NCBI RefSeq assembly: GCF_001898575.1
Contig: NZ_MKUD01000010.1
Location: 361,110-425,109, forward strand
Reading direction: 5' to 3'
From: Spirosoma sp. 48-14
GTDB lineage: Bacteria; Bacteroidota; Bacteroidia; Cytophagales; Spirosomataceae
DNA: 64,000 bases
In this document: positions 1 through 64,000 of the stretch, one piece after another
How the letters are laid out: each line of letters opens with the position of its first letter
How positions within the stretch are numbered: position 1 is the stretch's first letter
Position numbers and translations under genes: made by a program
The notes under the pieces: generated by a model
Seen by the model: only the letters and a program-made list of their open reading frames with translations
Told to the model about the DNA's origin: nothing
The model's database searches: none

Positions 1-1660
1 GATTGGTTCGGGAATCAGCGGGGGCTGGGCAGCTAAAGAACTTACCGGAAAAGGATTGCGCACACTGGTACTCGAACGGGGCCGCGATGTTCGGCACGTA
101 ACCGATTACCCAACGACGAATATGCAGCCCTGGGAGTTTGAGCACCGAAATCAGCTCAAACTGGATGTTCGAGAGGCTAATCCCATTGTCAGCAAGTGTT
201 ACGCTTTTTACGAAGGGACCGAGCAGTTTTTTGTGAAAGATGCCGAACATCCGTACGTTCAGGAAAAGCCTTTCGACTGGATTCGGGGCTATCAGGTCGG
301 TGGTAAATCGCTACTCTGGGCACGTCAGACCCAACGCTGGAGTGACTTCGATTTTCAGGGGCCTGCCCGCGATGGATACGCAGTCGATTGGCCGATTCGT
401 TATGCCGACATTGCTCCCTGGTACAGCTATGTCGAAAAATTTGCGGGGATTACCGGGAATAAAGATGGCTTAGCCACCTTGCCCGATGGTGAGTTTTTGC
501 CTCCGCATGAGTGGAACTGCGTCGAAAAGCATTTTCAGAAAAAGATAGCGGGCCGTTATAAGGATCGGCATGTGATTATGGGCCGGGCTGCCCACATTAC
601 ACAGCCGCAGCCCATTCACTTCCAGCAGGGCCGGGCGCAATGCCAGCATCGAACCATTTGTGAGCGGGGTTGCCCGTTCGGGGGCTATTTCAGTAGCAAT
701 TCCAGTACAATTCCCTGGGCAGCTAAAACGGGTAAAATGACGTTGCGGCCGCACTCGACCGTGCATTCGATTATTTACGATGAAGCGAAGGGGCGAGCAA
801 CGGGTGTTCGGGTGGTAGATACACAAACGAAACAGATGCATGAGTTTTATGCCCGCATCATTTTCCTCAATGCGGCTGCCCTAAACTCCAATCTGGTTCT
901 GCTGAACTCAACCTCACATCGCTTCCCGAATGGTCTTGGTAACGATAGCGGTGTATTAGGCAAATACGTCGCGTTTCATAATTACCGGGCAGGAATTTCG
1001 GCTGAGTACGATGGAGATCTGGATTCGACTACCGATGGCCGCCGTCCCAATAGCCCCTATATTCCCCGTTTTCGCAATGTTGAAAAGCAGGAAACGAACT
1101 TCCTGCGGGGGTATGCGGCTGGTTTCTCGGCTGGCCGTAGCTCGCGGACAGATCAGAGTGGAGTAGGAGCCGACCTGAAAGAGAGCCTCCTCAATCCGAA
1201 ACTGGGCGGTTGGTATGTTGGGTCGCACATGATGGGCGAAACCATTCCGAAAGAAACCAATTACGTAGCACTCGACCCGTCGCTGAAAGATCCGTATGGT
1301 ATTCCGCAACTGAAAATAGCAATCGCCTACGACGATAACGACGATAAAATGGTGAAGGATTATCAGGAGCAACTGACGGAAATGTTTACGGAAGCCGGTT
1401 TCAAAAACATTCGTGTCCGCGATGATCATCGTAACCCCGGTCTCGATATTCACGAGATGGGTGGTGCCCGTATGGGGAAAGACCCGAAGACTTCGATCCT
1501 CAATAAATGGAATCAGGTTCACCACTGTAAAAATGTGTTTGTGACCGATGGAGCCTGTATGACCTCGACGTCGACTCAAAATCCATCGCTGACCTATATG
1601 GCCCTGACAGCCCGCGCTGCCGACTACGCCGTTAAGGGATTGAAAAAAGGGTTGGTCTAG
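1..1660 (+). CDS. GMC family FAD-dependent oxidoreductase (5' end outside window)
   Basis: The reading frame is open from base 2, where it already encodes the FAD-binding Rossmann motif GSGISGGWAAKEL, so the true start lies upstream of the window. The TTG at 56 is an internal codon. The C-terminus has the GMC active-site pair: His in IHEMGGARMG and Asn in STQNPSLTYMALTARAA. GMC enzymes of this type oxidise sugars, sugar alcohols or polyols with FAD and are often periplasmic with a small Tat-exported partner subunit. No partner is visible here; it could lie upstream. The adjacent sugar dehydrogenase and TIM-barrel isomerase suggest sugar or glycoside oxidation. The substrate is unknown. Confidence 0.9.
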   Translation, partial: IGSGISGGWAAKELTGKGLRTLVLERGRDVRHVTDYPTTNMQPWEFEHRNQLKLDVREANPIVSKCYAFYEGTEQFFVKDAEHPYVQEKPFDWIRGYQVGGKSLLWARQTQRWSDFDFQGPARDGYAVDWPIRYADIAPWYSYVEKFAGITGNKDGLATLPDGEFLPPHEWNCVEKHFQKKIAGRYKDRHVIMGRAAHITQPQPIHFQQGRAQCQHRTICERGCPFGGYFSSNSSTIPWAAKTGKMTLRPHSTVHSIIYDEAKGRATGVRVVDTQTKQMHEFYARIIFLNAAALNSNLVLLNSTSHRFPNGLGNDSGVLGKYVAFHNYRAGISAEYDGDLDSTTDGRRPNSPYIPRFRNVEKQETNFLRGYAAGFSAGRSSRTDQSGVGADLKESLLNPKLGGWYVGSHMMGETIPKETNYVALDPSLKDPYGIPQLKIAIAYDDNDDKMVKDYQEQLTEMFTEAGFKNIRVRDDHRNPGLDIHEMGGARMGKDPKTSILNKWNQVHHCKNVFVTDGACMTSTSTQNPSLTYMALTARAADYAVKGLKKGLV

Positions 1661-1839
1661 GTCTGGTTATTCGTTGAATGGACAGTTTTTGCAAAAGCCG
1701 TGTCAGTGTGTTGAGCACTGGTGCGGCTTTTTTGTGGGCAATTGGTAAAGAATGATTTCAGTATTTCCAGACGAGAAGTCGCTTTTTAATAAGGTCGCTT
1801 AAACAAGTCAAATTGACCTGCCTATTATTTTCGAAAACC

Positions 1840-3162
1840 ATGAATAAACCTTTTTTGGGCATTGTATGTCTGCTGGCGGCTATGCTGGCTACAGACGGTA
1901 ACAGTACACCTACCCCTAGTAAACCTCCTAAACCGGGATCGCCAACTGAAAAGAAAAGTGATGCTCCGCCTGCCTTAAAATTGCCGTCAGGTTTTACCGG
2001 AACCGTTGTGGCCGAAGACCTGGGGCCAGCACGGCACATTGCGATTACAAAAAGCGGAGACATTTATGTGAAACTTTCCAAACTAAAGGACGGGAAAGGA
2101 ATTTATCGGCTTCGAGATACCAACAAGGATGGCCAGATCGATGAACGGGTTGGGTTTGGTGATTACCCAGGTACAGGTATATTTCTTAAAAACGGCTACC
2201 TCTACAGTTCGTCGAATAATAGCATTTTTCGGTATAAGCTAGACGCCAACGAAGAAGTCATCAGCCCCGATCAGCCTGAAAAGCTGGTTTCGGGGTTAGT
2301 CCTGAGAGATCGGGATCAGTCGAAATCCATCGTTGTCGACAACCAGAATTACGTGTATGTCAACGTGGCCTCGTACAACGATGCGTGCCGGGAAGCAGGT
2401 ACTGGTAAAGGCATGACGCCGTGTTCTATTCTGGATTCAGCGGCTGGCATCTGGCGGTTCAAAGCCGATGCGCAGAATCAATCGTACGGCGATGGTATCC
2501 GGTACGCGACCGGACTGAAAAATGTAGTTGGACTGGACTGGAACACTAAAACCAATACGCTGTTTGTGATGCAGCATGGTCGGGGTAAGTTCGACGATTT
2601 TTATCCGCAGTATTACACACCCCAAATGAGTGCAGAACTGCCTGCCGAAACCATGTATGAACTCCATCAGGGCGATGATGCGGGCTGGCCGTATATCTAT
2701 TACGATCCGGTGCAGAAGAAGAAAATTCTGGCTCCTGAATATGGTGGAGATGGCAAGAAAACGGGTGGTGAAAAAGCAATCAATCCGGTTATGGCGTTTC
2801 CGGCCCACCTCGGCCCGAACGGGCTGCTGTTTTATACGGGCACGGCTTTCCCGGAGCGTTATCGGAATGGGGCCTTTATTGCCTTCCATAGTCAGTCGCA
2901 GCCCATACATAAAGGGTACATGATTGGTTTTGTGCCATTTAAGAATGGTAAGCCAGCTGGTCCCTGGGAAATCTTTGCGGATAATTTTGCGGGTATTGAT
3001 CTGGAGAAACCAACCGGCCCCGTTCAGCATCGTCCCTGTGGCCTGGCACAAGGGCCCGATGGCTCCCTTTATGTGACAGACGATCTGCATGGGACACTCT
3101 TTAAAATCAGTTATCAGGCATCCTCGTCGGCCCGTAAACCCGTCGCTTCAAAAAAGAAATAA
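1840..3162 (+). CDS. PQQ-type sugar dehydrogenase / sorbosone dehydrogenase-like protein, exported
   Basis: I start at ATG 1840, because MNKPFLGIVCLLAAMLATDG reads as a signal peptide. The in-frame TTG at 1813 would put nine residues before it. The mature protein begins with a Pro/Lys-rich linker and then a six-bladed-propeller-like domain typical of PQQ-dependent glucose/sorbosone dehydrogenases: the LPSGFTGTVVAEDLGPARHI opening, repeated Gly-Asp-Ile-Tyr-Val strands, and the closing CGLAQGPDGSLYVTDD strand. It probably acts in the periplasm on sugars. PQQ binding is a family inference. A strong hairpin terminator follows the stop. About 440 residues is normal for the family. Confidence 0.8.
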   Translation: MNKPFLGIVCLLAAMLATDGNSTPTPSKPPKPGSPTEKKSDAPPALKLPSGFTGTVVAEDLGPARHIAITKSGDIYVKLSKLKDGKGIYRLRDTNKDGQIDERVGFGDYPGTGIFLKNGYLYSSSNNSIFRYKLDANEEVISPDQPEKLVSGLVLRDRDQSKSIVVDNQNYVYVNVASYNDACREAGTGKGMTPCSILDSAAGIWRFKADAQNQSYGDGIRYATGLKNVVGLDWNTKTNTLFVMQHGRGKFDDFYPQYYTPQMSAELPAETMYELHQGDDAGWPYIYYDPVQKKKILAPEYGGDGKKTGGEKAINPVMAFPAHLGPNGLLFYTGTAFPERYRNGAFIAFHSQSQPIHKGYMIGFVPFKNGKPAGPWEIFADNFAGIDLEKPTGPVQHRPCGLAQGPDGSLYVTDDLHGTLFKISYQASSSARKPVASKKK

Positions 3163-3184
3163 CAGTTTATTAGCCTACGCGTTC

Positions 3185-3222
3185 AACCCTGTAAGGTCTT
3201 AGAAGACCTTACAGGGTTTTTT
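3185..3222 (+). terminator. Rho-independent terminator ending at the next start codon
   Basis: Two perfectly complementary 16-base arms (3185-3200 and 3203-3218) flank AG and run into a T tract at 3217-3222. This is a classical intrinsic terminator for the sugar dehydrogenase gene. The ATG of the DUF72 gene at 3223 follows the last T directly. Confidence 0.8.
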
Positions 3223-3948
3223 ATGGGCATACATATTGGCACTTCAGGATGGAGTTATGACCACTGGCAGGGTGTTTTATACCCACCAGCAACACCTGTT
3301 CATCGCAGACGTGATTATTATGTTCAGCGGTTTCAGACGGTTGAGTTGAATAGCAGTTTCTACCGCTGGCCGAAGCAGGCCACTTTTGCCGGTTGGCGAC
3401 AGCGGTTGCCCGATGGCTTTCTATTGACCGTGAAAGCACCCCGTGGCCTTACTCATGCTATAAAACTGTACTCGCCCGAAGTCTGGCTGGATCGGATAAA
3501 AGCCTGCTGGCACGAACTGGGCGAAAAACGGGCCATTCTACTGGTCCAGCTTTCACCCAACCATGCCTTTGACTATGATCGGCTGGCTTATTTTCTAAGG
3601 CAAATTCCAAACTGGATGCGGGTTGCCGTGGAATTTCGCCACCCAAGCTGGCAGCAGGAGTCTATTTTTCAGCTTTTGGAACAGCACCAGGCCGCTTATT
3701 GTATCATGAGCGGAGCGAACCTGCCCTGTATCCTGCGAGCGACAGCTCCATTTGTGTATGTACGCATGCACGGGCCTGATAAACAGCACTTATACGGCGG
3801 CTCCTATTCCGATGCTGACCTTCATTGGTGGGCCGACCGACTACGCGAATGGGCACGGATGGGTAAGGAAATCTTTGTGTATTTTAACAACGATGGGGGT
3901 GGGAATGCCGTCAGGAATGCTGAAACACTCAAAAAAATCATACATTGA
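3223..3948 (+). CDS. DUF72 (YecE-like) family protein
   Basis: The protein of 241 residues opens with IHIGTSGWSYDHWQGVLYPP, the diagnostic N-terminus of DUF72/YecE proteins. It also carries the family's later VAVEFRHPSW, FVYVRMHG and VYFNNDGGGNAVRNA blocks of a TIM-barrel-like fold. The molecular function is not established. The start is fixed by the conserved N-terminus: only MGIH precedes it, and no other start upstream is possible because of the terminator. It probably has its own promoter, or is reached by read-through of the preceding hairpin. The length is normal for the family. Confidence 0.88.
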   Translation: MGIHIGTSGWSYDHWQGVLYPPATPVHRRRDYYVQRFQTVELNSSFYRWPKQATFAGWRQRLPDGFLLTVKAPRGLTHAIKLYSPEVWLDRIKACWHELGEKRAILLVQLSPNHAFDYDRLAYFLRQIPNWMRVAVEFRHPSWQQESIFQLLEQHQAAYCIMSGANLPCILRATAPFVYVRMHGPDKQHLYGGSYSDADLHWWADRLREWARMGKEIFVYFNNDGGGNAVRNAETLKKIIH

Positions 3949-4087
3949 TTTAACTAATCGACCGTTAATGAATCCAATAGCTGGATATTGATTAGGGGAG
4001 AACAGTAAACCCAGACTACCTGATTCTTTAGCCACTAGGTGAGCAGGTAAGTAGCCTGCTACAATTCATTAACCGACCTATTACATC

Positions 4088-4981
4088 ATGAACCATTCGT
4101 CAAACATTACCCGTCGGCAATTTATTAAACTTGGTGCGTTGGCAACCTCGGCAGCTTTACTGCCCAATCTGGATGCCCTGGCGATGTCGCCCAAGAAAGT
4201 CGGTTTGCAGTTGTACACCTTGCGCGATTTGATGGCAAAGGACCCGGAGGGGACACTTAAAAAGGTGGCCGAAATTGGCTACAAAGAAGTTGAACTATTT
4301 GGCTATGCGGATGGAAAGTTCTTCGGCAAAACCCCGAAGGAGTTTTCGGCTCTTCTGAAAAATCTCGGTCTGGCCGTGCCAAGCGGACATTATACAACCG
4401 GCAAAACAATGCCCACCGTTAAGGGGACGCTGACCAACGACTGGAAACGTGCCGTTGATGATGCCGCTACGTTGGGTCAGCAATATATGGTTTGCGCATA
4501 CCTGTTCCCCAACGAACGCACAAAACTGGACGACTATAAGCAATTTGCCGATCTGTTCAATAAGTCGGCGGAGGTGGTTAAAGCCGCCGGGATGCAGTTC
4601 TGCTACCACAATCACGATTTTGAGTTTAAGGAAATGGACGGAAAACTGCCGTACGACATCCTACTGAGTGGCACGGATCCTAAACTGGTCAAACTCGAAC
4701 TGGATTTGTACTGGGCAACGTTTGCCAATCAGGACCCGGTGGCGCTGTTCAAAAAACACCCTGGCCGGTTCCCACTCTGGCACGTCAAAGACATGGAAAA
4801 AACAGCCGAACGGGCGTTTGCACCCGTGGGTACAGGCTCCATCAACTTCCAGCGTATTTTCGATGAGAAGAAAACGGCGGGTATGACGCATTACTTTGTT
4901 GAGCAGGACGTTTGCAAACTGCCTCCGCTCGAATCCATCGCCATCAGTTATCGGAATATCGACAAGCTGAAAACGATGTAA
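4088..4981 (+). CDS. Sugar phosphate isomerase/epimerase-type TIM-barrel protein with Tat signal
   Basis: The N-terminus MNHSSNITRRQFIKLGALATSAALLPNLDALA is a twin-arginine signal (RRQFIKLG). The mature part is a xylose-isomerase-like TIM barrel (AP endonuclease 2 fold): VGLQLYTLRDLM at the first strand, CYHNHDFEF, KLELDLYW, and LWHVKDME with metal-ligand His/Glu/Asp residues. Such proteins isomerise or epimerise sugars, or act on keto-glycosides, outside the cytoplasm. With the GMC oxidoreductase and sugar dehydrogenase upstream it fits a periplasmic sugar oxidation route. The substrate is unknown. Confidence 0.85.
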   Translation: MNHSSNITRRQFIKLGALATSAALLPNLDALAMSPKKVGLQLYTLRDLMAKDPEGTLKKVAEIGYKEVELFGYADGKFFGKTPKEFSALLKNLGLAVPSGHYTTGKTMPTVKGTLTNDWKRAVDDAATLGQQYMVCAYLFPNERTKLDDYKQFADLFNKSAEVVKAAGMQFCYHNHDFEFKEMDGKLPYDILLSGTDPKLVKLELDLYWATFANQDPVALFKKHPGRFPLWHVKDMEKTAERAFAPVGTGSINFQRIFDEKKTAGMTHYFVEQDVCKLPPLESIAISYRNIDKLKTM

Positions 4982-5737
4982 TACTAAGGGGTAAGGCCAG
5001 AGAAAGTATTCGTAGATCGTCGATTGAATCGAATGTGAGATACACAGGCTCTTTTAAAAATGCACCCTGACTAACTTCCCCTCTGGGAGGGACGAAGAGT
5101 CTGATTTCAGGTGTAGCCAGGTACGCAACGTATGCGGGCTGTAACTTTTTTAGTACGTAGTCGGTGAAAACGCGGTTCACGATCCTCGTTTTTACCGACT
5201 GTTTTTTATTGTATAAATTAGGCTGGTTATGAACAAACCCGTCTATTAGCCAGTTATTAGTAGAACATGGATTCACTTAGAACGTGAATCTTTCTCACTC
5301 GCTACTTTTCTGGTTGTTTTCGTAAGTATCCGTACGACTCTGCTTACACTTTAGACGCCCTTCTTTTAGCCTGTTCGGCATTTACTCCCATTACGTTTTC
5401 AGTCTCATTCAACAAGTTACGTACACTTGTCTCATCATTCTTATTAAGCTAGTTGCAGCCAAACAATTGGTTGACTCGTTTGAGCCCTCGTTACCGACCG
5501 ACCTGGTTCAGCGAACGCCTTCAGGTTATAACGAGGAGTGATTCCGGTTGCGCGTTGAACCTAATCTACTTTTTAATCCGTAAGGCCTTGCTGATTAGTT
5601 GCACCAAAGGTGCCCCTACGCTACTATGGTCCCTAATCTTATGCGTGGAATCCACAATTATTGAAAAAGGCCGTTCGCCCTTACAACTGCTGAGGCAGAT
5701 TCAATAGATCGGTCAACTCATCCCTTAACTACTTTTT
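4982..5737. other. Intergenic stretch without recognisable gene
   Basis: About 750 bases between the isomerase and the desaturase operon. Short open frames exist on both strands (for example 5453-5707 plus and 4944-5276 minus). None has a convincing protein character or recognisable motif, and I see no strong hairpin, tRNA or transposase relic. The promoter of the desaturase operon should lie at the right end. Confidence 0.6.
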
Positions 5738-6820
5738 ATGCCTATCAAACTTAAATTTACCAATACGAACCGGTCTACATTTTTTACTACCATTCGCGGA
5801 CGGGTCGATGCGTATTTCATTGAACACGCTCTTTCGCCCCATGCCAACGGGGCCATGTGGGCTAAGACGCTGTTTTTTCTAGTGGGGTACGCCCTGCTCT
5901 ACGGACTGATTCTGTCCAATCAGTTTGGTGTGGGAACCATGCTGGTACTAGCCGTTTTACTCGGCGTGTTTGCCGCCTGTATTGGCTTTAACGTTTCCCA
6001 CGATGCATTGCATGGTGCTTTTTCAGCTCGTCCATGGGTAAATAAATTGCTGGGTGGAAGTTTCTATCTCCTGGGAGCTAACCCCTACGTCTGGAAAATT
6101 ACCCACAACATCGTTCACCATACCTTTACCAACATTCCTGGTCATGATGAAGACATTGAAGTAGCACCGGGACTGGTCAGACTAGATCCTCAGGAGCCGC
6201 TCCGGCCCTGGCATCGCTATCAGCAGTGGTACACCTTTCCACTATACGCTCTGGCGTCGCTATCGTGGGTGTTGCGAAAGGATTATGTCAAGTTCTTTAA
6301 GAGCCGGATTGGACAACACGATACCACCTCGCATCCTCGACGCGAATACGTTAAGCTATTCGTGACCAAGGTACTGTATTATGTTTTCTTTCTGGTGCTG
6401 CCGTTTGCTGCGCTCAGTTTAGCCTGGTGGCAGATAATAATCGGGTTTCTGGTCATGCACCTGGCCGAGGGGCTGGTATTAGGCCTTGTTTTTCAATTAG
6501 CCCATACCGTAGAAGGTACTACGTTCCCTGTACCAGACGAAAAAGGTAATATGCAGGAGTCCTGGGCGATGCACCAGTTGTACACGACGGCCAACTTTGC
6601 CCCCCGCTCAGCCTTAGCAGCCTTTATCTGTGGCGGCTTAAATCGCCAAATTGAGCACCATTTATTTCCTAAGGTTTGCCACATTCATTATCCGGCTATT
6701 ACGGCTATTGTCAGACGTACGGCGCATGAATTTGGGTTACCCTATCTGGAGAATCGCAGCTTCGGCTCGGCACTCTATTCCCATTTTCGCCTGTTACAAA
6801 CTCTGGGACGACCCGCCTAG
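5738..6820 (+). CDS. Membrane fatty acid (acyl-lipid/acyl-CoA) desaturase
   Basis: Three histidine boxes of the membrane desaturase family are present: HDALH at residues 88-92, HNIVHH at 123-128 and QIEHH at 304-308. The Q in the last box is typical of front-end (delta-5/6) and linoleoyl-CoA-type desaturases. Hydrophobic segments around 43-85 and 205-255 fit four membrane spans. No N-terminal cytochrome b5 domain is present, so electrons must come from a separate donor. It is the first gene of a tight operon with a cyclopropane-synthase-like methyltransferase (55-nt gap) and a transglutaminase-like gene, suggesting modification of membrane lipid acyl chains. Regiospecificity cannot be told from sequence. 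Confidence 0.9.
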   Translation: MPIKLKFTNTNRSTFFTTIRGRVDAYFIEHALSPHANGAMWAKTLFFLVGYALLYGLILSNQFGVGTMLVLAVLLGVFAACIGFNVSHDALHGAFSARPWVNKLLGGSFYLLGANPYVWKITHNIVHHTFTNIPGHDEDIEVAPGLVRLDPQEPLRPWHRYQQWYTFPLYALASLSWVLRKDYVKFFKSRIGQHDTTSHPRREYVKLFVTKVLYYVFFLVLPFAALSLAWWQIIIGFLVMHLAEGLVLGLVFQLAHTVEGTTFPVPDEKGNMQESWAMHQLYTTANFAPRSALAAFICGGLNRQIEHHLFPKVCHIHYPAITAIVRRTAHEFGLPYLENRSFGSALYSHFRLLQTLGRPA

Positions 6821-6875
6821 ACCGACGTAGTGCAATTCAGACAGTATAGTATTCTCCTTTTTAACAACTCGGCGT

Positions 6876-7778
6876 ATGGCTTCTCAACAAGACCTTGATT
6901 TCACCTACACTACGATTGATAAAATATTTCGTTTGAGCATGGGCCAAACCGGCGATTACAGCGGAGCTATGTACAATGGCGATTTCTCACTAACGCTGGA
7001 GCAGGCACAGCGCCAGAAACATGAGTTCATCGCCGATAGTTTGCGTATAGGCGACGGTTCGCGGGTATTGGATCTGGGTTGCGGCTGGGGGCCCTTTCTT
7101 CAATATGTAAAAGAACGGGGCGCTATTGGCCAAGGTGTAACGCTTTCGCAGGGGCAGGCCGCAGCCTGCCGGGCAAACGGACTGATGGTCGATATTAAAG
7201 ATTGTCGCCAGATTACGCCCGCTGATTACGGTACCTTCGACGCCATTAGTAGTGTTGGAGCGATGGAGCATTTCTGTTCGGTCGAACAATATCTGACGGG
7301 GCAGCAGGACGCAGTTTACGCCGATTTCTTTGCCAAACTGAACGACTTACTACCCGTTGGGGGCAGGGCTTACATACAGACCATGGTTTTTGGCAAGAAC
7401 ATGATTCCCTTCGAAGAAATCAGTCTGGATGCACCCACCGATTCGCCCTCTTATGCGCTGGCATTGATGATCGCTCAGTTTCCAGGTTCCTGGCTACCCT
7501 ATGGGCACGAGCAGGTTACTAGCAACGCACAACCTCATTTCAAACTCATCTCGAAAAGTAGCGGCCGACTGGATTATATTGAAACCATTGGCCAGTGGCG
7601 AAAACGCTTCCGTGCGTTTAACCTGCAAAAATATGGGCTCTATGCTTCGTTACTGCCCAAGATGTTAACCAATAAAGCCTTCCGGGATTTGATTGCTGTG
7701 TTTCGGGTTAGCCCCAATCGAGTATGTTTTGAGCAGGAAACGATGGAGCATTACCGGATGGTATTTGAAAAAATGTAA
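6876..7778 (+). CDS. SAM-dependent methyltransferase, cyclopropane-fatty-acid-synthase-like
   Basis: SAM-binding motif I VLDLGCGWGPFLQYV lies at about residues 64-78, followed by the GVTLSQGQAAACR block and the SVGAMEHF motif that mark the CFA synthase / mycolic acid cyclopropane synthase group. At 300 residues it lacks the N-terminal extension of E. coli Cfa and is closer in size to the short cyclopropane/methyl synthases. It lies downstream of a desaturase, the enzyme that makes the double bond such methyltransferases act on. It may therefore cyclopropanate or methylate unsaturated lipids made by its neighbour. This substrate link is an inference. Confidence 0.82.
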   Translation: MASQQDLDFTYTTIDKIFRLSMGQTGDYSGAMYNGDFSLTLEQAQRQKHEFIADSLRIGDGSRVLDLGCGWGPFLQYVKERGAIGQGVTLSQGQAAACRANGLMVDIKDCRQITPADYGTFDAISSVGAMEHFCSVEQYLTGQQDAVYADFFAKLNDLLPVGGRAYIQTMVFGKNMIPFEEISLDAPTDSPSYALALMIAQFPGSWLPYGHEQVTSNAQPHFKLISKSSGRLDYIETIGQWRKRFRAFNLQKYGLYASLLPKMLTNKAFRDLIAVFRVSPNRVCFEQETMEHYRMVFEKM

Positions 7779-7805
7779 CGTATTGCCCTTACTGTATCTA
7801 TCCAT

Positions 7806-8687
7806 ATGGCCATCCGTGTTGAGCTTATTCACCAAACCCTGTACCAGTATAACCGACCGGCCTTTTTGTCGCCCCAACTGATACGGCTCAAACCGGCTGC
7901 TCATAGCCGGACTGTGATTGAATCGTATCAGTTGACTATTGAACCTGCCAATCATGTAGTGCATGAGATGCAGGAACCTTTTGGTAATTTTGTGACACGA
8001 GTCGATTTTACGGGTTCTGTGACCTCCATGACGATTCGTATTCAGTTGATTGCGAATCTGGAGCCCATTAATCCCTTCGATTTTTTTATTGATGGTTACG
8101 CCAGTTCCTTTCCGTTTGATTATGAGGCTCCGCTCAAAAAAGCGTTGACGCCTTATCTGGAAATTACGGAACAGGGACACTATCTGACTCAGTGGATCCA
8201 TCAACTTAAACAGCATCCCAGGCAGGACTCCCTCGATTTTCTGATTGGTTTAAACCAGCAGGTTAACCAGGCCATTACCTACCAGGTTCGCCTTCAGGCG
8301 GGAGTGCAACCAGCGGACGTAACGCTCCGCCGGGCAATCGGTTCGTGCCGGGATTCGGCCTGGCTATTGGTGCAGTTGTTACGATCGTTAGGGTTGGCAG
8401 CCCGTTTTGTTTCGGGGTATCTGGCCCAGGTAGCGACGCACGACTCCTCAAAAGTTGATAGCTCCAGTGATGTGGTGAATTCGCTGGATTTACATGCCTG
8501 GGCGGAGGTGTACCTGCCGGGCGCAGGCTGGATTGGACTTGACCCAACCTCAGGTATGCTGGCTACAGAAGGTCATATTCCATTGGCCTGTGCACCCGAC
8601 CCGACTGAGGCAGCCCCCGTGACGGGAACAACGGGCTCATCTGAAACGGAGCTTACCTTCACCAGCACATTAACTCGTTTGACGTAG
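7806..8687 (+). CDS. Transglutaminase-like (cysteine protease fold) protein
   Basis: An N-terminal bacterial transglutaminase beta domain (about residues 1-100, QTLYQYNRPAFLSPQLIRLKP) is followed by the transglutaminase core. The core has Cys181 in RRAIGSCRDSAWLL, His230 in LDLHAWAEVYLPGAGW and Asp246 in IGLDPTSGM, a complete catalytic triad. No signal peptide is visible, so it is probably cytoplasmic and a peptidase or ligase rather than a cross-linker. It lies 27 nt after the methyltransferase and looks co-transcribed. Its role beside lipid-modifying enzymes is unclear. A hairpin terminator follows. Confidence 0.85.
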   Translation: MAIRVELIHQTLYQYNRPAFLSPQLIRLKPAAHSRTVIESYQLTIEPANHVVHEMQEPFGNFVTRVDFTGSVTSMTIRIQLIANLEPINPFDFFIDGYASSFPFDYEAPLKKALTPYLEITEQGHYLTQWIHQLKQHPRQDSLDFLIGLNQQVNQAITYQVRLQAGVQPADVTLRRAIGSCRDSAWLLVQLLRSLGLAARFVSGYLAQVATHDSSKVDSSSDVVNSLDLHAWAEVYLPGAGWIGLDPTSGMLATEGHIPLACAPDPTEAAPVTGTTGSSETELTFTSTLTRLT

Positions 8688-8805
8688 ATATAATGGAGTT
8701 AGTACAACTTGCAATGGGTTGCTAATCGGGTTTTGCCAGTTTATCCCGCCATTAGTATGAAGAGAAAGATATGTCAGACTAATTTTCTGTATGGAGTAAA
8801 ACGAA

Positions 8806-8828
8806 AAAACATGCCATTGGCATGTTTT
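8806..8828. terminator. Bidirectional terminator between transglutaminase and cold-shock genes
   Basis: A perfect 10-bp stem (8806-8815 with 8819-8828) with a 3-nt ATT loop, flanked by A and T runs on opposite sides, lies between two convergent genes. It can end transcription from both directions. Confidence 0.75.
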
Positions 8829-8857
8829 AACAAGTCTTGACTATATAGTAAAGCAAC

Positions 8858-9049
8858 TTAAATTACTTCTACATCCACAGCGTTTACGCCCTTCTTACCA
8901 TCGATGACATTGAATTTCACCTGGTCATTTTCCCGGATTTGATCAATCAGGCCGGAGGCATGAACGAAGATATCAGGTTGATTGTCTTGAGGACTGATAA
9001 ACCCAAATCCTTTGAGTTCATTAAAAAACTTAACGGTTCCTATTTGCAT
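8858..9049 (-). CDS. Cold shock domain protein (CspA family)
   Basis: A 63-residue single cold-shock domain. RNP1 is KGFGFISPQ and RNP2 is DIFVHASGL, with the opening GTVKFFNELKGFGFI typical of bacterial Csp proteins. It binds single-stranded RNA or DNA in the cytoplasm as an RNA chaperone. The length is normal. A long AT-rich stretch lies upstream (9050 onward) and could hold a structured leader, but no element was recognised. It is a monocistronic gene, convergent with the transglutaminase operon. Confidence 0.95.
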   Translation of the reverse strand: MQIGTVKFFNELKGFGFISPQDNQPDIFVHASGLIDQIRENDQVKFNVIDGKKGVNAVDVEVI

Positions 9050-9618
9050 TCTTCTAATTATTAAGATTGTGTAAATCTACAGCTATTAACTGAACTATCC
9101 TATTGATTTTCAAAGTATTTTGAGAATTGCCGTCTTTTTTGACCTTATTTGTAAATTTCATTAAATAGTAGGTGAAATTGTAATCTTTTTAGGTGATAAC
9201 GCGTTAAAGGTATACTACGTTGTTGCGTATGTGCTAACCGGCGGTCAAATGCCCTGCTCATGATTGACTACCTGGTTGCCAACGGGATTAACCATCTCCT
9301 TACTGCCACGCATCTGATCTGGGCAAATTCTCTCAAGTTTATCCAGGGCAACCCGTTGCTTTTGAAATCGGCCAACGCTGGTTTAGGTGATCAAGTCGGA
9401 TGGACTGCAACTCGAACCCATTTTGCTACAGAGATTAGCCTTCCTTTTTTCTATCCCAACTGTTATCCCTTCCACAATGCAGGTGGGTCTATTTTGTCAA
9501 TGGTCCGTTTGGTACCTGTATGTCAACAGCTTCATTAGCTCTTAACGTACGCTGGCTTCGCTCGGCGCTGGCCATTATTCCCGCGAAAAATTAATAGTCT
9601 TTACTGGTAAAAGAACGT
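9050..9618. other. Intergenic region upstream of csp and small-gene cluster
   Basis: About 570 bases. The part next to the csp gene is AT-rich and presumably holds its minus-strand promoter and leader. A 92-codon plus-strand frame at 9260-9538 has no protein-like motif and is not called. I see no strong inverted repeat. Confidence 0.5.
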
Positions 9619-9777
9619 ATGAAAACAACGTCAAGAGAACGGCAGCTAGCCGCTCATCAACTGATTGAAGCTAGTAAAAAGCCCTATTTAGTACGGGATA
9701 TGCCCCGTAAGGTCTTGTATTTGACAGCGGATCAGGCAGCTAAACGGCAGGATCTGATTCCTCAGTTTGGTCTTTGA
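9619..9777 (+). CDS. Small hypothetical protein, 52 residues
   Basis: ATG at 9619 opens a 52-codon frame beginning MKTTSRERQLAAHQLIEASK and ending in DLIPQFGL. It is Lys/Arg-rich and predicted soluble, with an amphipathic N-terminal helix. The codon choice resembles neighbouring genes. It is the first of four small same-strand frames (9619-10820), which suggests a small operon. No family was recognised. It could be a non-coding frame. Confidence 0.4.
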   Translation: MKTTSRERQLAAHQLIEASKKPYLVRDMPRKVLYLTADQAAKRQDLIPQFGL

Positions 9778-9804
9778 CCACCAATTGTTAACGAAAGTCT
9801 GCTC

Positions 9805-9933
9805 ATGTTTACGGATCTTACGATTACCCTGTTTGCGGGTTTTAACGAAGTAGGCCTGCCCAAAGGATCTCAACTAGGTGTTATTGAAACAGACGGCTAC
9901 GAGGTTTACCCGTATGAGCCATCCGAAGTTTAA
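9805..9933 (+). CDS. Small hypothetical protein, 42 residues
   Basis: ATG at 9805 opens a 42-codon frame beginning MFTDLTITLFAGFNEVGLPK and ending VYPYEPSEV. It is acidic and beta-rich in appearance. It begins 27 nt after the preceding small frame and ends 19 nt before the likely ATG (9953) of the next gene; it overlaps an alternative ATG at 9914. This spacing fits translation in an operon. No family recognised. Confidence 0.3.
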   Translation: MFTDLTITLFAGFNEVGLPKGSQLGVIETDGYEVYPYEPSEV

Positions 9934-9952
9934 ACGTATACGCCCTTATATT

Positions 9953-10414
9953 ATGCAGCCCAACAGCAATCCGATCAAAGATCACTTAATAGCGATACGT
10001 ACAGCGCTAGATTCGCCCGTATTCAACCTCAATACATCCGAAGACGATCCCTGGAAATCAGAATTTGCGCAACTAATCAAGTCGCTCCACAGCGTATTGG
10101 TGCTGGCCGATCAGGCGGGTAAACGCGTTGATTTCCTGGACGACGTAGGTGTAAACGGTAAAATACAGGACATTTCCTCTTTAATTAACTGGATGTATGA
10201 TTGCCTGCCCGGCTTAGCTGCCGAAAAATCTGGACAGCTTACTACGAATCGCTTAAACCGATACACGAATGAGGGCTGGGGGTATTTTGCCAACGGCTGT
10301 TTTTTCTCCGTTGGATTCGATGATGAACAGGCTTTCTTTATCGATGACCAGCGAGTGTATCTGAACCGGCATATCCGACGGGCCGTTTCTGAAATGGAAC
10401 GAACCTTTTCTTGA
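9953..10414 (+). CDS. Hypothetical protein, about 153 residues
   Basis: A soluble protein without recognised domain. The start at 9953 (MQPNSNPIKDHLIAIRTAL) avoids overlap with the preceding small frame. ATG 9914 (MSHPKFKRI) is an alternative that would overlap it by 20 nt. The sequence is mixed alpha/beta with a helical first half (DPWKSEFAQLIKSLHSVLVL) and a C-terminal FFSVGFDDEQAFFIDDQRVY beta region. It lies 49 nt before the next small gene on the same strand. I do not recognise a function. Confidence 0.6.
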   Translation: MQPNSNPIKDHLIAIRTALDSPVFNLNTSEDDPWKSEFAQLIKSLHSVLVLADQAGKRVDFLDDVGVNGKIQDISSLINWMYDCLPGLAAEKSGQLTTNRLNRYTNEGWGYFANGCFFSVGFDDEQAFFIDDQRVYLNRHIRRAVSEMERTFS

Positions 10415-10463
10415 TCGTCATAAGCAACACTATTAAACTATTTCTTACAATTCAATCCTGCAA

Positions 10464-10820
10464 ATGAGCAAACAGATTTACATTGCCCAGGCGGTTGCCT
10501 GGGCTAGATCCCGAGGTTTTGTTGACATTAAGGCCAATATAGAAGGGTATCCAAAACCAGGAGGCTTTGGTCGCCAACAGGATGGTCAAACATTTATTCC
10601 CGATGTAACGGCTCAGCAGTTTGAGCAAAAATCCTACTTTACCGTTGTACTTAAAACCGACCCGGTAGATGGGTTAGTATCCAAGCTCAAACTGCTCAAT
10701 CAATTGGCGTTACGTGGGGGTGGCCAGCTCTACCTGCTTACCCCTAAAGGTCACATGCCCTTTGCTAAGTCGGTAGCTGCCAATAGCGCCATCACGGCAG
10801 AATTGATTAACCTGGGGTAG
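10464..10820 (+). CDS. Hypothetical protein, possibly a nuclease-fold remnant
   Basis: 118 residues, with a compact alpha-beta pattern: an N-terminal helix (IYIAQAVAWARSRGF), then FIPDVTAQ, YFTVVLKTD, a helix LVSKLKLLNQLA, and a strand GGQLYLLTPKG. The order Asp on one strand, Lys on the next (PDV...VVLKTD), helix, strand resembles the PD-(D/E)XK restriction-endonuclease-like core, but the second acidic residue is replaced by Leu. It may be a non-catalytic relative. The fold assignment is my inference from pattern only. Its upstream neighbour is the 153-residue unknown protein. Confidence 0.65.
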   Translation: MSKQIYIAQAVAWARSRGFVDIKANIEGYPKPGGFGRQQDGQTFIPDVTAQQFEQKSYFTVVLKTDPVDGLVSKLKLLNQLALRGGGQLYLLTPKGHMPFAKSVAANSAITAELINLG

Positions 10821-10841
10821 GTCTGCTGTGATACCCCTCCT

Positions 10842-12119
10842 TTATTTGAACCGTTCGTGCGCTTTCCGCTCCAGCGTCTCCCGATGATCGGGGTGGGCGA
10901 TGTCGATCAGGGCACGGGCGCGTTGACGGAGATTTTTGCCGTATAGGTCGGCAATGCCATACTCCGTCACAATGTAATGGACATGCGCACGGGTGGTGGT
11001 TACGCCCGCCCCTTCTTTCAGGAATGGAACAATTTTGCTTTCGCCCTTGCTGGTTGTTGAGGCTAACGCAATGATGGGTTTGCCCCCTTCCGACAGGGTG
11101 GCTCCCCGAACAAAGTCCATCTGCCCGCCAACACCTGAATACTGGTATGTACCAATGGTGTCGGCGCAGACTTGCCCGGTCAGGTCAATTTCAATGGCCG
11201 AATTGATGGCAGTCACCCTGGGGTTTCGCCGAATAATGGCTGTATCGTTGGTGAAGCTGGTCTGTTTCATCGCAACACCGGGATTGTCGTTAATAAAATC
11301 ATACACACGCTGACTCCCCATCACGAAGGAAGAAACAACCCGATAAGGTAGTACGGTTTTGTGTTCGCCGGTAACAACTCCTCGTTCGATCAGATCGATA
11401 ACGCCGTCCGAAAACATCTCGGTATGAATCCCCAGCCGTTTGTGATGGACCAGTTCAGCCACCGTAGCGTTCGGAATCCCACCAATACCCAACTGAAGCG
11501 TAGCTCCATCATCGACCAACCCGGCAATGTAGCGACCAATTTTTCGATCCAGATCGCTGATTGGAGCGGGCAATACTTCATAGATAGGCGTATCGACTTC
11601 GACGGCCGCATGTAATAAGGAAACGGGGATAAGTCCATCGCCGTGGGTACGTGGTACACGTGGGTTAATCTGAGCGATTACGTACTTAGCTGAATGAATA
11701 GCCGCCAGTGAGATATCGACCGAAGCGCCCAGCGAACAGTAGCCATGTTCATCGGGGGGCGAAACCTGAATAAGTGCTACATCAATAGGCAGGATATTGC
11801 GCTGGAAAAGCAGGTGTATTTCGCTCAGAAAAATAGGCACATAATCACCGATACCCTCGGCCAATTGCTTCCGCATATTGGCCCCAATGAAAAACGAATT
11901 GGGCCGGAACGAAGCCTGATATTGCCGGTCCAAATAAGGCAATGGCCCTTCGGTGTGCATATGGCATATCTCTACGTCGCGCAGTTCATCGGCGCGGGCC
12001 ACCATGGCATTAATGAGCGTATGCGGAGTTTGGGAAACACTGTGAATAAAAACGCGATTGCCGGACTGAATAGCCGAAACGGCTCTTTCTGGACTGGTAA
12101 TGGGCAAATGAAACGCCAT
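10842..12119 (-). CDS. Acetyl-CoA hydrolase/transferase family CoA-transferase
   Basis: At 425 residues it has the length and order of the 4-hydroxybutyrate/acetate CoA-transferase family: the N-terminal CoA-transferase domain, the nucleotide-binding GATLQLGIGGIPNATV turn, the HTEMFSDGVIDLIERG block, and the C-terminal VHYIVTEYGIADLYGKNLRQRA motif near the active-site region. It transfers CoA between acetyl-CoA and a short carboxylic acid, or hydrolyses acetyl-CoA, in the cytoplasm. The exact acceptor cannot be told. It lies 97 nt downstream of a glucosidase on the same strand, with no evident functional link. Confidence 0.88.
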   Translation of the reverse strand: MAFHLPITSPERAVSAIQSGNRVFIHSVSQTPHTLINAMVARADELRDVEICHMHTEGPLPYLDRQYQASFRPNSFFIGANMRKQLAEGIGDYVPIFLSEIHLLFQRNILPIDVALIQVSPPDEHGYCSLGASVDISLAAIHSAKYVIAQINPRVPRTHGDGLIPVSLLHAAVEVDTPIYEVLPAPISDLDRKIGRYIAGLVDDGATLQLGIGGIPNATVAELVHHKRLGIHTEMFSDGVIDLIERGVVTGEHKTVLPYRVVSSFVMGSQRVYDFINDNPGVAMKQTSFTNDTAIIRRNPRVTAINSAIEIDLTGQVCADTIGTYQYSGVGGQMDFVRGATLSEGGKPIIALASTTSKGESKIVPFLKEGAGVTTTRAHVHYIVTEYGIADLYGKNLRQRARALIDIAHPDHRETLERKAHERFK

Positions 12120-12216
12120 TGTGTGGTTGTATTAGTCAAAAATGAATGAACTCGAAGGCAAAACTACTGATCGAACCTTCCTGTTTTTGTGACAACGACG
12201 GGCGGTATGCCTGACA

Positions 12217-13593
12217 TTAATCATTGAGGAACTGCTGAAACCAGCGTCCTGACGATTTGATAATCCGTTTCTGGGTCCGAAAGTCGACATAAACAAGACC
12301 AAAACGGGGTCGATAGCCTTCGGCCCATTCAAAGTTGTCCAGAAAGGTCCAGACGAAGTAGCCTGCAACGGGAAAGCCTTCCTGCTTAGCTCTGAGGGTA
12401 CTTTTCAGGTAATCCTGATGATAACTAACGCGAGCCGGATCGTGAACCATGCCTTGCTGAACCGTATCGTAGAAAGCCGCTCCACTTTCGGTGATATAGA
12501 TTTGTTTAACCCCTTCGTACTGCCCAAACTGGTGGATGATTCGGTACATCGTCTCGGGATTTACCTCCCAACCCATCTCGGTGATTGTCTGCACATTGCG
12601 TCGGAGGGGCGAAACGTCCTTTGCCCAGAGATACGGCATAAAATAGGACTGCTCGACAACTGCCCGGAAGTAGTGCTGAATACCGATAAAATCGAAGTCG
12701 AACGCCAGCCGTTCCATGTCGCCAGGTTTCGCAACCTTTTTAGCAATGCCGCTTAAAAACGGTAATTCCCTGGTTGGGTACCCCATACCAAGGGCGGGCT
12801 CGATGAAAAGCCGGTTCAACAGCGCATCCACACGCGTAGCAGCCGCCTGGTCGCGGGGGGTAAATGGGTCGATCGGCGAACAGGAAAACGTGGTGCCGAC
12901 AAGTGCATCGGGTACATTTTGGCGTACAATGCGACCGCCTTCGGCCTGAACCAGAGCCGTATGATGAATAGCTGGCAACAGATTCCGAAAACTCCGCCGA
13001 CCCGGAGCGTGTTGCCCGGTAAAATAACCCAGTACCGAAAAGGCCAGGGGCTCGTTCAGAATAATCCAGTGCTTTACCTTATGGCCGAAAGCCAGCGTGC
13101 AGATGTTGGTAAACTCAGCAAACCAATCGACAATCTGACGGTTTGGCCAGCCTCCTTTCTGTTCGAGGGCATGGGGCAAATCCCAATGATACAAGGTAAT
13201 CCAGGGAGTTATGCCCAGTGATAGACAGTGGTCGATCAATCGGTCGTAAAAGGCAATACCCGCTTCGTTAATACGCCCCCCCGATTGAGGACCAACCCCA
13301 TCGGGCAAAATACGAGACCACGATAACGAAAAACGAAAGGCATTAAATCCCAGCTCTTTATGGAGCAAAAGGTCAGACTCGTAACGGTCGTAGAATTCGC
13401 AGGCAAAATCGGCTGTTTCGCCAGTTTTTATTTTTCCTTTCTGCTTGCTGAATATATCCCATACCGAAGGGGTGCGTCCGTCCCGGTCAACTGCCCCTTC
13501 AATCTGATAAGCGGCTGTGGCAGTTCCCCAGGTAAAATCAGGGCCGAAGGCATGACGGTCAAAATCGGTTTGTAGCGTTGAGTGAGGTAACAC
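12217..13593 (-). CDS. Glycoside hydrolase family 1 beta-glucosidase
   Basis: 458 residues, the standard GH1 length, with the N-terminal signature FTWGTATAAYQIEGA. The acid/base Glu181 lies in ILNEPLAF and the nucleophile Glu369 in YITESGAAF. The usual family motif is ENG; here it is ESG, a conservative change at the second position. It should hydrolyse beta-glucosides or related oligosaccharides. No signal peptide is seen, so it is cytoplasmic. The first codon is GTG at 13593. No ATG lies before the conserved N-terminus. Confidence 0.93.
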   Translation of the reverse strand: MLPHSTLQTDFDRHAFGPDFTWGTATAAYQIEGAVDRDGRTPSVWDIFSKQKGKIKTGETADFACEFYDRYESDLLLHKELGFNAFRFSLSWSRILPDGVGPQSGGRINEAGIAFYDRLIDHCLSLGITPWITLYHWDLPHALEQKGGWPNRQIVDWFAEFTNICTLAFGHKVKHWIILNEPLAFSVLGYFTGQHAPGRRSFRNLLPAIHHTALVQAEGGRIVRQNVPDALVGTTFSCSPIDPFTPRDQAAATRVDALLNRLFIEPALGMGYPTRELPFLSGIAKKVAKPGDMERLAFDFDFIGIQHYFRAVVEQSYFMPYLWAKDVSPLRRNVQTITEMGWEVNPETMYRIIHQFGQYEGVKQIYITESGAAFYDTVQQGMVHDPARVSYHQDYLKSTLRAKQEGFPVAGYFVWTFLDNFEWAEGYRPRFGLVYVDFRTQKRIIKSSGRWFQQFLND

Positions 13594-13685
13594 AGCGTGT
13601 AGGCGTTGTTGGCTGAACGCGCAAAACTACCGGGTTACCCTAAAAAGATAATCCCCAACCCGATAATTTAATATACAAGAGTATG

Positions 13686-13759
13686 GTAATGAATAATGGA
13701 TAATGAATAATGGCTGCTAGTCTACCATTATTCATTGTCCATTATCCATTATCCATTAC
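13686..13759. repeat. Inverted repeat of 7-bp tandem units
   Basis: The left arm (13686-13713) is four 7-bp units of the type ATAATGG/ATAATGA. The right arm (13725-13759) is the reverse complement of five such units. The spacer is 11 nt. The right arm ends six bases from the stop codon of the minus-strand gene 13766-14167, so on that strand the hairpin directly follows the stop and can act as its terminator. The same architecture with other unit sequences occurs at 19302-19406 and 33038-33127. Confidence 0.8.
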
Positions 13760-13765
13760 TTTTTA

Positions 13766-14167
13766 TTAGCCACGACGGCCGAAGGGGGGAGCGTTGCGGT
13801 TGTAGCGGGTATTGGTTTGAGCGGCAAACAACCGATCGCGTTGGGCCGAGGTCAGTACGGCCAGCATATCTTGGCGTTTGCGGAGCTGAAGCTGACGAAG
13901 GCCATCAGGGGTCATGCGGGACGTCTGCATGATGCGGTCATAATTATCCTCGATTTTATGCAGTTGTTTTTCCTGACGGCGGGATAGGCCAACAATGGCA
14001 TCGATCCGATCGATTTTGAGTTCATCCTGAACTTGATCCCTGTCGTAATGCTGGCCTCCATATTGAGGAGCACGGTTATCGAAAGGTTTTGAATATACGC
14101 CCTGAGCAAACGTTACAGTAGTTGCAAAAGCGAAAAATGTAAGGGCGGTGGCGATTGTCTTTTTCAT
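13766..14167 (-). CDS. Small periplasmic protein with LTxxQ-like motif
   Basis: 133 residues with a clear signal peptide (MKKTIATALTFFAFATTVTFAQ, cleaved after AQ). The mature part is helical and highly charged (DRIDAIVGLSRRQEKQLHKIEDNYDRIM, then LQLRKRQDMLAVLTSAQRDRLFA). The LTSAQ turn between two long helices recalls the Spy/CpxP periplasmic chaperone family (LTxxQ motif), but the similarity is weak. The C-terminus is Arg/Asn/Pro-rich. Expected location is the periplasm. The role is unknown. Confidence 0.7.
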   Translation of the reverse strand: MKKTIATALTFFAFATTVTFAQGVYSKPFDNRAPQYGGQHYDRDQVQDELKIDRIDAIVGLSRRQEKQLHKIEDNYDRIMQTSRMTPDGLRQLQLRKRQDMLAVLTSAQRDRLFAAQTNTRYNRNAPPFGRRG

Positions 14168-14287
14168 GATCAGTATCTGTTTTATTGTGCGTTACTGATT
14201 CTTAGAAGGAAAGTCCGCACCTGCGTTTAATCGTGCTATAGGCGAATCTGGCCGAATGCCGGTTTCAATCTGCCAAAGTACCTGAAA

Positions 14288-15301
14288 TCACTTCTGAATG
14301 ACTTTCGAACGTGTCGTCTGGCGGGCCATTGCCTGGGCGATAATACTGGCTATGATAAGCTGGAGCGCATGATAAATCATAATCGGCAGAAGCATAACCC
14401 CGGCTGTTGTAGCCGGAAACAATACTTTGGCCATGACGCTTCCCTGCACCAGCGATTTTTTTGAGCCACAAAACAAGGCCGTTATGTTGTCTTCCCTGAA
14501 AAAATTCAATAGCCTGCCGAGCAGATACACTAGCCCAAAGACAAGAAAAAATAAGCCCAGCATCAGCGCCGACAACCAGGCCAGATCACCGAATGAGTAG
14601 TTGGCAAACAGGTTTAGTGAAAACGATTCGCAGAATGAGGTATAGACAATAAGCAGGATAGTGAGCTGATCGCCATAGCGCAGATAGTTCTTGTAGCGAT
14701 TGGCAAACCATCCCAAACGTTTGTTAAGCAATAAACCAAGTACAACGGGTACGATAACCTGAACGGTCAACTTACCAATAACGCTCCCCAGATCGTACTG
14801 CCCGGTGGTGCTGGTTAACAGAAAGCTCATCCAGAGGGGCGTTATAAACACCCCAATCAGGCTCGAAATGCTGGCATTGAAGATAGCTGCCGGAAGATTG
14901 CCTCCTGCAATGGATACCATCACAACCGACGATGATACGGTGGAGGGAAGGACGGCCACATAAAAAATACCCAGCCACAATAGTGAGGTTTCGGGCGTCA
15001 TCAATAGCGAACGGATAGGCAGGACGATGGCCGGAAACAGGACGAATGTAGTCAGGTGAATGACCAGATGCAGCCGATGATTGCGTAACCCCGCCCGCAA
15101 TTGCTCCATGTTCAGGCGAAGCCCGTAGAAGAAGAAAATAAACGAAACGCCATACGTAGCGATGGCCGAAAGCGATACAATTCCTTCCTGAATGCCAGGC
15201 TCAGGCCAGAGTTTTGCTAAACCGATCATGCCCAGCAGAGCCAGAATAAACCAGTCGAGGCCAACCCGGGCCAGCAGATTACTTACTGAAGAATTTGACA
15301 T
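14288..15301 (-). CDS. Bile acid:sodium symporter-like (SBF) transporter
   Basis: 337 residues with about ten hydrophobic segments. The pattern VSFIFFFYGLRLNMEQLRAGLRNHRLH in the first third and AVLPSTVSSSVVMVSIAGGNLPAAIFNASISSLIGVF in the middle matches the SBF-like / YfeH branch of the bile acid:sodium symporter superfamily. In bacteria these carry organic anions of mostly unknown identity. It sits in the inner membrane. It precedes the small LTxxQ-like protein on the same strand with about 120 nt between them; no functional link is evident. Confidence 0.85.
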   Translation of the reverse strand: MSNSSVSNLLARVGLDWFILALLGMIGLAKLWPEPGIQEGIVSLSAIATYGVSFIFFFYGLRLNMEQLRAGLRNHRLHLVIHLTTFVLFPAIVLPIRSLLMTPETSLLWLGIFYVAVLPSTVSSSVVMVSIAGGNLPAAIFNASISSLIGVFITPLWMSFLLTSTTGQYDLGSVIGKLTVQVIVPVVLGLLLNKRLGWFANRYKNYLRYGDQLTILLIVYTSFCESFSLNLFANYSFGDLAWLSALMLGLFFLVFGLVYLLGRLLNFFREDNITALFCGSKKSLVQGSVMAKVLFPATTAGVMLLPIMIYHALQLIIASIIAQAMARQTTRSKVIQK

Positions 15302-15402
15302 AGCGTAACGTTGGGCAGAGCGCCATCAAAGAAACCGTCAGGTGCTCGGCTATGCTGGATTTTTGCCCAAAAGTAAGCGTAAGGTAAATGACGTTCTACC
15401 CC

Positions 15403-16833
15403 TTACAACAGCTTTACGATATAATTGATGAGTTTTTTTACGGAGTCGGTATACGGTGGATAGACGAATTTCATGGTTCCGAAATCGCGGTACATCACCC
15501 CCCGTTGATTCGAAAATTCCTGAAATCCGTGAATTCCGTTCGACTTACCAATACCACTGTGATTAACACCCCCGAATGGCAGGTCGATGGTTGAAAACTG
15601 AAGCATCGTGTCATTTACGACCGTATCGCCGGCCGATGTATGATCCAGAATATAGCGTGTATGGCTTCGGTTTCGGCTGTGAATATAAAGTGCCAGTGGC
15701 TTTTCGCGTCGGTTGATCGTTTGCAGAGCCTCATCAAGGTTGTTGAACGAAATAACAGGAAGGATAGGCCCAAAAATTTCTTCCTGCATCACCTGCATAG
15801 CATCCGTCACGTTTTCGAGTACCGTAGGTTCCATAAAATTTTGGGCTGAATTAGCCTTCCCGCCAAACGTAACCGTAGCCCCTTTGGATAGTGCATCATC
15901 GAGGGTCTGTTTCAACCGTTGAAAATGGCGGTTATTAATAATACGAGCGTAACTGGTGGATGATTCAATGGGCTGGCCATCTGGACTATACATCTTTTGC
16001 AAGCGCTCTTTGAGCAAATTCACGAAAGGCGCTTTGACCGACTCATGAACCAGTACATAGTCGGGTGAAATGCAGGTTTGCCCCGCATTCAGGCATTTAC
16101 CCCAGGCAAGTTGTTCGGCCGCCTGAGTCAGATTGGCTGACTCATCGACAATGGCAGGTGATTTACCACCGAGTTCGAGGGTTACTGACGCTAAGTGTTT
16201 GGCCGCAGCCGCCATCACAACCCGCCCAACAGCCGGGCTTCCGGTGAAAAAAATATGGTTAAACGGTAGCTCAAGCAGTGCCTGTGATACCGTTGCATCG
16301 CCCTCGATAACAAAAACTTCTTCGGGCGGAAACAACTCACTAATCATCTGCTTTAGCAGCGCAGAGGTATGAGGTGTTAGTTCGGAAGGTTTTAGAATCA
16401 CCACATTACCAGCCGCTAGGGCGAGCACCAGTGGGCGAAGACTTAACGAAACCGGATAATTCCAGGGAGAGATGATCAGGATATTTCCTTTGGCTTCATG
16501 ATGAATGTAGCTGCGTGTTCCGATCAAGGGCAATGGTGTAGGCAGTGGCTGCGGTTTCATCCATTGATTCAAATGGCGGATGGCAAACCTGATTTCGGCA
16601 TGGAGAGGAATCAGATCCCCAAGCATAGCTTCGGCCGAAGGCTTCCGAAAATCAGTGTACATGGCCTGCTGGATAGCCTTTTCATGAACCGTAATCCAGG
16701 ATTGAATACGTAGGAGTCGCTCACGACGCTGTTCAACGGTGGTCAGCGCCTGTTGGGGAGCATGCCGACGTTGGGCGTCAAAAGCAGACCGAATCGTAGC
16801 ATACACATCAATTTTCGGAGCGGGGGTGATCAT
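15403..16833 (-). CDS. NAD(P)-dependent aldehyde dehydrogenase, ALDH3-like
   Basis: 476 residues with general base Glu220 in VTLELGGKSPAIV and nucleophile Cys254 in LNAGQTCISPDYVLV. The NAD-site blocks are IISPWNYPVSLSLRPLVLALAAGNVVILKPSE and FFTGSPAVGR. The PSE and SPDYVLV variants and the LPLIGTRSYIHHEAKGNILI run are typical of the ALDH3 / coniferyl aldehyde dehydrogenase group that oxidises fatty or aromatic aldehydes. It is cytoplasmic or membrane-associated. Length and motifs are complete. The 3' end faces the SBF transporter gene. Confidence 0.93.
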   Translation of the reverse strand: MITPAPKIDVYATIRSAFDAQRRHAPQQALTTVEQRRERLLRIQSWITVHEKAIQQAMYTDFRKPSAEAMLGDLIPLHAEIRFAIRHLNQWMKPQPLPTPLPLIGTRSYIHHEAKGNILIISPWNYPVSLSLRPLVLALAAGNVVILKPSELTPHTSALLKQMISELFPPEEVFVIEGDATVSQALLELPFNHIFFTGSPAVGRVVMAAAAKHLASVTLELGGKSPAIVDESANLTQAAEQLAWGKCLNAGQTCISPDYVLVHESVKAPFVNLLKERLQKMYSPDGQPIESSTSYARIINNRHFQRLKQTLDDALSKGATVTFGGKANSAQNFMEPTVLENVTDAMQVMQEEIFGPILPVISFNNLDEALQTINRREKPLALYIHSRNRSHTRYILDHTSAGDTVVNDTMLQFSTIDLPFGGVNHSGIGKSNGIHGFQEFSNQRGVMYRDFGTMKFVYPPYTDSVKKLINYIVKLL

Positions 16834-17068
16834 AGGGGTACGGGTATTGAATTTTAGTTTGTGATATTCAGCCTACTGCGGACTGATTCAACAGTCTGTT
16901 CGTCGCTACACAGCTTTTGAAAACAGACCCTGTAAACGGATGAATTGTGAGCAGTAAACAGAAAAGCGTAAACGGACTACTTTTTACGATAAAAATACAA
17001 AATAATGGTTGATATGGATTTACAGGATGAATCGTTTATCTTAGCTGAAACTTTATCACCAATACTGG

Positions 17069-18256
17069 ATGTCGCTCGTTAGTGATAATATCCGCTATCT
17101 GCGTAAGCTCAATGGGTTGACGCAGGAGCAGTTCTCCCGAAAGATTAATATTAAGCGTTCATTATTAGGGGCTTATGAGGAGGGTCGTGCCAACCCGAAT
17201 CAGCAGAATATGCAGGCAATTGCCAGAGCTTTCAATACAACCGTTGAATTGTTGACGCGGCAGGATCTACGGAAAATCCGCGAAACCCCTAATTTAAGTA
17301 TCCCACTTGGACAGGCATCCAAACCAATCGATTCACGACCATCGACTATTCGTACCGACGGAAAGCTTGATGCGGATGAAAACGACCCATTTCAACATCC
17401 TGATTTCCCGGATATTTTTGCCCAGCCAGCTTCTTCGGCACCTGAACCTCAGCCACTGTCGTCGGTGCTGAATAAGTATTACAAAACGCAGGAAGAACCA
17501 CGCCGAGCAATTGATCATACTGTGCCAGGGCCGCCGGTCATTACCTCGCCCATCCGGCCGGACCAGTCGCGGCAACCAGCCGCGTTTCAGTCTGTACAAC
17601 CGAGTGCCAGGCCGGTTAGTTTGCCCGCCCAACCTTCTGTCGATGAGTTGTTTGGTCAGCCTTCGGGGCCACGGCCTGCCATGCCTGCTTCCCGGCCAGA
17701 GGAGCCATTAACGTTCAACAACGTATATAAGGAATCGTTTGGATCAGCACAGCCGACGGCTGCTCCCCAGGCGCTTGCCCCCAGCATTCCAGTAGTCATG
17801 CAACGGCTGTTTGGAGAGTACAAACAGCGGTATCAGCAGCCCGATTTCATCTATCGGTTGCCCGCCATGCACCTGCCGACTTTGCCCGAAGGCCATTACC
17901 GCGCTTTTGAGGCTGGGGATGATTTCGTGTTTCCCGGAGCCCTGCTTGTGGGGCGGTTTATACGGAACTGGTTCGATATTGCCGATGGGAAACAATACGT
18001 GCTGTTGGTTGCTCAACCTTCGACTGGGGCGGGTATCTGTTGTCGTCGTGTATACAATCAGGTGAAGATAAAAGGGACGCTATTGCTGACTGCCGACCGG
18101 GCTGATATCCCTAATCAGGAAATTGCCTTGAAGGATGTGCTGGAAGTCTGGGAAATCTGTGCGTTTGTCAGTCAGACCATGCCGCCACCACCGCCCAATA
18201 CGGATCGACTTCGTCAATTGATCGACGAGATACGATTCGAAGTGGAGCGGCTTTGA
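17069..18256 (+). CDS. XRE-family regulator with proline-rich linker and S24-like C-terminal domain
   Basis: Residues about 5-62 are a Cro/C1-type helix-turn-helix (IRYLRKLNGLTQEQFSRKIN, SLLGAYEEGRANPN). Residues about 75-235 are a Pro/Gln/Ser-rich low-complexity linker. The rest resembles the S24/LexA fold: MHLPTLPEGHYRAFEAGDDFVFPGALLVG, then strands to the end. The catalytic Ser of the family GDSM turn is replaced (GDDF), so self-cleavage is unlikely. The tail may only dimerise or bind a ligand. At 395 residues it is longer than phage-type repressors because of the linker. No phage genes are nearby. It is a DNA-binding regulator of unknown targets. Confidence 0.85.
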   Translation: MSLVSDNIRYLRKLNGLTQEQFSRKINIKRSLLGAYEEGRANPNQQNMQAIARAFNTTVELLTRQDLRKIRETPNLSIPLGQASKPIDSRPSTIRTDGKLDADENDPFQHPDFPDIFAQPASSAPEPQPLSSVLNKYYKTQEEPRRAIDHTVPGPPVITSPIRPDQSRQPAAFQSVQPSARPVSLPAQPSVDELFGQPSGPRPAMPASRPEEPLTFNNVYKESFGSAQPTAAPQALAPSIPVVMQRLFGEYKQRYQQPDFIYRLPAMHLPTLPEGHYRAFEAGDDFVFPGALLVGRFIRNWFDIADGKQYVLLVAQPSTGAGICCRRVYNQVKIKGTLLLTADRADIPNQEIALKDVLEVWEICAFVSQTMPPPPPNTDRLRQLIDEIRFEVERL

Positions 18257-18559
18257 TAGTTCAGTGGGGAAAGTAGGGATGGGGTCAGCCTGAAGAGCGG
18301 ATTAGTTGCGTTTTTATCTGGTTTTATAAAACCCTATCTAACGAATAGTAGTTAGGTAGTATAACAAAGCAACAACCTGCTTTGAAATGTAAATGAGCGG
18401 TGCCCGGTACGAGATGTGATTAACAAGTTCGTTCAATCGATTGATTTCGTACCGTTTTTTCGGCCCTTCCTCTTGGAGTAGGGCTTTGGACACCGGATTT
18501 TCACGGATACCAAAGCCCCTACTACTTATATCCGATATCCAGGCCGTATTTTTGCGGCT
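18257..18559. promoter_or_regulatory. Leader region of truA with several dyads
   Basis: This 303-nt gap holds a perfect 14-bp palindrome GGTTTTATAAAACC (18320-18333) and an adjacent dyad CTATCTAAC...GTTAGGTAG (18334-18359). It also holds a longer inverted repeat: 18477-18489 pairs with 18510-18523 with one bulged base, around CCAAAGCCCC. A -7-like TATTTTTG at 18547-18554 lies just before the truA ATG and would give a nearly leaderless mRNA. No clear -33 TTG sits at the right distance, so the promoter call is weak. Confidence 0.45.
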
Positions 18560-19321
18560 ATGCGTTATTTCCTTCAACTGGCTTATCGAGGAACGAACTA
18601 CCACGGATGGCAACGTCAACCGAATGGGGTGAGCGTTCAGGAAGTGCTTGAGAAAGCGCTCTCGACCGTATTCCGAAAACCCATACCGATTGTCGGGAGT
18701 GGCCGAACCGATGCGGGTGTACATGCCCGTGAGCAATTTGCCCATTTTGAAACCGACGATGCGTTGCCACCACATCTACTGCGTTCGTTAAACAGTCTGA
18801 TTCCGCCTGATATAGCTGTGTATGATTGCTTTCCGGTTCGTGCCGACGACCATGCTCGATACACGGCTACGTTTCGCTATTATCAGTACCAGATTATCCG
18901 GCGAAAAGATCCATTTCAGGAGGGGCTTGCCTACGTGTTTACGCCCTCACTGGCTGTAGACCAGATGAACGAAGCTGCGGCTATTTTATTGAATCACACT
19001 GATTTCGAGAGTTTCAGTAAAGTAAAAACCGATGTTAGAACGTTCAACTGTCAGATCGACTGGGCATATTGGGAGCAAAAGTCAAACGGCGATTTAGTAT
19101 TTCATATCCGGGCCAATCGGTTTTTGCACGGCATGGTACGAGCAATTGTGGGAACATTGCTGGCCGTAGGGCAGGGGCGACTTCGTGTCGTTGATGTTGA
19201 CCGAATCATCCTGTCCCGCGACCGAAGGCAGGCTGGTCGTGCTGCTCCTGCTGAGGGGCTATCGTTGGTGCAGGTTGGCTATCCAACTGAGGTGTTTGGT
19301 GAAAAAGGAGTGAGGAGTTAG
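18560..19321 (+). CDS. truA: tRNA pseudouridine(38-40) synthase TruA
   Basis: 253 residues with the TruA catalytic motif GSGRTDAGVHA (Asp51) and the opening RYFLQLAYRGTNYHGWQRQPN. It also has RANRFLHGMVRAIVGTLLAVG near the C-terminus. It isomerises uridines 38-40 in the tRNA anticodon arm in the cytoplasm. The stop codon TAG (19319-19321) and the last residues (EKGVRS) are encoded by the first arm of a repeat-built hairpin (19302-19406), so the C-terminal tail is shaped by that element. Start ATG 18560 is fixed by the conserved N-terminus. Confidence 0.96.
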   Translation: MRYFLQLAYRGTNYHGWQRQPNGVSVQEVLEKALSTVFRKPIPIVGSGRTDAGVHAREQFAHFETDDALPPHLLRSLNSLIPPDIAVYDCFPVRADDHARYTATFRYYQYQIIRRKDPFQEGLAYVFTPSLAVDQMNEAAAILLNHTDFESFSKVKTDVRTFNCQIDWAYWEQKSNGDLVFHIRANRFLHGMVRAIVGTLLAVGQGRLRVVDVDRIILSRDRRQAGRAAPAEGLSLVQVGYPTEVFGEKGVRS

Positions 19322-19406
19322 GAGCGAGGAGTGAGAATAGCGAGTGCGATACAAAATTATGCGTCAGCTATTCTCACTCCTCGCTCCTAACTCCTCAATC
19401 CTTTTT
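19302..19406. repeat. Long inverted repeat of 7-bp tandem units overlapping the truA stop
   Basis: Arms of 39 bp (19302-19340 and 19368-19406) pair with one mismatch around a 27-nt loop. The arm core is four 7-bp units (GAGTGAG, GAGTTAG, GAGCGAG, GAGTGAG). The truA TAG stop lies inside the second unit. On the transcript it forms a very strong hairpin ending in a T run, so it can terminate truA. The next gene starts 33 nt later. Confidence 0.85.
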
Positions 19407-19439
19407 CCTACATTCGTCTTGACGTAAAAAGAAAACCAC

Positions 19440-20045
19440 TTGAGAATAGGAACCATCATATTAGCCGCCGGGGATTCATCTCGTATGGGGGGCGAACCCA
19501 AACAACTGCTTATCTATAAAGGGCAGACCCTGATTCGGCGGATTACTGAGAGTGCGCTTGCCTTGCAACGGGGCCCTGTTGTGGTCGTACTGGGAGCCAG
19601 GCGCGAACAAATTATACCGGAGCTGTCAGGCTTACCCATCACAGTCATCGATAACCCCGGCTGGGCTACAGGTCAGGCATCGTCGCTCAAAACGGGGCTG
19701 GCGGCACTCTATCTGACGCATAAAGATATAGATGGGGTGCTGGTTTTGCATATCGATCAGCCATTGGTATCACTGGGGTTGTTGCTACATATGCTTGAGG
19801 TGCGGAGTGAGTCGGGTAAAGGAATTATCGCCTGCCGATATAGTACCCAAATTGGGGTTCCTGCCATTTTTAATCGGGACTATATTACGGAATTGCTTCA
19901 GTTAGAAGGGGATAAAAGCCTGCAATGGATCATTGTTCGGCACCGTGACGATTGTGCCGAAGTGCCGTTTGAAGCCGGGGCTATTGACTTGAACACCAAG
20001 CGTGATATCGAACTGTTTCAACAGGCACATCTGGAAGCGCAATAA
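19440..20045 (+). CDS. MobA-like nucleotidyltransferase (molybdenum cofactor nucleotidyltransferase-type)
   Basis: 201 residues with the nucleotide-binding signature IILAAGDSSRMGGEPKQLL at the N-terminus and VLVLHIDQPLVSL for metal binding, as in MocA/MobA-type nucleotidyltransferases. MocA enzymes make molybdopterin cytosine dinucleotide. Related proteins activate sugars, so the substrate is open. The start must be the TTG at 19440: an in-frame stop lies at 19425-19427, no ATG precedes the conserved motif, and the next Met lies inside it. No other molybdenum cofactor gene is in the window. Confidence 0.85.
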   Translation: MRIGTIILAAGDSSRMGGEPKQLLIYKGQTLIRRITESALALQRGPVVVVLGARREQIIPELSGLPITVIDNPGWATGQASSLKTGLAALYLTHKDIDGVLVLHIDQPLVSLGLLLHMLEVRSESGKGIIACRYSTQIGVPAIFNRDYITELLQLEGDKSLQWIIVRHRDDCAEVPFEAGAIDLNTKRDIELFQQAHLEAQ

Positions 20046-20139
20046 GTAACGATACACTTGGAATACGGCAGGAACACAAATTTTTATTGATATATTGCTT
20101 GTTAAATTTTCGGGTTGATCATCCGTCGCAGCCGTTCCT

Positions 20140-20721
20140 ATGCAAAAACTTACGACAGTTCAAGATCTTCAGACGCGTCTTTCAACGATTCTGCAAACGG
20201 TTGATCAGGAGTTTGCTCCTCTTTCCGAGGAGCAGCTTCGCTGGAAACCAGCGCCTGATCGCTGGAGTATTGTTGAATGTCTACAACACCTGAATCTGTC
20301 TGAGCGCTTTTACATTCGGAATATTCAACATAAAGTGGATAAACTGGGGTTGGTTCAGACAATGCCAACCGATCAAACCCTACAAAGCGATTGGGTTGGG
20401 AAGGCGCTGTTGTTTGCGGTAGACCCACAGGTAAAACTGAAACTGCCTGCTCCTGGTGTGGTACGTCCCCGAACAGCGGCTGACCTGATTCCGGCTGATG
20501 TACTGGGACAATTTATTGAATTACAAACCTTACTGCATAGTCTGCTGGATAAAGCCGGTTACCTCGACTGGAATCGGGAAAAAGTCATGACCCTGTTTGG
20601 AAACTGGGTCAAGATTCGGCTGGGCGACGCGTTCCTGATGTTAGCAGCTCATACCGAACGGCATCTGAAACAAGCTATGCGGGTTAAAGCAGAAATGGGT
20701 ACTTTTGCTCATAAAAGCTGA
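20140..20721 (+). CDS. DinB-like superfamily protein
   Basis: 193 residues of four-helix DinB/YfiT fold. The features are the LSEEQLRWKPAPDRWSIVECLQHLNLSERF block, which carries the first metal-ligand His, and a C-terminal LMLAAHTERHLKQAMRV helix with two further His. DinB-like proteins are divalent-metal binding proteins, some of them thiol-dependent transferases. No substrate can be assigned. It is cytoplasmic. It lies between the nucleotidyltransferase and the GH65 gene on the same strand, with gaps of 94 and 55 nt. Confidence 0.88.
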   Translation: MQKLTTVQDLQTRLSTILQTVDQEFAPLSEEQLRWKPAPDRWSIVECLQHLNLSERFYIRNIQHKVDKLGLVQTMPTDQTLQSDWVGKALLFAVDPQVKLKLPAPGVVRPRTAADLIPADVLGQFIELQTLLHSLLDKAGYLDWNREKVMTLFGNWVKIRLGDAFLMLAAHTERHLKQAMRVKAEMGTFAHKS

Positions 20722-20776
20722 GTAGTTGGAAGAACTTTACACTAGCCAATGGGCTTGTTTATAACCTATGATTTGA

Positions 20777-23098
20777 ATGAAACACTATTTGACCCAAGAC
20801 CCCTGGAACATTGTTGAAGAGAGTTTTCACCGTGACTATAACGAAATAACCGAGAGCCTGATGTCGATCGGGAATGGTCGTTTAGGGCAGCGGGGCAACT
20901 TTGAAGAGAAATTTACCGGGAAAACCTTGCAGGGTAATTATGTAGCCGGGGTATATTATCCTGATAAAACCCGCGTAGGCTGGTGGAAAAACGGCTACCC
21001 CGAATACTTTGCTAAAGTCCTGAACGCGGCTAACTGGATTGGCATCGACGTCGATATTGAGTACGAAACCCTTGATCTGGCTCATTGCGAGGTCCGCGAT
21101 TTCCGGCGGGTGCTGAATATGCAGGAAGGTTTCCTGGAACGTTCGTTTATCGCCCGGCTGAAAAGTGGTAAGGAACTACAGGTTGTGGCCAAGCGATTCT
21201 GTTCCATCGTGGACGATGAATCGGGCGCCATTCGGTATGCCATAAAACCGTTGAACTTCGACGCCAAAATCACCATAACTCCCTATATCGACGGCGATAT
21301 CCGCAACCGCGACGCCAATTACGACGAAACCTTTTGGGATGAGGTCCGCAAGGAAACAGGCTATGGCGAAGCCTACATCGAACTACGAACGCGCAAAACA
21401 GGCTTTCATGTGGCTACGGGTATGTGCGTCGAGATTGAGCAGGACGGCGTACGGGTTGATTATCAGTCGCAGCCGATCAAGTATGAAAAGTACGTAGCCA
21501 ACCGGATCACCCTCGACTGTCGGCAGGGGCAGGAAACGGTCATTTATAAATATGGCGTCAACCTATCGTCGCTGAACTACGATTCGGATACGATTCTTAA
21601 AGACGCCCGGCAGTATATCCAACGGGTTACGCGCAAGGGCTTCGATAAAATGCTGTTTGAGCAAAAGCAGGCCTGGGCCGATAAGTGGAAAATGGCTGAT
21701 ATCGTTATTGAAGGCGATATTGCTGCTCAGCAAGGCATCCGGTTCAATATTTTTCAGTTGAATCAGACCTACACCGGCGAAGATGAACGGCTCAATATTG
21801 GCCCCAAAGGTTTCACGGGGGAAAAATACGGAGGCTCCACCTATTGGGATACCGAAGCGTACTGTTTACCCTTCTACCTCGCCACCGCCGATCAGAAAGT
21901 GGCCAGAAATCTACTCGTCTATCGGTATAAGCAATTGGGGAAAGCCATCGAAAATGCCCAGAAACTAGGGTTTCGGGCGGGGGCAGCGCTGTACCCGATG
22001 GTGACCATGAATGGTGAAGAGTGCCATAATGAATGGGAGATTACGTTCGAGGAAATACACCGGAACGGAGCCATTGCCTACGCCATCTACGACTATGTTC
22101 GGTACACGGGCGATGAGCAGTATCTGGTTGAGTATGGGCTGGAAGTCCTGATTGCTATCAGCCGGTTCTGGAGCCAGCGCGTCAACTGGTCGAAGGCTAA
22201 AGAAAAATACGTGATGCTGGGCGTAACGGGACCGAACGAATACGAAAACAACGTCAACAACAACTGGTACACCAACTACATTGCCGCCTGGACGCTCCGG
22301 TACACCTCCGAATCGGTTGCCAAAGTAAAAAAGTTGGACCCTGCGAAATATGCCGAGCTAATCGACCGGATTCATTTCCGTGAAGAGAAAGAACTGGCAA
22401 CCGCCCGGCAAATCATCGATAAGATGTACCTGCCTTCTGATGAAGCAATGGGTGTGTTCTTGCAACAGGAAGGATTTTTGGATAAAGATCTGATGCCCGT
22501 TACGGATATTCCGAAAGGGCAGCGGCCGATCAACCAGAACTGGTCGTGGGACCGGATTCTGCGGTCGTGTTTCATCAAACAGGCCGATGTGTTGCAGGGG
22601 ATTTACTTCTTTGAAGATGAATTCGATACGGATACCCTCCGACGCAATTTCGAGTTTTACGAACCCATGACGGTGCATGAATCGTCGCTTTCGCCCTGCG
22701 TTCATAGCATTCTGGCTGCAAAGTTGGGGATGAAAGATAAAGCGTACGAAATGTACCTGCGCACCGCCCGACTCGACCTGGACGATTACAATAATGATAC
22801 GGAAGATGGCTGCCACATTACGAGTATGGCCGGAACCTGGCTGGCTGTGGTGAAAGGATTCGGTGGGTTACGGGTCGAAAAGCAGCAATTGGTATTGAAC
22901 CCGTATTGTCCCGATAATTGGGCCGCTTTCTCGTTTAAGATTCGATTCCGCGAAGCGTTGCTGGAGGTGACGACCACACAGGCCGATGTGACGGTACAAA
23001 ATTTTTCTGCCGGGCCAATAACGCTTCACGTGCTTGGGAAAGAGATCGTGGTGAAACCAGAGAGCAAAAAAACAGTTGCTATTAAAGCAGGCGCTTAG
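20777..23098 (+). CDS. Glycoside hydrolase family 65 disaccharide phosphorylase (maltose/kojibiose/trehalose type)
   Basis: 773 residues, the normal GH65 size. The N-terminal beta-sandwich begins DPWNIVEESFHRDYNEITESLMSIGNGRLGQRGNFEE. The (alpha/alpha)6 barrel carries the general acid Glu488 in VTGPNEYENNVNNNWYTNY and KQADVLQGIYFF, and the HESSLSPCVHS block follows. The family splits an alpha-glucosidic disaccharide with phosphate to beta-glucose 1-phosphate. Which disaccharide is used cannot be told. No beta-phosphoglucomutase gene, its common partner, lies beside it. It is cytoplasmic, with no signal peptide. Confidence 0.92.
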   Translation: MKHYLTQDPWNIVEESFHRDYNEITESLMSIGNGRLGQRGNFEEKFTGKTLQGNYVAGVYYPDKTRVGWWKNGYPEYFAKVLNAANWIGIDVDIEYETLDLAHCEVRDFRRVLNMQEGFLERSFIARLKSGKELQVVAKRFCSIVDDESGAIRYAIKPLNFDAKITITPYIDGDIRNRDANYDETFWDEVRKETGYGEAYIELRTRKTGFHVATGMCVEIEQDGVRVDYQSQPIKYEKYVANRITLDCRQGQETVIYKYGVNLSSLNYDSDTILKDARQYIQRVTRKGFDKMLFEQKQAWADKWKMADIVIEGDIAAQQGIRFNIFQLNQTYTGEDERLNIGPKGFTGEKYGGSTYWDTEAYCLPFYLATADQKVARNLLVYRYKQLGKAIENAQKLGFRAGAALYPMVTMNGEECHNEWEITFEEIHRNGAIAYAIYDYVRYTGDEQYLVEYGLEVLIAISRFWSQRVNWSKAKEKYVMLGVTGPNEYENNVNNNWYTNYIAAWTLRYTSESVAKVKKLDPAKYAELIDRIHFREEKELATARQIIDKMYLPSDEAMGVFLQQEGFLDKDLMPVTDIPKGQRPINQNWSWDRILRSCFIKQADVLQGIYFFEDEFDTDTLRRNFEFYEPMTVHESSLSPCVHSILAAKLGMKDKAYEMYLRTARLDLDDYNNDTEDGCHITSMAGTWLAVVKGFGGLRVEKQQLVLNPYCPDNWAAFSFKIRFREALLEVTTTQADVTVQNFSAGPITLHVLGKEIVVKPESKKTVAIKAGA

Positions 23099-23154
23099 CC
23101 GTTTGCTGAGGTTGATTGCGAAAGCCAGAACACTGCGTTTTGCCACTGCCCTCA

Positions 23155-23281
23155 GTGTGAGGGCAGGTCCTCAAAACCGCCTGAACCAACTCGTTCGGTT
23201 TTGAGAAACCGCCCGCGTCTGGTTTGAGAACCAGACGTCACGAAGGCAGTCCTTGGTGTGAGGGCAGGTCCTCAAAACCGC
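23155..23281. repeat. 26-bp direct repeat with embedded small hairpins
   Basis: An identical 26-base sequence beginning GTGTGAGGGCAGGTCCTCAA occurs at 23155-23180 and 23256-23281. Between the copies are a 10-bp stem (CTCAAAACCG at 23170-23179 with CGGTTTTGAG at 23196-23205) and an 8-bp stem (GTCTGGTT at 23217-23224 with AACCAGAC at 23229-23236). It lies in the 485-nt gap between the phosphorylase and the sensor kinase. It looks like part of a dispersed intergenic repeat family. Confidence 0.75.
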
Positions 23282-23332
23282 GTGAGACGAATTATCCGGT
23301 TTGGGCACTGAACGCCACGAACCAGTGCTCAG

Positions 23333-23376
23333 AAAAAAGGGTTTTCAGGCTGCCTGGCATCTGAAAGCCCTTTTTT
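23333..23376 (+). terminator. Intrinsic terminator
   Basis: Arms 23333-23348 and 23361-23376 pair over 16 bp with one G-T wobble around a 12-nt loop, ending in a run of six T. It can end transcripts from the GH65 gene, or bidirectionally because of the A run on the left. Confidence 0.75.
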
Positions 23377-23583
23377 AATGTCGCCCACGGGAGGAAAGAC
23401 GTTAGGTTGAATGGAAATTCTGGTGATACATTTGCCTGATGATTGTTTAATAACCGAATTCAAGTTCAAACCTGCTTTATGACGTTTCATACGCAGGAAC
23501 TTCCGGTTCATCCGGTAAGAGGTTGACGAATTTTGCCGAAAATGGCCATTTTAAGCCCTTTTACCTAACTGAGATCGTACTTC

Positions 23584-24915
23584 ATGACGTTTACCACCTG
23601 GAATCTGCTGTTTACGGGTATGGTCAGCTCGATTTTATTGCTGAACATCGTGCAGTGGGGCATTTACCGCGAGCGTCTCTATGGCCTTTACACGCTGTAT
23701 ATGCTGGCCTGGTTGGTGTATTTTAGTTTACGGGTGGCTGAGATTTATCACTACGTATCGAATAGTACCTGGTATTTTGTTCGGGTTGCTGCGCCCATGT
23801 TTGCCTATTTTGTCTACTTCGATTTTGCGAACGCCCTGATTCAGATACGGGACCGATTGCCGGGATTGTTTCGGTGGTTTACGGCTGCAAAAGGCCTCAT
23901 TCTGGCCTATGTGGTGCTAATGGCATTGCTTTGCTTTGTCGTTGAGGAATGGTATCCGACTCTGTACGACACGGCTCATACACTGATGCGGCTATTCATG
24001 ATTGGTCTGGCAGGCTATGGCGTCTGGCGGATCAGTCGACTGAATGGCGTCGTACCGAAATACGTAGCACTTGGCTCCGGGTTTATTCTGGCTGGCGGGG
24101 CTGCTTCGATGCTGCTGACAGCAGTAGGGCTCAAAATGAAAACGCCGGATTCATTTCTGGATGCGCCACTTACCTACTTCGAGTTTGGTATACTGGCCGA
24201 GTTGATCTGCTTTACGTTGATTTTGGGCTATCGGCAGCGGAGGGCGGCAATAAAAAGTGCCATCGTGGAGCAGCGATTGGCCCGCGAACGCGAACAACTA
24301 CAACGACAACGGCTGGAATCAGAACTGATAACCGAAAAGCTCCACCAGCAAATGTCGGCGGTGCAGATGATGGCCTTACAATCCCAGCTTAATCCACATT
24401 TCTTATTCAATAGCCTCAATACCCTGTCGTCGCTGATTGCCGATGATCCACCACAGGCAGAACGCTTTGTCGATGAAATGTCGAGTGTGTATCGGTACCT
24501 GCTGCGTAATAATGGTAGTGAACTAACTACACTGCAAACCGAACTGGGCTTTGTGGAGTCGTATTATCACTTGCTCAAAACCCGGTATGGGGCTGGAATA
24601 AACCTGAATACAGCCGTCGATGAGCATTTTTTGCAGTATAAGCTTCCGCCTTTGACCCTTCAGTTGCTGCTCGAAAATGCGGTAAAGCATAACATCGTTT
24701 CGGCAGATCGGCCTCTGTTGATTCGATTGACTACTAACGAGGAGGGCTGGCTACAGGTAAGCAATACACTTCAGCGGAAATCGGCAAGCCGGGTCAATTC
24801 AACCCAGAAAGGGTTATTAAATATTCTGTCGAAATACCAGCTTCTGGGGCAAAAGACCCCAACGGTAGAGGAAACGGCAACCGATTTTGTCGTTGCCCTG
24901 CCTTTGATCCGATAA
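23584..24915 (+). CDS. LytS/YehU-type membrane sensor histidine kinase
   Basis: The N-terminal half is a seven-helix membrane domain of 7TM-DISM appearance (residues about 5-210). A coiled coil follows (RQRRAAIKSAIVEQRLAREREQLQRQR), then the His_kinase domain with His272 in SQLNPHFLFNSLNTLSSLI and the ATP-binding N box LPPLTLQLLLENAVKHN. The C-terminal ATPase part is short. This class normally pairs with a LytTR response regulator, but none lies next to it, so the partner must be elsewhere. It probably senses an envelope or extracellular signal. Confidence 0.9.
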   Translation: MTFTTWNLLFTGMVSSILLLNIVQWGIYRERLYGLYTLYMLAWLVYFSLRVAEIYHYVSNSTWYFVRVAAPMFAYFVYFDFANALIQIRDRLPGLFRWFTAAKGLILAYVVLMALLCFVVEEWYPTLYDTAHTLMRLFMIGLAGYGVWRISRLNGVVPKYVALGSGFILAGGAASMLLTAVGLKMKTPDSFLDAPLTYFEFGILAELICFTLILGYRQRRAAIKSAIVEQRLAREREQLQRQRLESELITEKLHQQMSAVQMMALQSQLNPHFLFNSLNTLSSLIADDPPQAERFVDEMSSVYRYLLRNNGSELTTLQTELGFVESYYHLLKTRYGAGINLNTAVDEHFLQYKLPPLTLQLLLENAVKHNIVSADRPLLIRLTTNEEGWLQVSNTLQRKSASRVNSTQKGLLNILSKYQLLGQKTPTVEETATDFVVALPLIR

Positions 24916-25086
24916 CAGATCTGATAGTCCGTTTAATTAAGTAGCGTGTTGGTCGACAGGTAGGCTTAGGTGTAAACAGTTTGGTTTTCTGCCCCAACTA
25001 TTCAGGCAGAATGGCCAGATACTAAATGGATATGGATAACACCACAAAGGCCCACCTATTTTTGCCGCCAACAAACACAACTACTA

Positions 25087-25434
25087 ATGGACGAGTTTTT
25101 TTCTCCCGATCAATGCTACAAAGTAAGTTTTGCCAGTAATGAAATCCGTATGAGCCACTGGATTGATCAGCCGTACTTGATACGCCTGAGTGACGATGTA
25201 ACGTTGTTTAATCTAGATTATCTTTGGTCGGGCGATGATGTGAAATGGATTGGCCCCTCGACTGTTACGATGCACCTTCGGCTCTATCCAGGTTTACTAT
25301 CCTGTGAAGTAACGCTGGATGCCGAGGCCAATCAAGGGTGGGTAAAAGGCCAGCCTGGCGCCATGATCGGTACATTGGCGGAAGTTCGGCAATGGATCAA
25401 CAATCTCAAAAATCCATCTAAATTGTATCGATAA
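25087..25434 (+). CDS. Hypothetical protein, 115 residues
   Basis: A soluble, acidic, beta-rich protein with no recognised domain. The sequence MDEFFSPDQCYKVSFASNEIRMSHWIDQPYLIRL is followed by regularly spaced strands and ends with a helix (EVRQWINNLKNPSK). It has Trp-rich patches (SHWIDQPY, DYLWSGDDVKW). There is no signal peptide. It stands alone between the sensor kinase and a lipoprotein gene. Confidence 0.65.
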   Translation: MDEFFSPDQCYKVSFASNEIRMSHWIDQPYLIRLSDDVTLFNLDYLWSGDDVKWIGPSTVTMHLRLYPGLLSCEVTLDAEANQGWVKGQPGAMIGTLAEVRQWINNLKNPSKLYR

Positions 25435-25441
25435 GTTGTAA

Positions 25442-25510
25442 TAGAACACGGAGTATCATGATTGTTATGATTAACACAGATCTTTATCAAGCATAATAAT
25501 CTGTGTTCTA
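25442..25510 (+). promoter_or_regulatory. Mutually exclusive hairpins upstream of lipoprotein gene
   Basis: Segment 25503-25510 (GTGTTCTA) can pair with 25442-25449 (TAGAACAC). The overlapping segment 25499-25507 (ATCTGTGTT) can instead pair with 25473-25481 (AACACAGAT). The two stems exclude each other. The element lies 25 nt before the ATG at 25535. Its function is unknown. Confidence 0.4.
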
Positions 25511-25534
25511 TTGATGATTGCATAGCTACGCCAA

Positions 25535-26578
25535 ATGGGTAAACGGGAACGGTTTTTTATAAATATATTTCGCCTGACTGCGATAAGTTTGTTTCTGCTT
25601 TCCTGCCAACCGACCGATTCCCCCAAACAACTCACTCCCGCTTTTTACCACTGGAAATCGAGCTATAACCCGACAGCGTCGGAGCTAGAATTGCTACAAA
25701 AAATGCCGGTTAAGAAGGTTTATCTGCATCTATTCGATGTGGATTGGGACCCGAAAACCCACCAGGCTATTCCTAAGGCAGTGATTCGATTTCAGCAAAA
25801 GCCGGAGGGTAATATCGTGCCGGTCCTGTTCATCACCAATCGGACACTGTTAAACCTGACGTCGGAGGGGTTGTCAGAACTGGCTACGCATATTTCGGAA
25901 ACCGTCCTGCGGATCGGTCAGCAGCAAGACATTACTTTTCGGGAAGTACAGTTCGATTGTGACTGGAGTACGCGCACCCGCGATCGGTATTTCCGACTTC
26001 TGAATCTGTTATCGACTCAGCTACGTTGCCCATTGTCGGTAACCATTCGCCTGCATCAGATCAAATACACCGACCAAACGGGTATACCGCCCGTAAGCCG
26101 TGGCATGCTCATGCTTTACAACGTGGCCGACTGGAAACGGGCCGATACGCGAAACTCCATCTATGATGCCGACGTGGCCAACCAGTACCTGTCGTTCGTA
26201 AAAACCTATCCGTTACCCCTCGATCTGGTATTGCCGTTGTTTCGCTGGACGGTCGTGTATCGAAACGGGCGTTTTCTGACGTTTTTAACTAACCTGGATC
26301 GAGAGAAGCTGGCAAACAGCCCGTTTCTGACAGCCCAGCCAGACAGCGTTCGTTTTGTGGCAAACCGCGATACATCCGCTTTTGGATTTTCCATCCGTCG
26401 GGGCGATCTGTTCCGAACGGAAGCTGTTTCTTCCGAAGTACTGCTGACGGAAAAAGAACGGGTTCTTCGGCAGATTAAAAACCCGACCCTTACATTTGCT
26501 TTATACCACCTCGATTCTACCGTTTTAGCGGCCTATTCTCGTGAAACCATCCAAACCCTCCTCCGTCCGATTCCGTAA
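25535..26578 (+). CDS. Uncharacterised lipoprotein
   Basis: 347 residues with a lipoprotein signal peptide ending in the lipobox FLLSC (Cys24). The remainder alternates strands and helices in a pattern like a TIM barrel, including VKKVYLHLFDVDWDP, NIVPVLFITNRTLL and FREVQFDCDWSTRTRDRYFRLLN. This resembles exported glycan-related lipoproteins of Bacteroidota, but I do not recognise a named family. The next gene overlaps its end by 38 nt in another frame, so the two are translationally coupled. The location is expected at the envelope. Confidence 0.75.
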   Translation: MGKRERFFINIFRLTAISLFLLSCQPTDSPKQLTPAFYHWKSSYNPTASELELLQKMPVKKVYLHLFDVDWDPKTHQAIPKAVIRFQQKPEGNIVPVLFITNRTLLNLTSEGLSELATHISETVLRIGQQQDITFREVQFDCDWSTRTRDRYFRLLNLLSTQLRCPLSVTIRLHQIKYTDQTGIPPVSRGMLMLYNVADWKRADTRNSIYDADVANQYLSFVKTYPLPLDLVLPLFRWTVVYRNGRFLTFLTNLDREKLANSPFLTAQPDSVRFVANRDTSAFGFSIRRGDLFRTEAVSSEVLLTEKERVLRQIKNPTLTFALYHLDSTVLAAYSRETIQTLLRPIP

Positions 26579-28982
26579 AATTGCCTTGTCTGTAGCTGTG
26601 CTGCTGGGTTTTGCCTGCGGCCCCTCATTTGATCCAAATGAGTTTATGAGTTTTTTTCAGCCCGAATCGGCTACCATGCTGCCGAGCGACCGAGGGTTTG
26701 TGTTTTCTCCCCAGCTCTATGCCGATAATGAATGGGGTGTTTCGTATGAAGATACCCTGGTGATTGACGAAAATGTACGGGCCTGGGCTTCGTATGCCGG
26801 AGGAAAGTTGTCCGATACCGAAGTGAGCAAGGCACTTTACAAAGAAGAGCCCGGTGCCGTTACGAAACTGACCTCGATACTGGAAACGTCTAAAACTCCG
26901 GCCGTGTCCTATCTGAAATTCGCCTGGTCGGCCGATGATGGACAGGCAAGCCCCTGGGCAACAGACGCTGCACCGATCGATAGTGCGCAATTGCCGCAAC
27001 TGCTGGAAGAAGCCAAAGCGGCTTATAAAACGACGAGCGATGCTTTTTTGAAAGAGCGGTATGCATTTCAGGCGGTTAAGCTGGCGTGCGAACGCGCCGA
27101 TTATAAGCAGGCATCTCAGTTGTACGATCGGCTAGTAAAGCCTTTGCCAAAGAAAACGTTCATAAGCGACTGGGCTCTCTGCCGTAGGGCGGGGGCAACG
27201 CTGGCATTGGGCGATACATCGCGGGCGATTTATGAATTCGCTCAGGTGTTTGATCGTTGCCCATCGCGACGGAGGGCAGCCGAAACAAGCCTGCGAAAAT
27301 ATGGAATCACGTTTCGCGACGAAGCGCTACAGTACGCCAAAACAGATGGGGAACGAGCTGCCGTTTATGCATTGTGTGCCATTCAGCCGGGGCAGGACGC
27401 GCTGGAACTGCTCAAAGCACTCGTGCATCTGGCTCCCAAAAATCCACTGGTCGAACTGATTATGGCGCGGGAAATCAACCGGAACGAGTATTATTTTTTC
27501 ATGGATGGGCCTGAGTACATGCACAGTACTTACAGTTCTGAGCCAGATTCGCTTGGGTTCGTTGGCCGTCGGGCCGAGTCCGTGTCCTATTTCGATAAAC
27601 TTCGGGCGTTTGCGCTTGAATCGGCTGAGAATAAAGCGCTTGGCGACGGAGCATTCTGGTACACCGCGACTGCGTACCTGGACTATATTGGGAAGGATTA
27701 CAAAGAGGCACAAACGCATTTGGATCAGGCGACTCAACTTCCGACCAGCAATCCGAATCTGAAAAAACAGATTGCCTTACAACGCATGCTGCTGCTGGCC
27801 GCTCAAACATCAGTCATGACACCCGACGTTGAGCATCAGCTAATTGGTTACCTGGAGGAGTTCGATACGACCCAGAGCTTCCGGCTGAACAACGCGTTTG
27901 TGGCGACCTGCAAACAGTTTGCTGCTATTTATCAGCAGAAAGTAGAGACTAAACAGGGCTGGTTCGCCAGTTGTACGCGTTCGAAAACCCCCGATGTCGA
28001 TGGGTCGAGTCAGGCGAAAGCGTACCTGTTAACCATGTTGACAACGAAGGGGAATGGGGACTTTTCGAGCATTGCCGACCCAATCGCTATTGAAGATTCG
28101 GTGCCGTCGACTACTGTTCGACAAACGCTTGCCTATGCCAGTCAAGCCAGCCTGACCGATTTCGATAAGCGACTGTTAAAATTATCGGGCCTAACCAGCG
28201 ACTACCTGAATCTGCTCCTTGGCCGACGACTTATGATGGAACATCACTATGCCGAGGCTACCGACGTATTTACCAAAGTAGACCCGAAAACGTGGAAGAA
28301 CGATGCCTTCACAACGTTCTTTACGAATAACCCCTTTGCCATAAAAATGCCCCGTTTGCAAGGAAAAGGCGTCAACTTCCCCGCTGAGTCAGAAGAAAAC
28401 CCCTACACCCCAGTCACTTTTGCCCGACGTATGGCTGAACTTGAGCAGCAGGCGAAATCAGCTTCGGGCGATAAAGCGGCTGAACTCTACTATCTGTTAG
28501 GGTGTGGTGCCTGGAATATGAGTTGGTACGGTAACGCCTGGCTTGTAACAAAGTCTTTCTGGAGTGGGGGAGAGCCACCCGTTTATGATACGCCAACCGA
28601 TCCGACACAGAAACAAAAACGTTTCGATGAACTGATGCATACGGACTATTACACGACGACTACGGCCCGTACCTATTTCGAAAAGTCGGCCAAATCGGCT
28701 AAAACGCCCGCTCTGGCCGATCGCTCGGCCTATATGGCGGCCCGGTGTGAAGCCAATGCTTTTTCGTTACAGAAGTCCATCGAGCAGGTTCGGAATGGCT
28801 ATGTGTATGAGGAGGATTCAACCTTTGTGAAAAACATGCTGGCCCTTCGCAAAACGAAGTATGCTCAGTATTACAAAGACTTTTTCAACAATCACACGAA
28901 TAGCCCGTTCAACCAGGAAATGATTCGCGAATGTGCGATGTACAAAGATTTCCTGTCGTTTGGCGAGGATCTGGAAAAATAA
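26541..28982 (+). CDS. Large uncharacterised lipoprotein with TPR-like helices
   Basis: 813 residues. The start is GTG at 26541, inside the end of the preceding gene, and gives a signal peptide with lipobox LLGFAC followed by GPSFDPNEFMSFFQPE. The rest is mostly alpha-helical with repeat-like pairs (KLACERADYKQASQLYDRLVK, EFAQVFDRCPSRRRAAETSL, AYLDYIGKDYKEAQTHLDQA), consistent with TPR-type solenoids. Later regions are Tyr/Thr-rich (HTDYYTTTTARTYFEKSAKSA). It is probably anchored to the outer or inner membrane and works with the preceding lipoprotein. The function is unknown. Confidence 0.75.
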   Translation: MKPSKPSSVRFRKIALSVAVLLGFACGPSFDPNEFMSFFQPESATMLPSDRGFVFSPQLYADNEWGVSYEDTLVIDENVRAWASYAGGKLSDTEVSKALYKEEPGAVTKLTSILETSKTPAVSYLKFAWSADDGQASPWATDAAPIDSAQLPQLLEEAKAAYKTTSDAFLKERYAFQAVKLACERADYKQASQLYDRLVKPLPKKTFISDWALCRRAGATLALGDTSRAIYEFAQVFDRCPSRRRAAETSLRKYGITFRDEALQYAKTDGERAAVYALCAIQPGQDALELLKALVHLAPKNPLVELIMAREINRNEYYFFMDGPEYMHSTYSSEPDSLGFVGRRAESVSYFDKLRAFALESAENKALGDGAFWYTATAYLDYIGKDYKEAQTHLDQATQLPTSNPNLKKQIALQRMLLLAAQTSVMTPDVEHQLIGYLEEFDTTQSFRLNNAFVATCKQFAAIYQQKVETKQGWFASCTRSKTPDVDGSSQAKAYLLTMLTTKGNGDFSSIADPIAIEDSVPSTTVRQTLAYASQASLTDFDKRLLKLSGLTSDYLNLLLGRRLMMEHHYAEATDVFTKVDPKTWKNDAFTTFFTNNPFAIKMPRLQGKGVNFPAESEENPYTPVTFARRMAELEQQAKSASGDKAAELYYLLGCGAWNMSWYGNAWLVTKSFWSGGEPPVYDTPTDPTQKQKRFDELMHTDYYTTTTARTYFEKSAKSAKTPALADRSAYMAARCEANAFSLQKSIEQVRNGYVYEEDSTFVKNMLALRKTKYAQYYKDFFNNHTNSPFNQEMIRECAMYKDFLSFGEDLEK

Positions 28983-29039
28983 GACGGATATGTTTCGGTA
29001 GGCGGAGTACCTAAAATCGACTGAAATAATCAGATACAG

Positions 29040-29684
29040 ATGGAGACCAAACCCAAGGCTGGCGGAAACTTCAATGCGGTTGCACCCATTTACGATTTAC
29101 TCGCCTTCCTTGTATTTGGTCGAAAGCTACAGCAGGCGCAGCTAACCTGGCTGAATCGGATTCCGACGGGGGCTACGGTACTACTCGTCGGTGGTGGAAC
29201 GGGCTGGCTGTTGCAGCAGGTATTGACGCGTTGCAAGCCGAAGCGCGTGGTTTATCTGGAAGCCTCAGCCCAGATGCTCGCCCGAGCCAGTCGGCGGATG
29301 GTGCGTCTGTCGGTAATGGGTAGCGTTGAGTTTCGATTGGGGGATGAAACCAGTCTGACCGATGAAGAGCGTTTTGATGTGATCCTGACGCCATTTGTAC
29401 TGGATCTTTTTTCGGAATCGTTTCTACAAGACTCATTCGTACCCCGGCTATACAGTGTGCTGAAACCGGGTGGCTTATGGTTGGTTACCGACTTTGTACC
29501 CACCACTGTCGGATGGCAACGAGCCCTTCTTTGGATAATGATCCGGTTTTTTCGGTTGACGGCGGGTATCCAGACCCGACAGTTAGCCAATTGGCAGCGG
29601 GTGCTTGCAGTAGCTAACTTGTCGGCGCGGGAGCAGGGGTACCATCTGAAAGGAATGGTGGCTACTGACGTTTGGGTTCGGTAG
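29040..29684 (+). CDS. Class I SAM-dependent methyltransferase
   Basis: 214 residues with motif I VLLVGGGTGWLLQQV, the acidic post-I YLEASAQMLARA, and the FDVILTPFVLDLFSE and LKPGGLWLVTDFVP blocks typical of UbiE-like small-molecule methyltransferases. The N-terminus GGNFNAVAPIYDLLAFLVFGR is also UbiE-like. The menaquinone genes menE and menB lie 1-4 kb away, but the sequence is too divergent to call it MenG. Its C-terminus (WQRVLAVANLSARE) is ordinary for the family. Substrate unknown. Confidence 0.85.
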   Translation: METKPKAGGNFNAVAPIYDLLAFLVFGRKLQQAQLTWLNRIPTGATVLLVGGGTGWLLQQVLTRCKPKRVVYLEASAQMLARASRRMVRLSVMGSVEFRLGDETSLTDEERFDVILTPFVLDLFSESFLQDSFVPRLYSVLKPGGLWLVTDFVPTTVGWQRALLWIMIRFFRLTAGIQTRQLANWQRVLAVANLSAREQGYHLKGMVATDVWVR

Positions 29685-29708
29685 CCTGCTTCTAGCCCAC
29701 CTACCCAT

Positions 29709-30443
29709 CTATAAGTTGCTGAAGAGCTTAATCAAGGCGGGAACCGCATGAATATCATACCACTCTTCACCACCCAGATTCAACCATCGCCCGTCCCGTT
29801 TTGGACGTTTGAGCAGCGCATCATCTGGTGAAAACTCATGGGCGTACACCTTACTCATGATTTGCTGGAGAGTGGTCCAGGGAAACGTACGCGAACGTTC
29901 ACGTCGCTGCTCCAGGCTGCGGATCGTTACCTGTCGTTCAGCAAAGGAACCTGTCAGGTACACTTCAATATCGCCCTGTCGGCTGTTGAGATCGAGGTAG
30001 ATTAGTTCGAAAGGGCGTTCGCGACCTGTAATTTCATAGGTCGCCTGCATTAATTCCTGAATCAGATAGTGCCAATCGTCGATGTTGTTTGGCTGGCCTT
30101 CTTTCCGGGCACCATTGGCTTCAATAGCCATATTCCAGAAGTCGTCATCCTCCTCCAGCGAATCCTCCTCCAGCGGTTGTAGTTCGGTTTTTCGAATCAG
30201 GGCTGTCACTGTGTCCAGCCAGGTTTTGGGCAACTGACCTTTCCAGCTAAAATCGTCATCGCGGGTATAGCCCTCAGCCTGTAACTCATCGTCGTCAATG
30301 TCGTCGCGGTCGGGATAGGTAATGACAAGCTCAATCTGTAAGGCATTGCTGCCAACCGGACGGGCCGAGAGGGTGTAAAAATAGGCGTATGGGGCTGGTA
30401 ACGAACGAGCGGTCTGGTAGCGAATCTGAAGGTGTTTAAACAT
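29709..30443 (-). CDS. Hypothetical acidic protein, 244 residues
   Basis: A soluble protein rich in Asp and Glu (DRDDIDDDELQAEGYTRDDD, EEDSLEEDDDFWNM). Strands at the N-terminus and a helical C-terminus are predicted by eye. No known domain is recognised. It is the last gene of a minus-strand run with the Rieske protein, DUF2809 and menE. It begins 23 nt after menE ends, so it is probably co-transcribed. The role is unknown. Confidence 0.7.
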   Translation of the reverse strand: MFKHLQIRYQTARSLPAPYAYFYTLSARPVGSNALQIELVITYPDRDDIDDDELQAEGYTRDDDFSWKGQLPKTWLDTVTALIRKTELQPLEEDSLEEDDDFWNMAIEANGARKEGQPNNIDDWHYLIQELMQATYEITGRERPFELIYLDLNSRQGDIEVYLTGSFAERQVTIRSLEQRRERSRTFPWTTLQQIMSKVYAHEFSPDDALLKRPKRDGRWLNLGGEEWYDIHAVPALIKLFSNL

Positions 30444-30466
30444 ACATGTTGATAGAAAACCAGCCC

Positions 30467-31552
30467 TCAGGAGGGTGATTGGTCAAGATAAGTGGCGACG
30501 GTTGCCCGACGGTCAAGTTTACCCGTAGGGGTTTCGGCAAAATTAGGGACAATAATGACATCTTTGGGAACGGCGTATTTCCCGATCTGCTGACGGATGT
30601 CGGCCTGCGCTGTTTCCCAGGCTCGCCAAAATAATTCGGGCGGTGTGGAATGAGCCTGTTCAACGAAGGCTACTACGCGCTTTCCCAATTGATCATCGGG
30701 TAATCCAGCAACGAAAACCCGATAGGAGAGCCCGTAGTCGGTTAGTACTTGATTGATTCGCTGCTCAATCAATTCGGGTTGTAGTTTAACCCCTCCTGAA
30801 TTGATGATGGTATCAGCCCGGCCCAGCAGACGAAAATGCAGGTTGTCCAGTAATTCAACCACGTCGTTGGTCTGGACCCGCACAAAATTGGTGGCGGCTG
30901 ATGTAATGTGTAAACAACCTCGTTCGTCGGTGCCAAGGGTCACGCTCTTAAGCGCGGTGAATACATCCGATGCGCTCGGGCCATTCAGTCGGCGGAGGGC
31001 AATGTGAGAAACCGTTTCGGTCATGCCATAGGTGGCGAAAATAGGGGCTGAAATCACTTGCAATGCCTTCTCCAAAGCCGGGCTGGTAGCTGCACCGCCT
31101 ACCAGTATGGCCTTCATGCCATTCAGAATTGGAAGCTTATCGGGCGATTTTTCCAGAATTGTCTGGAGTTGCAGGGGGACAAGGGCCGTAAAAGCGAAAT
31201 GGGAGGTTGCCAGGTCAAGGTGTTCTAGTGGGTTACTGGAGGGTTCAAGGATAGTCATGGGTAGACCAAGTTCCATGCCTCGGACCAACATCATAATACC
31301 GGCTACATACCGAATATTCAGGCAAACCAGTGCTGGGTCGCCTGCCTGTAGTCCAAGGGTCTGCCCGGTTAGGTGGGCACTGGCCTGCATCTGCGCCCGC
31401 GTCAGTCGAATCGGTTTAGGCGTTCCGGTCGATCCCGATGTATGGAGAACAAATTCTGTTTGCCCACTTTGCCAGGCTTTACAAAAATCCAGTGCTTCAG
31501 ATTCGTAAGGCGTAGCAGGCTGGGGCCAAACGTTGGGTGACAGAATAAGCAT
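30467..31552 (-). CDS. menE: o-Succinylbenzoate-CoA ligase (MenE), short form
   Basis: 361 residues of the AMP-forming adenylate enzyme family. The phosphate-binding motif is TSGSTGTPKPIRLTRAQM, ATYGMTETVSH is the A5-type motif, and LGRADTIINSGGVKLQPELIE is the hinge with GRxD. It is shorter than classical MenE (about 450-550), as is usual in Bacteroidota. It activates o-succinylbenzoate to its CoA ester for menaquinone synthesis in the cytoplasm. MenB, the next enzyme in the pathway, lies nearby at 33135. The gene follows DUF2809 by 15 nt. Confidence 0.88.
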   Translation of the reverse strand: MLILSPNVWPQPATPYESEALDFCKAWQSGQTEFVLHTSGSTGTPKPIRLTRAQMQASAHLTGQTLGLQAGDPALVCLNIRYVAGIMMLVRGMELGLPMTILEPSSNPLEHLDLATSHFAFTALVPLQLQTILEKSPDKLPILNGMKAILVGGAATSPALEKALQVISAPIFATYGMTETVSHIALRRLNGPSASDVFTALKSVTLGTDERGCLHITSAATNFVRVQTNDVVELLDNLHFRLLGRADTIINSGGVKLQPELIEQRINQVLTDYGLSYRVFVAGLPDDQLGKRVVAFVEQAHSTPPELFWRAWETAQADIRQQIGKYAVPKDVIIVPNFAETPTGKLDRRATVATYLDQSPS

Positions 31553-31567
31553 GGTGTAAAATGACTG

Positions 31568-31981
31568 TTAGGGGTGCGCGGCCTGTACCGGGTTATCAGA
31601 TCGGCTTGAAGTAGAAAGTAGCAGGAATTCGGTAACAGCTCCGGCTGCAATGCCGAATGCATAACAGATCAGATCACTCCAGAGAAAGCCAAAACCCAGT
31701 ACCAGACCGCCTAATCGGGTTGATCGCAGGTAGTCGATCCAGGGGGCGTGGTACAATTGACTGATTTCTATGCACACACAAAACAAAAGGGCGATGAGTG
31801 TAATCATGCGTGTTGACCATCGGCGGAACAGGAGTCCGACGCCCAGAAACACCATCAATGCCCATAACGCATCACCTGCATAATTCCGAATGAATGAGAT
31901 ATTGCTCAAAAAAGATCGCGATGCCAGTCCAAATCCTATGACACTGATCAGTAGGAGTCCATAAATAATACGATTGCGCAC
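31568..31981 (-). CDS. DUF2809 family membrane protein
   Basis: 137 residues with four hydrophobic segments. The DUF2809 pattern is clear: IRNYAGDALWALMVFLGVGLLF, then ALLFCVCIEISQLYHAPWID, LRSTRLGGLVLGFGFLWSDLICYAFG. It sits in the inner membrane; the function is unknown. The first codon is GTG at 31981. It lies between the Rieske gene (14 nt) and menE (15 nt), so all three are likely in one transcript. Confidence 0.88.
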   Translation of the reverse strand: MRNRIIYGLLLISVIGFGLASRSFLSNISFIRNYAGDALWALMVFLGVGLLFRRWSTRMITLIALLFCVCIEISQLYHAPWIDYLRSTRLGGLVLGFGFLWSDLICYAFGIAAGAVTEFLLLSTSSRSDNPVQAAHP

Positions 31982-31995
31982 AGATATAGGATCAC

Positions 31996-32427
31996 TTAAT
32001 TATGGACTCGAATGGTTTTTGCCGTCAGGTTGGTCTCAACAATGTATTGTGTAAGCGGAACGACTGCCGGGCCTGCAATGACATCGCCATTCGGAGCGAA
32101 GCGGGAGAGGTGTAACGGGCAATAAAATTGATTCTCTACGGATTTGTAAACCAGTTGGGTGTTTTGATGCGTACAGTTGGCCGATACAGCTATATACTGC
32201 CCATCTTTTGTTTGGGCGACGATCACCCCATTGCTGATTACATAGCCTCCCTTTACGGTCAGATTTTCGTTGGCCCGATCGTCCAGTCGCAGTGTGAAAT
32301 CAACTTTTTGGGTAGGTGCGGGCGGAGGAGTGCCATCAGCCTGATCGCTACAGCCAATCATACAGCGCTTCAGTACGATGGCGCCAATGCTGGTTCCGAC
32401 CAGCCGGAAAAAATCCTGACGGTGCAT
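31996..32427 (-). CDS. Rieske [2Fe-2S] domain lipoprotein-like protein
   Basis: The 2Fe-2S ligands are complete: Cys85-Thr-His87 in NCTHQNTQLVYKS and Cys103-Pro-Leu-His106 in YCPLHLSRF. The N-terminus MHRQDFFRLVGTSIGAIVLKRCMIGCSDQ has a Tat-like RQDFFRLVG core and a possible lipobox, so it is exported. I chose the start at 32427 because it gives a normal signal; ATGs at 32466 and 32490 would add 13 or 21 residues. It should carry electrons at the membrane, perhaps with the menaquinone pool made by neighbouring genes. The partner is unknown. Confidence 0.85.
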   Translation of the reverse strand: MHRQDFFRLVGTSIGAIVLKRCMIGCSDQADGTPPPAPTQKVDFTLRLDDRANENLTVKGGYVISNGVIVAQTKDGQYIAVSANCTHQNTQLVYKSVENQFYCPLHLSRFAPNGDVIAGPAVVPLTQYIVETNLTAKTIRVHN

Positions 32428-32584
32428 TGTTGGCTGATCTGAGGGCAGAAACGTAGTATCCATAGCGGTTTTGATGTACTTTTGTGGCATTATACCGGAT
32501 TCATCGGTGTAAATATGCGTTATTTTTTGTCATTCAACGACAGCAAACAAATACGTTTGCCGGGCGGTTACCCAATTAACAAAT

Positions 32585-33043
32585 ATGGAAGAAGCGAAAG
32601 TTTTTATCAATCCGATTTCACCGGATAAAGTTGCCGAATCACCAGGATTGCTGGCTTATGCCCACTCGGTTGGCGGAGCCATCATTCGACCTGAAGACAA
32701 AGGTAAAATTACAGGGCGGGCTGTTGCAGCCATGCGTGAGCAAACCGACATGCAGCTCAGTCAACTGTATAAACAAATGCAGTTGCTGGCTGAGCAGGCT
32801 ACGGCCATTCGGAATCGGGTCGAAATATCCGAGCGTATTTATGCAGCACAAATGAGTTTTGAACCCGTGGTTGGCCATACGTATTATTTTTATCAGCGTA
32901 AAAACGGTACGGACCTTCTCTCAATGGTCGCTCCCAATGAGTGGGGGCGTAAATTTCCTTTTGAACGTTGTCTCGCCACGGTTCGTATGATGGCCGATCA
33001 TACGTGGGATGTGCAGTATCATGAAGTTTCATTTAATGAGTGA
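32585..33043 (+). CDS. DUF2452 family protein
   Basis: 152 residues beginning FINPISPDKVAESPGLLAYAHSVGGAIIRPEDKGKI, a typical DUF2452 start. The coiled MREQTDMQLSQLYKQMQLLAEQA and the VGHTYYFYQRKNG and MVAPNEWGR blocks follow. It is soluble and cytoplasmic; the function is not known. The stop codon TGA (33041-33043) lies inside the first unit of a tandem-unit hairpin. It is divergent from the Rieske gene and upstream of menB. Confidence 0.87.
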   Translation: MEEAKVFINPISPDKVAESPGLLAYAHSVGGAIIRPEDKGKITGRAVAAMREQTDMQLSQLYKQMQLLAEQATAIRNRVEISERIYAAQMSFEPVVGHTYYFYQRKNGTDLLSMVAPNEWGRKFPFERCLATVRMMADHTWDVQYHEVSFNE

Positions 33044-33127
33044 AAGAGTGAAAGAGCGAAAGAGTGCTAGTGCGGAATTCCGGCTTTATTTTCTCTATCG
33101 CTCTTTCACTCTTTCACTCTTTCACTC
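33038..33127. repeat. Inverted repeat of 8-bp tandem units overlapping the DUF2452 stop
   Basis: The left arm 33038-33066 is GAGTGAAA-type 8-bp units repeated almost four times. The right arm 33099-33127 is the reverse complement with two mismatches. The loop is 32 nt. The TGA stop of the upstream gene is in the first unit, and menB starts 8 nt after the right arm. Strong hairpin, probable terminator or processing signal. Confidence 0.8.
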
Positions 33128-33134
33128 TTAATTT

Positions 33135-33959
33135 ATGACGAGTAACTACCCTTGGGAACCCATTAAAGAATACAAGGAAATCCTGTTCAGCTACTACGAC
33201 GGGATTGCTAAAATCAGTATCAACCGACCACATAAGCGCAACGCCTTTACGCCATTGACCGTTAAGGAGATGTCGGAAGCGATGGAGATTGCCCGGCAGG
33301 ACGAACGGGTTGGCGTAATTATTTTGACAGGTGAAGGGGGCGAAGCCTTCTGTTCAGGTGGTGATCAGTCGGTACGCGGACATGGCGGGTACGTTGGGGA
33401 AGACAAAGTGCCACGATTAAACGTATTGGACCTGCAAATGCAAATCCGCCGTATTCCAAAGCCTGTCATTGCAATGGTGGCAGGGTATGCCATTGGCGGT
33501 GGGCACGTACTGCACGTAATCTGCGATTTGTCGATTGCCGCCGAAAATGCCCGCTTTGGCCAAACAGGCCCCAAAGTAGGGTCATTCGATGGAGGCTTTG
33601 GCGCTTCATTCCTGGCTCGGGTGGTCGGTCAGAAAAAGGCCCGGGAAATCTGGTATTTATGCGATCAGTATGATGCTCAGGAGGCTCTGGAAATGGGGCT
33701 GGTCAACAAAGTTGTGCCCCTTGAGCAATTGGAGGAGGTAACAATTAGCTGGTGCCGGAAAATCCTTGAAAAAAGCCCTATTGCCATTCGGATGCTGAAA
33801 GCGTCGTTCAATGCTGAGCTGGATGGGCAGGCCGGTATACAGCAGTTGGCTGGTGATGCCACGTTGCTCTATTACCTGTCGGAGGAGGCCAAAGAAGGGA
33901 AAGACGCGTTTTTGGAAAAGCGTAAACCCGATTTTAGTAAGTTCCCAAAATTCCCATAG
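33135..33959 (+). CDS. menB: 1,4-dihydroxy-2-naphthoyl-CoA synthase (MenB)
   Basis: 274 residues, the normal MenB length. It has crotonase-fold signatures [59 protein letters not shown] and the C-terminal [13 protein letters not shown] seen in MenB. It closes o-succinylbenzoyl-CoA to 1,4-dihydroxy-2-naphthoyl-CoA in menaquinone synthesis. menE is on the opposite strand 1.6 kb away. The gene begins directly after a hairpin, so either it has a promoter inside that region or some read-through occurs. Confidence 0.95.
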
Positions 33960-33970
33960 TAGGGAAAAAA

Positions 33971-34034
33971 TCCGCTACACGGTTTACAATAAACGAATAG
34001 GGGAGTATTATCCTATTGTGAACCGTGTAGCGGA
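33971..34034 (+). terminator. Hairpin after menB
   Basis: Arms 33971-33991 and 34014-34034 pair over 21 bp with one mismatch around a 22-nt loop, starting 11 nt after the menB stop. There is no long T run, so it may be an mRNA-stabilising or processing structure rather than a classical terminator. Confidence 0.65.
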
Positions 34035-34194
34035 AACCAATCAGTTACTTTCTGGCTATTTATCCGTCTCTGATATGGTCTATCGCTAAGAATGTCATAG
34101 CTTTGGCGTAAAATTTAAATTTATCAGGGACGTTCAGGGGCCACTTTAGTTATGTATGAATAGTTAATTATTCATACTTTGGAAATCTCAACTT

Positions 34195-34638
34195 ATGACA
34201 ACATCATCTCTACCCAAAAGTGACCCCAGTCGAGTAGTGTATTTAGTAGACGATGATGAGGAGGATGCGATTCTGTTTGAGATGGCCATCCATGAAATTA
34301 TTCCTAATTGTCGATTACGCATTTTTTACAATGGCCTGATTCTTCTGGAAGTTCTGGCCGACCCCGCAGCCAAACCGCATTTGATTTTTCTGGATATGCA
34401 TATGCCGTATCCCGATGGGCTGGAAATTCTGATGAACCTAAAGATTAATCGGCAATGGGCTGATATTCCAGTAATTATGCTTACTGGTGTTGAAGATGTC
34501 GACAAAATATCGCTAGCTTACCAGTTAGGGGCTCAATCGGTGATTGTAAAACCCTCTACGCACAGCCAGTTACTAGACGTTGTTATCAGTATTCGGGAGT
34601 ACTGGTTCAAGACGGTTCGCCTTCCAGGTCAGGCTTAG
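34195..34638 (+). CDS. Single-domain response regulator (CheY-like)
   Basis: 147 residues with only a receiver domain. The acidic pocket is Asp19-21 in VYLVDDDEEDA, the phospho-acceptor is Asp67 in LIFLDMHMP, with Thr97 and Lys119 in VIVKPST. There is no output domain, so it probably signals by protein contact. The LD-HMP and the PYPDGLEILMNLK pattern resemble the Rcp1-type regulators that pair with phytochrome or hybrid kinases. The last 32 nt overlap the convergent gene 34607-35011. A sensor kinase gene lies close by on the other strand (35131-37002). Confidence 0.92.
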   Translation: MTTSSLPKSDPSRVVYLVDDDEEDAILFEMAIHEIIPNCRLRIFYNGLILLEVLADPAAKPHLIFLDMHMPYPDGLEILMNLKINRQWADIPVIMLTGVEDVDKISLAYQLGAQSVIVKPSTHSQLLDVVISIREYWFKTVRLPGQA

Positions 34639-35011
34639 TGGGAATTACGTGCTGCTCGATGTGTTCGAGCGATTTCAGATAATCCAGTAGCTCCTGTTCG
34701 CTGCCAAATAGCTTGGGTTCTTTCACGGGCAGTTTCAGTTTTAACGGCATTTTTACCAGGTCCGAATAGTTGCCGATTGGCTTTAGTTCGTATACAGCAG
34801 TAGCTACTTTCAATTCGTAAACATCAACCGGCTGGTCGATGACACTCATTTCTTCCAGGCGACCATCAAAGAAAATGCGCTCAATCTGAGCTTCGAAATA
34901 AGGGTAGGTGGGGCCTTTCTCATCCTGACGTCGTTGACCATGCTCCTGATTTACATAAACAGTAGCACCTACTTTGAAAGGGAGTTCAATTGGAGTAAAC
35001 GTAATCGTCAT
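34607..35011 (-). CDS. Hypothetical protein, 134 residues
   Basis: Soluble, beta-rich and Pro/Glu-containing (FKVGATVYVNQEHGQRRQDEKG, PYFEAQIERIFFDGRLEEMS, VYELKVATAVYELKPIGN). It ends in a helix (EQELLDYLKSLEHIEQHV). No family recognised. The 3' end overlaps the response regulator gene by 32 nt in convergent orientation. Its own promoter should lie between it and the kinase gene, which is transcribed towards it. Confidence 0.65.
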   Translation of the reverse strand: MTITFTPIELPFKVGATVYVNQEHGQRRQDEKGPTYPYFEAQIERIFFDGRLEEMSVIDQPVDVYELKVATAVYELKPIGNYSDLVKMPLKLKLPVKEPKLFGSEQELLDYLKSLEHIEQHVIPTKPDLEGEPS

Positions 35012-35130
35012 AACGATAAGGAGTTTGGCGGCTCCAAGGTAGCCGTCTTGTGTACGATTGCCAAAGATATGTTATAAGACGTATATGGTTTAGTAAATAA
35101 GTTGATAATTATATACGTTTTGTAAGACTG

Positions 35131-37002
35131 TTAATCGGACGCAGGCAGAGTAATCGTAAACTCGGTGAATTGCCCGTATTCGGTAGAGAGAGTTAATGTG
35201 CCGCCGTATCCTTTCGTGATAATATCGTAGCTGAGCGATAAGCCCAGCCCAGTGCCAACTCCGTTGGGTTTGGTTGTGAAAAACGGCTGATATATTTTTT
35301 CCCGGACTGCCTCAGGGATGCCCGTGCCATTGTCCCAGATCGAGATCAGGATATACGTTCCCCTGCGTTCTGAATGGACGCGTAGCTCTGGTGTAAAACC
35401 GGTTGGGTTTAAGGCAAGTTTCTGTTGAAGGGCATAAAAAGCATTGGTGTACAGATTCATTAAAACCCGGCTAATTTCCTGTTGAACTACATTCGTTAGC
35501 CCCAGGGTCGTATCAAGTTCAGTAATGAGATTGGCTTCGAAAGTGGGATCGTTACGTTGTATCGTATGATAGGTCAGTCGGAGTTGTTCTTCTGCCAGGC
35601 TGTTGAGGTCCGTCGGCTCTTTCTCGCCCGTAACTTTTCGGCTGTGCTCGAGCATGCCTTTTACTATTGCTGAAGCCCGCCCACCATGTTGGGTGATTTT
35701 TTGGAGGTTCTGTTTCAGGTCAGCTAGTAACTCTGCCTGTAACTCATCGACTGGGCCGGTTTCGTGCTGAACCTCTACAAGTTCATCGACTAACTCGGCG
35801 GAGACTTCCGAAAAGTTATTAACGAAGTTTAACGGGTTCTGAATTTCATGAGCGATGCCAGCGGTCAGTTCGCCGAGTGCGGCCATTTTCTCTGACTGAA
35901 TAAGCTGATTTTGAGTTGTTTTTAGCTCACTGAGGGTATGCTGAAGGGCTTCTTTCTGGTCATGTAACTGCTGATTTGTTCGCATACGTTGCCGATTTGA
36001 TCGGACCAGCGTAATCGAAAAGGCGAATAGCAGGAAAGCCAGACCAACCAGGAGAAACAGTAGCTGACGTTGTTGCCGGGCATCCTGTTCACGAAGTTTG
36101 CGTTCGGCTACCAGCAGTTTGATCTGTGCTTCTTTCTTTTGACTGGTTTGGCGGAATTTAATGGCGGCCAGTTGACGGGCCGTTACTTCAGCCGCCAGAC
36201 TATCTTTGTAGGCAGTATACTGTACATAATAGTTATAAGCCTTTGCATAATCACCCCGTTGGGCAAACGTTTGACTCAGTTGATGGCTCGAATCCCGAAT
36301 CTTCTTTTTTTCGGTCAGTTTCGTGAGTTCGGGAGAGGGTTGACGACCTAGCCTGACTAAACTATCGAGCCAGCCCTCCGTAAAGTGAATCGAAGAAGGT
36401 GGTGTAACCTGAGTAAATTTTTCGGTATTAAATCGATGGGAGGGTAGGGTAGGGCGTGCTGTCGGGAAAGGCACTTTGGCTAGTTCCTCGGTAGACGGCT
36501 GGAAGAACCGCCCTCTTTGTGGATTTTCTTTCATCCTGACAGCGGCCTGATTCATGCTTGTGCTTAAGGCACGAACGACGGGTAATAAACGAGCATTCGT
36601 ATCCTGCTTCATCAAATTTCCCACCGTTGAAAGTGCCCAGCCAACCTCTCGAACGTCGATTAATTGGGCTGCCAAAGATAGTGCTTCGGCCTGGCGTATA
36701 TTAGCCGTTTGTGATTGACTATCTTCCTGACGTTGACTAGTGGCTAACTGGCAAAGGGCCACAAGTTGGCTTGCGCGATCATTGAGCCGACGGGCAGCTC
36801 GAAGCAGCGAGTCGGCAGTAAAACGATTCAGTAGTCGATTGTTTTGTTGGAGGTTTTTTCGCAACCATTTGATCTGGGCAATGGAAGCGGAGGAGGTAGC
36901 GAGGCTATCTCTCTGAATAGCTTGCGCTACTCCTTGGGGTGTTGCCTGAGAGAAGATCGCTAAGATTAGCAGGAAGTAGCCGATAAAATACCTGACTCGC
37001 AT
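35131..37002 (-). CDS. Membrane sensor histidine kinase with TPR-like periplasmic domain
   Basis: 623 residues: a signal peptide (ending ATPQG), a helical sensor region with TPR-like segments such as TFAQRGDYAKAYNYYVQYTAYKDSL, and one transmembrane helix (LLFLLVGLAFLLFAFSITLV). A coiled coil with the H box follows (GELTAGIAHEIQNPLNFVNNFSEV), then the HATPase domain (N box MNLYTNAFYALQ, G1 WDNGTGIPE, G2 GVGTGLGLSLSYDII). The single-receiver protein encoded at 34195 is a possible partner, but it lies on the other strand with a gene between. Signal unknown. Confidence 0.93.
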   Translation of the reverse strand: MRVRYFIGYFLLILAIFSQATPQGVAQAIQRDSLATSSASIAQIKWLRKNLQQNNRLLNRFTADSLLRAARRLNDRASQLVALCQLATSQRQEDSQSQTANIRQAEALSLAAQLIDVREVGWALSTVGNLMKQDTNARLLPVVRALSTSMNQAAVRMKENPQRGRFFQPSTEELAKVPFPTARPTLPSHRFNTEKFTQVTPPSSIHFTEGWLDSLVRLGRQPSPELTKLTEKKKIRDSSHQLSQTFAQRGDYAKAYNYYVQYTAYKDSLAAEVTARQLAAIKFRQTSQKKEAQIKLLVAERKLREQDARQQRQLLFLLVGLAFLLFAFSITLVRSNRQRMRTNQQLHDQKEALQHTLSELKTTQNQLIQSEKMAALGELTAGIAHEIQNPLNFVNNFSEVSAELVDELVEVQHETGPVDELQAELLADLKQNLQKITQHGGRASAIVKGMLEHSRKVTGEKEPTDLNSLAEEQLRLTYHTIQRNDPTFEANLITELDTTLGLTNVVQQEISRVLMNLYTNAFYALQQKLALNPTGFTPELRVHSERRGTYILISIWDNGTGIPEAVREKIYQPFFTTKPNGVGTGLGLSLSYDIITKGYGGTLTLSTEYGQFTEFTITLPASD

Positions 37003-37135
37003 AACGACTTCCAGACGACAGTAAATTGAAATTGATCAGCGAAAGATAAAAAAAACCTTTACAAATAATAGCAACTAGCTAATTACATGCCTTGTAGTGC
37101 TGAACCACGCCACGAATAAGTGCCTGTAGGGCCAT

Positions 37136-37175
37136 AAATAGATTTGGCCCCAATTCGATGAGGCCAAATCTATTT
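37136..37175 (-). terminator. Terminator after outer-membrane receptor gene
   Basis: A perfect 14-bp stem (37136-37149 with 37162-37175) with a 12-nt loop lies just beyond the 3' end of the minus-strand receptor gene (stop at 37201) and before the kinase gene start. It has A/T-rich flanks. Confidence 0.7.
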
Positions 37176-37200
37176 AGACACTAAAGTTTTCCAATGTTAG

Positions 37201-39846
37201 CTATGAACGAGGGCGACCGCCACCACCGCCAGCAGGGGCTGCCTGTTGCTGCCCATCATTACCACCACCGCCTTCGCCTTTTACATCATCGTTTTCAATC
37301 GACTTTTTCCGTTTGCTATCGACGAATTTCATCTTGCCAATTTTGTAGCTAAAGGTTAACCGAACCCCAGCGTTGTAGAAGCTATTGACACTCGATTGAC
37401 TCAGAATTGACGAGCTTGATTCCGAACGAACGGTGAAAGGGTGGTTGAGGAAGTTTTCGGCAACCAGACCAATGCTTCCCTTTTTCTGAGCAATTTCTTT
37501 CCGGAAACCGATATTATAAAAGGCAAATGACCCTTGGTAGCCCTGTAGCTGAATCCGGCGGCCCATCATACCGCCACCACCCTGAAGGCCCCATCCGTTG
37601 CCAATGGTATACGTGCCAAAGAGTCGTCCGCCCAGTACCCAGCCAGAATTTGAGGCTGCGTAAATTGGATTGGCGTTGTTGTTGGTCAGGTTAACATGCA
37701 TCAGATCGAAGCCGCCATTGAGCTGGAGTTTCGAAGAGAGGTTAATGTTTCCAAACACGTTCATGCCATAGGTATCTTCGTAGCCGACGTTCTGGTAGTT
37801 GGTCCGAATGGCTGTTTGGGCCACATTGTTTACCAGTACCGTAGCCGTGTCGCGAACGCTGGTGATTTCGTTGTTGGTCCGGCGGGCAAAGAGCGAAGTG
37901 GTCAGATAGACAGCTTTCAGCGGCATCGATAAGCTCAATTCCACGTTGTCGGTCAGCTCAGGCGATAAATACGGGTTGCCCTGGCTAATGTTGGTTGGGT
38001 TCGACGAGTTGACGTTTGGATTCAGGAACTGGATGCCGGGACGCTGAATCCGGCGGTTGTAGGCCAGTTTCAGGGTTTTGTTTCCTTTCAGACTTTTCGA
38101 AATATTAACACTAGGTACCAAATTGCCGTAGTTCGACAGAGAGATAGGCGTGCCGGTTTGTTCGGATCCAAACCGGGCATCCAGCAGGGTATATTCATAC
38201 CGCGCTCCGGCTTTCAGCGTGAATTTTTTAGGAAGCGCTGCCGTAATCGAAGCATAGGCGCCCAGAATCTGCTGTTGGTAGTTCAGTGAATTATTTTGGC
38301 GGGTATTGTCGACTACGTAATCGCCCGTGGCACCCTGAGCCAGAAAATAGGTATAATCGCTGTTGACCTGACGAAGGATGCCTTTACCGCCAAATTCGAG
38401 CAGTGTTTTCTGGCTCAACGGGGTCTGGTAATCAATCTGTAAGGTCGATTCCTTATTCTGACTGGGGTTGTCGTTCCGCTGCCGCGACAGAATGGTATGC
38501 ATATCGGTTGCACTAAGCAGATCAGCCGTGAAATCGTTCTGACGGTTGTTCTGGCTATAGAGTCCCAGAATGCTCAGTTCCTGCTGAGGTTTATACGTTT
38601 TGGTATAGGTAACGTTGGCGTCCAGATTACCATTGATATCTTTTGTTGAAACGTCCCGTAAATTCAGAACCGGGTTGCTGACACCCGGCAAGTAGGTGGT
38701 TGTCAGCAGACCATTTTGCGTTGAGGTTCCATTGCGGGCGCCATAGCGTACGCTGGCTGTCAGCGACGTATTTTTGTCAATGTCATAATCCCAGCCAAAC
38801 TGATAGTTGCCGAATAGCCGCTGTGTAAGGGTGCTGGCATTCTGAATCGTAACCTGGTTGCCATTCGCCGTTTTGGTTGTCTGGGTATTTTCAAAATCCC
38901 CTTTTACGTTGTACTCGGCCCGTCCGAAGCCGCTGAGCGAAAAGCCCATTTTGCCCGTGCGGTAGTTGGCGTTCAGGCCGAGGTTCGAGCCCCGGTTACC
39001 TACTCCGCTATTTACATCAAGTGTCAGACCCTGCAACGTTGTTTTCTTAGTCACGATGTTAATAATACCCCCCGAGCCTTCGGCATCATACTTAGCCGAA
39101 GGGCTGGTAATAACTTCAACGCTCTTAATCATATCCGCCGGAATCTGCTTCAAAGCATCGGCGACGCTGGAAGCAACAATGGTACTGGGTTTGTTGTTGA
39201 TCAGTACCTGAATGTTGCTACTGCCCCGAAGGGTCAGGTTTCCGTCGAGATCAACCGTGAGCATGGGGACTTTACGCATCACATCAGAAGCGTCTCCACC
39301 TTTGGTTGTCACATCTTTTTCGGCATTGTACACCAGACGGTCCACCCTTTCTTCGATCATCGACGCCTGACCCGTTACGGTTGCTTCGGCCAGTGTGCGA
39401 ACATCTGGAGGAAGATTGATAACGCCTACATTGATCTCAGAACCTTTGGCAATCGTAATCGGAGCCGACAGACGGTTTTTGTAGCCGATGAAAGAGTATT
39501 GGAGTTTGTAGGTGCCCGGAGCCAGTTTCGATAGGGTAAACCGCCCTTTGTCATCGGCTGTGGTACCGTCGATTGGTTTGTTAGTCTGGGTATTGATCAG
39601 GGCAATGGTAGCGTACTCGACGGGTTTGCTAGTGGTTGAATCCATCAGGATACCGGATATTTTGCCGTTTCCTTTAGGCTGTGTATCGGTATCGGTGCCG
39701 GGTATGAACGTCTTTTCTTTTTTCTGGCCAAATCCATCCTGACCGCCTGGCCCGCCAAATCGGCCACCACCGGGGCCACCGCCCCCAGGGCCGAATTGAG
39801 CAAAAGCTGTACTGCTTATAAATAATAAAAGAAGTATTTTTTTCAT
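37201..39846 (-). CDS. TonB-dependent-type outer membrane beta-barrel receptor
   Basis: 881 residues. A signal peptide (cleavage after FAQ) is followed by a Gly-rich stretch and a carboxypeptidase-regulatory-like domain (GKISGILMDSTTSKPVEYATIALINTQTNKPIDGT...GRFTLSKLAPGTYKLQYSFIGY). Then come a plug domain (MRKVPMLTVDLDGNLTLRGSSNIQVLINNKPSTI) and a long beta-barrel of the OMP_b-brl_3 type. No TonB box is obvious after the signal. This family is common in Bacteroidota; ligands are mostly unknown. The C-terminus is Gly/Gln-rich (GGGGNDGQQQAAPAGGGGGRPRS). No SusD partner is adjacent. Confidence 0.9.
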   Translation of the reverse strand: MKKILLLLFISSTAFAQFGPGGGGPGGGRFGGPGGQDGFGQKKEKTFIPGTDTDTQPKGNGKISGILMDSTTSKPVEYATIALINTQTNKPIDGTTADDKGRFTLSKLAPGTYKLQYSFIGYKNRLSAPITIAKGSEINVGVINLPPDVRTLAEATVTGQASMIEERVDRLVYNAEKDVTTKGGDASDVMRKVPMLTVDLDGNLTLRGSSNIQVLINNKPSTIVASSVADALKQIPADMIKSVEVITSPSAKYDAEGSGGIINIVTKKTTLQGLTLDVNSGVGNRGSNLGLNANYRTGKMGFSLSGFGRAEYNVKGDFENTQTTKTANGNQVTIQNASTLTQRLFGNYQFGWDYDIDKNTSLTASVRYGARNGTSTQNGLLTTTYLPGVSNPVLNLRDVSTKDINGNLDANVTYTKTYKPQQELSILGLYSQNNRQNDFTADLLSATDMHTILSRQRNDNPSQNKESTLQIDYQTPLSQKTLLEFGGKGILRQVNSDYTYFLAQGATGDYVVDNTRQNNSLNYQQQILGAYASITAALPKKFTLKAGARYEYTLLDARFGSEQTGTPISLSNYGNLVPSVNISKSLKGNKTLKLAYNRRIQRPGIQFLNPNVNSSNPTNISQGNPYLSPELTDNVELSLSMPLKAVYLTTSLFARRTNNEITSVRDTATVLVNNVAQTAIRTNYQNVGYEDTYGMNVFGNINLSSKLQLNGGFDLMHVNLTNNNANPIYAASNSGWVLGGRLFGTYTIGNGWGLQGGGGMMGRRIQLQGYQGSFAFYNIGFRKEIAQKKGSIGLVAENFLNHPFTVRSESSSSILSQSSVNSFYNAGVRLTFSYKIGKMKFVDSKRKKSIENDDVKGEGGGGNDGQQQAAPAGGGGGRPRS

Positions 39847-40200
39847 GGTAGTACTCCGCTGTAGTGAGGTGCTTTTTCGTTGGGGCGAAATTGCTACGGA
39901 GGTTCATCGCCAGAAAATGAATGTTGCCGAATGCCCGATTTTGGGTGGTGGATCGGTTTTTTTGAACTACAGGAATAAATACCTCGATTTTAAGCCGTAA
40001 AAGAGAATAACGTATAATGTACTGATAAGTTGATTGGTAAGTTATTGTTAATCAGTCGATTGTTGTGGTTTTTGAATAAAAAATGCCAGAATCGCTTAAG
40101 AGGGTCCTGGCATTTTTAATTTATAAGTATATATAACGAGTAGGTAAAATAGGCTGATTGCTCTCCGTGAAGGAGAAATCCATTCCCATCGAAGGTCACC
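39847..40200. other. Intergenic region between receptor and lepB genes
   Basis: About 350 bases holding the leader of the receptor gene (minus strand) and the terminator of lepB at 40079-40117. No other structure was recognised. Confidence 0.5.
40079..40117 (-). terminator. Terminator downstream of lepB
   Basis: An 11-bp stem (AAAAATGCCAG 40079-40089 with CTGGCATTTTT 40107-40117) with a 17-nt loop, about 84 nt beyond the lepB stop. It has A and T runs on both sides. Confidence 0.7.
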
Positions 40201-41370
40201 TTAATCGATCAATCGAAACAGGCGATTCCAGCGGATTTTGTGCCATACGTCGGCCGGGACCGGATCGACGGACATCCAGACAAAGACGGCCTTACCGATA
40301 ATATGGTCGGCTGGAACAAAGCCCCAATAACGTGAATCTTCTGAGTTGTGTCGGTTGTCGCCCATCATGAAATAGTAGCCTTGTTTGAAGGTGTACGACG
40401 TAATTGGCTTGCCGTTTATTCGAATGCTGGCGTCAGTTACCTCTACATTTTCGTTGCCTTCATACCGTACGATGACAGGGCCATATACCGCAATGGTCTG
40501 TTTCGTAATGGGAATGGTCATGCCCTCTTTAGGGATTGTGAGTGGTCCAAAATTATCCTGATTCCAGGCATAGGCTGAGCTTCCGTAAATACCGGGCCCT
40601 ACCTGGCCAGCAGGTTCCGTCATTGGTTCAATACCGTTTACCCAGTCGAATTCCCTGAATTTGGCAATCATGTTTTTGGTGGTGTTGACCCGGTAACCGA
40701 CCAGTTTATACGTTTTCGTGGTATCGTTGTAAACGGCAAGGGGTTGCCAGTTGATGAAAGGTCCCTCCGGTGATTTAAAATCATTAACGATGTCGTATTT
40801 GCGGAAAAAGCGCTCGTCAAGTTCTTCGGTTGTTTTAACGAAATAAGTGGTTTGCGCTCGTTCGGGGGTAGGCATCACCTTCCCGTTTATATAGACCTGC
40901 TCCTGCCGAATTTCGATAACATCGCCCGGAATGCCAATGCAGCGTTTGATAAAGTCAGTTTTCAGGTCGGTAGGGTAGTCTGTCTCGCCCGTTTTAGGGG
41001 GTGGGTAATTGAAAACGACTACATCCCCATTTTTAACGGTTGTGAAGCCTGGCAAGCGATAGATGGGTAACTGAATCGCTTTACTGAACGACGGGATTTC
41101 AGTGCCCCAGATTTTCTGATGGGTAAGCGGAACCTGTAACGGCGTTTTGGGAGTCCGTACGCCATAGTGAAGCTTACTGACGAACAGATAGTCGCCTACC
41201 ATCAGGTCGCTTTCCATAGACGGGGTCGGAATGGCGAAGGCTTCAAAGGTTAGGAAGCGAATGAGTGTGGCGGCAATGACCGCAAACAGAATCGAGTCGA
41301 GCCATTCCCGTAGGGGCGACTTTTTAGGTTTTGGGGCTTTACCAGCGGCCTCGGTTTTCTTGCCAAACAT
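40201..41370 (-). CDS. lepB: Signal peptidase I
   Basis: 389 residues with a cytoplasmic Lys-rich start, one transmembrane helix (about 26-48) and catalytic Ser51 in IPTPSMESDLMVGDYLFVSK. The general base is Lys142 in FIKRCIGIPGDVIEIR, and the C-terminal boxes are GDNRHNSEDSRYWGFVPADHIIGKAV. It removes signal peptides from exported proteins at the inner membrane. The insert between boxes C and E (about 150 residues) makes it larger than E. coli LepB, as is usual in Bacteroidota. Confidence 0.95.
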   Translation of the reverse strand: MFGKKTEAAGKAPKPKKSPLREWLDSILFAVIAATLIRFLTFEAFAIPTPSMESDLMVGDYLFVSKLHYGVRTPKTPLQVPLTHQKIWGTEIPSFSKAIQLPIYRLPGFTTVKNGDVVVFNYPPPKTGETDYPTDLKTDFIKRCIGIPGDVIEIRQEQVYINGKVMPTPERAQTTYFVKTTEELDERFFRKYDIVNDFKSPEGPFINWQPLAVYNDTTKTYKLVGYRVNTTKNMIAKFREFDWVNGIEPMTEPAGQVGPGIYGSSAYAWNQDNFGPLTIPKEGMTIPITKQTIAVYGPVIVRYEGNENVEVTDASIRINGKPITSYTFKQGYYFMMGDNRHNSEDSRYWGFVPADHIIGKAVFVWMSVDPVPADVWHKIRWNRLFRLID

Positions 41371-41534
41371 AAAGAGTATGTAAATTAAGCGTGTGATTTG
41401 CAGGTGTCGGTAATGGAATAATTTAACTGCTGATGAAAGATACCGGCAAAGCGTATGGGGCAGCCTCTATTTTACATGGATGGCTCTATGATAGGTTGAT
41501 CGTCGTGAAGTGGAGAGATATCGTTAATTTTCCG

Positions 41535-42473
41535 ATGGATTTCCCAAACGCAATTACGGTGCATCAGCTCATTTTCAGAATTCATCTTCTTGTTTTGGCG
41601 GTATCGGTGGCTTTGTCTACGTATGCGCAGACGGCAAAGCGGACCACAAAGTCCATCGAGCAATTCCGTACCGAAATCGAACAGATTGCGCAGGAAGCTC
41701 AGGGGAGGGTAGGGGTTGCCGCTACGTTACTGGAAACGGGGGAGTCGGTCGGAGTTCATGAAAATGAGCAGTACCCGATGCAGAGCGTTTACAAACTGCC
41801 GATCGGTATGGCTGTCCTGCATCAGGTTGATCAGGGGAAGCTAGCATTGACACAACTGGTTCATGTATCCCAGAGCGATTATATATCCGAACGGCAACAT
41901 AGCCCCATACGGGATAAATTCCCTCAGGGAGCCGATATAACGCTGGCCGAACTTCTTCGATATGCTGTTTCAGAAAGTGATGGATCGGCCAGTGATGTGC
42001 TGTTGCGGGTTGTGGGTGGACCAGACGTTGTGATGAACTACTTGCAGACGCTGGGCGTGACAGGTGTGATGGTTTTAAACACGGAGAGAGAAATTGGTAG
42101 TGACAATGCCGTTCAGTATCGTAACTGGGCTAAACCGGACCAGTTAGTCGCTTTATTAAAGGCCGTTCAGGCGGGTAAAGGCTTATCCATAACAAGCCAT
42201 GCATGGCTACTCCATCTATTAATCGATACACAAACGGGCCTCCAACGACTGAAAGGATTACTCCCGGCAGGTACTCCGGTGGCCCATAAAACCGGCACCT
42301 CCTGGACGATTGATGGTGTTACAGCCGCTACCAACGACGTAGGTATCCTTAAGCTGCCTAACGGGCGTCACATCGCCATTGCGGTGCTGGTTTCCGATGC
42401 CAAAGCTGACGCGAAAACACGTGAAGCCGTCATCGCCCGGATTGCCAAAGTCGCCTGGGATTATTGGCATTGA
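41535..42473 (+). CDS. Class A beta-lactamase (subclass A2-like)
   Basis: I choose the ATG at 41535 because it gives a good signal peptide (FRIHLLVLAVSVALSTYAQ); the ATG at 41433 would add 34 unusual residues. Class A motifs: Ser84-Val-Tyr-Lys87 (SxxK), Ser148-Asp-Gly150 in the SDN position, Lys252-Thr-Gly254 (KTG), and the omega-loop NTEREIGSDNAVQYRNWAKP with Glu184/186. The SDG variant and VQYRNW block resemble Bacteroidota subclass A2 enzymes. It should hydrolyse penicillins and/or cephalosporins in the periplasm. The gene is chromosomal and shows no mobile flanks. Confidence 0.88.
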   Translation: MDFPNAITVHQLIFRIHLLVLAVSVALSTYAQTAKRTTKSIEQFRTEIEQIAQEAQGRVGVAATLLETGESVGVHENEQYPMQSVYKLPIGMAVLHQVDQGKLALTQLVHVSQSDYISERQHSPIRDKFPQGADITLAELLRYAVSESDGSASDVLLRVVGGPDVVMNYLQTLGVTGVMVLNTEREIGSDNAVQYRNWAKPDQLVALLKAVQAGKGLSITSHAWLLHLLIDTQTGLQRLKGLLPAGTPVAHKTGTSWTIDGVTAATNDVGILKLPNGRHIAIAVLVSDAKADAKTREAVIARIAKVAWDYWH

Positions 42474-42607
42474 TTGAGTTCCTTCTTTAGCACATCGGCT
42501 AGCTCAACACCCGCATAGGTGTTGTTGTGACTGATTTAGCCTACTGAGAAGTTGATGGATACAAATCGCTTCTCAATAGGCCAGCCGAACCGCAACATTA
42601 CAGGCTA

Positions 42608-43417
42608 TCAGGATGAAGGCATGCCGTACATGTTCTGCAAATAGTCATCCCATGTTTTTGAATCGGTAGCCATTTCCGGGCACGTGTTATACCCTTTTGC
42701 TAAACCACTCATGAGCGAGCCCAATATTGGTACCGGAAGCACCGGTTTCGATATGTGTCGGTACCTCATCCAAGATTTAGCAAGTGTTTGAAAATCGAGT
42801 ACCTGCGGACCTCCCAGATTCAGGATGGTGTTCTGATTTCCGGCCAGGATCAATTGGTAGAGCTTATCGGCTACCGCGTCGACATGAATGGGTTGAGCCA
42901 GTAGCTTTCCGGGCAAAAAGCCAATGGGAAATTGCATGAGCTTACTGATAAAAAAATCGATCAGGTTGTGAAACTGCGTAGCTCTCAGAATCGTGTAAGG
43001 CACTTGGCTGTTACGGATCAACGCTTCCGAGTCGAGCTTGGCCTGGTAATAGGCGTACGGAATTTTATCGATACCGACGATCGAGCAATAAATCAGATGC
43101 TTTACGTCTGACTTGGGGATAGCCTTCAGGATGTTGCGCGTGAGAACGGATTCGAACGAATCCCTACCAATTTTTCCATTTCCACTGGCCAGATGTAAGA
43201 CGGTATCGACACCCGCCATTGCTTCCGTTAACCCTTCACCTGAAACAAGGTCGACATGGCTCCAGTTATCAGTGCTGGACTGATTAACAGTACTATAGGA
43301 TTTGGTTTTGATCGGGTTACGACTGCCAATTCGATAATCCGCCTGTTTGTTATGTAGCCAGTTGGACATCGCCGAACCGAGTACTCCCGTACCACCAAGA
43401 ATTAAGATTTTAGTCAT
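42608..43417 (-). CDS. NmrA-like NAD(P)-binding oxidoreductase/epimerase
   Basis: 269 residues of an atypical SDR: ILILGGTGVLGSAMSNWL (Gly-rich NAD(P) motif), VDTVLHLASGNG, HLIYCSIVGIDKIPYAYYQAKLDSEALI with a YxxxK-like Tyr/Lys pair, and ILRATQFHNLIDFF. It lies in one operon with a four-TM protein (8-nt gap) and the ECF41 sigma gene. ECF41 sigma factors are typically encoded beside carboxymuconolactone decarboxylases, oxidoreductases or epimerases, which fits this gene as the target. The substrate is unknown. Confidence 0.87.
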   Translation of the reverse strand: MTKILILGGTGVLGSAMSNWLHNKQADYRIGSRNPIKTKSYSTVNQSSTDNWSHVDLVSGEGLTEAMAGVDTVLHLASGNGKIGRDSFESVLTRNILKAIPKSDVKHLIYCSIVGIDKIPYAYYQAKLDSEALIRNSQVPYTILRATQFHNLIDFFISKLMQFPIGFLPGKLLAQPIHVDAVADKLYQLILAGNQNTILNLGGPQVLDFQTLAKSWMRYRHISKPVLPVPILGSLMSGLAKGYNTCPEMATDSKTWDDYLQNMYGMPSS

Positions 43418-43425
43418 TTTCAGAG

Positions 43426-43857
43426 TCAGGCGTGTTGGGGTTGAACAAGATGAGGCTTATAGAACAGAAGCGGGATTAGCAGAAGTACACTCAGCGACAG
43501 GGTCACTACATTACCAATCTGATCGGCTACGGACAGCATGTGCAAATGCTGAACATGATACCACAAATGAGGTATATTAAATAAGAGCAGGCTAATGGCC
43601 ACGGCTCTGGCAGTTACGGTATGCGGAGCGAAAAGGGCCAACGAACTAAGGCCGGTAAATGCCAGGAAGAAAGCCCCAACATCGCGAATCAGATGCTCAT
43701 TGTAGGGACCATCGACAGCAACCCAGCTATGTCCGAAACCTGGAAAATGACTGTAAAAATCGACGGGCATGAAGAACGCCCAAATGCCGGGTAGGCTGTT
43801 GGCCAATGTAAAATAAAGCAGGATTGCCTGCACCCAGCGGGGATGTTTTTGTACCAT
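43426..43857 (-). CDS. Four-TM membrane protein in ECF41 operon
   Basis: About 143 residues with four hydrophobic helices (ILLYFTLANSLPGIWAFF, DVGAFFLAFTGLSSLALF, ARAVAISLLLFNIPHLWYHV, VVTLSLSVLLLIPLLF) and a His-rich loop (HLWYHVQHLHML). I start at ATG 43857 because a predicted ECF41 promoter (43889-43915) lies upstream of it; a longer frame to 43893 would overlap the promoter. It lies 8 nt before the NmrA-like gene. Function not recognised. Confidence 0.75.
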   Translation of the reverse strand: MVQKHPRWVQAILLYFTLANSLPGIWAFFMPVDFYSHFPGFGHSWVAVDGPYNEHLIRDVGAFFLAFTGLSSLALFAPHTVTARAVAISLLLFNIPHLWYHVQHLHMLSVADQIGNVVTLSLSVLLLIPLLFYKPHLVQPQHA

Positions 43858-43888
43858 ATGCGTGAAACCTGAGATATGTTTCGCGCAA

Positions 43889-43915
43889 GACAAACCAACC
43901 GTCCATTCTGTGACA
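43889..43915 (-). promoter_or_regulatory. Predicted ECF41 sigma-dependent promoter
   Basis: On the minus strand TGTCACA (43915-43909) matches the published ECF41 -35 element exactly. A TGTC (43892-43889) lies 16 nt further, one base from the -10 element CGTC. It sits between the sigma gene and the four-TM/NmrA-like genes, the usual place for an ECF41 target. It is not tested. Confidence 0.65.
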
Positions 43916-43923
43916 GGCTTTGA

Positions 43924-44781
43924 TTAATTTTTCTGGAGGTGAGCTAATTTGTCAGGATTTCGGAGCGAGAAAATGTGACCAATGCCCTGTTCGTCGATGT
44001 CCAGTACCATAACCGTTGTTACTAGTTGTGTGTCCTGATCGGAGAATAAAAACGCAATTGACCCATTGATCAGGGCCGTTCTGACGGTTAGTTCAGCCCC
44101 TCGCTTTTCGACCATCGATCGCAGATACCGTTCAACAACCATACGCCCAAACAACGGATTGATAGCTGTACGTACTTTACCACCCCCATCGGAATACAGC
44201 ACAACGTCCGTTTTTAGCAACTGCATGAAACTATCGATGTCGCCTGTTGTGCTGGCCTGCGAAAAAGCGTCGAGCAAGGTTTGCTGATGGTGTGGGTCAA
44301 TTGTAAACCGACGGGTTGAACTGGCTATTTTTTCTTTGGCCCGATGATAAAGCTGGCGGCAGTTCGCTTCTGTTATGTCGAACTGATCGGCCAGTTCGGT
44401 ATAGTCCAGCTCGAAACTTTCTTTTAACAGGAAAATGGCGCGTTCGAGGGGCGACAGTTTTTCCAGGAGCAATAAGAAACCATAGGAAATATCCAGTTTG
44501 GCATCCAGTACGGGGTGGGGCCAACTGATAGGTTCGGGTAGCCAGGTGCCTTTGTAAGCCTCCCGCTGGCGTTTTACGGCACTCAGGTGGTTGAGTGAAG
44601 CATTCATAACGCTTTTGGCCAGATACGCTTTCGGATCCTGAACGGAGTCTGGTGACCGGCTGAGCCAGTTCGTCAATGTATCCTGAACGATATCTTCACT
44701 GGTCATAACTTCACCCGTCATCCGGTACGCAATGGAAAGAAGCAAAGGGCGATAGGTGTTAACTGCGTCAGTCGTTGGCAT
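43924..44781 (-). CDS. ECF41-family RNA polymerase sigma factor
   Basis: Sigma region 2 (LSIAYRMTGEVMTSEDIVQDTLTNWL) and region 4 (ERAIFLLKESFELDYTELADQFDITEANCRQLYHRAKEKI) are followed by a SnoaL-like C-terminal domain. All three ECF41 signature motifs are present: WLPEP in the linker, DGGGKV in the SnoaL domain and NPDKL at the C-terminus. In this group the C-terminal domain replaces a separate anti-sigma factor. The ATG at 44781 is used; an upstream TTG at 44787 is possible. It is the first gene of the sigma, four-TM and NmrA-like oxidoreductase operon. Confidence 0.94.
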   Translation of the reverse strand: MPTTDAVNTYRPLLLSIAYRMTGEVMTSEDIVQDTLTNWLSRSPDSVQDPKAYLAKSVMNASLNHLSAVKRQREAYKGTWLPEPISWPHPVLDAKLDISYGFLLLLEKLSPLERAIFLLKESFELDYTELADQFDITEANCRQLYHRAKEKIASSTRRFTIDPHHQQTLLDAFSQASTTGDIDSFMQLLKTDVVLYSDGGGKVRTAINPLFGRMVVERYLRSMVEKRGAELTVRTALINGSIAFLFSDQDTQLVTTVMVLDIDEQGIGHIFSLRNPDKLAHLQKN

Positions 44782-44872
44782 AGGCAAAACTAATCAGTTT
44801 CTTTTTGATAGAATAACTGAAAAACCTGTAGATTTACCGATATAGCACTCATCCTCATATACATAAGCTACT

Positions 44873-46189
44873 ATGTCGACCCGCAGAGCGTTCTTTCGCC
44901 AGTCTGCAGCCGCAGCTACCGGCGCCCTTACTCTTCCATCGTTTCTTCCGGAAACCTTCGCCAGTCCGATGTCAACGGCCGATGCCGGGCTCAAATTGGC
45001 TTCGGAGTGGGCCAAAGATGAAGATTTCTGGGCCTGGGTAAAATCGGAATACACGGTGTCGCCTAATCTGCTGAATCTGAACAATGGAGGGGTTTGCCCA
45101 CAGCCAAAGGTTGTGCAGGACGCACATATCCGGTTTTATCAGTACTGCAACGAAGCGCCGTCGTATTATATGTGGCGGATTCTGGATCAGGGCCGCGAGT
45201 CGCTGCGGGAAAAACTGGCCGATCTGGGTGGGTGCTCGCCCGAAGAAATCGCCATCAATCGAAATGCAACGGAAGGCCTGAATACGGTCATTTTCGGCTT
45301 AAACCTGAAACCCGGCGACGAGGTCGTGTTGACCAAACAGGATTACCCGAATATGCTCAACGCCTGGAAGCAGCGCGAAAAACGGGATGGTATCAAACTG
45401 GTTTTTCTGGACCTGAATTTGCCGAGCGAGAACGAGGATGCGCTGGCTGAGCAGTATATCCGGGCCTTTACACCCCGCACCAAAGTGGTTCATGTGACGC
45501 ACATGATCAACTGGATCGGGCAGGTGATGCCGGTACGGAAAATTGCCGACGAAGCCCATAAGCGCGGTATCGAGGTGATTGCCGATGGCGCCCACTCGTT
45601 TGCCCTGTTCGATTTTAAAATCCCTGATCTGGGTGCCGATTATTATGCAACCAGCCTGCATAAGTGGCTATGTGCGCCATTTGGCAGTGGCATGCTGTAC
45701 ATTAAGCAAAACAAGATTCGCAACATCTGGGCACTGCTGTCCAACAATGAACCCGATGGACCAGATATTCGCAAGTTTGAGAGTCTGGGTACACGTTCGT
45801 TTGCTTCTGAAATGGCCATCGGTACAGCCATCGACTTTCATAATAGCATTGGTACAGCCCGGAAGTTTGCCCGCGCGCACTACCTGAAAAATTACTGGAT
45901 GGAACGGGTGAAGGATTTGCCGGGTGTGAAAATTCATACGTCGCTGAAGCCAGAATTTGCTGGGGCAGTAGCGCTGTTTTCGATCGATGGCATGAAACCC
46001 GGGGAGATTGACGGCCAACTCCTGAACAAATATAAAATCCATACAACGGCCATCGAGTGGGAAAACATCAAAGGCGTGCGGGTAACTCCTCACGTGTATC
46101 ATACGCCTAAAGACCTCGACCGACTCGTCACCGCCATCACGGCTATATCGGAAAAACAGGCGCTGGCCGGAAAACAAAAGAAAAGTTGA
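44873..46189 (+). CDS. Class V aminotransferase family protein with Tat signal
   Basis: 438 residues. A twin-arginine signal (STRRAFFRQSAAAATGAL) is followed by a PLP-dependent class V fold resembling isopenicillin N epimerase / cysteine desulfurase-type enzymes. Schiff-base Lys264 lies in YATSLHKWLCAPFGSGMLYI, the aspartate of the PLP pyridine in IADGAHSFALFD, and RNATEGLNTVIFGLNL binds phosphate. An exported PLP enzyme is unusual and needs periplasmic folding through Tat. The substrate is unknown. It is divergent from the ECF41 gene; a strong terminator follows. Confidence 0.87.
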   Translation: MSTRRAFFRQSAAAATGALTLPSFLPETFASPMSTADAGLKLASEWAKDEDFWAWVKSEYTVSPNLLNLNNGGVCPQPKVVQDAHIRFYQYCNEAPSYYMWRILDQGRESLREKLADLGGCSPEEIAINRNATEGLNTVIFGLNLKPGDEVVLTKQDYPNMLNAWKQREKRDGIKLVFLDLNLPSENEDALAEQYIRAFTPRTKVVHVTHMINWIGQVMPVRKIADEAHKRGIEVIADGAHSFALFDFKIPDLGADYYATSLHKWLCAPFGSGMLYIKQNKIRNIWALLSNNEPDGPDIRKFESLGTRSFASEMAIGTAIDFHNSIGTARKFARAHYLKNYWMERVKDLPGVKIHTSLKPEFAGAVALFSIDGMKPGEIDGQLLNKYKIHTTAIEWENIKGVRVTPHVYHTPKDLDRLVTAITAISEKQALAGKQKKS

Positions 46190-46256
46190 GATTCCTTCCT
46201 ATGGTCGGAACGGCAAAATCACTCGTTTTAATCTCATTTTCGAAAGCTTAAACAGG

Positions 46257-46305
46257 CACAAAGAGAAATCCCGTAACCTGACTCGTTACGGGATTTCTCT
46301 TTGTG
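46257..46305. terminator. Strong bidirectional terminator
   Basis: A perfect 21-bp stem (46257-46277 with 46285-46305) with a 7-nt loop lies between convergent genes 44873-46189 and 46327-47112. Confidence 0.85.
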
Positions 46306-46326
46306 TCTGTAATCAGCCGCTTAATT

Positions 46327-47112
46327 CTACTCATTTAATACCTTACTAACCAGCAATGGGCGGGCATTTTCAATCATCAACTGAGAACGCTTCTGGCTAT
46401 TTGGTCGCATGAGCAGGTAATAGAAACCTACTGTAGTAGTAAGATAGCCGACGAATAAACCATTGCCGACTAACCCTAAAACAGTTGGCAGAACCAGCAG
46501 CACCGCGAAGAGTACCGAGTTGGTATATAATGAATCGGTGAAAAGCCCGATCCGGCCAAATAGAAAATAAAATACCCGTACCCAGACGTAGGTGTTCAGC
46601 ACCAGAAACAGATTGAATAGCCAGTACATCGACTGGGGATTAATCAGCAGATGAAAGGCGCAGAACAAATGGAGCGTCGTGACAAACACATAGCTAGCTA
46701 TCATAATCGCTTTTGAGCCCGATACAAGTGGGGTTTGATAATACGACGTGGGTATGTGTCCTGCCAGGGCAACACCCGCAGCGAGTAAGGCCCAGTCTGC
46801 ATGGCCCGTCAGATAAGCCAACAGACAACTACCCAATTCCAGACAGCCCGACCCAATATGAATGTAAAGAACAGTACGTCGTTGTGTCGATAGAAAAAAT
46901 TTAGGGTGGGGTGGATGGCTGACGTGGTAAGTCAGCACAAACACGTTCATAAAAGCGGAGATCCCGCAAAACGTAAGTTTTTCGGCTAGCCATTCGCTGG
47001 ACTGATGATGTGTGGTGAGGCAATGGAAGCAAAAAAGCGTGGCAAGGGTTAATCCGGCCACAATCAGATAATACACAAACGACTTCATTAAGGCTTTGTT
47101 GAGCACAGACAT
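46327..47112 (-). CDS. Uncharacterised multi-pass membrane protein
   Basis: About 261 residues with about seven hydrophobic helices (FVYYLIVAGLTLATLFCF, FMNVFVLTYHVS, DWALLAAGVALAGH, IMIASYVFVTTLHLFCAFHLL, MYWLFNLFLVLNTYVWVRVFYFLFG and others). It is rich in His and aromatic residues. No family recognised. ATG 47112 is used; a GTG directly before it (47115) is possible. It is divergent from the lipoprotein gene 47300, and its upstream region shares the palindrome array at 47189-47242, so it may belong to the same regulon. Confidence 0.72.
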   Translation of the reverse strand: MSVLNKALMKSFVYYLIVAGLTLATLFCFHCLTTHHQSSEWLAEKLTFCGISAFMNVFVLTYHVSHPPHPKFFLSTQRRTVLYIHIGSGCLELGSCLLAYLTGHADWALLAAGVALAGHIPTSYYQTPLVSGSKAIMIASYVFVTTLHLFCAFHLLINPQSMYWLFNLFLVLNTYVWVRVFYFLFGRIGLFTDSLYTNSVLFAVLLVLPTVLGLVGNGLFVGYLTTTVGFYYLLMRPNSQKRSQLMIENARPLLVSKVLNE

Positions 47113-47188
47113 CACGTAATCGATGGCAAAACAAAGCGTTTCAACTCGATAAACCAGCGTTAATCGTGCGATTTGGCGGGGTAATGGC

Positions 47189-47242
47189 CTACCCTAACGG
47201 GTAGTTTTGACCCATCTGGGCAAGAACTATCCGTTAGGGTAG
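47189..47242. promoter_or_regulatory. Double palindromic operator, copy 1
   Basis: Two 16-bp palindromes, CTACCCTAACGGGTAG (47189-47204) and CTATCCGTTAGGGTAG (47227-47242), lie 38 bp apart. Together they form a 54-bp near-symmetric dyad. A matching pair with the same spacing occurs at 57557-57610. The flanks also agree: AACTAyCCGTTrGrGTAGCA in both proximal sites. The downstream site is centred 30.5 bp before the -7 element at 47265. TACCC half-sites resemble those of NarL/LuxR-type (GerE) regulators, so the TPR-LuxR protein at 57633 is the likely binder. Confidence 0.72.
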
Positions 47243-47264
47243 CATTCGCCCCTGATGGAGCCGA

Positions 47265-47272
47265 TAGTTTTG
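47265..47272 (+). promoter_or_regulatory. -7 element of lipoprotein gene promoter
   Basis: TAGTTTTG fits the Bacteroidota -7 consensus TAnnTTTG and lies 28 nt before the ATG at 47300. No TTG is found at -33; instead the proximal operator occupies that region, as expected for an activator-dependent promoter. Confidence 0.6.
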
Positions 47273-47299
47273 ATTCAAACATTACTATTCTGCTTAACT

Positions 47300-48604
47300 A
47301 TGAAGTACACCCGATTTACTCTCGTTTTAATCTTCCTGGCGCTGGTCGGCTCCTGTTCCAAACCAGCTTCCGATTTGAATCCAACTGAAGATCCTATAAC
47401 CGTTAAAGCAACCGATGTGAATCTGGCGTCGCTGGACCAGGATGCGGTTGAGTTCTACAAAGACATTGCCGTTATGGCCGAATGGTATGCCGATCACCCA
47501 GCCGTTTTAAAGGCGGAACTGGCTAAAAACAGTGCTGAAAAGTATACCGATTCGCTCTATAATGATTTTGTGGCAGAACTGGCTTCGATGGAGTTGTATG
47601 ACGAAAAAGACAAACCAGTCTCATTTTTCGACCTGGACGAAACCACCCGTCATACGTTTTTGAAGGATTACGTTAAGCTGGAAGCCAGTTTCCTGGATAG
47701 CAAGTTCAAAATAGCGGCCAACGAGCAGGCCGATGATCACATTGAACTGGTTAACGCAGCCGTTGATAAAACGGTAAAGACATCGGCCTTTTCTGACAAC
47801 TTCGACTTTAATGCTGAAGCTGCACGAATCAAAAGCAGTAACCCCTACGAAACCGTTTCCGCAGACATTCAGAATACACTGGGTGCTGGTCCCCCGCCAA
47901 AACTGGGACTCGAAAGTCAGTCAACAACCGAACAGACTTTTCTGAAGTTTTTGGCCGACTCCCGTATTCTGGGATATAGCGTGGTGACATTCAATCCGCT
48001 ATGCTTCAACAACACACCTCAGAAATTCGTCGATAAGATGCGGAGCGGGTTGCGGAAAGGACGCGTGCTGGTATCGTTGCCAGGTGGATTTATGACCGGG
48101 TCGCCGTTAGCCTTGAATGCAGGGGGGGGGAGTATTTTAGATGTTGGTCACGTAGCGATTGTTAGTAAGGATGCTTCTGAAATTCCAGCCACCGTCAATG
48201 CGGACTATGTGCTCTCGATTGGTACAAACAATGAGGAGAATATGCACAATGAAAAACTTGGAAAAGACTGGACCAGTAAGCATGGGGTTACTTATTTGAT
48301 GCAACCCATCAAGGTAACGTATCGGTATAAATTCCCCGTGTCGTGGGAACGTTCGCAGACGGATCTGGATAATTCGAAAACCTATCAGAAGATCACCAGT
48401 GTCATGGACCGCAAATATTGCTATGCACCGGAAATGTTGTATGCAAAATGGAAAGCTCCTGATCGGTTTATCTGCAGTAGCTCGGCCTGGTGGGCCATCA
48501 AGGAAGCTCATGGTGTAGGGATTGGCGATTTCTATAAGTCGACCATTTTTCCGGCGGGTGTTTATGAGTCCAGTGATATGCGCATCGTCGGAATGAGCTT
48601 CTAA
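47300..48604 (+). CDS. Lipoprotein with permuted papain-fold (YiiX/NlpC-P60-like) peptidase domain
   Basis: 434 residues. The start at 47300 gives a lipoprotein signal with lipobox LVGSC (Cys19); the ATG at 47255 lies before the signal and inside the promoter. The middle is helical. The C-terminal half carries His284 in ILDVGHVAIVSKD and Cys392 in DRFICSSSAWWAIKEA, in the order His then Cys, as in circularly permuted YiiX-type NlpC/P60 enzymes, which act on peptide or acyl bonds. A run of nine G (48122-48130) encodes three Gly just before His284. It precedes the secreted PI-PLC-like gene and is probably co-transcribed with it. Confidence 0.75.
   Translation: MKYTRFTLVLIFLALVGSCSKPASDLNPTEDPITVKATDVNLASLDQDAVEFYKDIAVMAEWYADHPAVLKAELAKNSAEKYTDSLYNDFVAELASMELYDEKDKPVSFFDLDETTRHTFLKDYVKLEASFLDSKFKIAANEQADDHIELVNAAVDKTVKTSAFSDNFDFNAEAARIKSSNPYETVSADIQNTLGAGPPPKLGLESQSTTEQTFLKFLADSRILGYSVVTFNPLCFNNTPQKFVDKMRSGLRKGRVLVSLPGGFMTGSPLALNAGGGSILDVGHVAIVSKDASEIPATVNADYVLSIGTNNEENMHNEKLGKDWTSKHGVTYLMQPIKVTYRYKFPVSWERSQTDLDNSKTYQKITSVMDRKYCYAPEMLYAKWKAPDRFICSSSAWWAIKEAHGVGIGDFYKSTIFPAGVYESSDMRIVGMSF
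48122..48130 (+). repeat. Homopolymer tract G9 inside coding region
   Basis: Nine consecutive G encode three Gly codons 21 nt before the His284 codon. A slip by one base would shift the frame and remove both catalytic residues. Confidence 0.8.
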
Positions 48605-48701
48605 GGGCATTGGTTCGTGTTACTCAGGCTGGCTCAACGATACGGCCACCCGTTTTTAGCCCTACGAGCCAGGTCTGATTTACGGCCCCATTTTCCAGAT
48701 A

Positions 48702-48733
48702 CACCGTGAAGTAGCAATGGCTGCTTCACGGTG
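48702..48733 (+). terminator. Hairpin between lipoprotein and PI-PLC-like genes
   Basis: Arms 48702-48715 and 48720-48733 pair over 14 bp with one G-T wobble and an AATG loop. There is no T run, so it may be an attenuator or an mRNA processing stem rather than a full terminator. It lies 37 nt before the ATG at 48770. Confidence 0.55.
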
Positions 48734-48769
48734 AATCAATATCCCATATCGCCAAAACGAACAAATTCG

Positions 48770-51700
48770 ATGAAATACCTTATAACAGTCCTGTTCGTGC
48801 TAATGGGGCTGGCTCATTCGTATGGACAGTTAACGGAAGAAAATGATCCGTCACTTTTCCATTTTGGCAGCTCTACGCAAATGCTACGCGGTGAATTTCG
48901 TGGTAAAATCGATTATGAAGAGAGCTGTAATGCCACCAGTAAGGTAGTATCCATTAAGTTCAAAGACTATATCTACGTGTCCTGGACCGGAGTACTGGGA
49001 AGCCTGAATGTGGCCTGTCTGGGTAGCACGCACCAGAAGGAACTGATTGAAAACGATAAAGCCATCGATGCCAATGTCTACCATGGATTTGAGGATACGT
49101 TGGGCGGATTTGCCTACACCAATTATTCGCCCACCATGCTGGTGTACCATGATTCACTCTACATCTACTACAATGACCAGAAGGAGAACAAAATCCATTA
49201 CCTGGCGATTGGGCGGGAAGGAACGGTGAAGATAGCCCGCCGTGGCATTATTGTCGGATCGCCTGTAAATCTGGTTAATATCACGGCCATCTATCACCCA
49301 GTTTACGATGCTGTGATTTTTGTGGGGCAGAATAAAGACAATAATCGCATCCGGTTCTTTGGCTTTGGGAAAACAACGTTTAACCCCATTACCATTCACT
49401 GGAGAGATGAGATGGTTGTTCTTGATAAGACGCTGAACGAAAGCTGTGTAGGAACGGTAGGAATCTGTGATGCGCTTGATCGGCAATTTCTGATTGCCTG
49501 GACCGGTACCGACAGTGGGAATCAGCTTAATTCCGGTTTTATCGATAAAGAAACATTTGATATAAACGATAGGCATACGTATACAGATCACAGTTCGCAT
49601 ATCGACGGGCCGTTACTTTTCCGAAAGGAGAATACAAACGATAACGATGTGCATATTCTATGGCGAGGTGCCAGAGATGATACACGAGTGTGGCAGGGAG
49701 TCATTAATTTGAAGAACAAAAACAGTTTCAAACAATTTTCCTTACCTACTAACACGGCGGTTGCTAACCTGACTCCCTCCCTGATTTCGCTGAATAGCCT
49801 CATCACCTACATGATCTGGCCGACGGCTAACGGTACGGGTATATTCGATACGTATTATAACATCATGATGGCCAAGGCGCTCGACTATCCCTATGAGAGC
49901 TGGATGGGGGCCTTGTTCAAAGATGAGCATACACTCAAAAACATGGTGTTGCCCGGCAGTAATAATGCCGGTATGAACGACGCCACTCAGGTGAGTTACG
50001 GACCCAATTATTACCAGGAGCTTAGCCTGCCCAATTTTGGCCAGTGTAATGAATGCGGATTTGTGACACAGTCGACCGATGTCGCGAAGCAGCTTGCTAT
50101 GGGATACCGCTATTTCGGGCTCGATATTTCCAATTCCCGATACACAAAAATTGACATTGGCCCGTACAAGTTTTTTGATGATGGGAACCTGCTGCATAAT
50201 GCCGTAAGTCCGGCCGATCCGACGGCTTCAGCCTGCCTGGGCGAAGGTTTAAGTACGATCCTGCAATCGGCTGCCGACTTTCTGGCAACTCATCCACAGG
50301 AATTCGTAGTGATCAACGTCAAGAATCTGAATCCTGCCCTGTATACGTTTACATCGATTATCGACGATCTGACAAAAACCATCAGCCCGTTCAAGGGTAA
50401 ACTGTATCAGCCAGATAATGAGAAAACCTTTGCTGATCTAGTCAATAAGCCTATTCGTGCCTTTCGGGGTAAAATAATCCTGACAGCCTCCGATGAACTG
50501 GTGGCTACCCGGTTAGGACTGATTCGCGATGTCTTTGAAACCAGCAACAGTAGCCAGTATCGAAACATCGACCCTACCAACAGCCGCATCGATCACCTGA
50601 TCGCCAATCAGCGGAATTTCTTCGCCAACTCGGCCTATACCGGCTCATATAAACGTATGGACTGGCAGGTTAGCCTGTTAGGCAATAAGCTTTTATGCGA
50701 TTTGAGGCCGTTGCGGAATTGTCTGCTATCGCCCAAGCCCGGTCTGTGGCATCACATCTGGTACGTGACCAAATGTGGGGTTGAAATAGCTAAAATGGGA
50801 TATACAGTCTTTAAAGCGTTTGCAACGCCCGAAGACCCCAGAAATTTGGTGACGATACTGGGCTGGATGATAAGTGGTCTGGGGGAGAGCAGTATCTCGA
50901 AAGTCGACCAGGCGAATCGCAGTTTGTATCCTGCCGTAAGCGATATGATGAGAGACGGGCTCCTTCATCCCAACAACCAGGTCAACATTATTTACACCGA
51001 CAATTCGGACTACCTCTATACGGATCTGTGTATGCAACTGATTACCAACTTCAACGATTATGACGAGGTCAGTGTATATAATGGGCAGATGCAGGTTTCC
51101 GACCAGCACGTGGGGGTTAGTTGCAGTGCGCCTAATTCGGGAATTGCCTCCGTGCGGGTTCAGGGTGGCTATCCACCGTATTCCTATTACTGGCCTTCGA
51201 CGGGCGACACGACGGCCATGACCACCGGCCTATCGGAAGGGTATCACCGGGTGCGGATCACCGATGCAATGGGGCATACCGTAACCCGTAAGGTGTATGT
51301 TTCCATGATTCCCCTTGCACATAGCGGAATAGCCAGCCGGAACATGAGTAAGACCGAAGTGCAGCCATACGGGCTGTCGAATCATTACGAGGCTGACTGC
51401 GATAATCTGATTGCTAAGGTTGAAAGTGATTTCACGACCACGGCAGTGGGCGACTCCCTGACGACTTCCGTATGGATTGATCCCGTACAGGGAACGCAGT
51501 ATGTGAAACGGCATTACCAGCTAATCCCGAGCAGGAATACGACTACGGCCAGCGCCAGGGTTACCCTTTACTTTACCCAGCAGGAGTTCGATGCCTATAA
51601 CCGAACCAACCCGTCGTATAAGCTTCCCAGTCAGGCGGGTGATTCCTCCGGTATCCGTAACCTCATGATCTGGCAGAAATTGGGGCGGAGTGCCGATAAC

Positions 51701-52375
51701 AGTGGATTGCTGAACTCCTACCAGGGCAACGTCCGGGAGATCTTTCCCAAACGGTCGGAGGTCACCTGGAATGCACTCGCCGGACGCTGGGAAGTTAGCT
51801 TTTATACCGAAGGCTTTGGGGCGTATTTCCTGACATCTTATAATGGGCAGCAAATCAACGAATGGATTAAAACGGACGCTTATATGCGTACAGGAAAACC
51901 CGTTATCCAGTGGGAAGTCCTAGAGAAAGGAGTGGCCCAGTACTTTATCGATTATTCGTATGATCGGGAACATTTCGAGCAGGCCGGTGTCGTTACCAGC
52001 AAAGGCCGTGGACGCAACACCTACGAATTTTATCATCAGAATCTACCGAAACTGATCGACAGCTCAGGGCAGGGCATCGTGTATTACCGCATCATGCAAC
52101 TGGGCAATACTGGCGACATGTCGTACAGCGAGATTATGCCCGTCGATTATTCGAAAGACCGAGCCCTGTTTGTATACCCAAATCCGGTGGACAGCCAATT
52201 AACCATTCAAAGCAATGTCGATACACAGGTAACGGTATACGATAGCGGTGGCCGATCGACCAGCGCCGTTCAGCTTCAGAAAGGAAAGAATGTGATTTCG
52301 ACGAGTCTATGGGTATCCGGAATGTACATTCTCCGAACGAACGATGGCGAGTTTTATAAGATTATCAAGCTCTAA
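48770..52375 (+). CDS. Large secreted PI-PLC-like protein with SprB repeat and T9SS sorting domain
   Basis: 1201 residues. The signal peptide is KYLITVLFVLMGLAHSYG, with the start at ATG 48770. A beta-propeller-like region of about 370 residues follows (strands such as YIYVSWTGVLGSLNVA, FLIAWTGTDSGNQL, HILWRGARDDTRVW). Next is a PI-PLC X-like domain (NMVLPGSNNAGMND, RYFGLDIS, LLHNAVS, SAADFLATHPQEFVVINVKN). A SprB-type repeat (GIASVRVQGGYPPYSYYW) and a C-terminal T9SS type A domain (YPNPVDSQLTIQS...YILRTNDGEFYKIIKL) follow. The first catalytic His of the family GTHDS motif is Asn398 here, while His476 remains. Catalysis is doubtful; phospholipid binding is possible. It is exported to the surface or medium. 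Confidence 0.85.
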   Translation: MKYLITVLFVLMGLAHSYGQLTEENDPSLFHFGSSTQMLRGEFRGKIDYEESCNATSKVVSIKFKDYIYVSWTGVLGSLNVACLGSTHQKELIENDKAIDANVYHGFEDTLGGFAYTNYSPTMLVYHDSLYIYYNDQKENKIHYLAIGREGTVKIARRGIIVGSPVNLVNITAIYHPVYDAVIFVGQNKDNNRIRFFGFGKTTFNPITIHWRDEMVVLDKTLNESCVGTVGICDALDRQFLIAWTGTDSGNQLNSGFIDKETFDINDRHTYTDHSSHIDGPLLFRKENTNDNDVHILWRGARDDTRVWQGVINLKNKNSFKQFSLPTNTAVANLTPSLISLNSLITYMIWPTANGTGIFDTYYNIMMAKALDYPYESWMGALFKDEHTLKNMVLPGSNNAGMNDATQVSYGPNYYQELSLPNFGQCNECGFVTQSTDVAKQLAMGYRYFGLDISNSRYTKIDIGPYKFFDDGNLLHNAVSPADPTASACLGEGLSTILQSAADFLATHPQEFVVINVKNLNPALYTFTSIIDDLTKTISPFKGKLYQPDNEKTFADLVNKPIRAFRGKIILTASDELVATRLGLIRDVFETSNSSQYRNIDPTNSRIDHLIANQRNFFANSAYTGSYKRMDWQVSLLGNKLLCDLRPLRNCLLSPKPGLWHHIWYVTKCGVEIAKMGYTVFKAFATPEDPRNLVTILGWMISGLGESSISKVDQANRSLYPAVSDMMRDGLLHPNNQVNIIYTDNSDYLYTDLCMQLITNFNDYDEVSVYNGQMQVSDQHVGVSCSAPNSGIASVRVQGGYPPYSYYWPSTGDTTAMTTGLSEGYHRVRITDAMGHTVTRKVYVSMIPLAHSGIASRNMSKTEVQPYGLSNHYEADCDNLIAKVESDFTTTAVGDSLTTSVWIDPVQGTQYVKRHYQLIPSRNTTTASARVTLYFTQQEFDAYNRTNPSYKLPSQAGDSSGIRNLMIWQKLGRSADNSGLLNSYQGNVREIFPKRSEVTWNALAGRWEVSFYTEGFGAYFLTSYNGQQINEWIKTDAYMRTGKPVIQWEVLEKGVAQYFIDYSYDREHFEQAGVVTSKGRGRNTYEFYHQNLPKLIDSSGQGIVYYRIMQLGNTGDMSYSEIMPVDYSKDRALFVYPNPVDSQLTIQSNVDTQVTVYDSGGRSTSAVQLQKGKNVISTSLWVSGMYILRTNDGEFYKIIKL

Positions 52376-52422
52376 CCCATAGCTACCGATTCGTCGGATA
52401 CCCGACGTTGATGCCTGTATCT

Positions 52423-52472
52423 CCCGTATCTGTATAACCAGTGTTTCTGGCATCACAGATACGGGCTTTTTT
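52423..52472 (+). terminator. Intrinsic terminator after PI-PLC-like gene
   Basis: CCCGTATCTGT (52423-52433) pairs perfectly with ACAGATACGGG (52455-52465) around a 21-nt loop, followed by a T run at 52467-52472. It lies about 48 nt after the stop codon. Confidence 0.8.
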
Positions 52473-52492
52473 GTTGATCGGTACGAGTAAAA

Positions 52493-52642
52493 TCAGGCGA
52501 TGACGTAGTGCCGGCTAATCCAGGCAATCGTAAATTGGAGCGACAGCCGACTAATGCTGTAGGTAATGTCGTCTTTTATTCGAATGGCGATCAGGTGCAG
52601 AACCAGATGAATAGCGATTCGGCTATGGTTGAGTTCGTCCAT
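52493..52642 (-). CDS. Possible small protein, 49 residues
   Basis: A minus-strand frame from ATG 52642 to stop 52493 reads MDELNHSRIAIHLVLHLIAI and continues with an Ile/Leu-rich helix to WISRHYVIA. The frame stays open further upstream of the ATG. It lies between the PI-PLC-like terminator and a large palindrome. It could be a gene remnant. Evidence is only the open frame and its protein-like composition. Confidence 0.25.
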   Translation of the reverse strand: MDELNHSRIAIHLVLHLIAIRIKDDITYSISRLSLQFTIAWISRHYVIA

Positions 52643-52685
52643 GATGAATCGTAAGTGACCGACTTCTGTAGGTGAAGAAAAATGG

Positions 52686-52765
52686 ATTCAGTATTCATAG
52701 GTGTGCCGTAAGTCTACAACAGGGTTTCCCGTTGCGGACTTACGGCACACCTATGAATACTGAAT
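52686..52765. repeat. Perfect 29-bp inverted repeat (80-bp hairpin element)
   Basis: Arms 52686-52714 and 52737-52765 are exact reverse complements over 29 bp. The 22-nt loop contains a further stem (AACAGGG with CCCGTT). It lies 69 nt beyond the lipase stop. No T run follows in the plus direction. It may end lipase-operon transcripts on the minus strand, or may be a copy of a dispersed palindromic element. Confidence 0.8.
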
Positions 52766-52833
52766 TTAGACGATAACCAATCGTACAGGCTTTTGCTGAA
52801 AGAGAAATCAGTAACGAGCTCGTATCATCAGCG

Positions 52834-54012
52834 TTAGTTGGCAATCAGCAGTGTGATGGCATCGGTAACGGACTGAGGGAATTGAAACGCATCCTTGAAA
52901 TAGGCCTTGGTGTGCTGATAACCAGCTTCTTTGAAAAATGAGCCCGAATTGTCGGGGTAGGTGTTTGGAGTGCCATTGAACACGTATTCCCGGTCGGGAG
53001 CGATCCGTTTGTAGGTCTTCAGGTCAATGACAGGTTTCAGCGCATTGAAAGCCAGTTTGTCGGATGCCGGAAGCTCAAATCCACTTTTGCCACCCGGATT
53101 AAACGGTGGCGCACTGGCATAGATCGTTGGTATGGTTGCAAACATGTCCTTCTGCCAGCTACAGGGAACAATATCGTAGTTATTGATCACCGAGAAGTAA
53201 TTTTCACCAAACTTCTGGGCAGCATAGGTGGCAAACTGCGCGTCACCGGGTGTAGGTCCAGCTATTGGGTAGGCGCTTACTTTCAGGTTTGTGTAGCCCA
53301 TCTGTTCTTTCCATTCAATGCATTTGAGAGCCATAAGGGGTGACAGGGCTCCCCCAAGACTGTGGCCGGTAAAGGCTATTTCAGTAGAGGTGATGTCGCT
53401 TTGGGTGCCCAGAAACTGTAGCAGTGTTTTTCCTGTCGAAGGGTCTTTCATACCCATCAGAATGCTCAACCCCAGTTGGCTGCCGTCGCTGATTTTGCCA
53501 CTGCTGGGCATGCCCCAGTCGGCCAGTTTAAATACATTGAAATCTTCCGAGCGCCAGCCTTTGTCAGAAACGATATTCGTACCCGCAACACCGACTACGT
53601 ACATCGGTTTGCCGGTTGCTATACTCGTTCCCCGCGCCACATACATGGTGTTGTCGGTGACGAAGCTATCGACTACACTGGTATTCGACTTTTTCGGGCT
53701 GTTCGAAATGACGGGACCCCAGACCACGCGCCAGTCGGTGCCTACATACGCGCGCAAGGCTGCATTGTTTTTGAGGGCATCGTCGATTTTGAGGGTATTC
53801 TTTTGCAGGGCTGCTTCGGAAGTAGTTACCAGATTGTAATTGACGTTGGCAATCATACTTAACGCGGCAATCACCTTATGGGCATTGGTTGGCGCGTTCC
53901 CCTTCGTGAGTGGTGACGGCGTTACAGGGGTATCGTCGGTGGCAGTTTTGCAGGCAGAGAACGCGGCTATACCCAGTAGGGTAATGGCTATGAATTGGAT
54001 GTGTTTTTTCAT
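52834..54012 (-). CDS. Class 3 lipase-type lipoprotein
   Basis: 392 residues. ATG 54012 gives a lipoprotein signal with the lipobox AAFSAC (Cys21). The alpha/beta hydrolase domain has nucleophile Ser218 in FTGHSLGGALSPLMAL and the lipase_3-type blocks YVVGVAGTNIVSDKGW and PTPGDAQFATYAAQKF. A downstream Asp/His probably lies in NNYDIVPCSW and YQHTKAYF. It should hydrolyse lipids or esters at the cell surface or in the periplasm. It follows the FAD oxidase gene by 56 nt on the same strand, within the run of the lipoprotein operon. Confidence 0.85.
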   Translation of the reverse strand: MKKHIQFIAITLLGIAAFSACKTATDDTPVTPSPLTKGNAPTNAHKVIAALSMIANVNYNLVTTSEAALQKNTLKIDDALKNNAALRAYVGTDWRVVWGPVISNSPKKSNTSVVDSFVTDNTMYVARGTSIATGKPMYVVGVAGTNIVSDKGWRSEDFNVFKLADWGMPSSGKISDGSQLGLSILMGMKDPSTGKTLLQFLGTQSDITSTEIAFTGHSLGGALSPLMALKCIEWKEQMGYTNLKVSAYPIAGPTPGDAQFATYAAQKFGENYFSVINNYDIVPCSWQKDMFATIPTIYASAPPFNPGGKSGFELPASDKLAFNALKPVIDLKTYKRIAPDREYVFNGTPNTYPDNSGSFFKEAGYQHTKAYFKDAFQFPQSVTDAITLLIAN

Positions 54013-54068
54013 GAGTTGAAACAACTTGTAAATAAATACGTGGTCGTCGGTTGGCTGATGTATCGGAT

Positions 54069-55595
54069 TTACACCGGAATCGACTGGGGATAGTTGAATA
54101 GGTTTTCGGGATCGTATTTTCGTTTGATCGCCTGAAGCCTGGGCAGATTGGTGCCGTAATATGCCTGTAGATAACCTTCCTGACTAGGGTCGATGAAATT
54201 CTGGTAGCAATAGGATGATGTGTAGGCTTCCATCTGATTATGAAAGCCCGTCAGCCATTGTTCATTTTTAGCCAGCAGGGCAGCATCGTCGGCCGGCGTC
54301 CATTCCAGTTCGATACTGGATAGCATTGAGTAGCCGCGATGAACGAAAGCCATATCGGTTGGTGATCGGGCATCGATCTGTCCACCGAGTAGAAAGTACT
54401 TCCAGGTGGCCGCCTTGCTGGTACCAGGCCAGTTTTTTAAGTTCAAGATGATCTGCCGGACAGCCTCATCGGAAAGTTGCCCTTTCACAAAACGCGATCG
54501 TTCATGGGAGTACTCCGGTCTGCCCTCTTCTGTTATCAGCTGTTGCCCATCCCAGTAAGGGGCTATCTGGATCGTTTGTTCGGCCGGTTTCTGAACCGTC
54601 AGGATGGGTGCGATCAGCGAACGGAGGTCAGCCTCTGAACCAACAAAATGCCCTAGTATCGAGAGCGATAATACCGATGCCCCCGCCTGTTTCTGTGCTG
54701 TTATGCTGACTTTGATTCCCAACGTATCAGGCGCCGATAGCGTCATAGTTTGAATGGCCGCAAAGGTATCAGCAAGGCGATCCGTCCAGACAAGATTGAA
54801 CGTGGTGATGGTACCTACCGGGAAGGTGTCAAACGTAAAGGAGGTATGAATACCGAAGTTACCGCCACCGGCCCCCCGGCAGGCCCAGAACAGATCGGCA
54901 TTCTCTTTTTCATTACAGGTCAGCATGCGGCCATCGGCCAGTACGATCCGGGTTTCGCGCAGGGCATCGCAGGTAAGCCCATGCAGGCGCATGTCGAAAC
55001 CAATGCCACCGCCCAGTACTAACCCGGCGACGCCCACTTCATAGCAACGACCGTGTGGAATGGCCCTGTCCAGTGGCTTGCATTGTGTAAAAATGGTTCG
55101 ATTGCGAGCGCCACTGCCAACGGTTGCCAGCCCAGTGGTAGGTTCGTAGGTGAATGTGTTTAGCGCCGATACATTGATCATCAATCCGGTGGTCAACGAG
55201 TAGCCACCGTACGAATGCCCGCCACTGCGGGCTACGATGGGCATCGAATTAGCCTTTGCCCATTGGATACATGTCTGTACATCCGCTTCGGTTCGGCATT
55301 GCGCAATGGCCTGGGGGATGGTTGAGGCATACTGAAGCGCCCAGGGCGTTGAGAGTTCGGAAAAAGAGGCTGCTCCCGGGCGTACCAAAGCTCCCTGTAG
55401 TTTTGACGCCAGTTCATCCCAAGGGGCAATCCGGTGATCAGCGAGCTTGGTGCAACTGGTGAGCCAGTCCAGTGACGACAGCCCAACGCCAAGGCCAAGG
55501 GAGACTCTGGCACCAGCCCGTAAAAAATCCCGACGGGAAGGTTTGGCAACCACTGGCCTGGGCGCGCCTGAAACAGTATGGCTTGTCGGTTCCAT
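54069..55595 (-). CDS. FAD-linked oxidase of berberine-bridge-enzyme type, Tat exported
   Basis: 508 residues. A Tat signal (SRRDFLRAGARVSLGLGVG) is followed by a PCMH-type FAD domain: His127 in ARSGGHSYGGYS and Cys184 in PHGRCYEVGVAGLVLGGGIG are the two residues that bind FAD covalently in BBE-like oxidases. The C-terminal BBE motif is YQNFIDPSQEGYLQAYYG...LQAIKRKYDPENLFNYPQSI. Such enzymes oxidise sugars, alcohols or alkaloids with oxygen. The twin anchors suggest bicovalent FAD. It is exported and lies between three lipoprotein genes and a lipase. The substrate is unknown. Confidence 0.9.
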   Translation of the reverse strand: MEPTSHTVSGAPRPVVAKPSRRDFLRAGARVSLGLGVGLSSLDWLTSCTKLADHRIAPWDELASKLQGALVRPGAASFSELSTPWALQYASTIPQAIAQCRTEADVQTCIQWAKANSMPIVARSGGHSYGGYSLTTGLMINVSALNTFTYEPTTGLATVGSGARNRTIFTQCKPLDRAIPHGRCYEVGVAGLVLGGGIGFDMRLHGLTCDALRETRIVLADGRMLTCNEKENADLFWACRGAGGGNFGIHTSFTFDTFPVGTITTFNLVWTDRLADTFAAIQTMTLSAPDTLGIKVSITAQKQAGASVLSLSILGHFVGSEADLRSLIAPILTVQKPAEQTIQIAPYWDGQQLITEEGRPEYSHERSRFVKGQLSDEAVRQIILNLKNWPGTSKAATWKYFLLGGQIDARSPTDMAFVHRGYSMLSSIELEWTPADDAALLAKNEQWLTGFHNQMEAYTSSYCYQNFIDPSQEGYLQAYYGTNLPRLQAIKRKYDPENLFNYPQSIPV

Positions 55596-55730
55596 TGAAG
55601 ACGATAAGTTGAGTTTCTATGGAGGTATAGAGCTATCCTCTGGCCTTACTACCAACGTACAGGCTTATACGTCACGTTATAGTGTGCAGGATAGCGCTTG
55701 AAAAGAAACGGTGAGTACGGGTAACGAATG

Positions 55731-56168
55731 CTATTTCGAGTACTCAGCTATCATCGAAACAAGGGGTGTTGCACCAGGTACTACGAGGTCCGTAGTCGTT
55801 AATTTGGACCCGGTTATGTCGCCAACCGATATGGTTTTATTGATGTCGTATTCTTGTTGAATCGTGAGGCTGTTACCAGTTTGCGCAACCTTGTACGTAT
55901 ACGTATAATCAATGATGCTTAACAACGACGACACATTCTTTATAGTCATGAACTGCCGAATTTTGGCTGTTGACTGATCAACGGCCGTTATGGTGGCAGA
56001 GCCAGTCGCCGTTAAAATAGCTCCTCCTTCTTTTTGGGTTAGTTTGGCCAGGGTGTAGGTACCTGCAATCTGGCTGGTAAGATCAGGCTCAGGGCTTGAG
56101 TTCGACTTTGAGCAGGCTAGCACAGACATTGCCGCCACCAGAAACAGTAGGGGTGATTTCGTGTTCAT
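55731..56168 (-). CDS. Lipoprotein of tandem paralogue set, copy C
   Basis: 145 residues with lipobox MSVLAC followed by SKSNSSPEPD. The core IAGTYTLAKLTQKEGGAILTATGSATITAVDQSTAKI is repeated with changes in its two upstream neighbours, so the three arose by duplication. All-beta, about 120 residues after the linker, lipocalin-like in rhythm. No named family was recognised. Envelope lipoprotein, downstream of copy B by 82 nt and followed by the FAD oxidase gene. Confidence 0.8.
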   Translation of the reverse strand: MNTKSPLLFLVAAMSVLACSKSNSSPEPDLTSQIAGTYTLAKLTQKEGGAILTATGSATITAVDQSTAKIRQFMTIKNVSSLLSIIDYTYTYKVAQTGNSLTIQQEYDINKTISVGDITGSKLTTTDLVVPGATPLVSMIAEYSK

Positions 56169-56193
56169 AGTAGTAAACGTGAGCGAGTTAATG

Positions 56194-56227
56194 ACCTGGC
56201 TGGTTAGGGGTAAACTGCCAGCCAGGT
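56194..56227 (-). terminator. Hairpin between paralogue genes B and C
   Basis: ACCTGGCTGG (56194-56203) pairs perfectly with CCAGCCAGGT (56218-56227) around a 14-nt loop. It follows gene B on the minus strand. No T run; it may modulate rather than stop transcription. Confidence 0.5.
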
Positions 56228-56250
56228 ATTCTTACCATCAACAGGGGCTA

Positions 56251-56697
56251 TTATTTTCTGATGTATTCGATGGTAATATCTTTACTGTCGATAGTTCGAC
56301 TGATTATCAGTCGGTTCCCTAATAGTACACTTCCGAAAAAGTACATATTACTGGTGTACGGTTGCGGGTAGCTGAGCCGGTAAACATCATCCAACAAACT
56401 GACATTCCCTTTGTCTATATCCTGATCCAGATTTTTAGTCGTACCCGATGCTACAAATTTCAGGTCCGTACGATACTGAATCGAAACAGTTGTATCGTTG
56501 ATGGCCTTAATCAGAACCGATCCGGTTCCGGTTACTTCACCTTCCTTGTTGTTACTCAGAATTTTGTTGATGCTATAGGTACCAGCAATGTTACTGGCCC
56601 AGTGTGGTCCGGCTGGCTTTGGATCCTCGTCGGAGTCGGAACACCCAATCAGCGAAAAGCCAATCAGAACTGTTGCCAGCATAGTGAGACGTTTCAT
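56251..56697 (-). CDS. Lipoprotein of tandem paralogue set, copy B
   Basis: 148 residues from ATG 56697 with lipobox FSLIGC and an acidic +2 region [12 protein letters not shown]. The acidic stretch right after the Cys resembles the surface-export signal of Bacteroidota lipoproteins, so it may be exposed on the cell surface. The core [37 protein letters not shown] parallels copies A and C. It begins 13 nt after the stop of copy A. Function unknown. Confidence 0.8.
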
Positions 56698-56710
56698 TGA
56701 AAAGAGAAGT

Positions 56711-57163
56711 TTATTGTTTCGTGTATTCAGTATCAAGTGTAATTTCGGAAGGGGAGCCTATTTTTTCAGTCGTGCTGATTTTAGTGCCACTGATTGTGGC
56801 CCACTGAAGCCCAGTCGTCGTTTTAATGATATAGTTGGTGCCATCCTTGGCTATCTTGTTTGCTTCGTCCTGAACACTGACTATGGTTGATTCAAATTTG
56901 GTCGCTGTGTTCGTAAAGCTACGGGTCTGCGTAATCTTGGCAGTCGTATTATCGACGGCAATGATTGTAAGCGAGCCAACACCAGTAACCGCAGCGGAAC
57001 CAGATCGATTGCTGACTTTGGTCAATTTGTATATGCCGGCAACCGGGGCTGTCAGGTTTTCTTCAACAGGCGTTGGTGTAGGAGTGGGATCTGAATTTGA
57101 CTTTGAGCAGGATAAACCTGCCAATGCTACCAGCGAGGTAATATAATAGTACGTGTGCTTCAT
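56711..57163 (-). CDS. Lipoprotein of tandem paralogue set, copy A
   Basis: 150 residues from ATG 57163. The lipobox is LAGLSC, followed by [20 protein letters not shown], a Thr/Pro linker. The core [37 protein letters not shown] matches copies B and C. It is the first lipoprotein in the minus-strand run that ends with the lipase. An extra N-terminal extension in the longer frame (to 57208) is not used because ATG 57163 fits the signal peptide. Confidence 0.8.
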
Positions 57164-57230
57164 AAAAGTATATGGATTGAGAGTGAAAAGTCGAGCCGTT
57201 GAGGACATTGAAAGTTAGGTGGGTACGGAA

Positions 57231-57437
57231 TCAGTTTAGGGGATTTAGTGATTGATTCGGGATGGCCTTAGTTTGCCCAATGTTGCCTGTGTCAGGCTCA
57301 AATGAGGAATAAACCCATTTCGTATAGACCGCTCGTTTGTAGCGACCGAGCAACTGCTGGAATTCCAGAGGGCTTAACACAGGCGACATCAGCCCATTTT
57401 CATACTCACGGGTCTCCATTGCGTTATTGATATTCAT
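57231..57437 (-). CDS. Small hypothetical protein, 68 residues
   Basis: From ATG 57437 the frame reads MNINNAMETREYENGLMSPV and continues with LSPLEFQQLLGRYKRAVYTKWVYSSF. It is soluble, with a short amphipathic helix. It lies directly downstream of the operator/promoter region (57527-57610) and 67 nt before lipoprotein A, so it would be first in the operon. No family recognised. Moderate chance of being real. Confidence 0.5.
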   Translation of the reverse strand: MNINNAMETREYENGLMSPVLSPLEFQQLLGRYKRAVYTKWVYSSFEPDTGNIGQTKAIPNQSLNPLN

Positions 57438-57526
57438 TAACCATAGACGGATTACCAAACTGATTTTCGGGATTGTCAGATTAGTCAGCCTGCAAAGCCA
57501 GGCAATTGGTGGGCTGATCGACTAGC

Positions 57527-57534
57527 CAAAAGTA
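57527..57534 (-). promoter_or_regulatory. -7 element of lipoprotein/oxidase/lipase operon
   Basis: On the minus strand TACTTTTG (57534-57527) fits TAnnTTTG. The nearest operator palindrome is centred 30.5 bp upstream, exactly as at the 47265 promoter. It lies about 90 nt before ATG 57437. Confidence 0.55.
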
Positions 57535-57556
57535 TTGGGCTATTTTTGCCCAAATG

Positions 57557-57610
57557 CTACTCCAACGGGTAGTTTTTGGGCAAAAAAAAACAGACTACCC
57601 GAATGGGTAG
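57557..57610. promoter_or_regulatory. Double palindromic operator, copy 2
   Basis: CTACTCCAACGGGTAG (57557-57572) and CTACCCGAATGGGTAG (57595-57610) lie 38 bp apart, the same spacing as copy 1 at 47189-47242. The site nearest the minus-strand promoter has the shared flank AACTAyCCGTTrGrGTAGCA. The distal palindrome is also the core of the terminator of the LuxR gene, so it may have two roles. Confidence 0.7.
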
Positions 57611-57619
57611 TCTGTTTTT
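57586..57619 (-). terminator. Terminator of TPR-LuxR gene
   Basis: AAAAACAGACTACCC (57586-57600) pairs perfectly with GGGTAGTCTGTTTTT (57605-57619) around a GAAT loop. It lies 13 nt beyond the regulator's stop codon on the minus strand, with T runs on the outgoing side. Confidence 0.8.
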
Positions 57620-57632
57620 AGGGTTAAAAAGC

Positions 57633-58880
57633 CTATTTCTTAACGGTGACCAGAAATTCTTTACGGTCTTTGATGTCTAATAGCAGATAAATATTCTTTA
57701 TATGGTACTTTACCGTGTTTTCAGAAATACATAATTTATCAGCTATGGCTTTGTTAGGCATTCCCATAGCCATGTATTCCAATACCTCCTGCTGACGTTC
57801 GGAGAGTACGTTAAGATCCCCGCGTTCCAGCGAATTACGGTTCAGTACGGCCGTTCTGTTCCGGGCGAGGTAGGTTTCCAACTCCAGTTTCATGCGGAGA
57901 AACTCGCCTTCCAGACGACGTTGTTTTCGGCGGGAGGCAACCAGCCAGCTCAACAAAGCCAGAGCAATAAGCGCTAGTGCGGCCAAAAGAATGGCCAGGT
58001 AGCCTTTGCTGTTTTTTTCGTTTTGAAGCTTCTGATTAATGTAATCAGATACAATGGATTCCTTCTGATTATGCAACGAGGAAATATTTTGCTCCCGGGC
58101 AAAAATAACATTCAGACTGTCTAGTTTTTTCTGTGTCTGAACGAGGTGGGGCAGATCATTTTTAGCCTTGTAAATTTCCCGAAGTTCTTCATACGCGTAC
58201 AGATGATATTTGATGATTTTGCAGGAGTCGGCATAAAAAGTCGATTTTTTGAGTGCACCGGCCAATAAATCAGGGCGATTCATGGCATTGTACAACTGCA
58301 TTTTCTTAACATAGATCATCGGTAGGTGGCATGGGGCCGACGCCTGCATCCATACGATGGCTCTGTCGTAAGTAGCTTCGGCCTGTTCATACTGTTTTTT
58401 GACAAACAGCAGATAGCCCTGCTGCATGATCAGCTTCGATTTATTTTCCTGATTTATATGCTTGAATCCCGACTTTTCCAGGGACGCCATCAACCGGTCT
58501 GCCTTTTGATAGTCGTGGGTATCGAAGAGAATAAACGCTTCTTCCGACTGGATATTAGCTGTGTACAGGGCCTTATTTGGCGTCTGCTCAGCGAATGTCT
58601 GAGCCGTTTTCAGAAATTTTAGTGCCGACTGGTAATCGTAAACACGTTTATAGGTATACGAAAGCAGGATAGAGGCCTGGTATTTCTCATCGGCGCTGAA
58701 TTTGTCGTCCTGTAAAATAGGTAGCAGTAACGCCTGCGATTCGTTGTATTTAAGCTCATTATTCAACAAATATACCTTTTGCTCCAACTGTTGATACGAG
58801 CTTTTTTGACTATATCCAACTGTCGATAGCAACAGTATACAGCCTAGAAAAATAACGTGAGTAGTAAAGGATTTAGTCAT
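57633..58880 (-). CDS. Membrane-tethered TPR-LuxR family transcriptional regulator
   Basis: 416 residues. The start at 58880 gives a signal/anchor (HVIFLGCILLLSTVGYSQ). The region to about 250 is a tandem of TPR-like helix pairs (YQASILLSYTYKRVYDYQSALKFLKTAQ and similar). A coiled coil, one transmembrane helix (GYLAILLAALALIALALLSWLVA), a short coiled stretch and a GerE helix-turn-helix (LSERQQEVLEYMAMGMPNKAIADKLCISENTVKYHIKNI) follow. It fits a one-component sensor with periplasmic TPR and cytoplasmic DNA-binding domain. The operators at 47189 and 57557 flank the envelope gene cluster and are its probable targets. Confidence 0.88.
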   Translation of the reverse strand: MTKSFTTHVIFLGCILLLSTVGYSQKSSYQQLEQKVYLLNNELKYNESQALLLPILQDDKFSADEKYQASILLSYTYKRVYDYQSALKFLKTAQTFAEQTPNKALYTANIQSEEAFILFDTHDYQKADRLMASLEKSGFKHINQENKSKLIMQQGYLLFVKKQYEQAEATYDRAIVWMQASAPCHLPMIYVKKMQLYNAMNRPDLLAGALKKSTFYADSCKIIKYHLYAYEELREIYKAKNDLPHLVQTQKKLDSLNVIFAREQNISSLHNQKESIVSDYINQKLQNEKNSKGYLAILLAALALIALALLSWLVASRRKQRRLEGEFLRMKLELETYLARNRTAVLNRNSLERGDLNVLSERQQEVLEYMAMGMPNKAIADKLCISENTVKYHIKNIYLLLDIKDRKEFLVTVKK

Positions 58881-58921
58881 ATACACGCTAGTTATCAGAT
58901 CAGAAAAGAATCTCATATAAG

Positions 58922-58929
58922 CAAAACTA
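58922..58929 (-). promoter_or_regulatory. -7 element upstream of the TPR-LuxR gene
   Basis: TAGTTTTG on the minus strand (58929-58922) fits TAnnTTTG and lies 41 nt before the ATG at 58880. A longer reading frame starting at 58949 would begin upstream of it, which supports 58880 as the start. Confidence 0.5.
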
Positions 58930-59513
58930 GAAAGCATTTTCAATGTCATACCCTTTCTTTATTATTTGGTGGATTAGGGGATTAGGTATCATTCTGTTTA
59001 ATTATACTAATACAAAACATGTATTTACTAATATTTATGTTTATTTTGGGTCGTAATGTAATATATTTAAGTGTGTATTTTTTGTTTATAGTAACATTTT
59101 GATTCATTGCTTAAATTGTTCTTTTTGGATTTTTTATTGTACTAATTTAATGTGATAGAGAGTGGCAGAGACGGTTCTATTGAAGTCTTTCTTCTTAATT
59201 TTCAGTCGTTTACTGACTAGTTAGTAAGGTGGTCGTCGTATGGGTAGGATAGTAGGTAATCAAGTCGATAAATGAGTAAAAATAGTCTAATAGAGACTGG
59301 TTGGGACACCGAAGAGGGTATGGGTAGGATGAAGTCTGATTAATAAAAAAATGTTAAGGCGATTTCTAAGAATGCTTAAGTGCAGCCACCAACAGTGCCT
59401 TTGAAACAGAGTTGCTAAATCAATACGCAGATAAGGTAAAGAATCGGGTAACGTGTATTTATGATACGTGAGAAGCATACTATACTCGTCTTACATTTAT
59501 CTCCATCTCATTT
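58930..59513. other. AT-rich intergenic region with repeats
   Basis: About 580 bases between the regulator and the Gfo/Idh gene. A 13-bp direct repeat GTATGGGTAGGAT occurs at 59238-59250 and 59318-59330, 80 bp apart. A near-palindrome TTACTGACTAGTTAGTAA (16 of 18 symmetric) lies at 59210-59227. No gene was recognised. These may be operator sites of the Gfo/Idh gene. Confidence 0.5.
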
Positions 59514-60494
59514 ATGATTCATTTGAACTGGGGCATCATCGGTTGTGGTGACGTAACTGAAGTAAAAAGCGGCCCGGCATTTAATAAAATACCCCATTCG
59601 AGTCTGGTAGCGGTTATGCGCAGAGATGCCGACAAAGCAGCGGATTATGCGCATCGGCATAAGGTGCCAAAATGGTATACCGATGCCGATGCGCTCATCA
59701 ACGACCCCGATGTTAATGCTATCTATATAGCGACACCACCCGACAGTCATGCTGACTATGCCATTCGAGCGATGCGCGCTGGTAAACCAACGTACGTCGA
59801 AAAACCAATGGCTCTGAACACGGCCGAATGCGAAGCCATGAACCAGGTAAGTCGGGAGACGGGTATTCCGTTGTTTGTCGCCTTTTATCGACGAGCCCTT
59901 CCTTACTTTCTCAAAGTGAAAGAACTGATTGATCAGAAGGCGATTGGCGACGTTCGATATGTGCATATTCAATTGAACTGGGAACCGGCAGATAGAGAAT
60001 TAGGGAAGGCTTCCGTTCCCAACTGGCGGGTTACTCCGGCGGTTTCGGGGGGCGGATTGCTGCATGACCTGGCTTCCCATCAGTTCGATTTTCTGGAGTT
60101 TTTGTTAGGACCTGTACAATCGGCCAGTGGTATTACCCGAAATCAGGCTGGACTCTATGAAGCTGATGATGTTGTAGTCGCCAATTTTGCGTTCGAATCG
60201 GGTGTCTTAGGTTCCGGGAACTGGTGCTGGACGGTCAATAAAGAGCAGCGGCTTGAACAAACGCAGTTGATAGGCTCAACAGGGAAGCTCACCTTTTCAT
60301 TTTTCGAAAACTTCGTCATTAAGCTCGAAACCGAGTCTGGGACCGAAGAAATCACTGTACCTTTTCCTGAACACGTTCAGCAACCCCTGATCGAATTAAT
60401 TGTACAGGAACTGCGGGGAGAAGGCAAAAGCCCAAGCACAGGTGAAACCGGGATACGGTCCAGCCAAATCCTCGACTGGATAACAGCCCCGTAG
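59514..60494 (+). CDS. Gfo/Idh/MocA family oxidoreductase
   Basis: 326 residues with a Rossmann start LNWGIIGCGDVTEVKSGPAF and the catalytic EKP (GKPTYVEKPMALNTAECEAM). The C-terminal beta-sheet domain carries GGGLLHDLASHQFDFLEFLLGPV, where the His is typical. It oxidises or reduces sugars or related polyols with NAD(P). It is cytoplasmic, with no signal peptide. The substrate is unknown. The stop codon lies inside the first arm of an inverted repeat (60491-60568). Confidence 0.92.
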   Translation: MIHLNWGIIGCGDVTEVKSGPAFNKIPHSSLVAVMRRDADKAADYAHRHKVPKWYTDADALINDPDVNAIYIATPPDSHADYAIRAMRAGKPTYVEKPMALNTAECEAMNQVSRETGIPLFVAFYRRALPYFLKVKELIDQKAIGDVRYVHIQLNWEPADRELGKASVPNWRVTPAVSGGGLLHDLASHQFDFLEFLLGPVQSASGITRNQAGLYEADDVVVANFAFESGVLGSGNWCWTVNKEQRLEQTQLIGSTGKLTFSFFENFVIKLETESGTEEITVPFPEHVQQPLIELIVQELRGEGKSPSTGETGIRSSQILDWITAP

Positions 60495-60568
60495 AGACGC
60501 CAGGGATAGCGTTGTGCCTGCGTCAGTAAAATCATCTGGTCAGGAGACGTTATCCCTGACGTCTTTAC
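60491..60568. repeat. GTAGAGACGCCA-type inverted repeat overlapping a stop codon
   Basis: The left arm 60491-60512 and right arm 60547-60568 pair over 22 bp with one mismatch and two G-T wobbles. The TAG stop of the Gfo/Idh gene is bases 2-4 of the left arm. The same GTAGAGACGCCA core reappears in the minus orientation at 63719-63733. Confidence 0.7.
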
Positions 60569-60579
60569 AGGTGATAAAA

Positions 60580-60624
60580 TATTTTACATACAAATAGAGA
60601 GTTGGTAAATCTATTTTACATACA
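60580..60624 (+). promoter_or_regulatory. Direct repeat upstream of padR gene
   Basis: TATTTTACATACA occurs twice (60580-60592 and 60612-60624), 32 bp apart, which is close to three turns of the helix. The ACAT cores resemble PadR operators, so this is a candidate site for autoregulation by the PadR protein at 60664. Confidence 0.5.
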
Positions 60625-60663
60625 TTTACTGAATAAATAGGCATTGACCTTGACTATTGATTC

Positions 60664-60999
60664 ATGAAGGGGACTAACCTGGGCGAGTTTGAAGAACTGG
60701 TACTACTGACCATCGCGGCATTGATCAATGATGCCTATAGTGTTGCCATCTGTGATGAGCTGGAAAAACACACGGGTCGGGCAGCTAAGCTTGGTGTCGT
60801 GCATGCGGTATTGAACCGCCTGGAAGAGAAGGGATTCGTAAAAAGCCACCTGGGCGATGCGACCAGTGCTCGCGGAGGCAAGCGTAAACGCTATTATGAG
60901 GTAACCCATGCCGGAAAAGTGGTGCTGATAAAAGCCAAAGAAGTGCGCGAGTCGCTCTGGAATAGTATCCCCGGTTTCAATCTGGAAGGCTCCTTATGA
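60664..60999 (+). CDS. PadR family transcriptional regulator
   Basis: 111 residues with the PadR winged helix. LGEFEELVLLTIAALINDAYSVAICDELEKHTG is the first half, VVHAVLNRLEEKGFVKS the recognition region, and GKRKRYYEVTHAGKVVLIKAKEVRESLWNSI the wing and dimer helix. The stop codon overlaps the start of the permease gene (ATGA, 60996-60999), so translation is coupled. PadR proteins placed this way usually repress the adjacent membrane protein gene. Confidence 0.92.
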   Translation: MKGTNLGEFEELVLLTIAALINDAYSVAICDELEKHTGRAAKLGVVHAVLNRLEEKGFVKSHLGDATSARGGKRKRYYEVTHAGKVVLIKAKEVRESLWNSIPGFNLEGSL

Positions 61000-63650
61000 G
61001 ATCATTCAACACCAAGTCGAAGAAAACAGAACCGCCCCAACCACCCCGGTGGGCACAACGGTTGCTGGCGTGGTACTGCCGCCCCAGCATACTGGAGGAC
61101 TTGCAGGGGGACCTGAATGAGTATTTCGAACGAAACCTGACGATGAAAGGGCCTCGGAAAGCCCGGTGGATTTACTGCCTGGATGTTCTGAAGTTTTTTC
61201 GACCGTATACGATCCGTAAACCTGATTTTATTAACCTTTTTATCCATTGGATTATGCTTGGCAGCTACCTTAAAACGTCCCGGCGGAGTCTGGTGCGTAA
61301 CAAATTATTTTCCTTCATCAACATCGTCGGGCTGGCCGTTAGTATGTCGGTGGGTTTACTGGTTATATCATTTGTTGCGGATATACTTGCCTACGACGAT
61401 TTTCACGAAAAGAGAGATCGGATTTACCGGGTGATCACCACCTTTAAAACGCCCGAACAACCGCCGGTCGACCTGGCTTCGACATCGGTAAAAGTGGGAC
61501 AGCGAATTCGCAAAAGTGTACCAGGTATAGATGCATTAACCATACTTCGTAATGGCTTTGGCGGGGATGCTACTGTGGGCGAGACAACAGTTCCCCTGGG
61601 GGGGCATTGGGCTGATGCTTCGTTTTTTAAGGTGTTTACCTTTCCCTTACTGGAAGGCAACCCCGCTACGGCCTTGAAAGACCCATACTCACTGGTATTG
61701 ACCGAAAAAACGGCCAAAAAACTGTTTGGCGATGTCGATCCATTGGGCAAAACAGTTCGGTTGGATACGTTGAACTATACTGTGACCGGATTAATGAAAG
61801 ATGTTCCGAAATTGTCTCATATACAATTCGAAGCATTAGCCTCTTTCTCAACAGCGGAAGCGCAGTTTACCAGGAAAGACCCTAATTTTTATGGATGGGA
61901 TAACATCTGGCAGAATTATGTCTACATGGTTTTGCCCGTGCAAACCAAACCCGAATCGGTCTTGCAGGCGCTGAATACGTTTACTAAACAGGAAAACAGC
62001 GGATTGGTGAATCGAACGGTTTCGGTATCGCTTCAGCCATTGAAAGAAGCATCGCTGGGACCGAAGTTGCACAATGCCATTGGGCCTACGATGGTACCGA
62101 TTGTGATCTGGGTATTGAGTGGTCTGGCGCTGGTTATTATCCTGTCGGCTTGTTTTAATTACACCAATCTGTCAATTGCCCGATCCCTTCGTCGTTCGCG
62201 GGAAGTAGGAGTTCGTAAAATTATCGGGGCATTGAAAAGCCATGTGTTGGGCCAGTTCATGGCCGAGTCCGTGATCATTGCGTTGATGGCACTGATCGTC
62301 TCGTTTGGGCTCTTTTTATTCCTCCGAACGCAGTTCCTGGCACTCGATCCGTTTATTAATAATCTGGTTTCGCTGGAGGTTTCGGGTTGGGTCATTCTCT
62401 ATTATATTTTACTGGCCATTCTTGTAGGATTGCTAGCCGGATTTTTGCCCGCCCTGTTTTTCTCCCGAATCAAACCGATTCAGGTATTGAGAGATGTATC
62501 GGCCCTGAAGGTATTTCGACGAGTTACCCTGCGCAAAACGCTGATTATCATTCAGTACGGATTGTCTCTTATCTTCATCACAACAACCCTGATCGGCTAT
62601 GCGCAGTACCGGAGCTTTCTAACCTTCGACCTGGGATTTACGACCGACAATATTCTGAATATAAACCTGAAAGGAAATAAAGGGGCGGTGCTGGCGAACG
62701 AGCTGAGCCAGATTCCTGGCGTAGTCGAGGTATCGAAATCGCAGTTAATTACCAGCCTGGGCAGCATGGGCGGAACGACCATGAAATACAAAGATAGTCA
62801 GGACTCGGCGCTGGTCTGGCATAATATGGTCGACGAACATTATTTGCCAATCCATAAGCACAAACTCCTGGCTGGAACAAATTTTACCCGACACCCTAAA
62901 AAAGGCGAGGAGGAGAGCGAAGTCATTGTAAATGAGCAGGTCATCCGACGCTTCAATATTGCCAAACGAAATCCGCAGAAAGCACTGGGCGAACAGGTAG
63001 TTGTCGATAAAAAGAAACTCACGATTGTCGGTGTGTTAAAGGATTTCCATTACGGAACGATGGAGAAACAAATTGAGCCTGTCATGTTCCGGTACTTTAC
63101 GGATCAACTGGGTGGGTATCTCAATGTAAAAGTGGCTACAACCGATTTGCCTGCTACTATGGCGAATATTGAGGAGGTCTGGCGCAAGCTGGATAAGATA
63201 CACCCGATGGAAGCCAAGTTTTATGATGATCAGATTGAAGAGGCCTATCAGCAGTTCGCCATTATGATTAAGGTAATTGGCTTTGTTGCGTTTCTGGCCA
63301 TCTGCATCGCTTTTCTGGGATTGCTGGGCATGGTCGTATTTATGACCGAAACCCGACTCAAAGAAATCAGTATCCGAAAAGTGCTCGGAGCCAGCGAAGG
63401 AGGATTGGTCTATCTGTTGAGTAAAAGCTTCCTGAACTTGCTTCTGTTGGCCGCTTTTGTAGCGCTTCCAGCAACCTGTCTCTTTTTCGATCAGGTCGTT
63501 CTGGTCAACTTTGCCTATCACCAACCCATTCGGGTGAATGAACTGGTGATCAGCGTATTGGTTGTTATGCTCCCGGCTTTCCTGATGATTGTGTCACAGA
63601 CGCTGAATGCCGCCCGAAAAAATCCAGCCAAGGTATTGAAAAGTGACTAA
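60996..63650 (+). CDS. FtsX-type ABC transporter permease with PadR-linked N-terminal prefix domain
   Basis: 884 residues. A prefix of about 80 residues (RWAQRLLAWYCRPSILEDLQGDLNEYFERN) is typical of permeases encoded after PadR genes. Then come two MacB/FtsX-like units: TM1 FINIVGLAVSMSVGLLVISFV with a periplasmic domain, TM pairs at about 370-480, and a second unit whose last TM helices sit at about 755-875. No ATPase gene lies beside it. It may act as a macrolide-export-like or lipoprotein-release-like pump, or as a mechanotransmitter. It overlaps the PadR gene by 4 nt. Confidence 0.9.
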   Translation: MRSFNTKSKKTEPPQPPRWAQRLLAWYCRPSILEDLQGDLNEYFERNLTMKGPRKARWIYCLDVLKFFRPYTIRKPDFINLFIHWIMLGSYLKTSRRSLVRNKLFSFINIVGLAVSMSVGLLVISFVADILAYDDFHEKRDRIYRVITTFKTPEQPPVDLASTSVKVGQRIRKSVPGIDALTILRNGFGGDATVGETTVPLGGHWADASFFKVFTFPLLEGNPATALKDPYSLVLTEKTAKKLFGDVDPLGKTVRLDTLNYTVTGLMKDVPKLSHIQFEALASFSTAEAQFTRKDPNFYGWDNIWQNYVYMVLPVQTKPESVLQALNTFTKQENSGLVNRTVSVSLQPLKEASLGPKLHNAIGPTMVPIVIWVLSGLALVIILSACFNYTNLSIARSLRRSREVGVRKIIGALKSHVLGQFMAESVIIALMALIVSFGLFLFLRTQFLALDPFINNLVSLEVSGWVILYYILLAILVGLLAGFLPALFFSRIKPIQVLRDVSALKVFRRVTLRKTLIIIQYGLSLIFITTTLIGYAQYRSFLTFDLGFTTDNILNINLKGNKGAVLANELSQIPGVVEVSKSQLITSLGSMGGTTMKYKDSQDSALVWHNMVDEHYLPIHKHKLLAGTNFTRHPKKGEEESEVIVNEQVIRRFNIAKRNPQKALGEQVVVDKKKLTIVGVLKDFHYGTMEKQIEPVMFRYFTDQLGGYLNVKVATTDLPATMANIEEVWRKLDKIHPMEAKFYDDQIEEAYQQFAIMIKVIGFVAFLAICIAFLGLLGMVVFMTETRLKEISIRKVLGASEGGLVYLLSKSFLNLLLLAAFVALPATCLFFDQVVLVNFAYHQPIRVNELVISVLVVMLPAFLMIVSQTLNAARKNPAKVLKSD

Positions 63651-63710
63651 TGGCAGATCGCAACTTTGGTGCATGGTAGAGGGCTGACGCCCAAAAAGCT
63701 GACGCCAGGG

Positions 63711-63730
63711 AGACGCCAGGTATGGCGTCT
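63711..63730 (-). terminator. Small hairpin with GTAGAGACGCCA repeat
   Basis: AGACGCCA (63711-63718) pairs with TGGCGTCT (63723-63730) around a GGTA loop. Read on the minus strand it begins GTAGAGACGCCA, and that TAG is the stop codon of the partial membrane protein. Confidence 0.55.
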
Positions 63731-64000
63731 CTACAAAGGAAATGTTCTGTACCAAATCCCTACGGCACTCACCCAGCCTATGATCAGCCAGGCACCTACG
63801 GGTACGCCGAACATAATCAGGAGTAGGCCACCGATGAAGCCGCCAAAAATGCCTGAAAGCCAGCGTTCGGGAAGGATATCGTACCCGTAGGCAAGGCTAT
63901 GCAGAAGCAGTAGCCAGCCCCAGCCAGTCAGCCAAAGCCAGATAACGTAGTCGGGCTGAATTTCGGCCGGGTAATTTCGCCCTAAAATCAGGAGTTCAGG
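63731..64000 (-). CDS. Partial membrane protein (5' end outside window)
   Basis: The minus-strand frame is open from the right edge to the TAG stop at 63731 (89 residues seen). It has three hydrophobic segments: VIWLWLTGWGWLLLLHSLAYG, WLSGIFGGFIGGLLLIMFGVPV and GAWLIIGWVSAVGIW. It is a membrane protein of unknown family. The start codon is beyond the window. It is convergent with the permease gene. Its stop codon is supplied by the GTAGAGACGCCA repeat. Confidence 0.7.
   Translation of the reverse strand, partial: PELLILGRNYPAEIQPDYVIWLWLTGWGWLLLLHSLAYGYDILPERWLSGIFGGFIGGLLLIMFGVPVGAWLIIGWVSAVGIWYRTFPL

Follow-up and report, generated by a model that had tools for sequence, protein, structure and literature searches.

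Two promoters about 10 kb apart in the genome of Spirosoma sp. 48-14 were found to carry the same pair of palindromic sites. These sites probably serve a membrane-anchored TPR-LuxR activator which, judging from sequence comparison, would act from a class II position (around −42) on two convergent operons for secreted proteins. The promoters lie within a 64,000-nt stretch of contig NZ_MKUD01000010.1 (the window). The sites, their geometry, their conservation, their rarity and their linkage to regulator genes were observed directly; with shared paired sites, a fixed distance and a usual regulator neighbour, the arrangement resembles a compact, self-contained regulatory circuit.

Layout of the two promoters and the genes they face

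At positions 47189–47272 (plus strand) and 57610–57527 (minus strand), two palindromes of the CTACCC-N4-GGGTAG type are spaced 38 bp apart, and the second is followed after 22 bp by a TAnnTTTG sequence, the −7 box of Bacteroidota sigma-A promoters. The first-pass annotation had described this double-operator layout, and it was found at both places. In promoter 1, the distal operator (CTACCCTAACGGGTAG, 47189–47204), which is kept in Spirosoma panaciterrae, starts 38 bp before the proximal one (CTATCCGTTAGGGTAG, 47227–47242, centred at about −42); a 22 bp spacer (47243–47264) then leads to the −7 box (TAGTTTTG, 47265–47272). In promoter 2, on the minus strand, the distal operator (CTACCCATTCGGGTAG, 57595–57610) lies within the predicted terminator hairpin of the luxR gene, as seen by RNA folding, the proximal operator (CTACCCGTTGGAGTAG) occupies 57557–57572, and the −7 box (TACTTTTG) is found 22 bp further on, at 57527–57534.

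TAnnTTTG spans −12 to −5 in Flavobacterium psychrophilum, according to the available text of PMC9723704. With this numbering the centre of the proximal operator falls at about −42.5, near the −41.5 position and at the fixed spacing typical of class II sites, in agreement with the earlier estimate of −42. The accompanying claim that neither promoter has a −33 TTG is true of promoter 1, which has no TTTG near −33. It is not strictly correct for promoter 2, since a TTTG (57554–57551, about −32 to −29) begins 2 bp into its spacer; this TTTG is not conserved in S. panaciterrae. A −33 TTTG is described for Bacteroides fragilis promoters in the accessible part of PMC7366714; the promoters found here share the −7 box of such sigma-A promoters, but an operator adjoins, and probably replaces, the −33 element. 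A scan for sigma-70 TTGACA/TATAAT promoters was uninformative (13 observed, 14.7 expected).

The arrangement is rare. Allowing up to one mismatch, an operator followed by 22 bp and TAnnTTTG was present only at these two places in the 8.7-Mb genome, and two mismatches added four further places. The shared proximal sequence noted in the first-pass annotation, AACTAyCCGTTrGrGTAGCA, was exact in both promoters and nowhere else in the genome; with up to three mismatches, six places were listed genome-wide, three of them in this region. The pattern CTAYYC-N4-GGGTAG occurred at six distinct places (eight strand matches), four being the operators described here. These genome scans revealed no surplus copies.

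Downstream of promoter 1, the presumed targets are a lipoprotein-like gene (47300–48604, plus strand), secreted by the look of its sequence and without Pfam or NCBIfam matches at E 0.001, and a gene for a 1200-aa protein (48773–52375, plus strand) with a type IX secretion C-terminal sorting domain (PF18962, E 6e-10; TIGR04183, E 7e-10). A phospholipase-like reading of the latter, made by eye, was unsupported in any search run. The convergent operon 2, on the minus strand, starts with a 68-aa ORF (57231–57437) containing a YKRAVY motif kept in relatives; it had no NCBIfam match, and its best Pfam match was below the cut-off (E 0.019). Three small lipoprotein-like proteins follow (56711–57163, 56251–56697 and 55731–56168), with no family in Pfam or NCBIfam; they are related to one another, as indicated by tblastn cross-matches to each other's counterparts in genome G015. 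The operon continues with a FAD/berberine-bridge-type oxidoreductase (54069–55595; PF01565, PF08031) and ends with a class 3 lipase (52834–54009; PF01764, E 2e-14). Likely targets in relatives include proteins with type IX secretion tails, metallopeptidases, and collagen-repeat and Ig-repeat proteins. Genome comparison showed a 12-kb island (47245–59397) to be missing from one relative, G001. This genome also lacks a full-length regulator, and a decayed operator pair is present at the junction, with no mismatches in the distal operator, two in the proximal one, and no −7 box.

The TPR-LuxR regulator and its linkage to the operator

The gene at 57633–58880 (minus strand), next to promoter 2, codes for a protein with a TPR superhelix, a long helix with a hydrophobic stretch and a C-terminal GerE/NarL HTH, as indicated by Pfam, a structure search and an AF2 model (mean pLDDT 80.6, pTM 0.54). 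The GerE match was clear (E 1.4e-16; 60.3 bits against a curated cut-off of 23.5), and the nearest solved homologue of the HTH was Escherichia coli NarL (1je8, E 1.2e-10). The protein did not reach the cut-off of the NCBIfam NarL model (42.9 bits against 250), and the Pfam search found TPR in place of a receiver domain. The GerE HTH and the TPRs named in the first-pass annotation were recovered; the periplasmic location of the latter is presumed, as are a membrane helix and an N-terminal signal peptide. Upstream of luxR, at distances of 367 and 447 bp from its start (58880), are two CTACCCATAC half-sites; they were not found in the equivalent region of S. panaciterrae, and so lend little weight to autoregulation.

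A search of the genome for GerE domains returned 32 matches, 31 of them over the cut-off. These 31 were examined (the regulator in the window plus 30 other stretches), the one below the cut-off being omitted; about ten at the end of the list resemble sigma-factor region 4 more than LuxR proteins. Among the 31, a VK[YF]H recognition helix was present only in the regulator of the window (VKYH), and none of the other 30 stretches (≤2.5 kb) contained an operator when one mismatch was allowed.

Among 36 genomes of the genus, eight carried ten full-length TPR-LuxR loci between them. A site was present beside the homologous gene (46–92% identical) in nine of the ten, the locus studied here included; seven sites were pattern-exact, two were degenerate, and one locus had none. 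The seven exact sites lie 22–23 bp from TAnnTTTG and within ~0.5 kb of the TPR-LuxR locus. Counted by genome, a site was found in 7 of the 8 with the luxR gene versus 2 of the 28 without it (Fisher p 3e-5). Genome G023 has kept the regulator, including its recognition helix, and has no site anywhere in its sequence even when one mismatch is allowed. The earlier suggestion to look in relatives for the pair beside the same LuxR genes was borne out for the site itself.

When 84,980 species were searched with the DNA pattern alone (in a scan run without a reversed control), 67 contigs matched. A GerE gene lay within 400 bp of the site in 19 of them and anywhere in the stretch (≤8 kb) in 37; in the other 30, the stretch of ≤8 kb held no GerE gene. 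Control stretches had a GerE gene in 0 of 19 cases, these being mostly shorter (15 of 19 were of ~3 kb). The GerE profile used for these contigs was self-built from matches to the HTH of the regulator and was not that of Pfam, and some places were entered twice under different locus identifiers. Of the contigs whose GerE gene lay that close (≤400 bp), two came from outside Bacteroidota (L143, L166), and at four loci of other Bacteroidota (L109, L115, L138, L157) the adjoining GerE genes have different helices. In S. profusum and Flammeovirga, the site adjoins genes for NarL-type regulators of ~206–209 aa; the S. profusum protein contains VKYHIKNIY, and its site lies 74 bp behind the gene. Scattered matches in Bacteroides, Sphingobacterium, Winogradskyella and Saprospiraceae, seen in the same scan, may be real.

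Spacing and base conservation in relatives

The distance to the −7 box was analysed by searching 222 genomes of the family for a strict palindrome at any gap of 8–38 bp (31 gaps allowed) before TAnnTTTG. Of 17 matches, 13 had a gap of 22 bp, three of 23 bp and one of 14 bp. In the rest of the order, 19 of 23 matches had a gap of 22 bp, all in Flammeovirga. The reversed-pattern control gave two matches in each of these scans. A sample of 395 genomes of the class (16 of them from the same order) yielded two matches, with gaps of 12 and 27 bp, as many as its control. Since matches equalled the control and none had a gap of 22–23 bp, a phylum-wide reach of the strict code is not supported by this class sample, which was at chance level.

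These comparisons indicate that what stays constant is a single operator lying 22–23 bp from the −7 box and that the second operator is a variable addition. In relatives, the second operator is spaced at 37–39 bp, at 32, 34 or 56 bp, or is absent, and only 8 of 48 non-redundant sites had a perfect CTACCC between 32 and 39 bp upstream; both promoters described here are two-sited. The spacings of 38 and 22 bp reported in the first-pass annotation are exact in both copies, but the 38 bp distance is not general. The whole double-operator pattern was detected with up to three mismatches in 5 of the 36 genomes of the genus. Two full pairs without mismatches were found in the genome studied and two in S. 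panaciterrae, G001 had one with two mismatches, and G005 and G022 had one three-mismatch match apiece, which resembles a chance hit; with the reversed pattern as control, a single place was found in each of G000, G015 and G021.

The 48-site set was derived from 63 of 68 distinct 22-bp sites by removal of near-duplicates. L102, L103, L107, L153 and L166 were excluded as likely chance or non-Bacteroidota matches, L143 (non-Bacteroidota) was retained, and the set covers neither 23-bp sites nor those of G002, G022, G024, G031 and G035. Each of the four positions preceding CTACCC, which lie outside the searched pattern, was A in 77–85% of the 48 sites. When both promoters were compared with those of S. 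panaciterrae, 47 of 48 arm positions were identical, as against 71 of the 108 remaining bases (p 4e-6); for promoter 2 alone the figures were 23 of 24 and 43 of 54, a difference that was not significant (p 0.09).

Proposed mechanism, alternatives and relation to known systems

The proposal that these are class II activator sites for the neighbouring LuxR protein is favoured by the linkage, by the constant −7 distance over two families and by arm conservation. From sequence, we infer binding and activation by this protein, its membrane topology, a signal and a role for the distal site, as follows. The protein would be anchored in the inner membrane so that the TPR part lies outside the cytoplasm and the NarL-like HTH faces inwards. 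Activated HTH dimers would bind CTACCC-N4-GGGTAG centred near −42, stand in for the −33 element and bring in sigma-A RNA polymerase, while a second dimer ~38 bp upstream (near −80) may strengthen or tune activation. In this way the two convergent promoters, one at either end of the island, would express its secreted-protein genes.

It is unlikely that the TPR-LuxR gene is a mere neighbour and that another GerE protein, such as a NarL-type response regulator, binds the sites. The genome has GerE matches enough for this, and the short NarL-type regulators of S. profusum and Flammeovirga adjoin the same site; yet neither VK[YF]H nor the operator was seen in the 30 other GerE stretches, and across the genus, possession of the TPR-LuxR gene is a predictor of the site. 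That the sites are operators for a repressor, covering the −33 region until a signal frees the promoter, seems distinctly improbable. The proximal site does adjoin this region, with the TTTG of promoter 2 next to it, and NarL is a repressor of frdA when bound close to the start, according to the available part of PMC4549865. The same source has NarL activating napF and yeaR from comparable positions, no −33 TTG is conserved (TTG was present within the first 8 spacer bases in 2 of the 48 sites), and a fixed operator to −7 distance of 22–23 bp fits polymerase contact better than blocking.

The distal palindrome of promoter 2 likely doubles as the intrinsic terminator of luxR (57582–57619, minus strand), with a 15-bp stem, an ATTC loop and a T run (−22.7 kcal/mol, z −7.7); a generic terminator scan, which found 9 against 10.7 expected, missed it. 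Hairpins with a T run were seen by eye behind luxR at 6 of the 10 TPR-LuxR loci, and the two proximal stretches fold better than shuffled sequences (z −3.6 and −2.3). Even so, we give little credence to the palindromes working as RNA hairpins (terminators or leaders) instead of protein-binding DNA: their arm sequence is conserved beyond pairing, the −7 distance is fixed, and the sites of promoter 1 precede its −7 box, with the distal one folding no better than shuffles (z −0.4) and the two proximal arms not pairing with each other in the low-energy fold. A similar 84-bp block occurring twice within 10.4 kb might suggest recent duplication, or chance, as the origin of the shared layout. This is hardly credible. 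Duplication was rejected because spacers and flanks differ: 25 of 54 bases agree outside the arms and −7 box, and the 700-bp surroundings gave no joint alignment beyond 26 bases. Moreover, the layout reappears in other genera with its distance unchanged.

Among known systems, NarL is the closest by its HTH. It reads TACCC-type heptamers in a 7-2-7 arrangement and also uses class II positions (yeaR, −38 to −47; napF, −40 to −49), as given in the accessible part of PMC4549865. The TACCC half-site is common to a NarL engineered site in that source (TACCCCTAAAGGGGTA) and to the operators found here, as the first-pass annotation had supposed, but the spacing of TACCC-N4-GGGTA is two bases tighter than TACCC-N6-GGGTA and departs from 7-2-7. 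NarL is also a phosphorylated receiver protein, whereas a TPR one-component protein, probably membrane-anchored, would act here at a Bacteroidota sigma-A promoter. Bacillus subtilis ComA likewise has hexamer-N4-hexamer inverted repeats and two sites per promoter, a class I site distally and a class II site proximally. Its half-site is TTGCGG, however, and the proximal site is built as a direct repeat; an inverted repeat put at that class II place functions badly, in contrast to the layout suggested for these promoters (PMC4797271, available text).

A literature search, judged at the level of search results, found no description of the operator, nor of GGGTAG with LuxR. Few worked-out examples of activator-dependent transcription are known in Bacteroidota; here, operator, promoter position, probable regulator and a small target set were all obtained by comparing sequences. 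If the activator proposal is true, the operator and its spacing would predict GerE regulons in Spirosoma relatives and Flammeovirga. A more speculative and rather doubtful extension is that of a portable Cytophagales signalling cassette, comprising a membrane TPR sensor-regulator, its own operator within a terminator, an exchangeable secreted cargo operon and a family-wide recognition code, with the VK[YF]H helix matched to AAAA-CTACCC-N4-GGGTAG 22 bp from TAnnTTTG. Binding at the terminator might then couple the 3′ end of luxR to target activation, and the regulons of uncharacterised GerE proteins would be readable from sequence. Such a regulator may respond to an extracytoplasmic ligand. The predicted TPR superhelix resembles those of PlcR, Rap, kinesin light chain and others, a generic likeness at 10–20% identity that comes from a predicted structure; PlcR and Rap are peptide receptors, while the TPR part would here lie outside the cytoplasm.

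Two promoters with paired operators

Re-reading of the sequence confirmed the first-pass annotation's claim that two 84-bp blocks, at 47189-47272 on the forward strand (promoter 1) and 57610-57527 on the reverse strand (promoter 2), share an identical layout: a palindrome of the CTACCC-N4-GGGTAG type, a second palindrome 38 bp on (start to start), a 22 bp gap and then TAGTTTTG or TACTTTTG. In a whole-genome pattern scan, CTAYYC-N4-GGGTAG occurred at six places, four of them in these blocks. The operator followed after 22 bp by the -7 box TAnnTTTG was found at up to one mismatch only at the two promoters, and at two mismatches in four further places. The double-operator arrangement is real and exceeds chance.

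To the right of promoter 1 follow a lipoprotein-like gene and one encoding a 1200-aa protein that carries a type IX sorting tail. The operon of promoter 2 runs to the left: it starts directly after the promoter with a 68-aa ORF (57231-57437, reverse strand), continues with genes for three small lipoprotein-like proteins and ends with those for an FAD oxidoreductase and a lipase. The two operons are thus convergent. The 68-aa ORF gave no match above any cut-off in family profile searches (Pfam, NCBIfam), and counterparts sharing its YKRAVY motif were present in Spirosoma panaciterrae (G015), G035 (contig 39), G002, G022 and G031, in each case with an operator adjoining. Immediately upstream of promoter 2, and reading in its direction, is the regulator gene luxR (57633-58880, reverse strand). 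The encoded protein contains a GerE domain (Pfam), and an AlphaFold model (5-sequence alignment, mean pLDDT 80.6, pTM 0.54) showed a helical TPR-like superhelix (residues 25-240), a single long helix containing a hydrophobic stretch (243-341) and the HTH (361-414). With one hydrophobic stretch at the N-terminus and just one more inside the protein, the TPR domain would face outwards. Near the island, at 43924-44787 (reverse strand), is a gene of the sigma-70 family whose product has regions 2 and 4 as well as a long extension at the C-terminus.

Conservation of the site beside luxR

Full-length TPR-LuxR homologues numbered ten, the window's own included, in 8 of the 36 Spirosoma genomes. At seven of the ten loci (the own genome, G015, G035 contig 39, G002, G022, G024 contig 176 and G031), sites exactly matching a looser operator pattern (gaps of 21-23 bp to TAnnTTTG allowed) lay beside the gene, 22 or 23 bp from the box. 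On G024 contig 71 the site was 22 bp from TACGTTTA; on G035 contig 4, judged by eye, the distal palindrome was whole and the proximal one reduced to its left half, 22 bp from the box. In G023 the operator unit was absent near luxR, and a genome scan at up to one mismatch was also blank. Over the 14 genomes scanned at that threshold, the unit occurred at 19 places, versus 2 for the reversed pattern used as a chance control. In G002 two sites face each other from either side of a metallopeptidase gene, which repeats the convergent arrangement of the window. Directly upstream of luxR in G002 and G023 is a response-regulator-like gene of 524-546 aa (L048 7700-9274, L050 7817-9457), which may resemble PorX.

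In G001 the genes flanking the island (47245-59397) are adjacent to each other; the alignment ends just past the proximal operator and restarts at about 59398. The remnant keeps the distal palindrome with 0 mismatches and the proximal one with 2, while the -7 box is gone. The simpler reading of the sequences is loss of the island followed by operator decay, although the island may instead have been inserted at that point elsewhere.

Operator position and the distal palindrome

With TAnnTTTG placed at -12 to -5, as in PMC9723704, the proximal palindrome would extend from -50 to -35, centred at -42.5. NarL activation sites lie at -38 to -47 (yeaR) and -40 to -49 (napF) according to PMC4549865. 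Outside the searched pattern, CTACCC was preceded by four A, each position in 77-85% of 48 sites; an A directly after GGGTAG occurred in none of the 48. The claim of regulator-bound class II promoters appears well supported by comparison, and the promoters would be of a known kind, NarL/LuxR class II, with a TPR regulator and an operator spacing of their own.

Of the 48 sites, 8 had an exact CTACCC 32 to 39 bp upstream, and 5 had one at 10 to 13 bp. Operator pairs at the genus TPR-LuxR loci and promoter 1 were spaced 37, 38 or 56 bp, and G002 and G022 had a single, unpaired site. A distance of 37-38 bp is about 3.5-3.6 helical turns of DNA; since dimers so spaced sit on different DNA faces, direct side-by-side contact is unlikely. 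As a guess by analogy with ComA (PMC4797271), the distal dimer might touch the polymerase alpha subunit.

The copy-2 distal palindrome likely doubles as the luxR terminator: it lies in the stem of a candidate at 57582-57619 (reverse strand), and by eye a similar hairpin and T run follow luxR at 6 of the 10 TPR-LuxR loci. In G031 operators, box and small ORF are turned towards luxR rather than lying downstream of it, which ties the operator unit to the small-ORF promoter and not simply to the luxR terminator. Such a hairpin also follows an unrelated 1322-aa gene in Persicitalea (L094). A direct repeat of ATCCTACCCATAC, its two copies 80 bp apart (59327 and 59247, reverse strand), precedes luxR; it was not found in the corresponding S. 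panaciterrae region.

Proposed regulator specificity, and spacing across taxa

A GerE family search of the own genome gave 32 matches, 31 of them above cut-off. Among the 31 inspected (the window's and 30 further stretches), the recognition-helix motif VK[YF]H was confined to the window's protein, and an operator at up to one mismatch was absent from all 30 others. In S. profusum the site lies 74 bp after a NarL-type regulator of 209 aa that has VKYHIKNIY; Flammeovirga has a VKFHIKNIY regulator with the site upstream of its gene. The helix-operator code may be confined to Cytophagales, because some GerE genes adjoining matches in other orders have different helices.

When 8 to 38 bp were allowed between a strict palindrome and TAnnTTTG, 222 family genomes gave 17 matches (13 at 22 bp, 3 at 23 and 1 at 14; reversed control, 2). 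The looser operator with gaps of 21-23 bp gave 29 in 19 of these genomes, versus 5 control matches. An order sample of 390 genomes added 23 matches outside the family (19 at 22 bp, two at 30, one at 9 and one at 18; the control's 2 were counted over all 390). All 19 at 22 bp came from a single genus (g66), several being identical to Flammeovirga records. The class sample (395 genomes, 16 of the own order) gave 2 matches, at gaps of 12 and 27, equalling the 2 control matches.

Across 84,980 species, the pattern with 22-23 bp occurred, as a raw count, on 67 contigs, 57 of them titled as Bacteroidota. Using a purpose-built GerE profile rather than Pfam's, a GerE gene was called within 400 bp of the match on 19 of the 67 (17 of these Bacteroidota), and anywhere in the stretch on 37. 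None was called in the 19 control stretches, although 15 of these were only about 3 kb long. In eleven Bacteroides/Bacteroidales stretches (L108, L120, L135, L136, L141, L144-L146, L149, L150 and L161), CTACCC-N4-GGGTAG lies 22 bp before TACCTTTG or TAACTTTG, twice each in L146 and L149; ten of the eleven contain a GerE gene.
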